Virus record (IMG/VR): IMGVR_UViG_3300031857_000565
Coordinates: 1-37,677 of that record
Direction: 5' to 3' (one strand)
Source: a virus
Length of the DNA: 37,677 nt
Made by a program: the position numbers and the translations under genes. Shown here piece by piece: positions 1-37,677 of this stretch. The notes below the pieces were generated by a model that had not been told where the DNA came from, did no database searches, and worked only from the letters and a program-made list of their open reading frames with translations. Each line of letters starts with the position of its first letter. Within the stretch, counting starts at the first letter, position 1.

Positions 1-257
1 TGATGCAGAGTCGGTGGGACTTTACAGACAATACTAATCCCGGTAAGTGGGCTGCTGAAGTACAAGTCTATCGCCAACCTAGACCTTTCTTAGCAGCGCC
101 ATTTCAAGACTTTGACGACGGCTATCCGCTTGTTATTAGTAAGAACAAACTACGGGGCCGAGGTAAAGCTGTACAGTTTAAGTATAGTTCTGAATCTGGT
201 AAAGACATGAAGATTGTAGGGTGGACAGGAACATTCGTGGGGTCTACTAATGTTTAA
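1..257 (+). CDS. C-terminal end of a tail nozzle/tubular protein B-like virion protein (partial)
   Basis: The reading frame is open from the window edge to the stop at 255-257, so the true start lies upstream and only the last ~84 residues are present. The segment SKNKLRGRGKAVQFKY followed by SGKDMKIVGWTG resembles the C-terminus of podovirus tail tubular B (T7 gp12-like nozzle) and stabilisation proteins, which often end with a K-x-R-G-x-G-x-A-x-x-x-x-F stretch. Position supports this: the next genes look like gp13- and gp14-like proteins, as in T7. The stop overlaps the next start by 8 nt. The family call is from memory of the motif and the gene order; a different tail or head-completion protein is possible. 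Confidence 0.5.
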   Translation, partial: MQSRWDFTDNTNPGKWAAEVQVYRQPRPFLAAPFQDFDDGYPLVISKNKLRGRGKAVQFKYSSESGKDMKIVGWTGTFVGSTNV

Positions 258-531
258 AATTGTTGACAACAGTGCGTGCACTTTGTACTTAGATTTTAAA
301 GAAGATGTAGCTTTTATTTATGGAGAATTACGTACATTTAATAAATCTTCATATAAAGACACGGCTAATAAATGGGTTTCTACACTAGAAGCTTTACGTA
401 ATGAAGGTTACGATAAAGTGTACACACAAATTAAAAAAGAATACGAAAACGTAAAGACATTTCAAGAACGTCTTGGATTTAAAGAAGTCGTTGAAACTGA
501 CACCGATTTAATTATGGTAAAGGAATTATAA
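250..531 (+). CDS. Small GNAT-like protein, possible gp13-like virion assembly protein
   Basis: This 93-residue protein starts inside the end of the preceding tail gene and its stop overlaps the next ATG (TAATG), so it is translationally coupled on both sides. The C-terminal part (KTFQERLGFKEVVETDTDLI, then a short strand) has the look of the last third of a GNAT acetyltransferase, where an Asn/Lys-x-Phe...GF segment precedes the final strands. T7-like phages carry a GNAT-related gp13 family in exactly this slot, between the nozzle gene and gp14. The acetyl-CoA binding loop (Q/R-x-x-G-x-G/A) is not evident, so enzymatic activity is doubtful and a structural or assembly role is more likely. 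Confidence 0.55.
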   Translation: MFKIVDNSACTLYLDFKEDVAFIYGELRTFNKSSYKDTANKWVSTLEALRNEGYDKVYTQIKKEYENVKTFQERLGFKEVVETDTDLIMVKEL

Positions 532-1013
532 TGTGTGAACCACTAACTATTTTGGGTGCTATTAGTGCTGTAAGTAGTGTTGCTGGAATGCAAGAACAAA
601 AAAAAGCAGCGGCAGCACAACAACGGCAATATCAAGCAGAACAACGCAAAGCAGAAGTCCAGAACGTTCGTTCTGTACGTCAACAAATCCGCGAAGCTCG
701 TTTAGCTCAAGCCGCTATGACTAACGTAGCTGCACAAACAGGTGGCATGGGTGGCAGTGCACTGGCTGGCGGTATTTCTAGTGTCGGTACACAGTTTGCA
801 GGTAACTTAAATTACATGCAGCAAATTGCTGAACAAAACACTGCTATTGGCGCAGCGGCTGCACAAGGTGCTCAAGCCATGAGTAATGCTGCAGTGTATG
901 GTGCTATTGGTAATTTAGGAGGTACTATTTTTCAAGGAATGGGTGGTTTTAAAGCACTTAATGCTCCAAAATCTGCTCCTGTTGTTGGCCCATACGCACA
1001 AAGTAATAAATAA
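531..1013 (+). CDS. Internal virion protein, gp14-like (ejected core protein)
   Basis: This 160-residue Ala/Gln-rich protein begins MCEPLTILGAISAVSSVAG, a short hydrophobic segment after Met-Cys like the start of T7 gp14. A long charged helix follows (about residues 20-65, rich in Q, E, K, R), then Gly/Ala-rich hydrophobic stretches (about 68-105 and 115-140) and a short basic tail. T7 gp14 is ejected first and inserts in the outer membrane to begin the trans-envelope channel; that role is inferred here from composition and gene order. AAAGGA ahead of the ATG serves as ribosome site. The two giant virion genes lie immediately downstream. Confidence 0.68.
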   Translation: MCEPLTILGAISAVSSVAGMQEQKKAAAAQQRQYQAEQRKAEVQNVRSVRQQIREARLAQAAMTNVAAQTGGMGGSALAGGISSVGTQFAGNLNYMQQIAEQNTAIGAAAAQGAQAMSNAAVYGAIGNLGGTIFQGMGGFKALNAPKSAPVVGPYAQSNK

Positions 1014-1019
1014 AACATT

Positions 1020-4000
1020 ATGGACGAATTTGATATTTACGAATTGCCGCAACAACAAGAGTATGCTGCAGTACCTGCAGTAAACAACACATTAGCTGTG
1101 TTACTTGGTGCAGATACAAATAGTGTTGAACAAGTTGCTCAACAAACTGCTACTATGGGGCCAGCATATGTTGCTGCTGAACGCGCACGTTTAGTTCGTC
1201 AAGATAATTTACTACTTCTTAAAAGCGCAACTTTAGAACTTGCAAAACAAAACAACGCTCCTGCTGTAGAAAAAGCTTTTGCTGAAATTAAAGCTGCAGA
1301 AGCAAAAGCGGCAGAACCTCAATCTTTTCACGACGATGTAAAAGATAGCGCAGAAGAAGTTATTGAGCGCATAAGTATTTCTATGGGTAAAAGTCGTGAT
1401 GAAGTAATTAGCCTAGCTAAACTTTATTCGGCAAACACTGCTACTCGTGCTGCTTTAGAAGTAGCTGCTACTAGTTTAGAAAAACGTGGCACTGTAGGAC
1501 AGTTAGCAATGGGGTTTAGTGGTGCACAATCTGCTGTAGACGTAGGACGTTTAACACCTATTCTAAATCGTGAATTAGAGAAACTTGGATATGAAGGAGA
1601 ACGTGCTTTTTCTTTTCAATCAGGTGTTAATGCTTTCTTAGATACATTACGTTCTATTCCGCCTGATGATCGTGGTAAAGTAATTTTTAATATTGGAGAA
1701 GTATTAAAGCCTGTTGTAGGAGAAAAAAATACACAACGATTTTTTGAAGCTGCTTTACAAGGATTTTCAGGTTCTACTACAGACGCACTTTTTTCGTCTT
1801 TAGACCTTTTAATGCTAGGTTCATTGTTAAAAGCAGGTGCTAAAGCAGTTGTAAATACTACTCGTGGAGTAGCACTAGCTCGTAAACTAGGTGCCGAAAA
1901 AACTGCAGTAGATGAAGTAGCTAATCAAATTGCTAGTGGTACAAACTCTTTAGGTGTAACTACAATTGAGGCTGTAGATGCAGCAATTACTGCACGCACA
2001 TTACTATCTAAAGAATTAGATGGCGTGTCGTCTGCAGTACAACAAGAACTGCGTACTAGACTAGAAAAAACGCTAGCTGATTTAGACAATACATTGTATA
2101 GTGGTGGTGCTAATGCTGCAGAAGTAATTGCAACAAAAGAACGTTTACAACGCATTTATTCTACAGAAAATAATGCTGCAATTATTACTAGTAAAGTAAA
2201 TGCAGACACAGCTACTGGTAAAATTGCAATTGATGTAACTTATGGCAACAGTGCTGGTAAACCCTTTAATACACCAGAAGAAGCTCTTGCTTACTACAAG
2301 AATATTAAACGTGGTGATTTAGAAGTTGTTCCTGTAGCAGGAAAAACAGATGAAATAGCAGAAGCTATTTTAGATATGGACAGTCGCATTGCAGGGTTGA
2401 CTAAAGAACTTAATGAGGCAAAGTTTGCGCCTCGTATGGGTTCTTCAGGCACTGTAGATGATGTTAAAAAAGCTTTTCCTCTACTAAACGAACAAGTTAA
2501 AGGTGTTGCTGGCCCTACTAGTTATCAGCTAGTAATGCCGTCTAAAACTGTTCGTGTATCGGAAGCATGGCAAACTGTACGAGAAACAGCAACTGGCCCT
2601 GAAAAATTTGTAGTTGACAAAATTGTTGATTTGCTGCCAAAACAAACTCGCGTAATAGTGCGAGAGGGTGATGGTGTAAGTTTTTATTCTCCCGGTACAG
2701 ATGTAGTAGTTTTGTACAATGGCAATCGTAGTAGCAATGTATTTAGCCATGAAATTATTCATGCAGTAACTACTCATAAAATTAAATATGGCAAACTTAA
2801 TCCTAGTAGTGAACTTGGTAAAATTACTACGAGATTAGAAAACTTACGCGCTGCTGTAATTAAAGAAATTCCTAAAGTAAAAGATGAAGAATTAAAAGGA
2901 TATTTAAATTATTTAACTAAAAATACAGAAGAGTTTGCTACGTCAGGTCTTTGGTCTATTAATCAAATTCCTAAAGTAGCTGCCTTTTTAAATAGTGTTA
3001 AATATAAAAATACAACGTTACTAAGTCAACTATGGTCAGCCTTTAAAGACCTACTTGGTTTTGGTAAAAAAGACACTGCGTTGTCTGAGTGGTTTGGCCT
3101 GAACGAAGAATACACAAAACAAGGTTTGCGAGTTAATTTAACGCGCCAGATTGAGACTCCTATTGGAGCACCTGTGTCAATGTTAGACACTGCTAGAGTG
3201 TTTCCTGCATATTTACCGAACAAAAAAGTAGACAATCTATTACAACAGTATGAAGATGCAGTAGCTGCTCGTGTATCTATGGATGCTGACATTGCTACTT
3301 CACCTACTGGTTATTATGTACGCCAGCGTACAGACATGCCTGTGTTTGTAGAAGACATTGGAAAAATCAGTCAATCTGAACTTGATAAAATACATTTAAA
3401 ACTAGGTAAATTAAATCCTCGTTTAGCTTCTGTAAACTCTATTTACGGGCCTGCACTAACGTCGATGCTTAAACGAACACGTTATGGTAAAGTGCAGAGC
3501 GACTTTATTAAAGCTAGTTTTGACAAACTAAATGCTGGTGAAATTGACAAGGTTAATGCTGCGCTAAAACAAACGGAAACGTTAAAGCGTGATATGACTC
3601 TTGCAGAGCTAGGCGAAAAAGGTATTACTGCTGAAAAAGAAATTGAAGCCTACTATGCATTCCGCACAATGCGTAACGTTGAGTATTATCTGAAAAACAA
3701 AGAAGCAGCCAATGCTCTTATTTCTAAAGGTTATTCAAACGTTATTATTAGTATGGGTGATGATGGTATATTTTCTGGCCCTGCTAAACCTGTACAACTT
3801 GACGCTATGCGTGGAAAGAAAGTATTTGACGTAGAAAACAATCGTTACGTAATTGTATCTGATGATGTGCTTGCTGAGTTTGATTCTAAAGGAATTAAAA
3901 TTTTTGAGTATGCTAAAGCACAAAACATTCGCAATTATAAAGGCGCAATTACACGAGTAGCTGTGCCTCCAAACCGCGCTACTATTGGTGATATTAATAC

Positions 4001-6383
4001 TGTTGTAGGTCGTGTAGATGGTGCGTACAGTCGTGTTTATACCGAAGAATACTTTATTAAGATTAATGGTAAGCAGCTTGTAGACGATGATTTACAAGAA
4101 GTATCCTATGCATTTAGAACTGCTGTATCTGAAAAAGATGCCGCTGCTTATGCAGCAGGTTTTAATAAACTACTTGATATGCGTAAGTCAGGCACCATTG
4201 TACGTGCAGAAGACGTTTCTAAACAGCTTGCTAGCTTTGAGAAAAATGCTGACGAACTAGCAGATCGTATTAATGCTGGTGAGTTTGATAATGCAAAAGC
4301 TACTTTTAATTACTCACGAGTAGATGATAATTTCTTTAGAGATGTAACAGGCATTGGCAGTGACAACGTAGCTGACGGGCGTGTGTTTTGGTCTGGTAGG
4401 TCTGAACAAGGTATTAAGTCAATTAGTACAGGCAGTACCGATCTAGAAACTCTTGGCCCACTACAAAGTCTAGAAGCTGAGATTAGCAACACTGCTAGAT
4501 TTACCGCACTTAATGAGTGGCGACGTAACGCTATTCAACGTTGGTACAATACATTTGAAGACGTAATTTCATCACGAGATAAAATTGGCGCGAAGAGTGC
4601 TGAAGATGTGTTCTTTAACGTAGTTAACAACGCTAAAGGATACGCATTGTCTGATGCTCGTCCTCGTCAAATGTTGGCAACAAAAGACTTCATTATTACA
4701 CAGCTAGGCGTAAAGAGTGTTGATGAAAAACTAATTCAACACGCAGTTAATAACCTTACTAATAATATTAACGTACCGGGTTTCTCACACGTAGGTCAAG
4801 TAATTCGTCGTACAGACGTAATTGAGTGGGTTAAGGGTGTTAACTCTACTTTGATGCTTGGACTATTCTCTGCTGCTCAGTTAGCTGTACAGGCTTCAGG
4901 TATGCTACTAGCTACATCTATGAGTCCAAAACATGGTCTTGCAGCCGCTTTCTCAATTCGCCCAATTCTTATTGCTATGACTTCAGACAAGCCGTCTGTT
5001 TGGAAGTGGGTATTTAAAAACACTGGTGTTGGTAAAAAAGGCAACATTACTGAGAGCGAGTTTGGTGAAGTAGCTGAGGCTATTAAACGTGTTGGCTTAC
5101 TAGACAACATCGGTGCATCGTCTGTGTACAACGCTGCAGATGGAGCACTAAACATCTTTGCAAAGCGTCGTGCTAAATTTAACCAAGCACAGATGATGTT
5201 CTTTAACAAAGGTGAAGAAATTAACCGAGTAGGTGCTTTTGAGATTGCTCGTCGTGAGTTTATGGAGGTCAATCCGGGTGTCAAGTGGAATACAGACGAA
5301 GCACTACAAAAGATTGTGCTACGCGCTGACGACTTAACACTAAATATGTCTTCTGTAAACGAAGCACGTTTGACGCAGGGTGTTATAGGTATTCCTTTAC
5401 AGTTCTTACAGCATAACATTCGTTTGGGTACTACACTGTTAGCTCAAACAACTGCTATTGTAGGTAAACAAGCTCCATCGTTAAGTACAAAAGATGCATT
5501 CCGACTTACTCTTGGAAGTTACTTACTATATGGTATTAATAACAACGCCACACCTGATTTCGTAGAAGATTGGTTAGGTGATAAATTTAATGGTAGTTTA
5601 ACTGAACAACAAAAACAATATCTAACTCAAGGCTTAATTGCTGGTTTAATTTCAACGATTGGTGAAACAATCACCGGAGAACGCACAAACATTGCTTTAG
5701 GTACTCGCCTATCATCTATACAGTGGTATGAAGATTTAGGTGATGCTGTGTTTGACTTGTTTAAAGGTGAAAAAGTTGACGTTAAAAAATTAGCTGGCCC
5801 CACTGGGTCTACGTTAGTGTCATTGCTAGAACTTCCTGAAATTTTCTTAGACTATAGGTACAAAGACGAGTGGACACTATCTGATTTTGCAGCTACTTTG
5901 TCTGCTGCTGGAGGTACTCTATCGTCGTCATGGAGAAACATTGATAAAGCTTATTGGGCCTATCATGCAAACAACATGGTAATAAATAAACGTGGTGATC
6001 CTTTAGCTAAACTATCATGGACAGAGTTGGTAGCACAAGCTATTGGTTTTCAAAGCACAGAAGCATATGAAAGTTCTACAGTATTTGCAACTAAAAAAGA
6101 CTACGCAGCTACAATGCAAAATTATGCAGATTCAGTGATGCGTCTAGAAAATCTTGCACGTAAAGCGTATATGAACAACGATATAAAAGGAATGCATGAC
6201 AATTATGCTGCAGCCGAATCTGTGCTAGCTCCACTGCCAGAATCGGATCGTCAGTTTGTTAAACGGCTAATTAGAGATAAAACTTCTTATGACACTGTGG
6301 GGCGCGAAGCGTTTGCTAAGTGGGCAACACAAATGTCTTCACATAAAAATCGCTTACTAGTAACAAGTCCTTTTGGGGAATAA
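1020..6383 (+). CDS. Giant internal/ejection protein (1787 aa) with zincin-type HExxH domain
   Basis: This is the largest gene in the window and sits where T7-like phages encode the gp15/gp16 ejection proteins. The sequence is mostly helical and charged. Residues ~535-640 stand out: VNVF-like context gives FSHEIIHAV (H577, E578, H581), and ~65 residues later TEEFATSGL offers an acidic third ligand, the pattern of gluzincin/polyvalent-protein peptidases. Residues ~1275-1305 form a hydrophobic segment (LMLGLFSAAQLAVQASGMLL). No transglycosylase domain is seen; that activity is encoded separately at 9238. A plausible role is ejection with the DNA and processing or remodelling of the envelope or of partner virion proteins. 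Function beyond a virion-associated polyvalent protein is inference. Only 6 nt separate it from the gene before and 2 nt from the gene after. Confidence 0.8.
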   Translation: MDEFDIYELPQQQEYAAVPAVNNTLAVLLGADTNSVEQVAQQTATMGPAYVAAERARLVRQDNLLLLKSATLELAKQNNAPAVEKAFAEIKAAEAKAAEPQSFHDDVKDSAEEVIERISISMGKSRDEVISLAKLYSANTATRAALEVAATSLEKRGTVGQLAMGFSGAQSAVDVGRLTPILNRELEKLGYEGERAFSFQSGVNAFLDTLRSIPPDDRGKVIFNIGEVLKPVVGEKNTQRFFEAALQGFSGSTTDALFSSLDLLMLGSLLKAGAKAVVNTTRGVALARKLGAEKTAVDEVANQIASGTNSLGVTTIEAVDAAITARTLLSKELDGVSSAVQQELRTRLEKTLADLDNTLYSGGANAAEVIATKERLQRIYSTENNAAIITSKVNADTATGKIAIDVTYGNSAGKPFNTPEEALAYYKNIKRGDLEVVPVAGKTDEIAEAILDMDSRIAGLTKELNEAKFAPRMGSSGTVDDVKKAFPLLNEQVKGVAGPTSYQLVMPSKTVRVSEAWQTVRETATGPEKFVVDKIVDLLPKQTRVIVREGDGVSFYSPGTDVVVLYNGNRSSNVFSHEIIHAVTTHKIKYGKLNPSSELGKITTRLENLRAAVIKEIPKVKDEELKGYLNYLTKNTEEFATSGLWSINQIPKVAAFLNSVKYKNTTLLSQLWSAFKDLLGFGKKDTALSEWFGLNEEYTKQGLRVNLTRQIETPIGAPVSMLDTARVFPAYLPNKKVDNLLQQYEDAVAARVSMDADIATSPTGYYVRQRTDMPVFVEDIGKISQSELDKIHLKLGKLNPRLASVNSIYGPALTSMLKRTRYGKVQSDFIKASFDKLNAGEIDKVNAALKQTETLKRDMTLAELGEKGITAEKEIEAYYAFRTMRNVEYYLKNKEAANALISKGYSNVIISMGDDGIFSGPAKPVQLDAMRGKKVFDVENNRYVIVSDDVLAEFDSKGIKIFEYAKAQNIRNYKGAITRVAVPPNRATIGDINTVVGRVDGAYSRVYTEEYFIKINGKQLVDDDLQEVSYAFRTAVSEKDAAAYAAGFNKLLDMRKSGTIVRAEDVSKQLASFEKNADELADRINAGEFDNAKATFNYSRVDDNFFRDVTGIGSDNVADGRVFWSGRSEQGIKSISTGSTDLETLGPLQSLEAEISNTARFTALNEWRRNAIQRWYNTFEDVISSRDKIGAKSAEDVFFNVVNNAKGYALSDARPRQMLATKDFIITQLGVKSVDEKLIQHAVNNLTNNINVPGFSHVGQVIRRTDVIEWVKGVNSTLMLGLFSAAQLAVQASGMLLATSMSPKHGLAAAFSIRPILIAMTSDKPSVWKWVFKNTGVGKKGNITESEFGEVAEAIKRVGLLDNIGASSVYNAADGALNIFAKRRAKFNQAQMMFFNKGEEINRVGAFEIARREFMEVNPGVKWNTDEALQKIVLRADDLTLNMSSVNEARLTQGVIGIPLQFLQHNIRLGTTLLAQTTAIVGKQAPSLSTKDAFRLTLGSYLLYGINNNATPDFVEDWLGDKFNGSLTEQQKQYLTQGLIAGLISTIGETITGERTNIALGTRLSSIQWYEDLGDAVFDLFKGEKVDVKKLAGPTGSTLVSLLELPEIFLDYRYKDEWTLSDFAATLSAAGGTLSSSWRNIDKAYWAYHANNMVINKRGDPLAKLSWTELVAQAIGFQSTEAYESSTVFATKKDYAATMQNYADSVMRLENLARKAYMNNDIKGMHDNYAAAESVLAPLPESDRQFVKRLIRDKTSYDTVGREAFAKWATQMSSHKNRLLVTSPFGE

Positions 6384-6385
6384 TA

Positions 6386-9238
6386 ATGGCAACTTATCGA
6401 CAAGACATTACACGCAGCATTGAACCCGCAGCAGCAAATCCTAGACTACTTACTGAGGCAGCAAGGCTCAAAGCAGAAGGAACTGTTGGTGCTATAAAAG
6501 CAGTAGCTGGCACTGTGTTTGATGCTTATGCAGGTGCAAAACAAGCAGGACTTGAAGCTGACTTGAAAAACGAAGTTAACGCACTTCAAGGAGAAATGGA
6601 TGCTGTAAAACGTGCAGACATTGCTTCTAAAGCCGAGTACGAAGTTGCAATGGCAGAAGTACCTTCTTCTGTAGATGAGTTTAGGAATGCATTTATTATT
6701 GGCGGCGAAGACCCTGAAGCAGTGCGTTCTGCTGCAACTGTGTTCGGTAAAAAGAAAGAAAATGAAATTGTTGCACGATTTCGTGCTGAGCAACAAAAAG
6801 TTATGGCTGCTCGTGACGCTGTGCCTGAGCGTTATAATGAGTTTATGAATCGCTCTGAAAAGATTCTAAAACAATACATTGCTAGCAATCCACTACTAGC
6901 CAATTCATTACGTAAAGTATCTGAAGAAGTCACTGGTAAATCTAATCTAGAACTTTACTCAGTAAACAAACTGTACGAAGATGTAAATTTTATTGAAAAG
7001 CAAAAAGAAGCACGGGCTAAAGCGGCACAACAAGCACAACAAGTGTTGATGAGTGCCTACGTAGAGGATCGTGCTAAAAGCGGAGTAAGTAAAACACAAG
7101 CTATGGCTGAGTTTGAAGCTGTAACTCCTGAGCAACGGCTAGAACTTGCTAATGCTTCTGTACAAACAGCACGTTCTAAAGAAGAAGCTAAAGCTGCATT
7201 AGAGGCTGGTGGTAATCAAATTCTTAACTTTGCAACCATTACTGTTGGTGATTTTAGTAACGCTCTTATTTCTAAAAATTCCCATGTGTATGCACGTTTA
7301 ATGACTGAATTTAAATTGTCTCGTGCAGACATTGCTGCAGGTAACATTCCTGATAGCGTAAAAAACAGCCCTCAATATAAAACCTTTTTGGCAGATGCAG
7401 GTACGCAAGTATTGCAACTTTTAGATGCACAGTATTCTACGGCTGTTGAGCAACTAAATGCTAAAGCTAAGCAAACACCTGCAGATGCTGAAAAAGTAAA
7501 GACAGCAAAATCTTTACTAGATAGTTGGTATAAAGAACAATACGACTTTTATACAAAGAACCCTACAAGTTGGCTAACTGCTTTAGCTACTAAAGATGAC
7601 AGGGAATCTACAGTTCAAAAACGACTTACAATGGTAGATACCTTGGTTCGTGGTTTAGGAATTCCTGCTGACGTAGTGGCACAACTTGGAATGACAGGAG
7701 ATAAGGCACAGTATGATATTGCCGTAAAACGTTATCCTCGTGCAGCAGCAATTATTCAATTAGCCAATACAATGCGCGAAAAAGCGTTAGCGGGTGTAGG
7801 CAATGATGAGTGGGCCAAACTACTCACACAAATTAGCACATACCAAGTTAACCCTGTTGCCCCACCTCCAACTACTCCTAATGAGAGGCTAGCATCATTA
7901 TCTGTTAACCAACAACTTCACGAATCGTTACAAAAAGATGCTATTGCGGGAGTAACTACTGCTGCTTCTGCAGATGCAGTGACTAAATATGTTCTTAGTA
8001 GTTTTCACGACCCTGCTAATACCGAACAAGTTCTAGCTAAAGGCATGACTGTAATTAGCAGAACCATGTCTTTATTGTCTCCAGAAGATAAAGCGTCTGT
8101 AATTAAAAACATTACAGAAGGTGCTAATGCTATGATTTATTCAGAGAATATAGGGCATGGTGATAAAGCTAAAAAAGCTTATCTAGACTTTGTTAGCAAT
8201 GCCGAAACATTCACTACTAAAGGCAGGACGTTTACTACAAATTTCGTTGACGAAACAGGCAATTCGCCACTAAAGCTAGTTTCTAAACGAGAGGTAACTG
8301 CACCTGCACCAGTAGGCCGTCCTGCACCTAGGACTAACTTTATTGATGCAGCACTGTCAGATCCAACTCGTACTAATAACACTTTAGCTGCAATTGACGA
8401 TATGTTGAGAGTACAGTCTATGGCAACTGGTATTCCAATTCAACAACTACGTCAAGACTTTATTAAGAACTTTAATATTCGTAGTTCAGCGCCTGTTAGC
8501 GCAACTTACATTGATAACTTTAAACGTGCTGCGGCAGGAGAAACACCTGCGGCTCCTGCAGCTACTCCTGCAGCCCCTGCCCCTGCTCCTGCTATTCCTG
8601 CAGGTGCGTTAACACCACTACAAGAAGTAGATGTAAATAGAGATAGGCTACCCGCTGCACAACCTAGCCCCGTTACTAATACTCAAGTGCAAGGCACACC
8701 TCTTGCCCCTGCTCCAGCAGCATCTGCAGCTAAACCTGCTGCTCCAGCAGCATCGGCTGCTAGACCCGGTGAAGACAATACTAAAGTTCTAGGGTTAACT
8801 TCTGCAGACACACTAGGGTATCAGACACGGGGATTGTTTGCTGGAGAAGATACTTACTTCAAACAGAATCCTAACGTAGCAGGTATGGCTACAGAAGATG
8901 GTAAAATTATTATCAACCCATACAGCACGTTATCTAATACAGAAAAGAAAGCAGTTGTTAAGAACGAAGCTTTCCGACTGTATATGCGTGAAAACAATGT
9001 TGTCCCTAATTTTGCAATAACTCCACAACAAAAAGAAGCATTTAAAAACACAGAATATGGTGGCAATGAAACAGCACTTAAGCAGACAATTGTAGCTCGT
9101 ATTCTTACTGGAGACACTAGTGCTTTAGCAACTCCAGAACAAAAAGCAGAAGCTAAACGTATTCAGCAACAAGCAGGATCAAAGGGCGCAGCTAAACCTG
9201 CTGCTACTAGTAGCGGTAAAGAATGGTGGGAGCAGTAA
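6386..9238 (+). CDS. Internal virion protein (950 aa), gp15-like by position, with Ala/Pro linker and C-terminal domain
   Basis: The N-terminal ~700 residues are helical and charged (many A, E, K, Q), as in podovirus internal core proteins. Residues ~715-795 form a low-complexity Ala/Pro linker (repeated PAAP-like units, made of CCTGCW-rich DNA repeats). The last ~140 residues are a separate globular domain with GLFAGEDTYF, a metal-free looking beta/alpha segment (KIIINPYS) and TPQQKEAFKNTEYGG; I have seen similar C-terminal segments on phage structural proteins but know no function. Its stop overlaps the ATG of the transglycosylase (TAATG). It probably forms part of the ejected trans-envelope machine with its neighbours. 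The linker suggests a flexible arm carrying the C-terminal domain. Confidence 0.75.
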   Translation: MATYRQDITRSIEPAAANPRLLTEAARLKAEGTVGAIKAVAGTVFDAYAGAKQAGLEADLKNEVNALQGEMDAVKRADIASKAEYEVAMAEVPSSVDEFRNAFIIGGEDPEAVRSAATVFGKKKENEIVARFRAEQQKVMAARDAVPERYNEFMNRSEKILKQYIASNPLLANSLRKVSEEVTGKSNLELYSVNKLYEDVNFIEKQKEARAKAAQQAQQVLMSAYVEDRAKSGVSKTQAMAEFEAVTPEQRLELANASVQTARSKEEAKAALEAGGNQILNFATITVGDFSNALISKNSHVYARLMTEFKLSRADIAAGNIPDSVKNSPQYKTFLADAGTQVLQLLDAQYSTAVEQLNAKAKQTPADAEKVKTAKSLLDSWYKEQYDFYTKNPTSWLTALATKDDRESTVQKRLTMVDTLVRGLGIPADVVAQLGMTGDKAQYDIAVKRYPRAAAIIQLANTMREKALAGVGNDEWAKLLTQISTYQVNPVAPPPTTPNERLASLSVNQQLHESLQKDAIAGVTTAASADAVTKYVLSSFHDPANTEQVLAKGMTVISRTMSLLSPEDKASVIKNITEGANAMIYSENIGHGDKAKKAYLDFVSNAETFTTKGRTFTTNFVDETGNSPLKLVSKREVTAPAPVGRPAPRTNFIDAALSDPTRTNNTLAAIDDMLRVQSMATGIPIQQLRQDFIKNFNIRSSAPVSATYIDNFKRAAAGETPAAPAATPAAPAPAPAIPAGALTPLQEVDVNRDRLPAAQPSPVTNTQVQGTPLAPAPAASAAKPAAPAASAARPGEDNTKVLGLTSADTLGYQTRGLFAGEDTYFKQNPNVAGMATEDGKIIINPYSTLSNTEKKAVVKNEAFRLYMRENNVVPNFAITPQQKEAFKNTEYGGNETALKQTIVARILTGDTSALATPEQKAEAKRIQQQAGSKGAAKPAATSSGKEWWEQ

Positions 9239-9708
9239 TGGAACCTACTTGGAAAGAACTTGTTAAGAATAAGGCTGAGTGGAAGAAGCTACAATATAAC
9301 GATCCTCGTCTAGATGAGTTTGCACTAGAGGTTGAGAACCGCTATGGTCTTCCTAAAGGTATGGTGTTAGCAATTAAAAACGCTGGTGAGCGTACCAATC
9401 CGGGACAAGTTAGTCCCAAAGGGGCACAGGGAATTATGCAGTTTATGCCAGCTACTCAAAAGTTGCAAGGTGGTATGTTCAAGCACGATCCTAACAACCC
9501 ATTTGCATCCATTGATGCTGCTGGTAAATATCTAAAGTTTACTCTAGAGAACCAGTACAAAGGTAACGCATTGGCTGCTGTTGCAGACTACAATGGTGGG
9601 CCTGCTGCAGGGAAGGCATTGATGGCAGGAGAGCAGCCTCCAGCAAAAGAAACACAGGAGTATATAGATAGAGTTAAGACGTACTTAACTGAAAAATACA
9701 AGAAATAA
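9238..9708 (+). CDS. SLT-family lytic transglycosylase (virion-associated peptidoglycan hydrolase)
   Basis: This 156-residue protein has the goose-lysozyme/SLT fold signature: YGLPKGMVLAIKNAGERTNP with catalytic Glu51, then SPKGAQGIMQFMPAT (GxMQ motif) and a late AAVADYNGGP segment. It would cleave the MurNAc-GlcNAc bond during DNA entry. The ATG at 9238 is preferred over an upstream in-frame ATG at 9223 because it overlaps the previous stop (TAATG) and has GGGAG 7 nt upstream. In T7 this domain is fused to the N-terminus of gp16; here it is a free-standing gene after the two internal proteins, the last of the rightward virion block, followed by a terminator. Confidence 0.88.
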   Translation: MEPTWKELVKNKAEWKKLQYNDPRLDEFALEVENRYGLPKGMVLAIKNAGERTNPGQVSPKGAQGIMQFMPATQKLQGGMFKHDPNNPFASIDAAGKYLKFTLENQYKGNALAAVADYNGGPAAGKALMAGEQPPAKETQEYIDRVKTYLTEKYKK

Positions 9709-9735
9709 GAAAGGGGCGCTAGGCCCCTTTTCTTA
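9707..9735. terminator. Bidirectional intrinsic terminator between convergent operons
   Basis: A hairpin with arms GGGGC and GCCCC, extended by AAA/TTTT flanks on both sides (AAGAAA before, TTTTCTT after), lies between the stop of the transglycosylase gene and the last gene of the leftward operon. The A-run on one side and the T-run on the other make it work for both strands, as expected between converging transcripts. Confidence 0.85.
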
Positions 9736-9918
9736 TGCTACTCGAACAATGTCGTAGCCGAAACTACGCATTAGGAACACGGGTAGATGTTCACCACTCT
9801 TTAAAGACGCTTTCGCGCGTAGGAACTTCCGAAGTGCGCTCCGTGCAGCGTCGTAGGTCTTGAACGACACCTTCAAAGACTTTGGCAGACTGCCCTTCAC
9901 GTTTTTGAGCTTGTACAT
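9733..9918 (-). CDS. Small basic protein of unknown function (61 aa)
   Basis: The last gene of the leftward operon. The start at 9918 follows AGAAGAAAGGAAGC, a strong ribosome site, and is chosen over an upstream in-frame ATG without one. The protein is basic (many K and R), with a helical segment around SFKTYDAARSALRKFL. It overlaps the end of the DUF3310-like gene by 128 nt in another frame. I do not recognise a family; a DNA- or RNA-binding role would fit the charge but is not shown. Confidence 0.6.
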   Translation of the reverse strand: MYKLKNVKGSLPKSLKVSFKTYDAARSALRKFLRAKASLKSGEHLPVFLMRSFGYDIVRVA

Positions 9919-10141
9919 TTTGCTTCCTTTCTTCTCGTGCAATGAGATATTGAACATTGTGTAGTGCCTTATACAGGTCTTCTAGTGGCTTACCTTTATC
10001 TTTCCAACGCATCAAATACTTGACTGCGCTAGCTTCCCAACCATTCATGTCGTATGCTTCCCAGACTTCCCACGGCTGAATCTTACGATCCTTGTAATGG
10101 GTTCCTCCGTATTGCACAGCTAACACATCTTCATACTTCAT
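9791..10141 (-). CDS. DUF3310 (SaV-like) family protein
   Basis: The N-terminal ~75 residues carry the DUF3310 pattern: QYGGTHYKDRKIQPWEVW, then ASAVKYLMRWKDKGKPLEDLYKALH, a conserved helical core found in many tailed phages next to nucleotide-metabolism or replication genes. Function of the family is unknown. The last ~40 residues (EGQSAKVFEGVVQD onward) are read from DNA that also encodes the 61-residue gene in another frame, so this tail is probably an overprinted extension. The start overlaps the stop of the upstream gene by 11 nt. Confidence 0.8.
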   Translation of the reverse strand: MKYEDVLAVQYGGTHYKDRKIQPWEVWEAYDMNGWEASAVKYLMRWKDKGKPLEDLYKALHNVQYLIAREERKQNVQAQKREGQSAKVFEGVVQDLRRCTERTSEVPTRESVFKEW

Positions 10142-10322
10142 TAGGTGGTTCCTTCTTTAGTAGTGCTGGAATTTTATTCTCCTTCTCTAGCCGTGCAATC
10201 TCTTTGGTTAGCAGAGAACACAGGCCCTCTTGTAGTAGCAGTTGCAGCATTCGCTCATCAATGTCTCGCAAGACAACATCTGCAGACCCATCATCATGTT
10301 CTTTAACACATTCTACAATCAT
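10131..10322 (-). CDS. Hypothetical acidic/helical protein (63 aa)
   Basis: The start at 10322 is preceded by GGAG 8 nt upstream and overlaps the stop of the upstream gene as ATGA. The protein begins MIVECVKEHDDGSADVVL, a small beta-hairpin type N-terminus, then a long helix (DERMLQLLLQEGLCSLLTKE) and a Lys/Glu-rich tail. Similar short proteins occur among T7-like early genes, but no function is known to me. Confidence 0.65.
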   Translation of the reverse strand: MIVECVKEHDDGSADVVLRDIDERMLQLLLQEGLCSLLTKEIARLEKENKIPALLKKEPPNEV

Positions 10323-10480
10323 CGTTGTTTCTCCACAAAGCTGTTGCACAATTGGTGAATTTTACCATCTTCAGTCTTGAATTTCAACACCACTTCAATC
10401 TTGTTGTCAAAATCATACAGACTGACTTGTAGATAGCGCCGCAGCGCCTCCATCATCCGATAACTCTCGTCGTTCGTCAT
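10319..10480 (-). CDS. Hypothetical small protein (53 aa)
   Basis: The start at 10480 follows GGAGTTACT. The reading frame begins inside the 3' end of the sigma factor gene (68 nt overlap, different frame) and its stop overlaps the next start (ATGA). Composition suggests a mixed helix plus beta-hairpin (MMEALRRYLQVSLYDF, then EVVLKFKTEDGKIHQL). No family recognised. Its tight coupling to the sigma gene could mean a related job, for example modulating the sigma factor, but that is speculation. Confidence 0.55.
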   Translation of the reverse strand: MTNDESYRMMEALRRYLQVSLYDFDNKIEVVLKFKTEDGKIHQLCNSFVEKQR

Positions 10481-10982
10481 AGTAACTCCGTATAGTTTTC
10501 TTAGCTTTCCACACAAGATTCTTTGCATGACTTGGGCTGCACCTCAACATCACAGCAATGTCATTATAACACATATTGTCCTCTAGTTTCAGAAGTAGGG
10601 CCTTCTTCTGTTTAGACGGCAGCGTGTTAATAATTGACATAATGTGCTGCACTGTTTGTCTTGTCTCGTATATTGATTCTGGCGTATCCACTGTGATGTT
10701 CTCAACTTCTGTTTTAAGGCTATTTAGGGGTCTTTTAGATGCTTTATTGATGGCTATGGTACACAACCATGTATAAAACTGACTATCGCCCCTAAACGTC
10801 CTTAAATACTTGAATGCAGCTACAAACGTATCCTGTGTCAACTCTTCTGCTAGTGCATTGTCGTTAACACGTTTACGTAGGAATCTGTAGATACGATCCC
10901 AATATTTTGAGGTTAGAAGAGAGTAAGCTTGCTCACTCCCTTCCAGCGCCTCTGATATTAGTATTGTGTCATCAGATTTCAC
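10413..10982 (-). CDS. ECF-type (extracytoplasmic-function family) RNA polymerase sigma factor
   Basis: Region 2 is clear: EQAYSLLTSKYWDRIYRFL, AEELTQDTFVAAFKYL and FYTWLCTIAINKASKR (core binding and -10 recognition helices). A ~30-residue linker follows, then region 4: NTLPSKQKKALLLKLEDNMC, YNDIAVMLRCSPSHAKNLVW and a basic helix, a helix-turn-helix that reads the -35. Lengths and order match two-domain group IV sigma factors (usually 160-200 aa). The proposed start is GTG at 10982, overlapping the RNR stop by 11 nt; an in-frame ATG at 11033 would add 17 residues lying over the RNR 3' end. Being near the promoter-distal end of an 18-kb early operon, it would be made late in the early phase and could direct host RNA polymerase to late genes. 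No anti-sigma factor is recognisable. Family call is strong; the regulatory role is inference. Confidence 0.85.
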   Translation of the reverse strand: MKSDDTILISEALEGSEQAYSLLTSKYWDRIYRFLRKRVNDNALAEELTQDTFVAAFKYLRTFRGDSQFYTWLCTIAINKASKRPLNSLKTEVENITVDTPESIYETRQTVQHIMSIINTLPSKQKKALLLKLEDNMCYNDIAVMLRCSPSHAKNLVWKAKKTIRSYYDERRELSDDGGAAALSTSQSV

Positions 10983-12870
10983 AGACACCAGCAACACACG
11001 CCAACTGCTGAGCGCCCTCAACGTTGTCGTCATACTCTACAAAAGATTCCCAGTCAATTGTAGCTGGCATAGCAGCCTTTAGCTTATCATAGGCAGCAGC
11101 ATCAATTTCCTCGTAAGGAGCTTGCTTGTAGCTGCCACCATCCCAAGGTAGGAAGCTGATGCCACTAATCTCATCAAAGTTCTTCCAGACCCACGCACCT
11201 ACTTCAGGCCAGTCTTGCTCTTTAACATACACAGTGACTGATGGCTTATGCTCACACCAGTGTCGCTGGTAGGTTAGCCACAGTTTCAGGTGAGTAAATG
11301 AGTCTAGTTCATCACGAGTAACGCAGCCTTCAGGAGCCTTCATGGGGAAGCTGAACACAGTGGTGTCGTGTGGCTTCATCACATCCGCTTCATTAGGAAT
11401 GCCTTGGTCTTTGAGGAACTGCGTGATAGGGTCTTTGTTATCATTGCGTACCCGTCGAATGTAATACTCACTATGACGAGCATGAATGCCAGAGGCACTA
11501 TCAACAAGCTGGCTAACAGTGCCGCTAGGCTTAACGCAAGTAATCGCAGCAGACTGCGGGATACCCAACTCATCAGCAAACTCCTTATTAGTAACAACCG
11601 ATAGCTCACGCAGACTATCTAGTCTTGATGACAGACCTTCGTCATTTACGTCGTTCAGCAGTGGGCAGTCTAGGATACCAGTGATGGATACACCTAGCAG
11701 ACGCTCTTCCTCAGTGTTCTTCTGCCACACCTTACGCAGGTATGGGAAGTCAGTTAGTGTGGACTGAAAGGTACCGAGAATAGTGGCGAGTCTAACCTTT
11801 CGCTGCAGATCATTAACATCATCATGTTTTCGTGCAACCACCTCTGTAAGATTACAGAACTGATATGGGCGTAGGATGATTTCTGAGCATGGATTAGTGC
11901 CAAACTCATGATTGCTGTCTCTCCGTCCTCGTTTAGCAACTGTAGATTTAGCTGCTTGGCGTGAGAAGATTCCTCGCTCTCCACTGTAACTTTGATACAG
12001 TGCCAGCCACTCAGACATAAACTCTCCAACAGTGGGTTTGTCATTATAGCATGCACTGTTGTTTGCCAGTGCTCGTTGTCCTTCTCGCTCCCACCACTGT
12101 CCTGCTTTTGCATGCCGCATCCGATCATCTGACAAATCACTGAGGCTAATCATCGCTGACCGACGTACCCCACCAACAACCACGACTTCGCCAATCTTGC
12201 ACATAATGTCATGGCATTCCAAGCTGGTAAGTTTACGTCCCGCCGCACCTTTAAACTTATTAGTAACAAATTCAAAGAGCGAAATGAGGGGTTGAGGGCC
12301 GCTAGCTCGACCACCAAATGTCTTAAGGCGTGCCCCTGCCGCACGGACTTTAGAGGTATCCCATTTTGGAATTTCCCCGGAATACAGTAGGGCGACGAGT
12401 TGGCGCAGTGCTTTGGCCCAACCTGCTTTACTATCAGACACCACGATAGTAGTGTCGCTATTAAACATCTTACTAGGTACTTCAGGTAGTTTGTTAACAT
12501 ACTTGCTCTCTACAGAGAAGCCAACACCAGTGCCACACAGCAGGATGTACATAGCTTCATCAAAGGATTTAACATCGTCTACAGGCAGATAGCTGCAGTT
12601 GTAACCTGCAGTGTTGTCGCGGTCTAGAGCCTCTCCTGCAGTCATCATAGCCCTCATAGAAGGCATGACTTCACAGTTTAGAATGGCAGAGTGTAGCTCA
12701 TCCCGTAGAGATGGGGGCATGGTGTAGCTGTGCTTCTTCTGCAGTTGTTTCTGCATGAAGTTCATGTAGCGGTCTACAGTCTCAGGCCAATGTTCTCGAC
12801 GATGCTTGTCGTCTAGAAAGCGAGAGTAGCGACTCTTTGCAATGAATGTTTCGTATGTTCCAAGTGTCAT
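10972..12870 (-). CDS. nrdJ: Adenosylcobalamin-dependent (class II) ribonucleoside-triphosphate reductase
   Basis: This 632-residue enzyme converts ribonucleotides to deoxyribonucleotides with a radical made from coenzyme B12. Diagnostic segments are CGTGVGFSVESKYVNKLP early, NPCSEIILRPYQFCNL (active-site Cys and Glu, near residue 330), CVKPSGTVSQLVDSASGIHA (substrate loop) and a C-terminal CVAGVC redox pair that reloads the active site. Length and features match the monomeric RTPR form (Lactobacillus leichmannii type) rather than the longer NrdJ. The ATG overlaps the previous stop (ATGA). It sits with thyX and mazG in the nucleotide block. No oxygen-dependent class I subunits are present, so the phage depends on B12 from the host or environment. 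Confidence 0.95.
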   Translation of the reverse strand: MTLGTYETFIAKSRYSRFLDDKHRREHWPETVDRYMNFMQKQLQKKHSYTMPPSLRDELHSAILNCEVMPSMRAMMTAGEALDRDNTAGYNCSYLPVDDVKSFDEAMYILLCGTGVGFSVESKYVNKLPEVPSKMFNSDTTIVVSDSKAGWAKALRQLVALLYSGEIPKWDTSKVRAAGARLKTFGGRASGPQPLISLFEFVTNKFKGAAGRKLTSLECHDIMCKIGEVVVVGGVRRSAMISLSDLSDDRMRHAKAGQWWEREGQRALANNSACYNDKPTVGEFMSEWLALYQSYSGERGIFSRQAAKSTVAKRGRRDSNHEFGTNPCSEIILRPYQFCNLTEVVARKHDDVNDLQRKVRLATILGTFQSTLTDFPYLRKVWQKNTEEERLLGVSITGILDCPLLNDVNDEGLSSRLDSLRELSVVTNKEFADELGIPQSAAITCVKPSGTVSQLVDSASGIHARHSEYYIRRVRNDNKDPITQFLKDQGIPNEADVMKPHDTTVFSFPMKAPEGCVTRDELDSFTHLKLWLTYQRHWCEHKPSVTVYVKEQDWPEVGAWVWKNFDEISGISFLPWDGGSYKQAPYEEIDAAAYDKLKAAMPATIDWESFVEYDDNVEGAQQLACVAGVCEI

Positions 12871-13001
12871 TCTTCTAGTTCCTCTGGATTATAAAATGCA
12901 AGTTCAATGATGCCTAAGTAAATAGATACGTAAACACCCGGTGCAGGGTTCACATCAAACCCTAACGCTAGTCCTGCCATAAGTCTAATAGCCATTACCA
13001 T
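12867..13001 (-). CDS. Small hydrophobic protein (44 aa), probable membrane protein
   Basis: The start at 13001 follows AAAGG at a normal distance; another in-frame ATG at 12995 is possible. A longer frame reaching upstream would overprint the neighbouring gene. The protein has two apolar stretches (AIRLMAGLALGF and VYVSIYLGIIELAFY) and an acidic end (NPEELEE). It is coupled to the RNR gene (ATGA). Function unknown. Confidence 0.5.
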   Translation of the reverse strand: MVMAIRLMAGLALGFDVNPAPGVYVSIYLGIIELAFYNPEELEE

Positions 13002-13173
13002 TTGCAGTACCTTTATAAATTTCAGATGTTGCAATGGCAAACAGTATGTCTTTTGTTTCCTGAGACAACATCTCGTAAAACATTCCTCGGTACTTTCCGC
13101 TGCTAACGATGTAGTCAAAATCTTTGACAACGTGATGTACCCAGAACTCTTCGGATTGTGTGTTATCGGTCAT
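12985..13173 (-). CDS. Hypothetical protein (62 aa)
   Basis: The start at 13173 has GGAGG 8 nt upstream, so the upstream in-frame ATG is rejected. The product is a mostly helical soluble protein beginning MTDNTQSEEFWVHHV, with central YIVSSGKYRGMFYEML. No family recognised. It overlaps the mazG stop by 11 nt and the next gene's start by 17 nt. Confidence 0.65.
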   Translation of the reverse strand: MTDNTQSEEFWVHHVVKDFDYIVSSGKYRGMFYEMLSQETKDILFAIATSEIYKGTANGNGY

Positions 13174-13477
13174 CTCCACTACCTCCAATGGTGCCGCGAG
13201 ATTGACGGCTACGTAGTTTATTAATATTACCAACAGCAATGTCTAGCATGTCTATACTGTAGTGGTTAGCTAACACAGCAACAAACCACAGCACATCACC
13301 TAGCTCTTTTTTTAACGACTCTCGGTTTACTACTCCCTCGCTGTCCCTTACTGCTTTTGCTACTAGGCTTGCTACTTCCCCCGCTTCCCCTGCTAGCCCG
13401 AGGCTTAGGTACTCGCGGTTCTGTGCTGAGGGCAGTGCGAATCTTGCTGCTAGTTCTTGATACTCTCGTAGATTCAT
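13163..13477 (-). CDS. mazG: MazG-like nucleotide pyrophosphohydrolase
   Basis: This 104-residue protein has the all-alpha NTP-PPase signature: SLGLAGEAGEVASLV (E31, E34) and LKKELGDVLWFVAVLA (E58, D61), the four acidic residues that bind magnesium. Such enzymes hydrolyse (d)NTPs to monophosphates; in phages they are thought to supply dNMPs, remove dUTP or alter ppGpp. The start at 13477 follows AAAGGAAG; the frame continues upstream without a better site. Its first 182 nt also encode the C-terminal tail of the HNH protein in another frame. Confidence 0.88.
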   Translation of the reverse strand: MNLREYQELAARFALPSAQNREYLSLGLAGEAGEVASLVAKAVRDSEGVVNRESLKKELGDVLWFVAVLANHYSIDMLDIAVGNINKLRSRQSRGTIGGSGDDR

Positions 13478-13832
13478 TTTCTTCCTTTGTCTTAGCTTTG
13501 TGGCACTTGGTACATAACACTTGCAGATTATCCTGCTCACAGAATAGTCGATCAATGTACAAGTCCCAAGAAACAAAACCAGTAGCGGGGTCAACTACTG
13601 GTTGTATGTGGTCTACTTGCACATCTTTCGATACATGTTCTTCTTGACACATGCTGCACATATAGTGCATTGCAAGTTTACCCGTCTTCTTGTTTGTCTT
13701 CCTACCTAACTCTGCTTTCTTTAGTGCTTTCCATTTAGGAGGCCACCGCCTCATACCACCTCTCAGCGTACTAGTAATGAAGCTGCGGTAGCGCCCCTCT
13801 GTCCACTCCCCGTCGTTCCTCACTCCACCCAC
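13296..13832 (-). CDS. HNH endonuclease with basic C-terminal tail
   Basis: The core is residues ~57-115: MCSMCQ (C59, C62), VDHIQPVVDP (D74, H75), DNLQVLC (N102) and CTKCHKAKT (C107, C110, H111), a zinc-stabilised HNH nuclease. The N-terminal GEWTEGRYRSFITSTLRGG segment is typical of T7-like phage HNH proteins found between early genes. Residues ~121-178 are a Ser/Arg/Lys-rich tail read from DNA that also encodes MazG. The start used is GTG at 13832, with no strong ribosome site; a second GTG at 13823 is possible. It may be a free-standing homing nuclease or have a host-DNA or packaging role. Confidence 0.85.
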   Translation of the reverse strand: MGGVRNDGEWTEGRYRSFITSTLRGGMRRWPPKWKALKKAELGRKTNKKTGKLAMHYMCSMCQEEHVSKDVQVDHIQPVVDPATGFVSWDLYIDRLFCEQDNLQVLCTKCHKAKTKEENESTRVSRTSSKIRTALSTEPRVPKPRASRGSGGSSKPSSKSSKGQRGSSKPRVVKKRAR

Positions 13833-14053
13833 GGGATCACTTTAGTCCAAGCAGCAAAGTGGTGGACATTGCCACTCTTGTCCATACAACGGCTATACAT
13901 TCCGTCAATGCCAAGAAATTTATAAACGTCTGTGTACTTAAACTCTGAACTAGCGGGAGGAACTTGTACCACATCATTTGCAAGTTTGAAATGCGTTCCA
14001 CGATCCAAGTCATACAGTGCCTTCATGTCGTTAATATCTACTTCACTAATCAT
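13820..14053 (-). CDS. Hypothetical protein (77 aa)
   Basis: The start overlaps the preceding stop (ATGA) and is served by GGAGG 7 nt upstream. The protein is mixed alpha/beta: MISEVDINDMKALYDLDRG, then YKFLGIDGMYSRCMDKSG and AAWTKVIPWVE, suggesting a small beta-barrel or SH3-like fold. No family recognised; it lies between thyX and the HNH gene. Confidence 0.65.
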   Translation of the reverse strand: MISEVDINDMKALYDLDRGTHFKLANDVVQVPPASSEFKYTDVYKFLGIDGMYSRCMDKSGNVHHFAAWTKVIPWVE

Positions 14054-14196
14054 TTAAGCGCCTCCATGTACAAGCCTACGTTGCCTAGTGCATAGCCTAC
14101 GAAAGCAATGCCTAGACCAATCTTACTAGTAAGCAGCAGATTAATTGCTACTACTAAATATACTACACCAATCAGTGCAATTAACCACGCTGCCAT
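14050..14196 (-). CDS. Small two-helix membrane protein (48 aa)
   Basis: ATG at 14196 follows GGAGTAATT, and the stop overlaps the next start (ATGA). The product begins MAAWLIALIGVVYLVVAINL and continues through LLTSK to GLGIAFVGYALGNVGLYM, that is, two hydrophobic helices joined by a short loop. The loop codons contain an exact TTACTAGTAA palindrome. Such small membrane proteins are common in phage early regions; function unknown. Confidence 0.65.
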   Translation of the reverse strand: MAAWLIALIGVVYLVVAINLLLTSKIGLGIAFVGYALGNVGLYMEALK

Positions 14197-14198
14197 AA

Positions 14199-14405
14199 TT
14201 ACTCCTCGTAAGGTACGTACAATGTGTTGACTGTCTCAAAGCTGCCATCTGCAAACTTCTTAACAATTTCACTAGTGCGTACCATGTCTCGTCCCCATAC
14301 GTAATGGTTTAGTGTGCGTACATGTGCCACTTCGTATCCGGGAAACATTGTTGTATCAAAAGTAGGTTCACCAACAAACTGAACTCTAGGCTTTACTTTG
14401 TCCAT
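14199..14405 (-). CDS. Hypothetical protein (68 aa)
   Basis: The start at 14405 has GGAGG 5 nt upstream, and the frame overlaps the end of thyX by 13 nt. The product looks like a small all-beta domain (PRVQFVGEPTFD, VAHVRTLNHYVWGRD, FETVNTLYVPYEE). No family recognised. Confidence 0.65.
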   Translation of the reverse strand: MDKVKPRVQFVGEPTFDTTMFPGYEVAHVRTLNHYVWGRDMVRTSEIVKKFADGSFETVNTLYVPYEE

Positions 14406-15037
14406 AGTTCCTCCAAGAATGGGTAGTATTGTACCAGAATATCTTTACATTGTAAAGCCACTTGTCGGTGCTCTTTCTGAGTTGCCGCATCAGTACGTAG
14501 GTCAACGTAATGAATCCAGCTACGCAGCGTACCATTCATGTACATCTTAGACACAGTCATTCCTTCAGGAAGTATTTTACGAGCAACCTCCTTGGCAATA
14601 CCTTTATCTAACGCACTTTCATAAATAAATTCTACTTCATTTAAAAGTTTACTTTGGACACCCTGCCACCAATAGGCTAGGCGGCGGTCTTCATCGTCTG
14701 AGATATTAATATCAATGCTGTTTTGTCTATTAACAAAGTCTTGCTTACGCACCTCATTCATTTCAAAATCAGAGGCTTTTGCGTAACGCTGACTAAACTC
14801 TTGGAAGCTGAAGCTACGATGACGCAGTATTTGCCTAGCAATGTCTCGCGTTGTCGTAATTTCCATACACACGTTAACCATCTCAAAAGGACTCCAGTGT
14901 TTGTTACGCACCAGATATTTGAGAAGCTTATTGTTGGTATCTTCCTTCTTCTGACCGCTAGGATTTGAAACCCGTGCCATGTAAGCTATCAGAGATTCCC
15001 CGTTCGGTGTCGTCCACACTAAGTTGACTAAGCTCAT
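14393..15037 (-). CDS. thyX: Flavin-dependent thymidylate synthase ThyX
   Basis: This 214-residue enzyme methylates dUMP to dTMP using FAD, NAD(P)H and methylene-tetrahydrofolate. The ThyX signature RHRSFSFQEFSQRYA (residues ~72-86; RHRxxSxxxxSxR) binds FAD and dUMP. The N-terminal ARVSNPS and the segment KHWSPFEMVNVCMEI are also typical, as is LPEGMTVSKMYMNGTLRSW near residue 160. Length is normal for the family (200-250). GGAG lies 10 nt upstream of the ATG. With the RNR and MazG it forms a dNTP-supply block, and it does not need a separate DHFR to regenerate tetrahydrofolate. Confidence 0.95.
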   Translation of the reverse strand: MSLVNLVWTTPNGESLIAYMARVSNPSGQKKEDTNNKLLKYLVRNKHWSPFEMVNVCMEITTTRDIARQILRHRSFSFQEFSQRYAKASDFEMNEVRKQDFVNRQNSIDINISDDEDRRLAYWWQGVQSKLLNEVEFIYESALDKGIAKEVARKILPEGMTVSKMYMNGTLRSWIHYVDLRTDAATQKEHRQVALQCKDILVQYYPFLEELWTK

Positions 15038-15071
15038 ATTCTTTTAGCTCCGTTTCCCAATCACGCTCCAT
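14958..15071 (-). CDS. Possible short acidic protein (37 aa) overlapping thyX start
   Basis: An ATG at 15071, just downstream of the previous gene's stop, opens MERDWETELKEYELSQL, a plausible charged helix, and ends inside thyX in another frame. The ribosome site is weak (GCGAG close to the ATG). The frame also extends upstream to 15200 with an ATG at 15170. It could simply be leader sequence for thyX. Confidence 0.25.
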   Translation of the reverse strand: MERDWETELKEYELSQLSVDDTERGISDSLHGTGFKS

Positions 15072-15078
15072 CTCGCTA

Positions 15079-15330
15079 TTAATAATCTCTTTCTTCCGAC
15101 TCTTCCCAACCCTCTCCTGTTCCAAAGTCGAGCGGCTGAGTTTTAGTCTGGTATTCTTCAAGGTTGTCATCTTCTTCAAAAAAGTGGTGATAGTTAGCAA
15201 CTAGAACATCTGGTAGTAAAGTAATAATGTCTTCAACTGACAATCGCAAAGCTATCACTAGCTCCACAGGATCGTCAAAGTTTTCTTCAACAAACTCTTT
15301 TACCAGACGTAATTTATCGTTGTAGTTCAT
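15079..15330 (-). CDS. Hypothetical acidic protein (83 aa)
   Basis: It starts 17 nt inside the end of the phosphoesterase gene. The first half is helical (KLRLVKEFVEENFDDPVELV), the second half strongly acidic (EEDDNLEEYQ, EGWEESEERDY). The ribosome site (GGCGA) is weak, consistent with coupling to the upstream gene. No family recognised; an acidic tail of this sort is sometimes seen in DNA-mimic or partner-binding phage proteins, but nothing specific supports that here. Confidence 0.6.
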   Translation of the reverse strand: MNYNDKLRLVKEFVEENFDDPVELVIALRLSVEDIITLLPDVLVANYHHFFEEDDNLEEYQTKTQPLDFGTGEGWEESEERDY

Positions 15331-16087
15331 TGTATCGCCGTTCTAGGTACTCAATTGAAAGGAACATCTCATCAAAGTGCCCATCGTTAACTTCATTGAG
15401 AACTACTAGACCGCGCCAATGTTTATTGGATAGCTGATCCATGTAGCTTTCATCGTGCAGATAGTAGCTCCCTGCAATGATGGAGCAGATAGGTTGACCA
15501 TCTGCCCTTTTGCCGTAGGCTACTTGCTTTCCTTGCTGATGGCCAGCAATGCAAGACATATGGAGCTTACTAATAATAGCGGCAGCAGTACCAGCGGGCC
15601 TGCCCATAGCTCCAACAGGCCAATAATGGTTGAAACCAACACCATTGATAAAAACAGGGTGAAGGAATGCATGTACTTCCCAATCTCGTTCATATCCTAA
15701 GTCCTTTGTAGAGATTAACCCTTCTAACGTAGGGTTGTTGTTAATTGCTCTGTCAATGCGGTTCTCGTGGTTGCCTAGCAGCATAACCATGCGGGGCTTA
15801 TACAGCTTTTCCTTGTTACGCTTCTGTCGTTGTTGGAACTCACGCAGAGGACTGAGAAGCTTTTGCATTGCTTCTTTAGCTACTTCTACGTCTTTCTTGT
15901 AGCGCAGTCCTTCAAAGTATTTGCTTCCTTTAATATCGTGAGTAGACAGGCTAGGCATATCAGCGAAATCACCGATGTTAACCACAACATCAGGACGATA
16001 ATCAACAATAGCTTTACCTGCCCAAGTAAGATGGTCAGTAGGTACGCCCTCTTTAATCTGACAATCCGGGATTACTAGTATCTTCAT
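15314..16087 (-). CDS. Calcineurin-like metallophosphoesterase
   Basis: This 257-residue protein carries the metallophosphatase motifs in order: VIPDCQ (D8, with Gln10 where His is usual), NIGDFADMP (G39-D40, D43), LLGNHENR (N106-H107-E108), and AGHQQGKQ (G-H183). Such enzymes hydrolyse phosphomono- or diesters with two metal ions. In the replication block, a role in DNA or nucleotide phosphate processing (nuclease or phosphatase, like SbcD or lambda PP relatives) is likely, substrate unknown. The start overlaps the upstream gene by 35 nt. Confidence 0.88.
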   Translation of the reverse strand: MKILVIPDCQIKEGVPTDHLTWAGKAIVDYRPDVVVNIGDFADMPSLSTHDIKGSKYFEGLRYKKDVEVAKEAMQKLLSPLREFQQRQKRNKEKLYKPRMVMLLGNHENRIDRAINNNPTLEGLISTKDLGYERDWEVHAFLHPVFINGVGFNHYWPVGAMGRPAGTAAAIISKLHMSCIAGHQQGKQVAYGKRADGQPICSIIAGSYYLHDESYMDQLSNKHWRGLVVLNEVNDGHFDEMFLSIEYLERRYNELQR

Positions 16088-16346
16088 CGTCTTCTTTCAC
16101 TAAAAAGTTATACAGTTGAGCGTCTTTCTGAGCAATCATTTTATCAACAGCATCAGCTACTCCGACATAACCAGTGGAATCTAGGAACCGAGCGAACTCA
16201 CTGAGAACGTTTACCCAACGAGTGTCTTCTGAGAAGTGCACACGATGATCTACACGCTTGTAGTGAGGGAACTCTACGTCGTCAAAGCTGCACTGATCAA
16301 CCTCGTCTGAGCTAGTGTAAGAAAATTCAAATTGTTTAATTGCCAT
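16053..16346 (-). CDS. Hypothetical protein (97 aa)
   Basis: Three consecutive ATGs occur (GGAGATGATGATGGC); the third, at 16346, has the best spacing from GGAG. The protein is acidic, with YKRVDHRVHFSEDTRWVNVL and LSEFARFLDSTGYVGVADAV. No family recognised. It overlaps both neighbours. Confidence 0.65.
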   Translation of the reverse strand: MAIKQFEFSYTSSDEVDQCSFDDVEFPHYKRVDHRVHFSEDTRWVNVLSEFARFLDSTGYVGVADAVDKMIAQKDAQLYNFLVKEDDEDTSNPGLSD

Positions 16347-16548
16347 CATCATCTCCTAGTACAAGAAAAACTTGTTTAATTTTATACCCTACGTGCACGT
16401 TGCACAAACTATCTTTACCAATGTAGTAGTCAACAGCAGATTGAGCACTTGCTTTTGAAGCATATAGTTTTGGTGTCTGCGTGTTTTGTGCACACATATA
16501 CATGCCACCAGTATCCTCAATTATAAACGCTTCTTTAAGAACTTTCAT
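16336..16548 (-). CDS. Hypothetical protein (70 aa)
   Basis: A small alpha/beta protein (MKVLKEAFIIEDTGGMYM, then KASAQSAVDYYIGKDSLC and YKIKQVFLVLG) whose start shares a base with the previous stop. The strand-helix-strand order could fit a small wing-type or RRM-like fold, but nothing specific supports a function. Confidence 0.65.
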   Translation of the reverse strand: MKVLKEAFIIEDTGGMYMCAQNTQTPKLYASKASAQSAVDYYIGKDSLCNVHVGYKIKQVFLVLGDDDGN

Positions 16549-16769
16549 TAGTCTGCACTGCTGTAGTCAAAAAACTTAGGCTGATTGTTAGTGCTGTAAA
16601 AATCTGACACAACTTTTATGCAGTGGATCAGGTGATTAACAGCAGCTTGGTCTTTCTCTGGATCATCAGTGAACCACATTGGAATGCGACTACCATTCTC
16701 CAGAATATTTACCATCTCACGCAGTTCTTGTGCAACTGCTTCGTCAGCAAATTTTAAATCAACTAACAT
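16548..16769 (-). CDS. Hypothetical protein (73 aa)
   Basis: A soluble, helical, acidic protein (KFADEAVAQELREMVNILEN, then NHLIHCIKVVSDFYSTN). It overlaps the nuclease gene by 11 nt and abuts the next gene with a 1-nt overlap. No family recognised. Confidence 0.65.
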   Translation of the reverse strand: MLVDLKFADEAVAQELREMVNILENGSRIPMWFTDDPEKDQAAVNHLIHCIKVVSDFYSTNNQPKFFDYSSAD

Positions 16770-17595
16770 TTGTAATCTCCATTACTCGTGGAACATCTAC
16801 AACCTCTACTAGAAACTCTGGGCCGCTAGCATACAGGAATGTACGCATCTCAGGCCAGCATTGTTTCTTGTACGGGCAATAGCTGCATGCAGCACACAGC
16901 TTCTTGTTCTTGCTAGTTTTGCTAGCAGGAATAGGGTCAAGTCGCTTGATTGTATCAGGCTTGTCAAGAGACACAGCTTCTACAGCATGGTCAGCTTGTA
17001 GCTTAAACAGTGCTTTGTTTACTTCAATAGGGTAATAGTTGATGTGGCCTAGTTCCTTCTGGATAGTAACAAAGCCAGCAGTATCATACTTAAGAGCAGT
17101 AGCATATCCGTTTAGTTGTTGGTAGTAGCCGAATGGATCATCCTGTAGGTTGTTCTTGAACTTCTCTTCGCCAAACTTGGTGGTGCTTTTAACGTCTACG
17201 ACAACACCATCAATGATTGCGTCAATACGTCCACGAACATACCAACCATTACCAACTTCGTACAGAACACGCTCTTGCTTATTAGTAACGCTGTGACCAG
17301 CATCCTCTGCTACGTTGAGTACTAGCTCTTCCAGAATGTCGCCATAGAAGAACTTGAGCAGCGTATTGCCGTCATGCTTCTCAGCACTCTCAGGAGTGTT
17401 GTACTTGTACCAGAGTCGTCGTGGGCAAGGATCACCAACTTCGCTGAAGTAAAGAATGTTCTTCTCTCGTTCAGAGGGACGTTGGTTAAACCACTTGTCA
17501 TAGCTCACACTAACGTTGTTGTTACTAGTAGCAGGGGCAATGCCACCTGAAATTAGTGAGTAAACGTCAGTAACTAGTGTATCAATTGTTTTCAT
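16759..17595 (-). CDS. PD-(D/E)XK exonuclease, Cas4/RecB-like with probable iron-sulphur cysteines
   Basis: In this 278-residue protein, GDPCPRRLWYKY (C57) precedes FYGDILEELV (E90), GRIDAIIDG (D125) and VVVDVKSTTKFG (D134-x-K136), the PD-(D/E)XK nuclease core, then QQLNGYATAL, a QxxxY motif of RecB-family nucleases. The C-terminus has CAACSYCPYKKQCW (C234, C237, C240, C246). One early Cys plus a C-terminal Cys cluster is the Cas4/AddB arrangement for a 4Fe-4S cluster. It is likely the phage's DNA-end-processing exonuclease for recombination or host DNA degradation. It lies between the OB-fold protein and small genes, and overlaps the former by 14 nt. Confidence 0.9.
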   Translation of the reverse strand: MKTIDTLVTDVYSLISGGIAPATSNNNVSVSYDKWFNQRPSEREKNILYFSEVGDPCPRRLWYKYNTPESAEKHDGNTLLKFFYGDILEELVLNVAEDAGHSVTNKQERVLYEVGNGWYVRGRIDAIIDGVVVDVKSTTKFGEEKFKNNLQDDPFGYYQQLNGYATALKYDTAGFVTIQKELGHINYYPIEVNKALFKLQADHAVEAVSLDKPDTIKRLDPIPASKTSKNKKLCAACSYCPYKKQCWPEMRTFLYASGPEFLVEVVDVPRVMEITNVS

Positions 17596-18082
17596 CAGCA
17601 GACATTTTCTCAGCAGCAGCTAGGTCTAGATCACCGCAGGAGTAAGCTTCAAACATACGTGCAATTTGAATTGCTTTCTCTGCTCGTTCGTCAAGGCTCA
17701 TCATGTCAGTTAGGGTGTCACTGACCAGTTTTACAGCATTGGTAATGGAGTTCTGCCGAACAATGGCACGATCACCATGCAGCGGAGGGATGGGGAACAC
17801 CTTAGCGGGTGCCCCGTAGGAAGGCTTAGAAGCCCCTACAGGAGGCGTAGAAGGAGCGGGTGCACCCTCCCCCTTAGACAGCAGTCGAACGCTTGTTAGA
17901 TCGACGTTCTTGCCGTAGGTGTTCTCAGTAAACTGGAAGTCAATGGTGTCACCAATCTTGAAGGTTGGTTTCTTGAAGCCGTAGCTGTAACGCTCACCAT
18001 TAGCAGTGATGCTGAATGCTGGCTTAGGGCCAAACTTAGTGTTAACTTCTTTCTGGGTGATGTTTTCAACGATGTAGGTCAT
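17582..18082 (-). CDS. Probable OB-fold single-stranded DNA-binding protein
   Basis: The N-terminal ~75 residues look like a small OB barrel (FSITANGERYSYGFKK, KIGDTIDFQFTENTYGK, VDLTSVRLLSKG). A Pro/Ala-rich linker (~76-100) and a C-terminal helical part (RAIVRQNSITNAVKLVSD) follow; the last is a pattern I associate with phage proteins placed beside DNA polymerase and a PD-(D/E)XK nuclease. The end is acidic-rich (MSADENN), though not the classical DDxPF tip. A good ribosome site (GGAGATTACACT) precedes the ATG. The role as ssDNA-binding protein is inferred from fold-like composition and neighbours. Confidence 0.65.
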   Translation of the reverse strand: MTYIVENITQKEVNTKFGPKPAFSITANGERYSYGFKKPTFKIGDTIDFQFTENTYGKNVDLTSVRLLSKGEGAPAPSTPPVGASKPSYGAPAKVFPIPPLHGDRAIVRQNSITNAVKLVSDTLTDMMSLDERAEKAIQIARMFEAYSCGDLDLAAAEKMSADENN

Positions 18083-18300
18083 AGTGTAATCTCCTTAATT
18101 TCTAACTCTTCGTAAGCACATATTGGCACATACTTTTCGCCATTGTACTCTAGTACTTTTGTAGCTGTTACTTCATACAGCTTTCCGTTTAACTCAAAGC
18201 ACCTGTTTAATCCAAACTGATTTTCATACCCACCTTTCAGCATGATAACGTCACCACAACAAAACGCTTCAGTTACTTCTTCAAGCTCGTCAGTCGTCAT
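18079..18300 (-). CDS. Hypothetical protein (73 aa)
   Basis: The start at 18300 overlaps the polymerase stop (ATGA), with GAGG upstream. The protein has an acidic N-terminus then a small beta-rich domain (FCCGDVIMLKGGYENQFGL, LNGKLYEVTATKVLEYNG). This resembles a small SH3-like or KOW-like barrel. No family recognised; location suggests an accessory replication protein. Confidence 0.65.
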   Translation of the reverse strand: MTTDELEEVTEAFCCGDVIMLKGGYENQFGLNRCFELNGKLYEVTATKVLEYNGEKYVPICAYEELEIKEITL

Positions 18301-20210
18301 AGTGTTAGTTCCTCTTTGTCTTGCCAATTAATTCCTGCTTCAACACCGACACCTAGCTTGCAAGGAAAGTCAATGTCGAAAATAGACTTTAAGTATGCTG
18401 GAGCACTTTCTAAAGTCCGTTTTGCTACAGAAGCAACAGTGTACAACATATCGTTAGGTACGTCAAGTACCACGCTGTCATGCACAGTCATTACTAGTTT
18501 TGCATTCTCAGTAAACCCCTCCTTCTCAAGGTTGTTAAGGAGAATGCCTACCATCATAGGCACTACGTCACCAGTAGCGAATCCCTGAATGGGCCAGTTC
18601 TTTAGCTCAGTTGGGCTGAAGGTTAGTCCACCCTTGTACTCGTTAGGGTACTTCTTGAACATGTAGTGCCGCCCTGTAGGACTATTGAGGTAGTAGTAAT
18701 AGTCAGGGCCGGACTTGTCTGGTGAGTAGCTAACCACTGCATTCTTCTCAGCTTCTTTTACGATGCGCTCATGGTATTCCTTCACTCCTTTGTAGCGTGT
18801 GTAGAACGTGTTGATGAACTTCTTAGCTGTTGCCTTGTCGCAACCGCTCTGTGCCATGAGGGTAGCTGCACCGCCACCATACACCAACAGGAAGCTAAAA
18901 CGCTTGAATGGCTTGCGCTCCTTGTCAGTAGGGTAGATGCCGTACATCTCCTTGTACAACTCACGATGCATGTCCCTGCCGTTATTAATATCGTCGATGA
19001 GTTGCTTGTCGTCTGCTAGGTAGGCTAGTGCAACCATCTCTAGCTGCGAATAGTCTAGCTCTAGAATTGACCCTGCACTACCATACCTACTCACATACGA
19101 ACGCTTAACATCTCCTGCATCCGTCTGATTCTGCAGGTTAGGGTTGGTGGCAGATAGCCTACCCGTCTTCGTTGCACAGTGGTTTAGATTGGGGTAGATG
19201 TAGTTGTCTGGGAAACGCAGATCATACAGTCCGTCGTAGTAGGTTTCCTTGATCTTGCTAGCCTCACGAATTACTAGTAGCGTATCTGCTAGACTATCAG
19301 CACGATTGAAAGCAAGTTCCTTGAGAACACTGTCGTCAGTGCTGTAGTAGCCGCTCTTGCCTAGCTCCCCCGTCGGAGGGTATTTACCTTCAACCTTACG
19401 AACCTTCTCCACAGTTTTAAAACGTGGTTTACCATTCTTATAAAAGCCATCTTGTTCTTTCTCCTTGTATTTCTCTTCACCACCAAAGAAGTAAAGAGAC
19501 AATTGTTTAGGGCTAGCAGTGTCAACACCGGGAGCAAGTGCCTCAGCTTCTGCTCGTGCCTCGTCTAGAATCTTTTGATAGGCAAGGCGCTGCGAGGTTA
19601 CGTACACCCAATCTACACGCATGCCATTACGATTCATCTCCGTAGTGGCACGTAGCGCATCCATCTGCGTTAGCATCAGGGGCAGGATACCTAGCTCTTC
19701 CGATTCGGCCCACTGACGCTGAAAGATTTCAGCCGTGTTACGCACATCACCTTCTAGGTAGTCTAGCAACTCCTTCTTAGGAATGTCTTCAGTTGCAACA
19801 CCAGCCTTCCAGTAGGCTTTGATCTTGTCGTCCTTCAGTGCGTCCTCGCCAACATACTCCAGTGTAAGATCGTCAAGACTTGCATACTGATGTTGCTGTG
19901 CGCTGAGAATGTAGGCAGCTAGTTGAGTATCCCATACGCGAGGAATCTTGTTATTAGTATCGCGGTAGACATACAACAAGTCAAACTTGATGTTGTGCCC
20001 AATGACTAGTGAGTGCCCGTCGCACATGTTACGTAGACTATCTAGACTCAAACCGCGCTCATCATAAGCATATCCATAGGACTCACCTAGCTTGCTTCCT
20101 AGATGCATAGCTCCCCATGCAATGACTTTGTTGCCACGCCACATGGGGTTAGCCTTGTTGTTACCAACAGGGCAACGCATCGTAGTCTCTAGGTCAATTA
20201 CTAGGTTCAC
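18297..20210 (-). CDS. Family A DNA polymerase with 3'-5' exonuclease domain
   Basis: This 637-residue replicative polymerase has exonuclease motifs VIDLETT (D6, E8), GHNIKFDLLYV (D77) and YLEGDVRNT (Y151, D155). Polymerase motifs follow: TKTGRLSATNPNLQNQ, motif A LELDYSQLEM (D386), motif B R432-xxx-K436-xxx-F440-xxx-YG, and motif C VMTVHDSVVLD (H577, D578). Position 762 in E. coli numbering is Phe. Motif C has Ser where E. coli Pol I has Glu. There is no 5' nuclease domain, as in T7 gene 5. It copies phage DNA with the neighbouring helicase and primase. Its start overlaps the upstream small gene by 17 nt, and its stop overlaps the next ATG. Confidence 0.97.
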   Translation of the reverse strand: MNLVIDLETTMRCPVGNNKANPMWRGNKVIAWGAMHLGSKLGESYGYAYDERGLSLDSLRNMCDGHSLVIGHNIKFDLLYVYRDTNNKIPRVWDTQLAAYILSAQQHQYASLDDLTLEYVGEDALKDDKIKAYWKAGVATEDIPKKELLDYLEGDVRNTAEIFQRQWAESEELGILPLMLTQMDALRATTEMNRNGMRVDWVYVTSQRLAYQKILDEARAEAEALAPGVDTASPKQLSLYFFGGEEKYKEKEQDGFYKNGKPRFKTVEKVRKVEGKYPPTGELGKSGYYSTDDSVLKELAFNRADSLADTLLVIREASKIKETYYDGLYDLRFPDNYIYPNLNHCATKTGRLSATNPNLQNQTDAGDVKRSYVSRYGSAGSILELDYSQLEMVALAYLADDKQLIDDINNGRDMHRELYKEMYGIYPTDKERKPFKRFSFLLVYGGGAATLMAQSGCDKATAKKFINTFYTRYKGVKEYHERIVKEAEKNAVVSYSPDKSGPDYYYYLNSPTGRHYMFKKYPNEYKGGLTFSPTELKNWPIQGFATGDVVPMMVGILLNNLEKEGFTENAKLVMTVHDSVVLDVPNDMLYTVASVAKRTLESAPAYLKSIFDIDFPCKLGVGVEAGINWQDKEELTL

Positions 20211-20445
20211 GCATCTCCTCCCGTAGTTTAATTAACAAGTCCTTAAGGTTCATCACAAACTTATTGTGTTCTGGCACAAACGGCTTTGCTTTAGGGTCAC
20301 GCACCCAAGCAGCGCCGTTGGGAGACACTGTGTACTCAAACCAAACGTCACTAGTATTGGTCATATACAGGCGTATGTATCCGTCTGACTCTAGGATAAT
20401 GTCTCCCTCACGCACTTTACTTACTTGTTCGCCACTTACTGACAT
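20194..20445 (-). CDS. Hypothetical protein (83 aa) between helicase and polymerase
   Basis: The start at 20445 follows GAGGGCACGTT and overlaps the helicase gene by 29 nt. The N-terminal ~50 residues look all-beta (VSKVREGDIILESDGYIRLY, then DVWFEYTVSP), followed by a helix (VMNLKDLLIKLREEMR). No family recognised. Its place between helicase and polymerase suggests a processivity or coupling factor, which is inference only. Confidence 0.65.
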   Translation of the reverse strand: MSVSGEQVSKVREGDIILESDGYIRLYMTNTSDVWFEYTVSPNGAAWVRDPKAKPFVPEHNKFVMNLKDLLIKLREEMREPSN

Positions 20446-21682
20446 AACGTGCCCTCGCAGGTTCGATATCAACTTCAAAACATCCGTGTCTATGTGCTTC
20501 AAGAGTTTCTGATCCTCCGAACAACTTGTTCTTCGGAACGTGAATATATCTCTGCAAGTCCATACCCGGTTCATTACTCTTGCCAATAGTGATGATAGCA
20601 TCTGCCTCACCTACCTTGTCAGTCTTGCTACCACGTAGCTGATTCATCTGAATCCACTTCTCACCCTCACCAGTACCATCTACTTGACTGATGGCAATGA
20701 CGGGACAATATTCTTTTGCAATGTCTCGCGCCCACTCGTACAACTTACCGATACGTAGGTCTTCCCTGTCGTTAGGAAAGCCGTGCACCTTGTCTAGCTG
20801 GTCAAAGATGATCAGACCGGGCTTGTACTCTTTGAACAACGTTGCAATTTTATTCGCACTGCGAATGCCACTGTCGTCGTCTAGCACTAGGAATCTATCG
20901 CCCCCACTAACTGTGAACGCATTAGCATACTCATCAGGCTTGCTCAGTAGTTCGCTACTAGTAACTTGATGGAATGACTGGATCACTCGCATCATTACCT
21001 TGTTGCTAGCCTCTTCGTTGTTGATCCAGATTACATGCTCGTCAGGCTCTAGCTGCGTCATCATGTAGCTGGCTTCACTGGCAACGAATGTTGTCTTACC
21101 TGTCTCAGGCCGTGCAGCAATGATTACGAAATCGCCCTTGCGTAGTGGGCCTAGTGCTACGTTTAGCTCCTTCAGTCTCCAGTTCAAACCACCACTAGCC
21201 ACTACACCAGACAGATAGTCTAGGCTAGGACTAACGAACACTTCGCTTCTCTCTACACTAGAGCCAATCTCTTTCTTGTAGTTGTTTAACATCTCCTCAA
21301 TGGAGAGCAGATCACCACCCTTGCCTGTGCCAATCTTCAGGCACACATCGTACACTTGCGTAGCGTAGTCAGTCTCAATAAGCTTGGCAAGAATGTCTTT
21401 AGTAATTGGAGGAGGACTAGCCAGTGCCTTCTCGTAGTTGTTGAATGCTGCCTCGTATGAGGCGGGATCTTTTAGTTTCTTACCTTTGACAATGTAGAAG
21501 AACGTCTTGAACTCTGGCACATCCACATCTGTGCGTGTTGGATAGTTATCCCAATAGTCACCTAGTACGTTGAATAGGTCGAGCGTAATGGATGATACGT
21601 TGTGTTTCTTTACATGATCCTTGAACCTTTCATAAGAAGTCTTGTTACTAGTAACTACCAATAGGTCAATGTCGTAACTCAT
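20417..21682 (-). CDS. DnaB/gp4-like replicative DNA helicase
   Basis: The RecA-type motor occupies residues ~175-410: GPLRKGDFVIIAARPETGKTT (Walker A near 190-198), HVIWINNEEASNKVMMR, Walker B GLIIFDQLD (D294), and PVIAISQVDGTGEG with MNQLRGSKTDKVGEADA, the helicase loop and arginine-finger region of DnaB-family hexamers. The first ~150 residues are specific to this protein; they do not contain a primase, which is encoded by the next gene upstream. It unwinds the fork 5' to 3'. The start shares one base with the primase stop. Confidence 0.92.
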   Translation of the reverse strand: MSYDIDLLVVTSNKTSYERFKDHVKKHNVSSITLDLFNVLGDYWDNYPTRTDVDVPEFKTFFYIVKGKKLKDPASYEAAFNNYEKALASPPPITKDILAKLIETDYATQVYDVCLKIGTGKGGDLLSIEEMLNNYKKEIGSSVERSEVFVSPSLDYLSGVVASGGLNWRLKELNVALGPLRKGDFVIIAARPETGKTTFVASEASYMMTQLEPDEHVIWINNEEASNKVMMRVIQSFHQVTSSELLSKPDEYANAFTVSGGDRFLVLDDDSGIRSANKIATLFKEYKPGLIIFDQLDKVHGFPNDREDLRIGKLYEWARDIAKEYCPVIAISQVDGTGEGEKWIQMNQLRGSKTDKVGEADAIITIGKSNEPGMDLQRYIHVPKNKLFGGSETLEAHRHGCFEVDIEPARARYVSKWRTSK

Positions 21683-22506
21683 TAAAGCTCCATAGTCTGT
21701 AGTGTCTCAATGTCTATTTCTTTCGGCTGTTTGTTGAAGATTGCCGTTAGGCCGGGGACTACAGGGGACAGTTCCCTCAGTAGTTTTAACGCTGCGTCAT
21801 GCCCTGCAGCGTCATCGTCGAGCCACAGTATAGCACGTTTATACTTCTCTGTCACTATGCGTTGTGCCCCTAACGCAAGCTTCGTACCTAGCAGACATAG
21901 CGTAGGCCACCCTGCCCAATGCAGCTTATAGCTGCTCAGTAAGTCCTCTGTCAATACAATGCAGTCTTTATCTGCATGTAGATAGCTGTAATGGCAATCA
22001 CTGTAGGTAACATACTTTGGGCCTTTGCCTCCGTAGTTACGAACTTGGCAACCAGTTGTTACACAGCCGCCGCCTAAGTTTATCCCGTACACGGGAAGCA
22101 TTAAGCCAGTGTCGCACTCAGCAATGCCGTAGGCATGACACATTTCGTCGTCAAACCCGTATTGTGTAAGCCACAATTGCCCTTCGATTTTGAAGTCTTC
22201 AAAGTCTTCTGTCGTTGCAGCTTTCACCATATCCATGCGAGACATACGCTCGTTACGCACCTCTGTGCTTTCCTTGATGCGCGTGTATGTCGCTCGTGGT
22301 CTATAGAATCCACTATCTCCGCAGTTGTGGCAGTGGAACAGGAAAGCCCCGTCAATCTTCTTCACATACAGGCGCTCCTTGGTATCCTCACCAGCATGGC
22401 ATGTAGAGTGATTAAACTTAAGTTGGTCACCCTCGTCAATATCCTCCCATCCGTCACAGTTACTAGTAAGAATCTCAAGGGCTTGTCGCCCGTAGTGTGT
22501 AGTCAT
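21682..22506 (-). CDS. DNA primase with zinc finger and TOPRIM domain
   Basis: This 274-residue protein has an N-terminal zinc-binding region (NHSTCHAGED with C36/H37, and FHCHNCGDSG with C59 and C62) that reads the priming site. A TOPRIM catalytic fold follows: DCIVLTEDLLSSYKL (E187) and RAILWLDDDAAGHDAAL (D230-D232). Together with the separate helicase gene it equals a split version of T7 gp4. The polypeptide is short, like T7-type primases. The zinc ligand spacing is looser than the classic C4 finger, so the exact ligands are uncertain. Confidence 0.9.
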   Translation of the reverse strand: MTTHYGRQALEILTSNCDGWEDIDEGDQLKFNHSTCHAGEDTKERLYVKKIDGAFLFHCHNCGDSGFYRPRATYTRIKESTEVRNERMSRMDMVKAATTEDFEDFKIEGQLWLTQYGFDDEMCHAYGIAECDTGLMLPVYGINLGGGCVTTGCQVRNYGGKGPKYVTYSDCHYSYLHADKDCIVLTEDLLSSYKLHWAGWPTLCLLGTKLALGAQRIVTEKYKRAILWLDDDAAGHDAALKLLRELSPVVPGLTAIFNKQPKEIDIETLQTMEL

Positions 22507-22958
22507 TCTTTATCCTCTACCCAATAGACACCGGGATTAACAATCTTCTCGTCGCGTGTTGCTCTACGCATACGCACTGTGTTCTTGTGCCTGAGCTTGG
22601 CTTCGATGGCGCGGGCGAATGCCATGATGTCGGGATCAAAGCCTTCGACTGGATGCTGGTCAGCAATTCTGAACACGGCATCGGGCGTCAGCGGCTGGCG
22701 CTGGGGCGGTGCAGTGTAGTCTCTGGGGATCAGCCGCCTGTCTGTGTACAGCGGGATATCGTGCGCGCTTGCTTGACTTTCATCAACGCAGATAGACCCG
22801 TCCTCTCTCCACCATGCCACCGGCTCCTGCCGCTCGGCCTGCTCAATGGCAAGACGTAGAGCGGTGATGGCCTTTTCAATGTTTGAAGAACCCCACCAAT
22901 GATTGACGTTTGCAAATTCCAGCGCCTCAAGCGCCTGCTTCATTGCGTCGATACTCAT
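22503..22958 (-). CDS. Hypothetical protein (151 aa) on GC-rich DNA, probable recent acquisition
   Basis: It begins MSIDAMKQALEALEFANVNH and has EPVAWWREDGS and DIPLYTDRRLI, a set of phrases recurring in hypothetical proteins of proteobacterial phages; the family has no known function. The end has basic RMRRATRDEKI and PGVYWVEDKE. The DNA is much richer in G+C (one 60-base line counts 43 G/C, another 38) than neighbours (22-30 of 60), so it looks imported. Its stop overlaps the primase start. Confidence 0.75.
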   Translation of the reverse strand: MSIDAMKQALEALEFANVNHWWGSSNIEKAITALRLAIEQAERQEPVAWWREDGSICVDESQASAHDIPLYTDRRLIPRDYTAPPQRQPLTPDAVFRIADQHPVEGFDPDIMAFARAIEAKLRHKNTVRMRRATRDEKIVNPGVYWVEDKE

Positions 22959-23182
22959 GATGCGTACCCATCCGTAATGACTTTGTTCTTCGCCTCTTCC
23001 AGTGCACCGATCAGGGTGAGGCGGTCAGGCACTGTCGACGTTTTGATCTTGAACTGGCCCCGATCTTTCCAGAAGCACAGCACGACTACAGAGTCTGGCA
23101 ACTCGTCGATTGCTTCGTTCAGCACCGCCTTGGCCTGCACTTTGTGGTGGTCAGGGATCGTCAGGGTTTTGAGTTTGCTCAT
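22955..23182 (-). CDS. Hypothetical protein (75 aa) on GC-rich DNA
   Basis: A small soluble protein (VQAKAVLNEAIDELPDSVVV, then FWKDRGQFKIKTSTVPDRLT and IGALEEAKNKV). The start and stop overlap both neighbours (ATGA type). Base composition matches the preceding G+C-rich gene, so the pair likely entered together. The helix-strand pattern resembles small phage proteins of unknown function. Confidence 0.7.
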   Translation of the reverse strand: MSKLKTLTIPDHHKVQAKAVLNEAIDELPDSVVVLCFWKDRGQFKIKTSTVPDRLTLIGALEEAKNKVITDGYAS

Positions 23183-23499
23183 GCGTTCCTCTTGAAGATA
23201 AAGTTGAGTAATTTACGTAAGTAATCTGCTTCACTATAAGTTAGACAAATGTAGTTGTCCTGCTCACAAGATGTGTAACTAGGGAAGTAGGCAATGTATC
23301 CGTTCTCTGTATCCTCTAGGTTACACAACACATCTACGTTAGCATTGTATCCCGTGTTTGCTTTTAGCACGTAGGTGTTTTCACCGCTAACCATAATGCG
23401 CTCTACGAACCCATCTTCCTCTATAACTTCTCCACTGTCAAGTGATTCCACTTGTTTCTGTAGGGTAGCAAGTTGCTCTAGAATTTCTTTTGTGTTCAT
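23179..23499 (-). CDS. Hypothetical protein (106 aa) with N-terminal coiled coil
   Basis: A coiled-coil-like N-terminus (NTKEILEQLATLQKQVESLD) is followed by a beta-rich middle and a C-terminal helix (TYSEADYLRKLLNFIFKRNA). Composition returns to the AT-richer style of the operon. No family recognised. The start overlaps the deaminase stop (ATGA). Confidence 0.65.
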   Translation of the reverse strand: MNTKEILEQLATLQKQVESLDSGEVIEEDGFVERIMVSGENTYVLKANTGYNANVDVLCNLEDTENGYIAYFPSYTSCEQDNYICLTYSEADYLRKLLNFIFKRNA

Positions 23500-23798
23500 G
23501 TGTGCTCCACAATCTTGATGTTAGTCATGCGAATAATTTGATGACAGACCTTGCACGGCTTTGCCAGCAACGGCTTGCCTTGTTTGTTGTAGCGCGTTAC
23601 TAGTATCCGGTGTGCCTTGTTCCAATCACACTTAACCAGTGCTGCAACCTCTGCATGCAGGAAAACCTTGTGGGGTTCCCCTACCTCCGCAGCAATACGG
23701 GCTTGCAATGGGTGTGTCTTCACGTAGCTGTTCTGACCAGAGGAGAGCAAGCGCCCCCTCTTGTCATACACAAACGCGCTGATGTGTTGGTGACACAT
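23496..23798 (-). CDS. Cytidine/deoxycytidylate deaminase-like zinc protein
   Basis: This 100-residue protein has the deaminase zinc signature: FLHAEVAAL (H48, catalytic E50) and KPCKVC (P81, C82, C85). It is shorter than dCMP deaminases (about 150) and lacks an obvious allosteric segment, so it is a minimal CDA-fold enzyme, perhaps acting on dCMP or a free nucleoside to feed ThyX with dUMP. The N-terminal VYDKRGRLLSSGQNSY strand-turn fits the fold. It shares one base with the AAA+ ATPase gene. Confidence 0.8.
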   Translation of the reverse strand: MCHQHISAFVYDKRGRLLSSGQNSYVKTHPLQARIAAEVGEPHKVFLHAEVAALVKCDWNKAHRILVTRYNKQGKPLLAKPCKVCHQIIRMTNIKIVEHT

Positions 23799-24838
23799 TA
23801 GCCGAACACTTTGACGTACAACTCCGACACACTCTTGCTGTCGTCAGGAGTCAGCTTCTCTAGGAAACTAACTTGCAGGGCATAGTGTGCATCATAGCGC
23901 GTCATCTTGCGACCCCAATTTATCAGGGTACGGGGCGACATGGTGAGGCCAATCTTACCACTGTCGTAGGAGTTACGCACCAGACCAGCAAGGCGTACCA
24001 TGTTCTTAGCAACATCAGGAGACACGTTGGTCTTACTAGTAATGATGCTCTCTTCATGCTTAGGCGTGAGATAGCCAAGCCTGATGGTATTGGTGAATCG
24101 GTCAATGGTAGCACTGTTCTGGATACCGACACCAGAGAATGCACCAGTGGTATCACCCTGACCCACAGTGTTGCCAGCAAACACCAGACGAAAATCCTTG
24201 TGAGGATTGACAGTGCGATCTTCGCTAGTACCCGGTTTCTCCTTGAGATAGAGATAGCCACCATCCTCCAGCAAGTTCTGCATACCCATAGCAATCTCTG
24301 CTGGCATCAGTTCCCACTCGTCAACAAGGCACACTGCACCATACTTAGCTGCCTCAGTAACTGCACCATCCTCCCAGATGGTAGCACCGCCACGCACAAC
24401 CAGAGTACCGAACAGAGAGGCGCTCTCTACGTCACCAGACATGTTGATGCGGATGAACGGGCGATTAAGCTTAGCGCAGACATACTTGATGAGCGAGGAT
24501 TTACCGCTACCAGTAGGGCCAGTGATTAGCGTTTTGTCGCTATCTTCAAGTCCCGCTACTAGTAACGCTGCCTCGTCCTTCTGCACTACGTAGTCCGGGT
24601 CAATGGTAGGAATCAGACGGGCTGCGTCAGGGTTAGTGGGCGTATCAAGAACAGTGACACCAAAGTCACCGAACTTAGGCTTGTAGCCGAACACCTTGGA
24701 AAACCACACTTGCCCATCAGCCAGCGTAGCAGGGGCTTTGTCCACTGCAGGAGCGGGTTTTGCAGGGTCAACCGGGGGAACCTTGCCCAGATGTTGGGCA
24801 ATGGCTTTGGCTACGCGATCATTCAAGTCTGCGGTCAT
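23798..24838 (-). CDS. CobS/MoxR-like AAA+ ATPase
   Basis: This 346-residue protein has Walker A LITGPTGSGKSSLIKYV (107-114), a MoxR/CobS-type insert (DVESASLFGTLVVRGGATIW), Walker B AVCLVDEWELM (D173-E174), sensor 1 LVFAGNT (N223) and an arginine segment ATIDRFTN (R247). The first ~90 residues include a CobS-type GYKPKFGDFG element and a Pro/Ala-rich spacer. In bacteria CobS works with CobT to insert cobalt into B12; phage copies probably pair with the VWA protein encoded just upstream, as MoxR chaperone systems do. The stop to ATG gap between the pair is 1 nt. Substrate unknown. Confidence 0.88.
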   Translation of the reverse strand: MTADLNDRVAKAIAQHLGKVPPVDPAKPAPAVDKAPATLADGQVWFSKVFGYKPKFGDFGVTVLDTPTNPDAARLIPTIDPDYVVQKDEAALLVAGLEDSDKTLITGPTGSGKSSLIKYVCAKLNRPFIRINMSGDVESASLFGTLVVRGGATIWEDGAVTEAAKYGAVCLVDEWELMPAEIAMGMQNLLEDGGYLYLKEKPGTSEDRTVNPHKDFRLVFAGNTVGQGDTTGAFSGVGIQNSATIDRFTNTIRLGYLTPKHEESIITSKTNVSPDVAKNMVRLAGLVRNSYDSGKIGLTMSPRTLINWGRKMTRYDAHYALQVSFLEKLTPDDSKSVSELYVKVFG

Positions 24839-24839
24839 G

Positions 24840-26549
24840 TCAAATACTCCTGTCGATGATTGAAAGAATTGTCGGGGCCAGTTTATCTAGCTTGTGTACA
24901 ACTACGTTCTTTTTATAAAAATGAGTAACATTGCTATCAAGAATGCCAATGCCATATACGTCAATCCCTAGTGCTTCTGCATTTTCTACAGTCTGCTTAG
25001 TGTAACTAGTAATGCTACCAGCTTTGGATCGTCCTGCAGGACTACCATCAGACAGCACAACTAACACCTTACGATGTTCCTTACGCTGCTGCAGACGATA
25101 GGTTGCGTAGGCAATGGCATCACCATCAGTGTTTTCCCACAATGCACCCGCTGCAGTACGGAACCTATTGACCAGAGTAGTCTGGTTAACACGCTCACCG
25201 AACTCACTGAACAGCCACACCATAGGATCGTCGTTTGTGTGTAGGTTTGTAAAGCCATAGACACTGTACGGGATGTTGAGCGGCTTGAGTGCCTCAGCCA
25301 TTGAGCCAGCACCAGCACAAGCCATCTCGAACTTATCACCAGACATGCTACCGCTGCAATCTACCAGCAAACACACTGCAGTGTCAAGAGTGTCACTCAC
25401 AACTTTGTTGCGGAACACACGCTCTGCAATGGGGCTATCGGCTTGCAGTACACGATGGAGACTACCATTGTGCAACTTGCCACGCTTCTTACCATACTCG
25501 TAACGGCTACGGCTACGTGTCTGCAGCTTGATCCGCAGCTTGTTAGCCAGTGGCTTAGCGTTACTAGTAATGTAGCTATCTACCACAGCAGTCTTAAAGT
25601 ACGGGTGCGATGCCATACCTTCAGTTACAGCACGGGGTAGAGTATCGTCAAAGCCTAGAATAAGGTAATCGTCAGAGCTAGGAATAGTGTAGCTCCCATG
25701 CTCATGCTTACCCATCACCAGATGGATACCAGTACGGCTAGGCTTGTGCTCGTGACCAATGGCAGACATAAGCTTGTCTACATTAATGATGCGGTCTACG
25801 TCATCAGAGACAGGAGGCCCACTGCCATCGGCTGCATCACCCTCGCCCCCATCACCTTTGCCCTTGCCAGAACTTTCCTCGGGCTTTTCCATGTACTTTT
25901 CTGGGTCTTGATCGAATACTTCTTTGAGTATTTTCTTAGCCAGATCCATCACTTCCTTGGCACCGCCGTGCTCACGCACTTGCAGCAGTTCGTCGTTGTA
26001 GGATTGTAGCTTGACCCACTTATCGAAACCATCTTTATCCAGCAGAGGCGACATTTGTGCCAGTGCCTCGTTGCTGGATGGAATCCAGTCACGATTAGCA
26101 GCATCCCATGCGAACACAGGCAACACCTTGAGTTGCTGCTCCTGCAGTTCCTTGTCGCTGTCGCCTAGACGTTTCTGAATGTCACCAGTGTGCAACATCC
26201 AGTAGGTGTTACTAATAACCCTGTCACCGCTGTATTCCATATCGTTAAGATAGTCGATACGATGGTCTTCAATGAGGTTATTAAGTAGTGCTAGCAGACC
26301 CGTAGGGCGCTGTTCGTTGAGATAGTCGAAGTCACTCAGGGTAACGTGACTAGTCTCATGTTTGACAAAGTAACGCATACGGGCTAGCCATTCCTCGCTG
26401 CTGCTACTAGTAATGGCAGGGAGCCACATTACTTTGCCATCAGTGCGCGGAGTGCTGTCGTATTTGTCCCATTCCACCCTGACACCAGAGTTACGGGCAC
26501 ATGCTGCTACGTACGTCTCGAATTGTTTAACGTCAAGGTAGGTTGTCAT
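24840..26549 (-). CDS. CobT-like protein with HExxH N-terminal domain and von Willebrand factor A domain
   Basis: This 569-residue protein has a zincin-like motif VKHETSHVTLSD (H64, E65, H68) with NLIEDHRIDY (E94) 26 residues on, typical of the putative metallopeptidase part of VWA/MoxR-associated proteins. An acidic Gly-rich spacer (~222-250) leads to a C-terminal VWA domain with MIDAS motif VDCSGSMSGD (D397, S399, S401), then VVLSDGSPAG. It is the expected partner of the CobS-like ATPase. ATPase plus VWA pairs remodel or metal-load target proteins; in CobST the target is cobaltochelatase CobN, which is not seen here. AAGGAACC precedes the ATG. Confidence 0.86.
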   Translation of the reverse strand: MTTYLDVKQFETYVAACARNSGVRVEWDKYDSTPRTDGKVMWLPAITSSSSEEWLARMRYFVKHETSHVTLSDFDYLNEQRPTGLLALLNNLIEDHRIDYLNDMEYSGDRVISNTYWMLHTGDIQKRLGDSDKELQEQQLKVLPVFAWDAANRDWIPSSNEALAQMSPLLDKDGFDKWVKLQSYNDELLQVREHGGAKEVMDLAKKILKEVFDQDPEKYMEKPEESSGKGKGDGGEGDAADGSGPPVSDDVDRIINVDKLMSAIGHEHKPSRTGIHLVMGKHEHGSYTIPSSDDYLILGFDDTLPRAVTEGMASHPYFKTAVVDSYITSNAKPLANKLRIKLQTRSRSRYEYGKKRGKLHNGSLHRVLQADSPIAERVFRNKVVSDTLDTAVCLLVDCSGSMSGDKFEMACAGAGSMAEALKPLNIPYSVYGFTNLHTNDDPMVWLFSEFGERVNQTTLVNRFRTAAGALWENTDGDAIAYATYRLQQRKEHRKVLVVLSDGSPAGRSKAGSITSYTKQTVENAEALGIDVYGIGILDSNVTHFYKKNVVVHKLDKLAPTILSIIDRSI

Positions 26550-26556
26550 AGGTTCC

Positions 26557-26661
26557 TTAGAATGGTGCTTCCTCGTGATCGGGCCTGCATGGTGCAGGCT
26601 TGCGTTGATTCACCGGGATAGGTTGCGAAGGAAAGGGCCAGGGGTGCGGATAGTTTCCCAT
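26557..26661 (-). CDS. Possible Pro-rich small protein (34 aa)
   Basis: An ATG at 26661 opens MGNYPHPWPFPSQPIPVNQR and ends PDHEEAPF, a proline-rich peptide filling the gap between two genes. The upstream stop lies 1 nt before. The ribosome site is weak (GGTGA), but the space fits a gene of the operon. No family recognised. Confidence 0.4.
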   Translation of the reverse strand: MGNYPHPWPFPSQPIPVNQRKPAPCRPDHEEAPF

Positions 26662-26662
26662 G

Positions 26663-26848
26663 TTAGTTCACCGAGGTTACGTCTGCATAATTGTAGGTTA
26701 CAAAGATACGATGGAACTCGCTATCTAGCCAGTCTTCTGTCTCTTTGTCTAGCTGCAGTCCCTGCGCTGCTAGGCGTAGGTTAAACTCGTCGAGGAATTG
26801 CGATAGCTCTTCCTGTGTCTTGAAATCAAGCAAACGTCGATCAGGCAT
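26663..26848 (-). CDS. Hypothetical helical protein (61 aa)
   Basis: The ATG at 26848 overlaps the end of the 32-residue gene upstream, with GAGG 9 nt before. The product is a charged helix (TQEELSQFLDEFNLRLAAQG, then DKETEDWLDSEFHRIF). No family recognised. Confidence 0.6.
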   Translation of the reverse strand: MPDRRLLDFKTQEELSQFLDEFNLRLAAQGLQLDKETEDWLDSEFHRIFVTYNYADVTSVN

Positions 26849-26939
26849 GATGACAGACCCTCTTACTTTTGTAGAAACTAAACCCGAACTTCCACACCTT
26901 GACGAAGTGCAGACCGCCTACTTTCTTGTATCCGAACAT
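26841..26939 (-). CDS. Short aromatic/basic protein (32 aa)
   Basis: ATG at 26939 has GGAGGT close upstream. The product starts MFGYKKVGGLHFVKVWKFGF and ends SFYKSKRVCHHA. The pattern GG-L-x-F-x-K-x-x-x-F-G-F-S-F-Y resembles very small conserved phage proteins I have seen with aromatic-rich ends. It overlaps the next gene by 8 nt. Function unknown; a hydrophobic-basic segment could associate with membrane. Confidence 0.55.
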   Translation of the reverse strand: MFGYKKVGGLHFVKVWKFGFSFYKSKRVCHHA

Positions 26940-26940
26940 A

Positions 26941-27024
26941 TCACCTCCAGAGTACGTCGAAGAATGCTGCGAGTGCTACTAGTAACACTAGGCTAGCCCC
27001 GATGGATTCGATTATATCTCGCAT
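26941..27024 (-). CDS. Single-helix membrane peptide (27 aa)
   Basis: ATG at 27024, with AAGGT just upstream, encodes MRDIIESIGASLVLLVALAA and a short FFDVLWR end: one hydrophobic helix after an acidic start. The codons LVLLV hold a CTACTAGTAA palindrome copy. The stop lies 1 nt before the next start. Too short for confident gene calling, but position, direction and composition match its neighbours. Confidence 0.45.
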   Translation of the reverse strand: MRDIIESIGASLVLLVALAAFFDVLWR

Positions 27025-27038
27025 ACCTTACACCAAAC

Positions 27039-27272
27039 TTACAGGGCACCTAGTGCACGAAGCCTAGATTTTGTGGTGCGAGTAGGCCAACGTGCCAGCG
27101 TAGCAAAGTTAATCATCACCAAGCCATTACTAGTATTGACTGTCGCAATGTGGTTACCATGTAGGTACACTTCCGAGAATCCACCATCCGCAGGGTATAC
27201 CTCAGTGTTACCACTCTTCCACTTACGATGCTGCCCCGCAGCAAGACACATTTGCTGTTCAATTTTACGCAT
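27039..27272 (-). CDS. Hypothetical beta-rich protein (77 aa)
   Basis: The ATG at 27272 follows AAGGAATCATC. The product has CLAAGQHRKWKSGNTEVYPA, EVYLHGNHIATVNTSNGLVM and a final RWPTRTTKSRLRALG. Repeated strands with GN-H-I-A and a C-terminal R-T-T-K-S-R-L motif are familiar from small phage proteins that recur in replication regions, without assigned function. Confidence 0.65.
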   Translation of the reverse strand: MRKIEQQMCLAAGQHRKWKSGNTEVYPADGGFSEVYLHGNHIATVNTSNGLVMINFATLARWPTRTTKSRLRALGAL

Positions 27273-27281
27273 GATGATTCC

Positions 27282-27362
27282 TTATCGAACAAAATAACCG
27301 ACGATGGATACAATTAGGAACAGAACGCAGTAGATAACTGCAGCATTAGATTTCGGATTCAC
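27282..27362 (-). CDS. Single-helix membrane peptide (26 aa)
   Basis: A GTG at 27362, overlapping the preceding stop and preceded by GAGGTGAT, encodes (M)NPKSNAAVIYCVLFL, then IVSIVGYFVR: a single hydrophobic helix with a basic end. Start codon and length make this moderate-confidence; the ribosome site is good. Confidence 0.45.
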   Translation of the reverse strand: MNPKSNAAVIYCVLFLIVSIVGYFVR

Positions 27363-27481
27363 AGCATCACCTCAATAAGAATACACACAATGAGTGGCAC
27401 ATAGAACAGCGCCATGAAAGCCCAGATGATTCGATCACCTTCAGACATGGGAGGCTTACGGGTTTTGATTTTGTATAACAT
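27359..27481 (-). CDS. Small membrane protein (40 aa)
   Basis: ATG at 27481 is preceded by GGAGG at 8 nt and overlaps the upstream stop. A basic N-terminus (MLYKIKTRKPPMSEGDR) is followed by one long hydrophobic helix (IIWAFMALFYVPLIVCILIE). Cytoplasmic-N, single-pass topology is expected from the positive-inside rule. Confidence 0.6.
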   Translation of the reverse strand: MLYKIKTRKPPMSEGDRIIWAFMALFYVPLIVCILIEVML

Positions 27482-27624
27482 TACAGTTCACCTCCCATCT
27501 GATAGCAGTCATACCACAGACTAGCATCCTCAACTGTGAGGTTATACCAGTAAGAGGCACCACCATATCGCTTTTCACAGAATCGTGCCTCGTCACAGCA
27601 CGCCACAATGTAATCGAAGTGCAT
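27481..27624 (-). CDS. Hypothetical Cys/Tyr-rich protein (47 aa)
   Basis: ATG at 27624 encodes MHFDYIVACCDEARFCEKRY and ends WYDCYQMGGEL. Four Cys and several aromatic residues suggest a metal-binding or compact fold. There is no clear ribosome site: a TTACTAATAA motif lies directly over the start, downstream of a GNRA-loop hairpin, so translation may rely on structure or coupling. Confidence 0.5.
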   Translation of the reverse strand: MHFDYIVACCDEARFCEKRYGGASYWYNLTVEDASLWYDCYQMGGEL

Positions 27625-27633
27625 TATTAGTAA

Positions 27634-27651
27634 CAGGGGCTTTCGCCCCTG
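27634..27651 (-). other. Stem-loop CAGGGGC-GAAA-GCCCCTG between first and second early genes
   Basis: On the transcribed (minus) strand this is a perfect 7-bp G+C-rich stem with a GAAA tetraloop, just after the stop of the first early gene and just before the second gene. It is not followed by a T-run, so it is more likely an RNA-stabilising or processing element, or a weak terminator that tunes downstream expression. Confidence 0.6.
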
Positions 27652-27659
27652 CCCCTTAG

Positions 27660-28172
27660 TTAGTTCAGACCCGGACGGGCAGAGTTAACACTGTCTGCCA
27701 GAACAGCAAGCTTACCCCAGAGTTGCTCCAATTCTTCCGCAGTGAACACTTCACGGGTATCGCTGTCCCACTTTTTCTGTGCTGCATCGATGAACCCTAC
27801 CATACGCTCGAAGTCACTCTTAGCTTCCTGCAGTTCCGACTTGCCTTTAGGCATAGGATTGCTGGAGTCGTCAAGTTTGACCGAGCCATCATCATTACGC
27901 TGCCATACGTCAACGTTATTAGTAACAGCTTTACCGATAACTGACTTAGCGGAGCGCAGGGAATTCTTTTCATCCTTAGACAATTCCCGGATAGCTTCCA
28001 ACTTTTCCACCAGAAGCTTGTGCTCCCGGTCAAGTTCTTCCACGTTGCTAGGCTGGATCGGATAGCAAGTTGCCCGGACGTAGTTAGCCCAGATTCCAGA
28101 CCCTGCCTCACGGCTAATATCTTTACCCTCTTTTGCTGCAGCGAGGGCGGAGCGAAGTTGAGTTTCGTACAT
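27660..28172 (-). CDS. First early-operon gene, hypothetical helical protein (170 aa)
   Basis: Start at 28172 (MYETQLRSALAAAKEGKDIS) is preferred because AAAGG lies 7 nt upstream; an ATG at 28187 is further from it. The protein is mostly helical, with coiled-coil-like NVEELDREHKLLVEKLEAIR and KGKSELQEAKSDFERMVGFI, and an acidic C-terminal part. It is the first gene after the promoters, so probably the most strongly expressed early protein. No family recognised; a host-takeover or DNA-binding role would fit position only. Confidence 0.75.
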   Translation of the reverse strand: MYETQLRSALAAAKEGKDISREAGSGIWANYVRATCYPIQPSNVEELDREHKLLVEKLEAIRELSKDEKNSLRSAKSVIGKAVTNNVDVWQRNDDGSVKLDDSSNPMPKGKSELQEAKSDFERMVGFIDAAQKKWDSDTREVFTAEELEQLWGKLAVLADSVNSARPGLN

Positions 28173-28210
28173 GATAATCCTTTGCAATTGATTGACTTAC
28201 TAGGCTTGAG

Positions 28211-28236
28211 ACAGTGCATTACTAGTAACACACTGT
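28211..28236. promoter_or_regulatory. 26-bp operator-like palindrome with TTACTAGTAA core
   Basis: The arms ACAGTG and CACTGT flank, at 2 nt on each side, the perfect palindrome TTACTAGTAA (28219-28228). It lies 39 nt upstream of the first early start codon, within the presumed 5' leader. Its core is the same 10-mer scattered along the whole early operon. It could bind a dimeric protein as DNA, or fold as an RNA hairpin in the leader. Confidence 0.65.
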
Positions 28237-28254
28237 CCGAAACCCTTGTTTCGG
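28237..28254 (-). other. Leader hairpin (CCGAAAC/GTTTCGG)
   Basis: A perfect 7-bp stem with a 4-nt loop, directly abutting the 26-bp palindrome. In the leftward leader RNA the loop reads AAGG. Confidence 0.55.
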
Positions 28255-28256
28255 TT

Positions 28257-28290
28257 ACTTGCGTATCTCCCTTGTAATCGGGATTCAAGT
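28257..28290 (-). other. Leader stem-loop with ACTTG/CAAGT outer stem
   Basis: An outer 5-bp stem (28257-28261 with 28286-28290) encloses an inner TCCC/GGGA hairpin with an 8-nt loop. It stands between the hairpin at 28237 and the branched structure at 28294. Confidence 0.45.
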
Positions 28291-28293
28291 ATC

Positions 28294-28410
28294 ACCATAA
28301 AGGAAGGTAACTTGCCCGACGTTCTACAAACGTCCTAATAGCGTATCTACCGCATTAGCAAGCATACTGCCCGACTGCCACATATGCATGGGTTCTTTAC
28401 CTTTTATGGT
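28294..28410 (-). ncRNA. Candidate branched structured RNA in the early leader (three-way junction)
   Basis: An outer helix pairs ACCATAAA (28294-28301) with TTTATGGT (28403-28410) and continues GGTAA (28306-28310) with TTACC (28397-28401). Inside, a stem CTTG/CAAG (28311-28314 with 28359-28362) encloses two hairpins. The first is GACGTT-CTACA-AACGTC (28318-28334). The second is CTAAT-A-GCG, loop TATCTAC, CGC-ATTAG (28335-28358). All pairings were read directly. The element would be transcribed on the minus strand from the tandem promoters. It matches no RNA family I recognise; it may be an antitermination (put-like), stabilising or regulatory RNA. Confidence 0.45.
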
Positions 28411-28510
28411 ACTTTTTGCGCCTACCGAACTCGTACAGACGTTGCGCCGCTGTAGTCTAAGCTTTCGGGCTGCATTTATTTATAGAGCTTCAATGCAACT
28501 TGCTCTCATT

Positions 28511-28546
28511 GGTACCGATATTAGCGAGTTCCTAATCCCTTGTCAA
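28511..28546 (-). promoter_or_regulatory. Leftward sigma-70 promoter PL1
   Basis: On the minus strand, -35 TTGACA (28546-28541), a 17-nt spacer and -10 TAATAT (28523-28518): a near-consensus host-type promoter. The predicted start is close to the GGTACC at 28511. An inverted repeat CAGGGTT/AACCCTG (28549-28565) abuts the -35 upstream and could be an activator or repressor site. Confidence 0.75.
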
Positions 28547-28716
28547 CTGCAGGGTTATTAACCCTGTTTGCTGACTTGCGAGTCACTCGCTGCAACCGAT
28601 GCCCCGTTTGTACCGCAGCTTGATTTCCCTGTCAACTGTAGGGTTATTCGCCCCGGTGACCTGTGAATCAGTTGCTGCACAACCGACGCCCCAAAGGTAC
28701 CACAACCGAATAACCG
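28541..28716. repeat. Two diverged tandem repeat units (~89 and ~87 bp) carrying promoters
   Basis: Both units begin TGTCAACTG, continue with AGGGTTATT and share TGC-AACCGA-GCCCC followed by GTACC near the end. The 3' unit runs into a third, partly conserved start (AGTCAAACGTAGGG). Each unit carries one leftward -35 and, at its far end, the -10 of the next promoter. Confidence 0.65.
28607..28635 (-). promoter_or_regulatory. Leftward sigma-70 promoter PL2
   Basis: On the minus strand, -35 TTGACA (28635-28630), 17-nt spacer and -10 TACAAA (28612-28607). It is the second copy of the promoter repeat, 89 bp upstream of PL1. Confidence 0.65.
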
Positions 28717-28722
28717 AGTCAA
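28694..28722 (-). promoter_or_regulatory. Leftward promoter PL3 (weaker)
   Basis: On the minus strand, -35 TTGACT (28722-28717), again exactly 17 nt, and a poor -10 TACCTT (28699-28694). It is the third copy, 87 bp above PL2. The conserved spacing argues for a decayed or alternative promoter. Confidence 0.45.
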
Positions 28723-28860
28723 ACGTAGGGGAATACGTAGTAAAAAGCATACAATCCCCTAGAGGCACGTCCCCTAGTGCGGGCAACATATAGAATATAT
28801 CTATGGATAGAACCCTGAGAATACTAGTAACAGTGTAAGTACTCACTAACTTATTGATAT

Positions 28861-29040
28861 AAATATATAATAATATAAATAGATAATATAATATATAGTC
28901 TGGGGGTAATATAAATATATAGGGAGTTATATATACTTTATATATTAACTTAGTAGTATATATAGCTATATAGTAGTATATACTATAGTTATATATATAA
29001 TAATATAGTATTATAAGTAAAAAGTAGTATAATACTAAAG
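28861..29040. other. AT-rich block, candidate DNA-unwinding element/origin
   Basis: Three consecutive 60-base lines contain 8, 12 and 8 G/C, i.e. 84% A+T over 180 bp. It consists of TATA/ATAT runs with recurring AGTAGTATA and the small palindrome AGTATAATACT near 29023. Location at the divergence point between early and late transcription fits an origin melting region or nucleoprotein site. Confidence 0.6.
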
Positions 29041-29065
29041 TTCACACAGTTCACGCAGTTTAATA
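29039..29065. repeat. Short tandem repeats AGTTCACAC, AGTTCACGC, AGTTTAATA
   Basis: Two 9-bp units in tandem, differing at one base, plus a decayed third, directly next to the AT-rich block. This is an iteron-like arrangement, though short. Confidence 0.4.
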
Positions 29066-29079
29066 ATTTAGTGGTACCC

Positions 29080-29103
29080 GGGTAAGGGGGGTTGGGGGGT
29101 TGG
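29080..29103 (+). other. G-rich run (GGG-TAA-G6-TT-G6-TT-GG)
   Basis: Long G-tracts on the plus strand, separated by 2-3 nt. They could form a G-quadruplex of two or three layers or a strong strand-asymmetric pause. It follows a SmaI-like CCCGGG inside GGTACCCGGG. Confidence 0.45.
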
Positions 29104-29205
29104 TTTTAAATTGCACAACCCCTTAAAACTATCCCATAGAAATTAACTTGTCTAGACTTTTTTATTTTTTGAGTAGTCCCACCCACCCACCACACTCATT
29201 TAAAC

Positions 29206-29289
29206 GGCTTTTAAGGCCCCTACAAGCGTTTTTTAGGGGATAGGTAAGGGGGTAGGTGCTATGTGAGATATTTTTGCCTTAAAACGGCC
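29206..29289 (+). other. Nested inverted repeats upstream of the rightward late genes
   Basis: TTTTAAGGC (29209-29217) pairs with GCCTTAAAA (29276-29284). Inside, CCCCTA (29217-29222) pairs with TAGGGG (29234-29239). The structure could be a terminator for transcription coming from the left, or the leader of the late message. Confidence 0.4.
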
Positions 29290-29315
29290 TATTTAAACCC
29301 ATCTATAAAGTGACG

Positions 29316-29327
29316 TTTTGTACAAAA
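29316..29327. promoter_or_regulatory. Perfect 12-bp palindrome TTTTGTACAAAA before the late genes
   Basis: It lies 42 nt upstream of the first rightward gene. A TATAAA lies just before it (29304-29309) but no -35 at the right distance is seen, which would fit a non-sigma-70 promoter. Function unproven. Confidence 0.35.
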
Positions 29328-29369
29328 GTGTATCTAAGCACTCAACTTTCTGACTTTTGTGGAAACCCT

Positions 29370-29726
29370 ATGCCTAAAGTAGCTTTAAATAGCATTGGTA
29401 GCCGTTATGGTTCTATTGATGCACTAAACGATAATTTTGATACCATTGAGACGGCGTTTGATAACACGCTCTCAAGGGATGGCACTGGCCCCAATTTCAT
29501 GCTCAGCAACATTGACATGAACGGCTACGGGCTAATTAACGTTTCCTCAATCACTGTAGGCGGCATCGACTATGTAGTCAAACTAAATAACGATTACACA
29601 TCTTATTACAATAGTATGACTACCATTTATAACAATTATCTCTCTGTTACACAAAAAGTAACTGTCAGCACAGCTTCTCCAACTGGCGGGGCCAATGGCG
29701 ACATTTGGTTTAAAGTAAGCACCTAA
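29370..29726 (+). CDS. Tail-fibre N-terminal/virion-attachment protein (118 aa)
   Basis: The start at 29370 (MPKVALNSIGSRYGSIDALN) has GGA upstream; an in-frame ATG 60 nt earlier lacks one. The text NDNFDTIETAFDNTLSRDGT, then NMN-like SNIDMNGYGLINVSSI, is the classic N-terminal adaptor of podovirus tail fibres and spikes, which normally attaches a long fibre. Here it ends after ~118 residues with a TASPTGGANGDIWFKV strand of the type that bounds fibre domains. It is the first gene of the rightward operon, so receptor binding is probably shared by the next genes. Confidence 0.75.
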   Translation: MPKVALNSIGSRYGSIDALNDNFDTIETAFDNTLSRDGTGPNFMLSNIDMNGYGLINVSSITVGGIDYVVKLNNDYTSYYNSMTTIYNNYLSVTQKVTVSTASPTGGANGDIWFKVST

Positions 29727-29735
29727 AGGAACATT

Positions 29736-30128
29736 ATGTCTGCTCTTTCTGATTATTCCGAAAAACTCCTTCTTGACTGGCTAATGACCACTGGTTCTGC
29801 CACGCGACCCACCGCTTGGTACGTAGCCCTATACACTGCTGCTCCTTCTGACAGCGGTGGTGGCACCGAAGTGTCTGGTAACGGCTACAGCCGTCAGTCA
29901 GTAACTTTTGATGCTGCGTCTAGTCCCGGTGGTACTACTAGTAATAACAACACTGTAAGCTTTACGGCTTCTGGTGGCTCTTGGGGCACTGTTAGCCACA
30001 TCGGCATTTTTGATAACTCTTCTGGTGGCAACCTACTGTGGCACGGCGGCCTAACGGCTTCCAAAACTATTGGTGATGGTGACACCCTAGAATTTGCAAT
30101 TGGCAACATTGACCTGACGGTTGCTTAA
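29736..30128 (+). CDS. Tail-fibre related structural protein, gp80-like family (130 aa)
   Basis: Recognisable text: SDYSEKLLLDWLMTTGSATR, WYVALYTAAPSDSGGGTEV, YSRQSVTFDA, WGTVSHIGIFDNSSGGNLLW and HGGLTASKTIGDGDTLEFA. This beta-sandwich family occurs near tail fibres in diverse phages. The stop overlaps the next ATG (TAATG). AAAGGAACATT serves as ribosome site. Likely a fibre component or capsid/tail decoration. Confidence 0.75.
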   Translation: MSALSDYSEKLLLDWLMTTGSATRPTAWYVALYTAAPSDSGGGTEVSGNGYSRQSVTFDAASSPGGTTSNNNTVSFTASGGSWGTVSHIGIFDNSSGGNLLWHGGLTASKTIGDGDTLEFAIGNIDLTVA

Positions 30129-30802
30129 TGGCAGTTGCTGGCTACCGAATTACAGAAGGCGGCGATAGTCGCATTCTGCAAAACGGGGATGTTCGCGTTA
30201 CCGAAGGCTTTCAAACAGCCGAAGCTGCTCTATCTGCCAGCAGCGGTTTTGATTTTCTTGGAGTATTAAACGCAACAGCCAGTGCGTCAATTACTAGTAC
30301 GTCTACTCTATCTGCATCTGGAGATGTTACTAGATATGGTGCAAGTATGGTGGCGAACAACAGCGCCGTTTCTGCAACAGGAGCACGAATTACGCAAGGT
30401 GCTAGTGCTTTGTCTGCAGAAGGTGCAATGGTTGCTTTCCCGCACCTTATTCTTAAAGGCGCAACCAATCTAAGTGGTAGTTCTACAATTAGCCCAGATG
30501 GTAGGGTTAAAAAGTATGTAGAAGTAGTAAGTGGACAAGCCATTTTTACTCGTATTCTTGAAAGCGAAGACACTCGCATCACAGAATCTGGCGATACTCG
30601 CATTACTAATATTATCCCAACTAACGAAATAGTAGGATCATTAGTAGCTTATGATGACTATACACCATTTAGCAGCACAGCCTATTATAAAACTGGTGGC
30701 GTGTGGAAACAATCAGATGTTTACGTTAAAAACAATGGTAATTGGACTGCACCGCTGGCGGTGTACAAAAAAATCTCTGGTAGCTGGAAAAGGATATACT
30801 AA
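30128..30802 (+). CDS. Tail/receptor-binding protein with RITE-type repeats (224 aa)
   Basis: The N-terminus YRITEGGDSRILQNGDVRVT and a central RILESEDTRITESGDTRIT are two copies of the same repeat. Between them lie Ser/Ala-rich beta strands (TSTSTLSASGDVTRYGASM). The C-terminus has KTGGVWKQSDVYVKNNGNW and AVYKKISGSWKRIY, a G-x-W-K carbohydrate- or tip-binding repeat common at phage fibre ends. Repeats and composition say tail-associated, surface-exposed. Confidence 0.7.
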   Translation: MAVAGYRITEGGDSRILQNGDVRVTEGFQTAEAALSASSGFDFLGVLNATASASITSTSTLSASGDVTRYGASMVANNSAVSATGARITQGASALSAEGAMVAFPHLILKGATNLSGSSTISPDGRVKKYVEVVSGQAIFTRILESEDTRITESGDTRITNIIPTNEIVGSLVAYDDYTPFSSTAYYKTGGVWKQSDVYVKNNGNWTAPLAVYKKISGSWKRIY

Positions 30803-31218
30803 TGGCTAACATTAAAATTTCGGACTTAACGGCTGCAGCAGCAGCGTCAGGTACGCAAGAGTTTGAGGTTAACGATAGCCTCACCAGTAAAAAAGTTACT
30901 GGCGCACAAATTCTTTCGTATGTTCAAGCAAACACAACTCCTGCATCAATTGGAGCACTAGCAACTTCAGCAATTGGTTCAACTGTTCAAGCATATGATG
31001 CAGACCTTGCTGACCTTGCGACAAACGGCCCCGGTACTGGAAACAACCAGTATGTAAAACGCGATGCTTCTGCTAAAGTTCCAATTGGTTCTACATGGAA
31101 AGTTTACGAATCAGGCGGTGTTTTGTTTTTTGAAGTAAGTGGTGTTGCAAAAGCAAAACTTGATGGCTCAGGCAACCTTACTGTAACGGGTAACGTTACT
31201 GCTTACGGGACTATGTAA
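30802..31218 (+). CDS. Tail-fibre like protein (138 aa)
   Basis: MANIKISDLTAAAAASGTQE, NDSLTSKKVTGAQILSYVQ, AYDADLADLATNGPGTGNN and FEVSGVAKAKLDGSGNLTVT are standard fibre-shaft phrases (ISDL..., DADL..., LDxxGNLTxxGxV). The stretch ends with a GNVTAYGTM segment, as where a chaperone or tip domain begins. It overlaps the previous stop (TAATG). Confidence 0.75.
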   Translation: MANIKISDLTAAAAASGTQEFEVNDSLTSKKVTGAQILSYVQANTTPASIGALATSAIGSTVQAYDADLADLATNGPGTGNNQYVKRDASAKVPIGSTWKVYESGGVLFFEVSGVAKAKLDGSGNLTVTGNVTAYGTM

Positions 31219-31220
31219 TT

Positions 31221-31736
31221 ATGCCGTTTCTTCAGTCGTCAGGTGCTATTTCTATTAATCACATTAAAACGTTATTTGGTGGCCCTGCTTCACCTGCACT
31301 TTCTAACTACTATCGGGGCGGGGCGTATATCCCATCGACAAAAAGCACAACCACTAGTGTTAGAGAACCATCTTCTGGCAATTACTATCAAATAGGTTCT
31401 GGCGGTTCAGTAGTTTCATATTACTGGACGGTGTTTAATAGTGGATTCACGCCCGGTGACCAGAATGGCACCAATAGGTATATGTGGAATAGGTTCCCTA
31501 ATCAGGGAGAATTATCTATAGGCGGTGGTGTTATTAACAGTTTTACTTCTGGTATTTATACATACTATAAAGGTTCTTATAGAGGGTACACATACGACTC
31601 TTATAACGGCTTAACTAACAGTTATTGGGGTATTTACAGAACATATCAAAGTAGTACCACAGTCAATATCAATACGAACGTCCCTACATCTGGGCAGATT
31701 TCTATAAGCCAATTTTACGGAGCAGAAAAACCATGA
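31221..31736 (+). CDS. Tail-fibre tip/receptor-binding protein (171 aa)
   Basis: MPFLQSSGAISINHIKTLFG, then SPALSNYYRGGAYIP at the N-terminus and GQISISQFYGAEKP at the C-terminus frame a Tyr/Ser/Gly-rich middle of beta strands. This ISINHI...LSNYYRGG...ISISQFYGA frame is widespread in phage and cyanophage tail proteins; the centre varies between phages and is the likely receptor-contact region. The next gene starts at the stop. Confidence 0.7.
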   Translation: MPFLQSSGAISINHIKTLFGGPASPALSNYYRGGAYIPSTKSTTTSVREPSSGNYYQIGSGGSVVSYYWTVFNSGFTPGDQNGTNRYMWNRFPNQGELSIGGGVINSFTSGIYTYYKGSYRGYTYDSYNGLTNSYWGIYRTYQSSTTVNINTNVPTSGQISISQFYGAEKP

Positions 31737-32104
31737 ATATTACTCGCGCACTAGTTGCTGTTTATGTATACCCGGAGTTCGCAGGAAGGATGAATGTAGT
31801 TCGCCGTGTTCATTGGCTTTTGAAATTTGAACAGGATGGCTTTAGCAGTGATGCTTATGTTGAAACGTTTTTAAACGTTGATAATATTACAAACTTTATT
31901 CCTGCCAACGAAATTGGGACAGAACAAGTATTGCAATGGGCGTTTGATACGCAAGGTGGTGATGAGTTTGTCGACACTCTGCGCCCATATCACGCTGAAC
32001 AGATCGCGTATCAGAAGTCAATTTCTGGTCAGCAGTCCTACACGGACGGGTTCGACTTCATCGTGCAAACCGCCGCTCCGACTGTGCCTTCTTCGGTGCT
32101 ATGA
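31733..32104 (+). CDS. Hypothetical tail-module protein (123 aa)
   Basis: The N-terminal half reads VVRRVHWLLKFEQDGFSSDA and DNITNFIPANEIGTEQVLQW, a frame seen in small phage proteins near fibres (VHW...PYxxLTExxVxxW type). The C-terminal DGFDFIVQTAAPTVPSSVL is short. Function unknown; probably a fibre assembly or accessory protein. Confidence 0.6.
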   Translation: MNITRALVAVYVYPEFAGRMNVVRRVHWLLKFEQDGFSSDAYVETFLNVDNITNFIPANEIGTEQVLQWAFDTQGGDEFVDTLRPYHAEQIAYQKSISGQQSYTDGFDFIVQTAAPTVPSSVL

Positions 32105-32454
32105 CCTCTCCCCTCGTTCACATTGGCTGTGTCGCCAATTTGTACTCCCGCATGATGCACTTTCGCAAAGCGGGAGACATAGAAATAGGTCACGCACACC
32201 AGTTTGACCACTTGACTCTACTAGCCAAGGGAAAACTTAAGGTTACTGTAGAAGGTCAAGTGACTGAGTTTACCGCCCCGCACATGATATACATCCACAA
32301 GGACAAAATACATGAGCTTGTAGCTATGGTTGACAATACTGTGGCTTACTGCATACACGCTTTACGTGATAAAGAAAATAACGAAATTCTTGATCCGTCT
32401 ATGATTCCTGCTGGAGTAAATCCTTTGTCTTTAGCTGGCCCCATTTGTTCTTAA
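32101..32454 (+). CDS. Cupin-fold protein (117 aa)
   Basis: A small beta-barrel with cupin-like metal motif GHAHQFDHLTLLAKGKLKV (H...H...E-like spacing; G-x-HxHxxDx) and EFTAPHMIYIHKDKIHELVA, matching cupin motifs 1 and 2 (PxGxxHxH..., G...PxxxxHxx). It starts over the previous stop (ATGA). Cupins bind metal and small molecules; in a tail module a role in modifying a surface sugar or in fibre maturation is a guess. Confidence 0.72.
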   Translation: MTSPLVHIGCVANLYSRMMHFRKAGDIEIGHAHQFDHLTLLAKGKLKVTVEGQVTEFTAPHMIYIHKDKIHELVAMVDNTVAYCIHALRDKENNEILDPSMIPAGVNPLSLAGPICS

Positions 32455-32469
32455 TTTAGTGTAAAATTT

Positions 32470-32694
32470 ATGGCAGAAGAAGTAACACACGCAGAAATTT
32501 ATGCTCGACTCATTGAAGTTGAAAGTAAAGTAGATTGTATTAATCAACGTACACAAGATGTAGTTGATGCCTTTAATGCTGCGCGTGGAGCTTTTACTGT
32601 GCTTGAGTTTATTGCTAAAATAGCTAAACCACTTTTATGGATAGGTGGTTTAGTTGCAGCAATTGGTGCAATGTGGTCTAACTACAAACCATAA
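32470..32694 (+). CDS. Small membrane protein, possible holin or accessory (74 aa)
   Basis: The N-terminus (MAEEVTHAEIYARLIEVESK) is a charged amphipathic helix; residues ~53-70 are one hydrophobic helix (PLLWIGGLVAAIGAMW). This resembles single-span holin-like proteins. It shares its stop with the next ATG (TAATG). The ribosome site is poor (GTGTAAAATTT), so expression may be low. Confidence 0.55.
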   Translation: MAEEVTHAEIYARLIEVESKVDCINQRTQDVVDAFNAARGAFTVLEFIAKIAKPLLWIGGLVAAIGAMWSNYKP

Positions 32695-33194
32695 TGGATC
32701 CAATTACAGCCGCAGCTACCGCGTTTGCAGCAGCACAAACGGCTGTAGCTACAATTAAAAAAGCACAAGCATTAGGTAAAGACATTTCCAACATTATTGG
32801 AGAGTTTGGTAAATTTTTTGATGCTAAAGACGTAGTTCAAAAAGCAGCAAATGATTTAGGTAAAAAAGGACAATCCGATACTAGTAAAGCATTAGAAATT
32901 GTAATGCATGCTGAACAGCTTAGACAAGCTGAAGAAGAACTAAAACATCTTTTAATTTACGGATATGGGCAAGCGGGTCTTTGGGAACAACTTCTTCTTG
33001 AACGCAGCAAGATACGTCAAGCTAAAGAACGAGAAGCGCGTGAGTTAGAACGTAAACGTAAAAAAATAGCTAAACAACGTGTAGATTGGGCAATTGGTAT
33101 TGCCGTTATGCTTGCAGTAGGAACAGCACTTACATCAATATTAATAATGATTGTTTCAGTAGTTAATTCAAGGGGTAACGCATGGATTGGTTAA
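32694..33194 (+). CDS. Tail-lysis module protein with C-terminal membrane helix (166 aa)
   Basis: Helical, with a LGKDISNIIGEFGKFFDAKD segment, a charged middle (REARELERKRKKIAKQ) and a C-terminal hydrophobic helix (IGIAVMLAVGTALTSILIMI). Proteins of this frame (MDPITA...AxxxIKKxxxLGKDI) are common in cyanophages and related viruses beside the lysis genes. Function unknown; an inner-membrane role in lysis timing would fit. Overlaps the next gene by 13 nt. Confidence 0.65.
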   Translation: MDPITAAATAFAAAQTAVATIKKAQALGKDISNIIGEFGKFFDAKDVVQKAANDLGKKGQSDTSKALEIVMHAEQLRQAEEELKHLLIYGYGQAGLWEQLLLERSKIRQAKEREARELERKRKKIAKQRVDWAIGIAVMLAVGTALTSILIMIVSVVNSRGNAWIG

Positions 33195-33673
33195 AACAAA
33201 TTGCACCAACAATTGCAACTGCACTAGGTGGCCCTCTTGCTGGCATGGCTGTATCAGCAATTGCTAAAGCTGTAGGTGTAGATGAGGATAAAGTACAAGA
33301 TTTAATTTCTAGCAATAAAATGACACCTGAACAAATTGCACAGGTTAAGATTGCCGAGATTGAACTTAAAAAACAAGAAAATGAATTGGGCCTCAACTTT
33401 GAGGCTCTTGCTGTAGATGATAGGAAGTCTGCTCGTGAAATGCAAGCAGCTACTCGGTCTTTAGTGCCTCCTATGCTTGCTGGTGCTGTAACTATTGGAT
33501 TTTTTGGCATTTTAGGCATGATGTTATTTGGAACAATGGACGCTAATAATCCTGCAATTTTAATGATGCTTGGTAGTCTAGGCACTGCGTGGACAGGTAT
33601 TATCGCCTATTATTTTGGTTCGTCTGCTGGTTCACAAGCTAAAACAGAAATGCTTTCTAAAACTAATAAATGA
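33182..33673 (+). CDS. Holin, 3TM superfamily-like
   Basis: An N-terminal apolar segment (GGPLAGMAVSAIAKAVG), the conserved TPEQIAQVKIAEIELKKQEN and AVDDRKSAREMQA stretch, then two hydrophobic helices (PPMLAGAVTIGFFGILGM and PAILMMLGSLGTAWTGIIAY) and YYFGSSAGSQAKTEML at the end: the pattern of the phage holin 3TM family. It would form lesions that release the M15 endolysin encoded next. The stop overlaps the endolysin start (ATGA-type, 4 nt). Confidence 0.82.
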   Translation: MDWLKQIAPTIATALGGPLAGMAVSAIAKAVGVDEDKVQDLISSNKMTPEQIAQVKIAEIELKKQENELGLNFEALAVDDRKSAREMQAATRSLVPPMLAGAVTIGFFGILGMMLFGTMDANNPAILMMLGSLGTAWTGIIAYYFGSSAGSQAKTEMLSKTNK

Positions 33674-34128
33674 CACAACTATCTAGAAACTTTACACTAG
33701 CAGAATTGTGCAAATCAGAAGTTGCTATTCGTCGCAACATTGATAACACTCCTTCTGAAAAAGTACAAAATAATTTACATATTCTTGTTGCTAATGTGCT
33801 ACAACCATTGCGTGATAAGTTTGGGCCAGTAACCATTAACAGTGGATATAGGAGTCCCGCAGTAAACACCGCTGTGGGAGGCAGCCCTTACAGCGATCAT
33901 TGTTTAGGTATGGCAGCAGACATTGAGATTGTAGGCATTGACAATAAAGTATTAGCTGAATACATCCAAGATAACTTTAAGTTTACTCAACTTATTTTAG
34001 AGTTTTACACAGACGATGTACCTGACAGTGGTTGGGTACATGTTTCGTATGATGAAAAAGATTTAAAGTGCCAAGTTCTTCGTGCCGTTAAAGAAAACGG
34101 CAAAACTGTTTATCATAAAGGAATTTAA
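33670..34128 (+). CDS. M15 family D-Ala-D-Ala peptidase endolysin
   Basis: This 152-residue protein begins with an HHxT/LysM-like [12 protein letters not shown] and has [34 protein letters not shown] (H77, D84) and SGWVHVSY (H124), the zinc-binding H...D...H of M15 VanY/endolysin peptidases, with E111 a candidate base. It cuts cross-linking peptides at lysis. No signal peptide, so it relies on the holin just upstream. Confidence 0.9.
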
Positions 34129-34129
34129 T

Positions 34130-34309
34130 ATGCCAATGGCTCAAGGTAAATCTCAAAAAGCAATTAGCAAGAACATTAAAGCAGAAATGAAGAAGGGTAA
34201 GCCTCAAAAGCAAGCCATTGCCATTGCACTAAGCAAAGCAGGTAAGTCACTACCTGAGCGTGGTGAGCGCACTGCTAAACACATGGCTAACAAAGCAAAG
34301 AAAAAATGA
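34130..34309 (+). CDS. Small basic protein, DUF6496-like (59 aa)
   Basis: AAAGGAATTTAAT precedes ATG 34130. The product [40 protein letters not shown], then a Lys/Arg-rich end is the DUF6496 pattern (KxxKPQKQAxAIALSxAGxS), frequent in aquatic phages. Strong positive charge suggests DNA binding or packaging. Family name recalled from memory. Confidence 0.75.
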
Positions 34310-34572
34310 AGCTAGTGTATGTAGTGTGGGAAGACGCTACAGAGCTAGATGTGACAGCATGGGCAGAGCACGAGGAAGAATTTACATACACTCCCGTACA
34401 TTGTAAACAAGTAGGTTTCTTACTATACGATGGGCCTGAAGGCATTGTTGTTACGAATGGCGTAATTGAAGACGGCACTGTAGCTCGTCGAAACCAAATA
34501 CCTCGCGGTATGATTAGGAGAATTGAATGGTTGACCGAACCAAGTTCCTCGACGGAAGCGGCAAGCGAGTAG
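34306..34572 (+). CDS. Hypothetical protein (88 aa)
   Basis: A small beta-rich protein ([20 protein letters not shown], then [20 protein letters not shown] and [15 protein letters not shown]), a frame recurring upstream of small terminases (VxWxDA...GxLL...IPxxMI). Function unknown. It overlaps the DUF6496-like and small terminase genes. Confidence 0.68.
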
Positions 34573-35006
34573 TTTTACAACTATTTAAAGAGTTTGCTAG
34601 AGTAGACGTTAAATTTAAACCCGTATATACACTGCAAGAGTGGAAAGAGGTCTTTTTAGACTGCCGTGATCCTTCTGAGTATAGTGTGGCTATGGCACTG
34701 CTAGGTGATTGGGATCACTGGTTAGAAGTGCGTAACCACCCTATTATTAAACCACACATTGATAAGTGGCATTCTGAACTGGAAGTTAAACTGCGTTCTG
34801 AAGCCATTCAACAGATGAAGGCACATGCTAAACAACCCGGAGGCACTGCAGCAGCTAAATGGTTGGCAGACAAAGGATATGCTCAGGAAGGGGCTAAAAA
34901 GCCCGTAGGACGGCCTAAGAAAGAAGAAGAGGTACTACCCCCTTCTGCAGGTCGAATTGCAGGTGATATGGCTCGTTTAGGTATTGTTGTAGGGGGTAAG
35001 AAGTAA
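34527..35006 (+). CDS. Terminase small subunit-like protein
   Basis: This 159-residue protein has FKPVYTLQEWKEVFLDCRDP, SEYSVAMALLGDWDHWLEVR, KPHIDKWHSELEVKLRSEAI and TAAAKWLADKGYA, a phrase set of podovirus small terminase/HTH proteins that sit immediately before terL. A Lys-rich linker (GAKKPVGRPKKEEE) contains an AT-hook-like GRPKK. It would recognise phage DNA for packaging. The start lies 46 nt inside the preceding gene. Confidence 0.78.
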   Translation: MVDRTKFLDGSGKRVVLQLFKEFARVDVKFKPVYTLQEWKEVFLDCRDPSEYSVAMALLGDWDHWLEVRNHPIIKPHIDKWHSELEVKLRSEAIQQMKAHAKQPGGTAAAKWLADKGYAQEGAKKPVGRPKKEEEVLPPSAGRIAGDMARLGIVVGGKK

Positions 35007-35275
35007 TGCCGTACATGACTAACGGAAAACGTGATTATAAAAAACAATATGAAAAGTATGACGGCAAAAACGACGTAAAAAAAGATCGTGCTAAACGCAA
35101 TGGTGCTCGTCGTATGTTAGAGCGTGAAGGCCGAGTGTCTAAAGGAGATGGTAATGATGTTGACCATAAAACACCACTTAGCAAAGGTGGAAGCAACGCT
35201 AAGAAAAATCTTCGTGTACGTTCGTCAACTGCTAACAAAAGTTTTTCACGCACTAAAACTGGGAAAATGAAATGA
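35006..35275 (+). CDS. Small basic HNH-like protein (89 aa)
   Basis: Very Lys/Arg-rich, with RKARKN-type RARRMLEREG and the HNH core NDVDHKTPLSKGGSNAKKNL, then RSSTANKSFSR: Asp-His followed by GG and N-L. The first zinc Cys pairs of typical HNH nucleases are missing, so it is a minimal or degenerate HNH. Such genes often neighbour terminases and may help cut or process packaged DNA. Confidence 0.75.
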   Translation: MPYMTNGKRDYKKQYEKYDGKNDVKKDRAKRNGARRMLEREGRVSKGDGNDVDHKTPLSKGGSNAKKNLRVRSSTANKSFSRTKTGKMK

Positions 35276-35460
35276 CCAAGAAACCAGCTAAGTCTAAAGT
35301 AAACGCCGCTGGTGTCTACACTAAACCCACCATGCGTAAGGCATTGTTTGAAAAAATTAAAGCAGGCAGTAAGGGTGGTGATCCCGGTGAATGGTCTGCA
35401 CGTAAAGCACAAATGCTTGCTCGTGAGTACAAAGCTAAAGGTGGAGGTTACAAATCGTGA
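35272..35460 (+). CDS. Small basic conserved protein (62 aa)
   Basis: Contains TMRKALFEKIKAGSKGGDPG and EWSARKAQMLAREYKAKGGG, a strongly conserved frame in aquatic phages and bacterial genomes (hypothetical). Highly Lys-rich with Gly clusters, so probably nucleic-acid binding. It overlaps both neighbours. Confidence 0.72.
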   Translation: MTKKPAKSKVNAAGVYTKPTMRKALFEKIKAGSKGGDPGEWSARKAQMLAREYKAKGGGYKS

Positions 35461-35603
35461 GCAAATCTGCTAAACATTATTTACCAAACGGGAAAGAATA
35501 TAAAGGCCCAGTGCATAAAATGGGCAACCAATTGCACACAGGCGCAAAACACTCTGAAAAAAGTCAAAAGCTAACGCATACACCACCTAAGAAAAAGAAA
35601 TGA
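35457..35603 (+). CDS. Small basic conserved protein (48 aa), GTG start
   Basis: GTG at 35457 overlaps the preceding stop; the product has KHYLPNGKEYKGPVHKMGNQ, then HTGAKHSEKSQKLTH and a KKKK tail. This His/Gly/Lys frame (HYxxNGKEYKGxxHKM...LHTGAxHTxxS) is recurrent in aquatic phages. The stop overlaps the next ATG (ATGA). Confidence 0.65.
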   Translation: MSKSAKHYLPNGKEYKGPVHKMGNQLHTGAKHSEKSQKLTHTPPKKKK

Positions 35604-35830
35604 AAAACCCACAACAATCGTTGCGCGAGTGGACTGCACAAAAGTGGCGTACTTCTGACGGCAAACCTTCTAAAGGCAAAAAGCGTTACCTACCTGATGC
35701 TGCTTGGAAAGCCCTGTCTCCTGCTGAAAAAGCTGCTACTAATAAAGCTAAAGCCAAAGGCAATGCTAAAGGTAAACAGTTTGTAGCTCAACCTAAAAAA
35801 ATTGCTGCTAAAACAGCTAAATATCGTTAA
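35600..35830 (+). CDS. Small basic conserved protein, DUF5872-like (76 aa)
   Basis: SLREWTAQKWRTSDGKPSKG, KKRYLPDAAWKALSPAEKAA and an Ala/Lys-rich tail fit the DUF5872-type frame (LxxWTxQxWxTxSGKPS...RYLPxxAxxALS). Lys-rich; likely DNA-associated. Name recalled from memory. Confidence 0.68.
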   Translation: MKNPQQSLREWTAQKWRTSDGKPSKGKKRYLPDAAWKALSPAEKAATNKAKAKGNAKGKQFVAQPKKIAAKTAKYR

Positions 35831-35838
35831 GGATAATT

Positions 35839-36120
35839 ATGGCTAAAGACCCTCGACTAGAACGTGCTGGCGTGTCTGGTTTTAACAAACCTAAGCGCAC
35901 TCCTAGCCATCCTACTAAATCACACGTTGTTGTTGCCAAAGAAGGCGATAAAGTAAAAACTATTCGATTTGGGCAGCAAGGTGTTTCTGGTAGCCCTAAG
36001 AAAGAAGGCGAATCTGAAAGCTACCGCAAGCGTCGTGAATCTTTTAAAGCTCGTCATGCCAGTAACATTTCTAAAGGTAAAATGAGTGCTGCTTATTGGG
36101 CAGACAAAGTTAAGTGGTAA
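35839..36120 (+). CDS. Small basic conserved protein, DUF6321-like (93 aa)
   Basis: HPTKSHVVVAKEGDKVKTIR, FGQQGVSGSPKK, SYRKRRESFKARHASNISKG and MSAAYWADKVKW are the phrases of a widespread DUF (I recall DUF6321). Basic N- and C-termini again suggest packaging- or nucleoid-associated function. The terminase ATG overlaps its stop. Confidence 0.75.
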   Translation: MAKDPRLERAGVSGFNKPKRTPSHPTKSHVVVAKEGDKVKTIRFGQQGVSGSPKKEGESESYRKRRESFKARHASNISKGKMSAAYWADKVKW

Positions 36121-37643
36121 TGACAGAAAAAGAACTAGTAAAACAGGCTGCGGAAGCAGACCTGTTAACTTTTATTAAACTTGTTGCACCGCATCGTGTA
36201 CTCGGTGCAGTGCATGAAGAGCTTTGTGTTTGGTGGCAACGTGAGGATGCTAAAGACAACCAGCTAGTGTTATTGCCTCGGGATCATCAAAAGTCAGCTA
36301 TGATTGCCTATCGTGTAGCACATCACATTACTAAGCATCCTGAAGCAACTGTACTGTATGTTTCTGCAACAGCTAACCTTGCAGAGAAGCAGTTAAAAGC
36401 TGTAAAAGATATTTTGCTGTCAGACATTTATCGTTTTTATTGGCCCGAAATGGTCAATGAATTGGAAGGTAAGCGTGAACGTTGGGCTGTGGATGAAATT
36501 AGCGTAGACCACCCTAAACGAAAAGCAGAAGGCATTCGTGATGCGACTATTAAAGCAGCAGGTATCACTGCTAACGTAACCGGGCTACACTGCTCGGTTG
36601 CTGTGCTTGATGACGTAGTGGTGCCTGACAATGCTTATACGCAGTTAGGTCGTGAACAAGTTAGAGCGTTTTACTCACAACTATCTTCTATTGAATCTAC
36701 TGGTGCAAAAGAATGGGCAGTAGGTACTCGTTACCATCCCGGTGATTTGTACAAAGACATGATGGAGATGACTGAAACCTACTATGATGAAGAAACTGAC
36801 ACTGAAGTAGAACTAGAAGTGTATGAAGTATTTGAGCGCACTGTAGAAACTAATGGTGAATTTCTTTGGCCTAAACAACGCCGAACAGATGGTAAGACGT
36901 TTGGTTTTGATGCTAAAGAACTAGCACGTAAAAAAGCTAAATATCTAGACATTACTCAGTTTTACGCTCAATATTACAACAACCCAAATGCTGTAGAAAC
37001 ACAGCTTATTGACCGAAGCCGTTTTAACTATTATGACAGGGACAAGATTGAAAATTTTAGTGGGGCTTGGTATTTTGGTGATAAGCTTCTACATGTGTAC
37101 GCAGCGATGGATTTTGCATACACAGTCAACCATAATTCAGACTATACAGTTATTGCAGTAGTTGGTGTAGACGAAGATAATAACTACTACATTTTAGATA
37201 TTGACCGATTTAAAACAAATAAAATTTCTGTGATGTATGACAGAGCAGAATCGGTATTTAGAAAGTGGAGATTTAAAAAAATGCGCTGTGAAGTTGTAGC
37301 AGCACAGCGACTTATTGTTACACAGTTTAAAGATTACATGCGTAGTCAAAACATCGTATTTACTGTGGAAGAATATAATCCTCCACGTAACATGAGTAAA
37401 ACAGAGCGAATTGCAGCTATTCTAGAACCTCGTTATAACAACAATCAGATTTGGCATTACAAAGGTGGTAACTGCCAGATTCTAGAAGAAGAACTCATTA
37501 TGAACAACCCAGAGCATGATGACGTTAAAGATGCTGTGGCTTCATGTGTTGAAATTTGTAAGTCTCCAATTTCTAGCAGAACTTGGGGTCGTAAATCTAA
37601 CGTAGTAGCTTTTAATAGCAAGTTTGGTGGCGTAGCCTACTAA
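36120..37643 (+). CDS. Terminase large subunit (DNA packaging ATPase/nuclease), T7-like
   Basis: The ATPase shows QLVLLPRDHQKSAMIAYR (Walker A-like, near residue 55), TVLYVSATANLAEKQLK, then Walker B SVAVLDDVVVP (D164-D165) and VGTRYHPGDLYK. The nuclease half has YAAMDFAYTVNHNSDYTVI (Asp near 331), YYILDIDRF and HDDVKDAVASC. T7-type terminases show this order. The start is ATG 36120, overlapping the previous stop (TAATG); a GTG 6 nt upstream is less likely. It pumps DNA into the prohead with the small terminase. The next gene, probably the portal in T7-like order, begins at 37653. Confidence 0.93.
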   Translation: MTEKELVKQAAEADLLTFIKLVAPHRVLGAVHEELCVWWQREDAKDNQLVLLPRDHQKSAMIAYRVAHHITKHPEATVLYVSATANLAEKQLKAVKDILLSDIYRFYWPEMVNELEGKRERWAVDEISVDHPKRKAEGIRDATIKAAGITANVTGLHCSVAVLDDVVVPDNAYTQLGREQVRAFYSQLSSIESTGAKEWAVGTRYHPGDLYKDMMEMTETYYDEETDTEVELEVYEVFERTVETNGEFLWPKQRRTDGKTFGFDAKELARKKAKYLDITQFYAQYYNNPNAVETQLIDRSRFNYYDRDKIENFSGAWYFGDKLLHVYAAMDFAYTVNHNSDYTVIAVVGVDEDNNYYILDIDRFKTNKISVMYDRAESVFRKWRFKKMRCEVVAAQRLIVTQFKDYMRSQNIVFTVEEYNPPRNMSKTERIAAILEPRYNNNQIWHYKGGNCQILEEELIMNNPEHDDVKDAVASCVEICKSPISSRTWGRKSNVVAFNSKFGGVAY

Positions 37644-37652
37644 GAGGATAAT

Positions 37653-37677
37653 ATGAACGAAAATATTCAGGTTTCTT
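37653..37677 (+). CDS. Start of next gene (partial), probable portal-region gene
   Basis: ATG at 37653, preceded by AGAGGA, opens MNENIQVS and runs off the window. In T7-like genomes the portal gene usually lies beside the terminase, but only eight residues are visible, so nothing more can be said. Confidence 0.5.

Follow-up and report, generated by a model that had tools for sequence, protein, structure and literature searches.

A conserved pseudoknotted RNA in the early leader of a Zobellviridae-like phage and its possible role in antitermination

The leftward early operon of an uncultivated phage opens with an untranslated leader of ~340 nt (339 nt were folded) lying between the predicted promoter and gene 1. 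In the middle of this leader, a preliminary description made from the sequence placed a structured RNA, drawn as a three-way junction nested in an outer helix, and suggested a put-like, stabilizing or decoy role for it. Is this RNA real, and what might it do at the head of so long an operon? The window analysed here is the whole stretch of 37,677 nucleotides (IMG/VR record IMGVR_UViG_3300031857_000565). Its terminase large subunit relates it to the Zobellviridae, with 57% identity to the Methylophilales phages MEP401/402 and with the Cobavirinae next. The operon extends over ~18 kb and comprises gene 1, CobT, CobS, primase, helicase, DNA polymerase, ThyX and RNR, with the first ATG at 28172. 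The features of the leader are as follows, in the order of transcription.

28518–28546, minus strand: predicted sigma70-like promoter, TTGACA-17-TAATAT, 10/12 matches, putative +1 near 28511
28471–28505, minus strand: pseudoknot 1 (PK1, H-type), stem GAGC/GCUC, loop UGCAUU (28492–28497) pairing with AAUGCA (28471–28476)
28419–28468, minus strand: pseudoknot 2 (PK2), P1 CCGAA/UUCGG, P2 UACAG/CUGUA, loop CGC (28444–28446) pairing with GCG (28419–28421)
28294–28410, minus strand: four-way-junction domain, outer P1 ACCAUAA/UUAUGGU, P2 AGGUAA/UUACCU, short P3 CCC/GGG, hairpins H1–H3
28360–28389, minus strand: hairpin H1, loop of 13–14 nt, 8/8 pairs compensatory, 55/56 cells paired
28335–28358, minus strand: hairpin H2, CUAAU-GCG-(GUAGAUA)-CGC-U-AUUAG, 56/56 cells paired, 5/8 pairs compensatory
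28318–28334, minus strand: hairpin H3, GACGUU/AACGUC, GYAG/CURC in relatives (structural alignment)
28257–28290, minus strand: hairpin with internal loop AA/GAUAYG, ACUUG-AA-UCCC-loop-GGGA-GAUACG-CAAGU
28237–28254, minus strand: hairpin IV, CCGAAACAAGGGUUUCGG, from sequence and leader fold; no U-run, so not terminator-like
28210–28237, minus strand: hairpin V, apex GUUACUAGUAAU, one copy of a genome-dispersed palindrome
27660–28172, minus strand: gene 1 of the early operon, 170 aa, RBS AAAGGA at 28178–28183

Promoter-type sites are overall no more numerous than in shuffled sequence, and the early promoter and its +1 are used here as predictions. The gene 1 product gave no match in Pfam or PHROG, and no homologues were found in bacterial and archaeal genomes; searches of viral contigs with gene 1 and CobS yielded ~26 distinct homologous leaders. 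Two tandem promoter-like units are seen in the window (28538–28564 and 28627–28653), both with the palindrome GGGTTATTNNCCC adjoining the −35 element, a possible operator. In several relatives (L021, L026, L027, L032, L057 and others) the early promoters carry repeated TGTAAG-N5-TGTAAG boxes before the −10 element and 5′ of PK1, which resemble direct-repeat sites of OmpR/PhoB-family activators; the window has TTGACA promoters instead. Between the divergent operons, at 28850–29050, lies a strongly AT-rich ATATA tract, a possible origin region.

The pairings of the preliminary description are present on the minus strand and give a compact fold: the minimum free energy of 28294–28410 is −39.0 kcal/mol compared with −28.9 ± 3.3 kcal/mol for 200 dinucleotide shuffles (z = −3.05), none of which was as low. 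Compensatory change in homologous leaders, which had been set in advance as a further test, is strong. In a plain MAFFT alignment of seven leaders, not fitted to the structure, 82% of cells pair (66% in shuffled sequence, no more than 47% with slid partners), and both sides have changed in 18 pairs of the domain. A structural alignment of seven leaders gives 220/222 cells paired and 23/35 pairs compensatory, with a null maximum of 190 cells when whole arms are permuted among the sequences; it was fitted to the structure by hand, and the MAFFT count is hence given alongside. Unguided folding with RNAalifold recovers most of the same structure. The clearest case of covariation within the domain is H2: nearly all lineages have a stem sequence of their own (CTAAT/ATTAG, CCGGT/ATCGG, CCGAT/ATCGG, TACAT/ATGTA, TGCAT/ATGCA, CTTAG/CTAAG, TTTAT/ATAAA), while the bulged U and the loop GUMGADA of this hairpin are retained in 7/7.

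The outer helices and the two hairpins read directly from the sequence (GACGTT/AACGTC and CTAAT-GCG/CGC-ATTAG) are thus conserved as P1, P2, H3 and H2. The proposed three-way geometry did not survive: the outer helix stands, and the conserved H1 makes the junction four-way. The inner CTTG/CAAG helix had to be given up, as it competes with H1 and is by inspection complementary only in the window and in L010. Instead, in the minimum-energy folds of most members the junction is closed by a P3 helix of 2–3 bp, CCC/GGG in the window and mostly UC/GA elsewhere. A search with the exact hairpin pattern GGACGTT..AACGTC led to matches in L068 and L069 that sit in unrelated sequence and were discarded.

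The preliminary description missed two pseudoknots upstream of the domain, with which the unit reaches ~300 nt. In PK1, 65/66 cells of helix H0 and 94/94 of K1 are paired, and four unrelated loop/partner pairs occur (TGCATT/AATGCA, ATACGT/ACGTAT or ACGTGT, GTTAC/GTAAC and CAACAT/ATGTTG). PK2 is a stem within a stem, with near-invariant GCUUWGAC and CGAG and eight different loop/partner triplets; on the MAFFT alignment 97.7% of its cells are paired, compared with 70% in shuffled sequence and at most 43% in slid controls, and 10/13 pairs are compensatory, the pairing register being ambiguous in L007, L119 and L046. Together the two pseudoknots have 391/392 cells paired and 21/25 pairs compensatory. 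Energy z-scores of this region are ~0 and are not taken as evidence, since the folding program cannot pair pseudoknots. PK1 starts 9–15 nt 3′ of a −10-like hexamer in 16/16 leaders examined; if the predicted promoters are right, it begins within the first nucleotides of the transcript, at ~+7 in the window. A −10-like sigma-pause element inside PK1, as in putL, was found in some leaders only and was dropped from consideration.

Downstream of the junction, the hairpins anticipated at 28237–28254 and 28257–28290 were borne out, as was the near-complete pairing of the leader (z = −3.63 for the full 339 nt). The second of them, with its AA/GAUAYG internal loop, has 121/121 cells paired and 9/10 pairs compensatory across 14 phages (z = −4.60 in the window), and a hairpin similar to hairpin IV also occurs in relatives. 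The palindrome at the apex of hairpin V, TTACTARTAA, is dispersed through the early operon, mostly within genes, with 30 strand-matches in the window against 0.38 expected (a second count gave 32 against ~2 by composition). Sites resembling GTTACTAGTAAC lie at 132, 6353, 11584, 12256, 17278, 17521, 19950, 20954, 21644, 22459, 23596, 24555, 25560, 26208, 26975, 27623, 27915 and 28218. An excess is also present in L027, L038, L041, L058, L059 and L050 and not in cultured zobellvirids; the palindrome is a candidate stoperator-like or other dispersed protein site.

We regard it as practically certain that the leader begins with a real, conserved, folded RNA consisting of two pseudoknots and a four-way junction, with covariation in several genomes as expected of a new RNA family. 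Among the paired cells of the pseudoknot and junction domains there are 17 G–U and 0 A–C pairs, which favours an RNA of the leader strand over a DNA structure. No fewer than six further uncultivated phages have the junction at this position (seven with the window), and two additional weak matches to its covariance model (R2) lie at the expected place (L026, E = 0.00095; L128, E = 0.014). R2 and the model of the pseudoknot region (R1) each occur in exactly one copy per genome, always in the early-operon leader. Neither model gave a match above noise in the cultured zobellvirids MEP401, CRP-5 and ICP2 or in ctOsX528, and a scan of bacterial and archaeal genomes with the PK2 sequence pattern gave no hits. 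Rfam 15 does not contain the family: neither the window nor 11 relatives gave a match at the gathering threshold, and at E = 10 no hit was credible. A BLASTN comparison of the leader with known phages found no match, and a limited search of open-licence papers found none that describes the family.

The leader cores of close relatives are exchanged as cassettes, in two lineages for an rrn-type boxA. Between phages L043 and L058 identity is 95–97% across 9.6 kb of operon and 84% upstream, whereas their cores (−283 to −97 and −292 to −94, ~190 nt) are no more alike than shuffled sequence; one consists of pseudoknots and hairpins and the other of TGTTCTTTAACAATTTAT, a hairpin and the four-way junction. 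TGTTCTTTAACAATTTAT is one base off the Escherichia coli rrnB boxA and is preceded by a hairpin, as in rrnB. Similar swaps separate L010 from L009 and L116 from L119, and in L003/L004 the junction of the window is replaced by a hairpin of ~20 nt directly after PK2. The gene 1 tree calls for two or more changes in the 5′ slot and seven or more in the middle slot. A change of cassette leaves gene 1 and the operon as they are; across swaps gene 1 identity reaches 98%, evidence against gene 1 as a dedicated partner. A partner gene linked to the pseudoknot cassette was also sought and rejected, the sole insertion in the L043/L058 pair being a 106-aa ORF present in few pseudoknot phages and absent from the window.

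Boxes resembling boxA occur only in leaders that lack the pseudoknots (L008, L050 and L051), at the homologous place. That of L008, TGTTCTTTAACAATTTA, was scored as exact, lies one substitution away from E. coli rrnB boxA and has a hairpin before it, the order seen in rrnB P2; those of L050 and L051 are weak, with three and four substitutions, and two of the three leaders share a clade. Sequences resembling boxA were also noted 5′ of early genes in Vibrio phage ICP2 (L134; TGCTCTTTAAAAATGTG at 26999) and in L060 (CGCTCTTTAACAATTTG at 6081); the ancestors of this phage family may already have used boxA.

Three known systems invite comparison. The antitermination leader of rRNA operons has a boxB-boxA-boxC arrangement and acts with Nus factors. 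It resembles the boxA-bearing leaders, in which the box fills the slot that the pseudoknots occupy in the window; it differs from the window leader, which contains no boxA, and rrn leaders have no counterpart of the four-way junction. Lambda-type N/nut systems likewise offer exchangeable early-leader antitermination cassettes, whereas here no linked antiterminator gene changes with the cassette and no N-like protein was identified. The put RNAs of HK022 bind the zinc-binding domain of the β′ subunit and suppress pausing and termination without proteins. To our knowledge, modification of RNA polymerase by RNA alone is confined to very few elements, of which put is the classical case. Folding of the HK022 putL transcript starts at A3, and no protein is required; put is V-shaped and made of two stem-loops (~70 nt), with a minor-groove triplex in stem I (PMC9378689). 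The window leader shares with put a compact, structured nascent RNA in a phage early leader, just 3′ of the (predicted) promoter and +1 and folding from the first nucleotides, and a protein-free action is conceivable by analogy. In contrast, put is present in both early operons (two copies), whereas the window RNA is a single copy in one operon and, with two H-type pseudoknots and a four-way junction over ~220–300 nt, is not a two-stem element. Because the fold differs and R1 and R2 do not match the HK022 genome (NC_002166; best score 10.7 bits, E = 3.3), membership of the put family is ruled out by sequence and structure and the analogy is a functional one.

The slot heads an operon of ~18 kb. 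Neither gene 1 nor any linked gene was seen to change with its contents, which can be an rrn-type boxA or a compact pseudoknotted RNA at the 5′ end of the transcript. The simplest common function would be modification of the elongating host polymerase. Our leading reading, to which we assign a probability of about 0.45, is that the leader RNA is a module for processive antitermination or against polarity, working in cis by way of host RNA polymerase or Nus factors. From ~+7 the early transcript folds into two H-type pseudoknots, then the exchangeable junction and then the AA/GAUAYG hairpin. The nascent RNA would stay on the elongating polymerase, directly as in HK022 put or through Nus factors as with rrn boxA. 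Neither pausing nor Rho-dependent termination would then halt the polymerase over ~18 kb, the ~340-nt untranslated leader included; pseudoknots and boxA would be two ways of filling one slot. Covariation, position and exchange are observed, and polymerase binding and antitermination are what we infer beside them. The put-like role that had been suggested gains indirect support from the position of PK1 near the −10 element, from the rrn-type boxA that fills the slot where pseudoknots are missing and from the constancy of gene 1 and the operon across swaps. The transcribed strand of the operon shows no excess of sites resembling intrinsic terminators (three in 17.8 kb); intrinsic terminators were thus rejected as the reason for antitermination, which would have to counter Rho-dependent polarity or pausing instead. 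This counts against antitermination, as does the presence of put in both early operons of HK022 when the RNA described here occurs in one. In addition, frequent exchange is not obviously expected when the target is the conserved RNA polymerase, and the boxA of L050 and L051 is weak, with two of the three boxA leaders in one clade.

The main rival, which we consider unlikely, is a 5′-end stabilizer in which the initial pseudoknot and compact domains block RppH, RNase E or 3′–5′ decay and so prolong the half-life of the early mRNA. The start of PK1 within a few nucleotides of the predicted +1 in 16 leaders and the near-complete pairing of the leader would suit it, but the sequence conservation of loops, bulge and junction strands (GUMGADA, GCUUWGAC, CGAG, GAUAYG) goes beyond what a pure blocker needs, and its replacement, the boxA cassette, is a transcriptional signal. 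The many conserved loops and the seven or more changes in the middle slot would also suit a decoy: the leader, or a piece cut from it, would bind and titrate an RNA-binding protein or a defence factor of the host, and the swapping of cassettes would reflect an arms race. Such a trans-acting decoy is quite unlikely, as the RNA always heads the operon, is never a separate gene elsewhere and has one alternative cassette with the cis-acting boxA. A compact multi-helix junction with conserved unpaired strands, ahead of metabolic genes, also recalls a regulatory leader of the riboswitch, protein-bound or attenuation type, by which the early operon (RNR, ThyX, CobS/CobT) would be turned on or off. 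We judge this improbable: no terminator or RBS-sequestering expression platform is seen, neither hairpin IV nor hairpin V has a U-run, the conserved core does not include the RBS and unrelated cores precede operons that are 95–97% identical.

The near-invariant GCUUWGAC and CGAG of PK2, set in a pseudoknotted fold, would be in keeping with a self-cleaving ribozyme or a processing signal that defines where the early mRNA begins, but no Rfam ribozyme matched even at E = 10 and a boxA cassette would not substitute for one, making this very improbable. Least credible is a structure at the DNA level, either a replication origin or a protein-binding cruciform; the element does lie in the divergent intergenic region adjoining the AT-rich tract, but the G–U pairs and the absence of A–C pairs already disfavour it, as does a geometry of pseudoknots and H1–H3 that starts at the promoter of one strand.

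Returning to antitermination, we tentatively propose, at somewhat less than even odds, that the leader represents an undescribed phage antitermination RNA family, with tandem pseudoknots and an exchangeable four-way junction, which modifies host RNA polymerase and is interchangeable with an rrn-type boxA, forming a modular slot in this Zobellviridae-like clade. Even with another function, the leader adds a strongly covarying pseudoknotted RNA family that is missing from Rfam. If the proposal is true, unrelated structured RNAs and boxA placed before near-identical operons would constitute natural swap experiments on the reprogramming of polymerase by nascent RNA.
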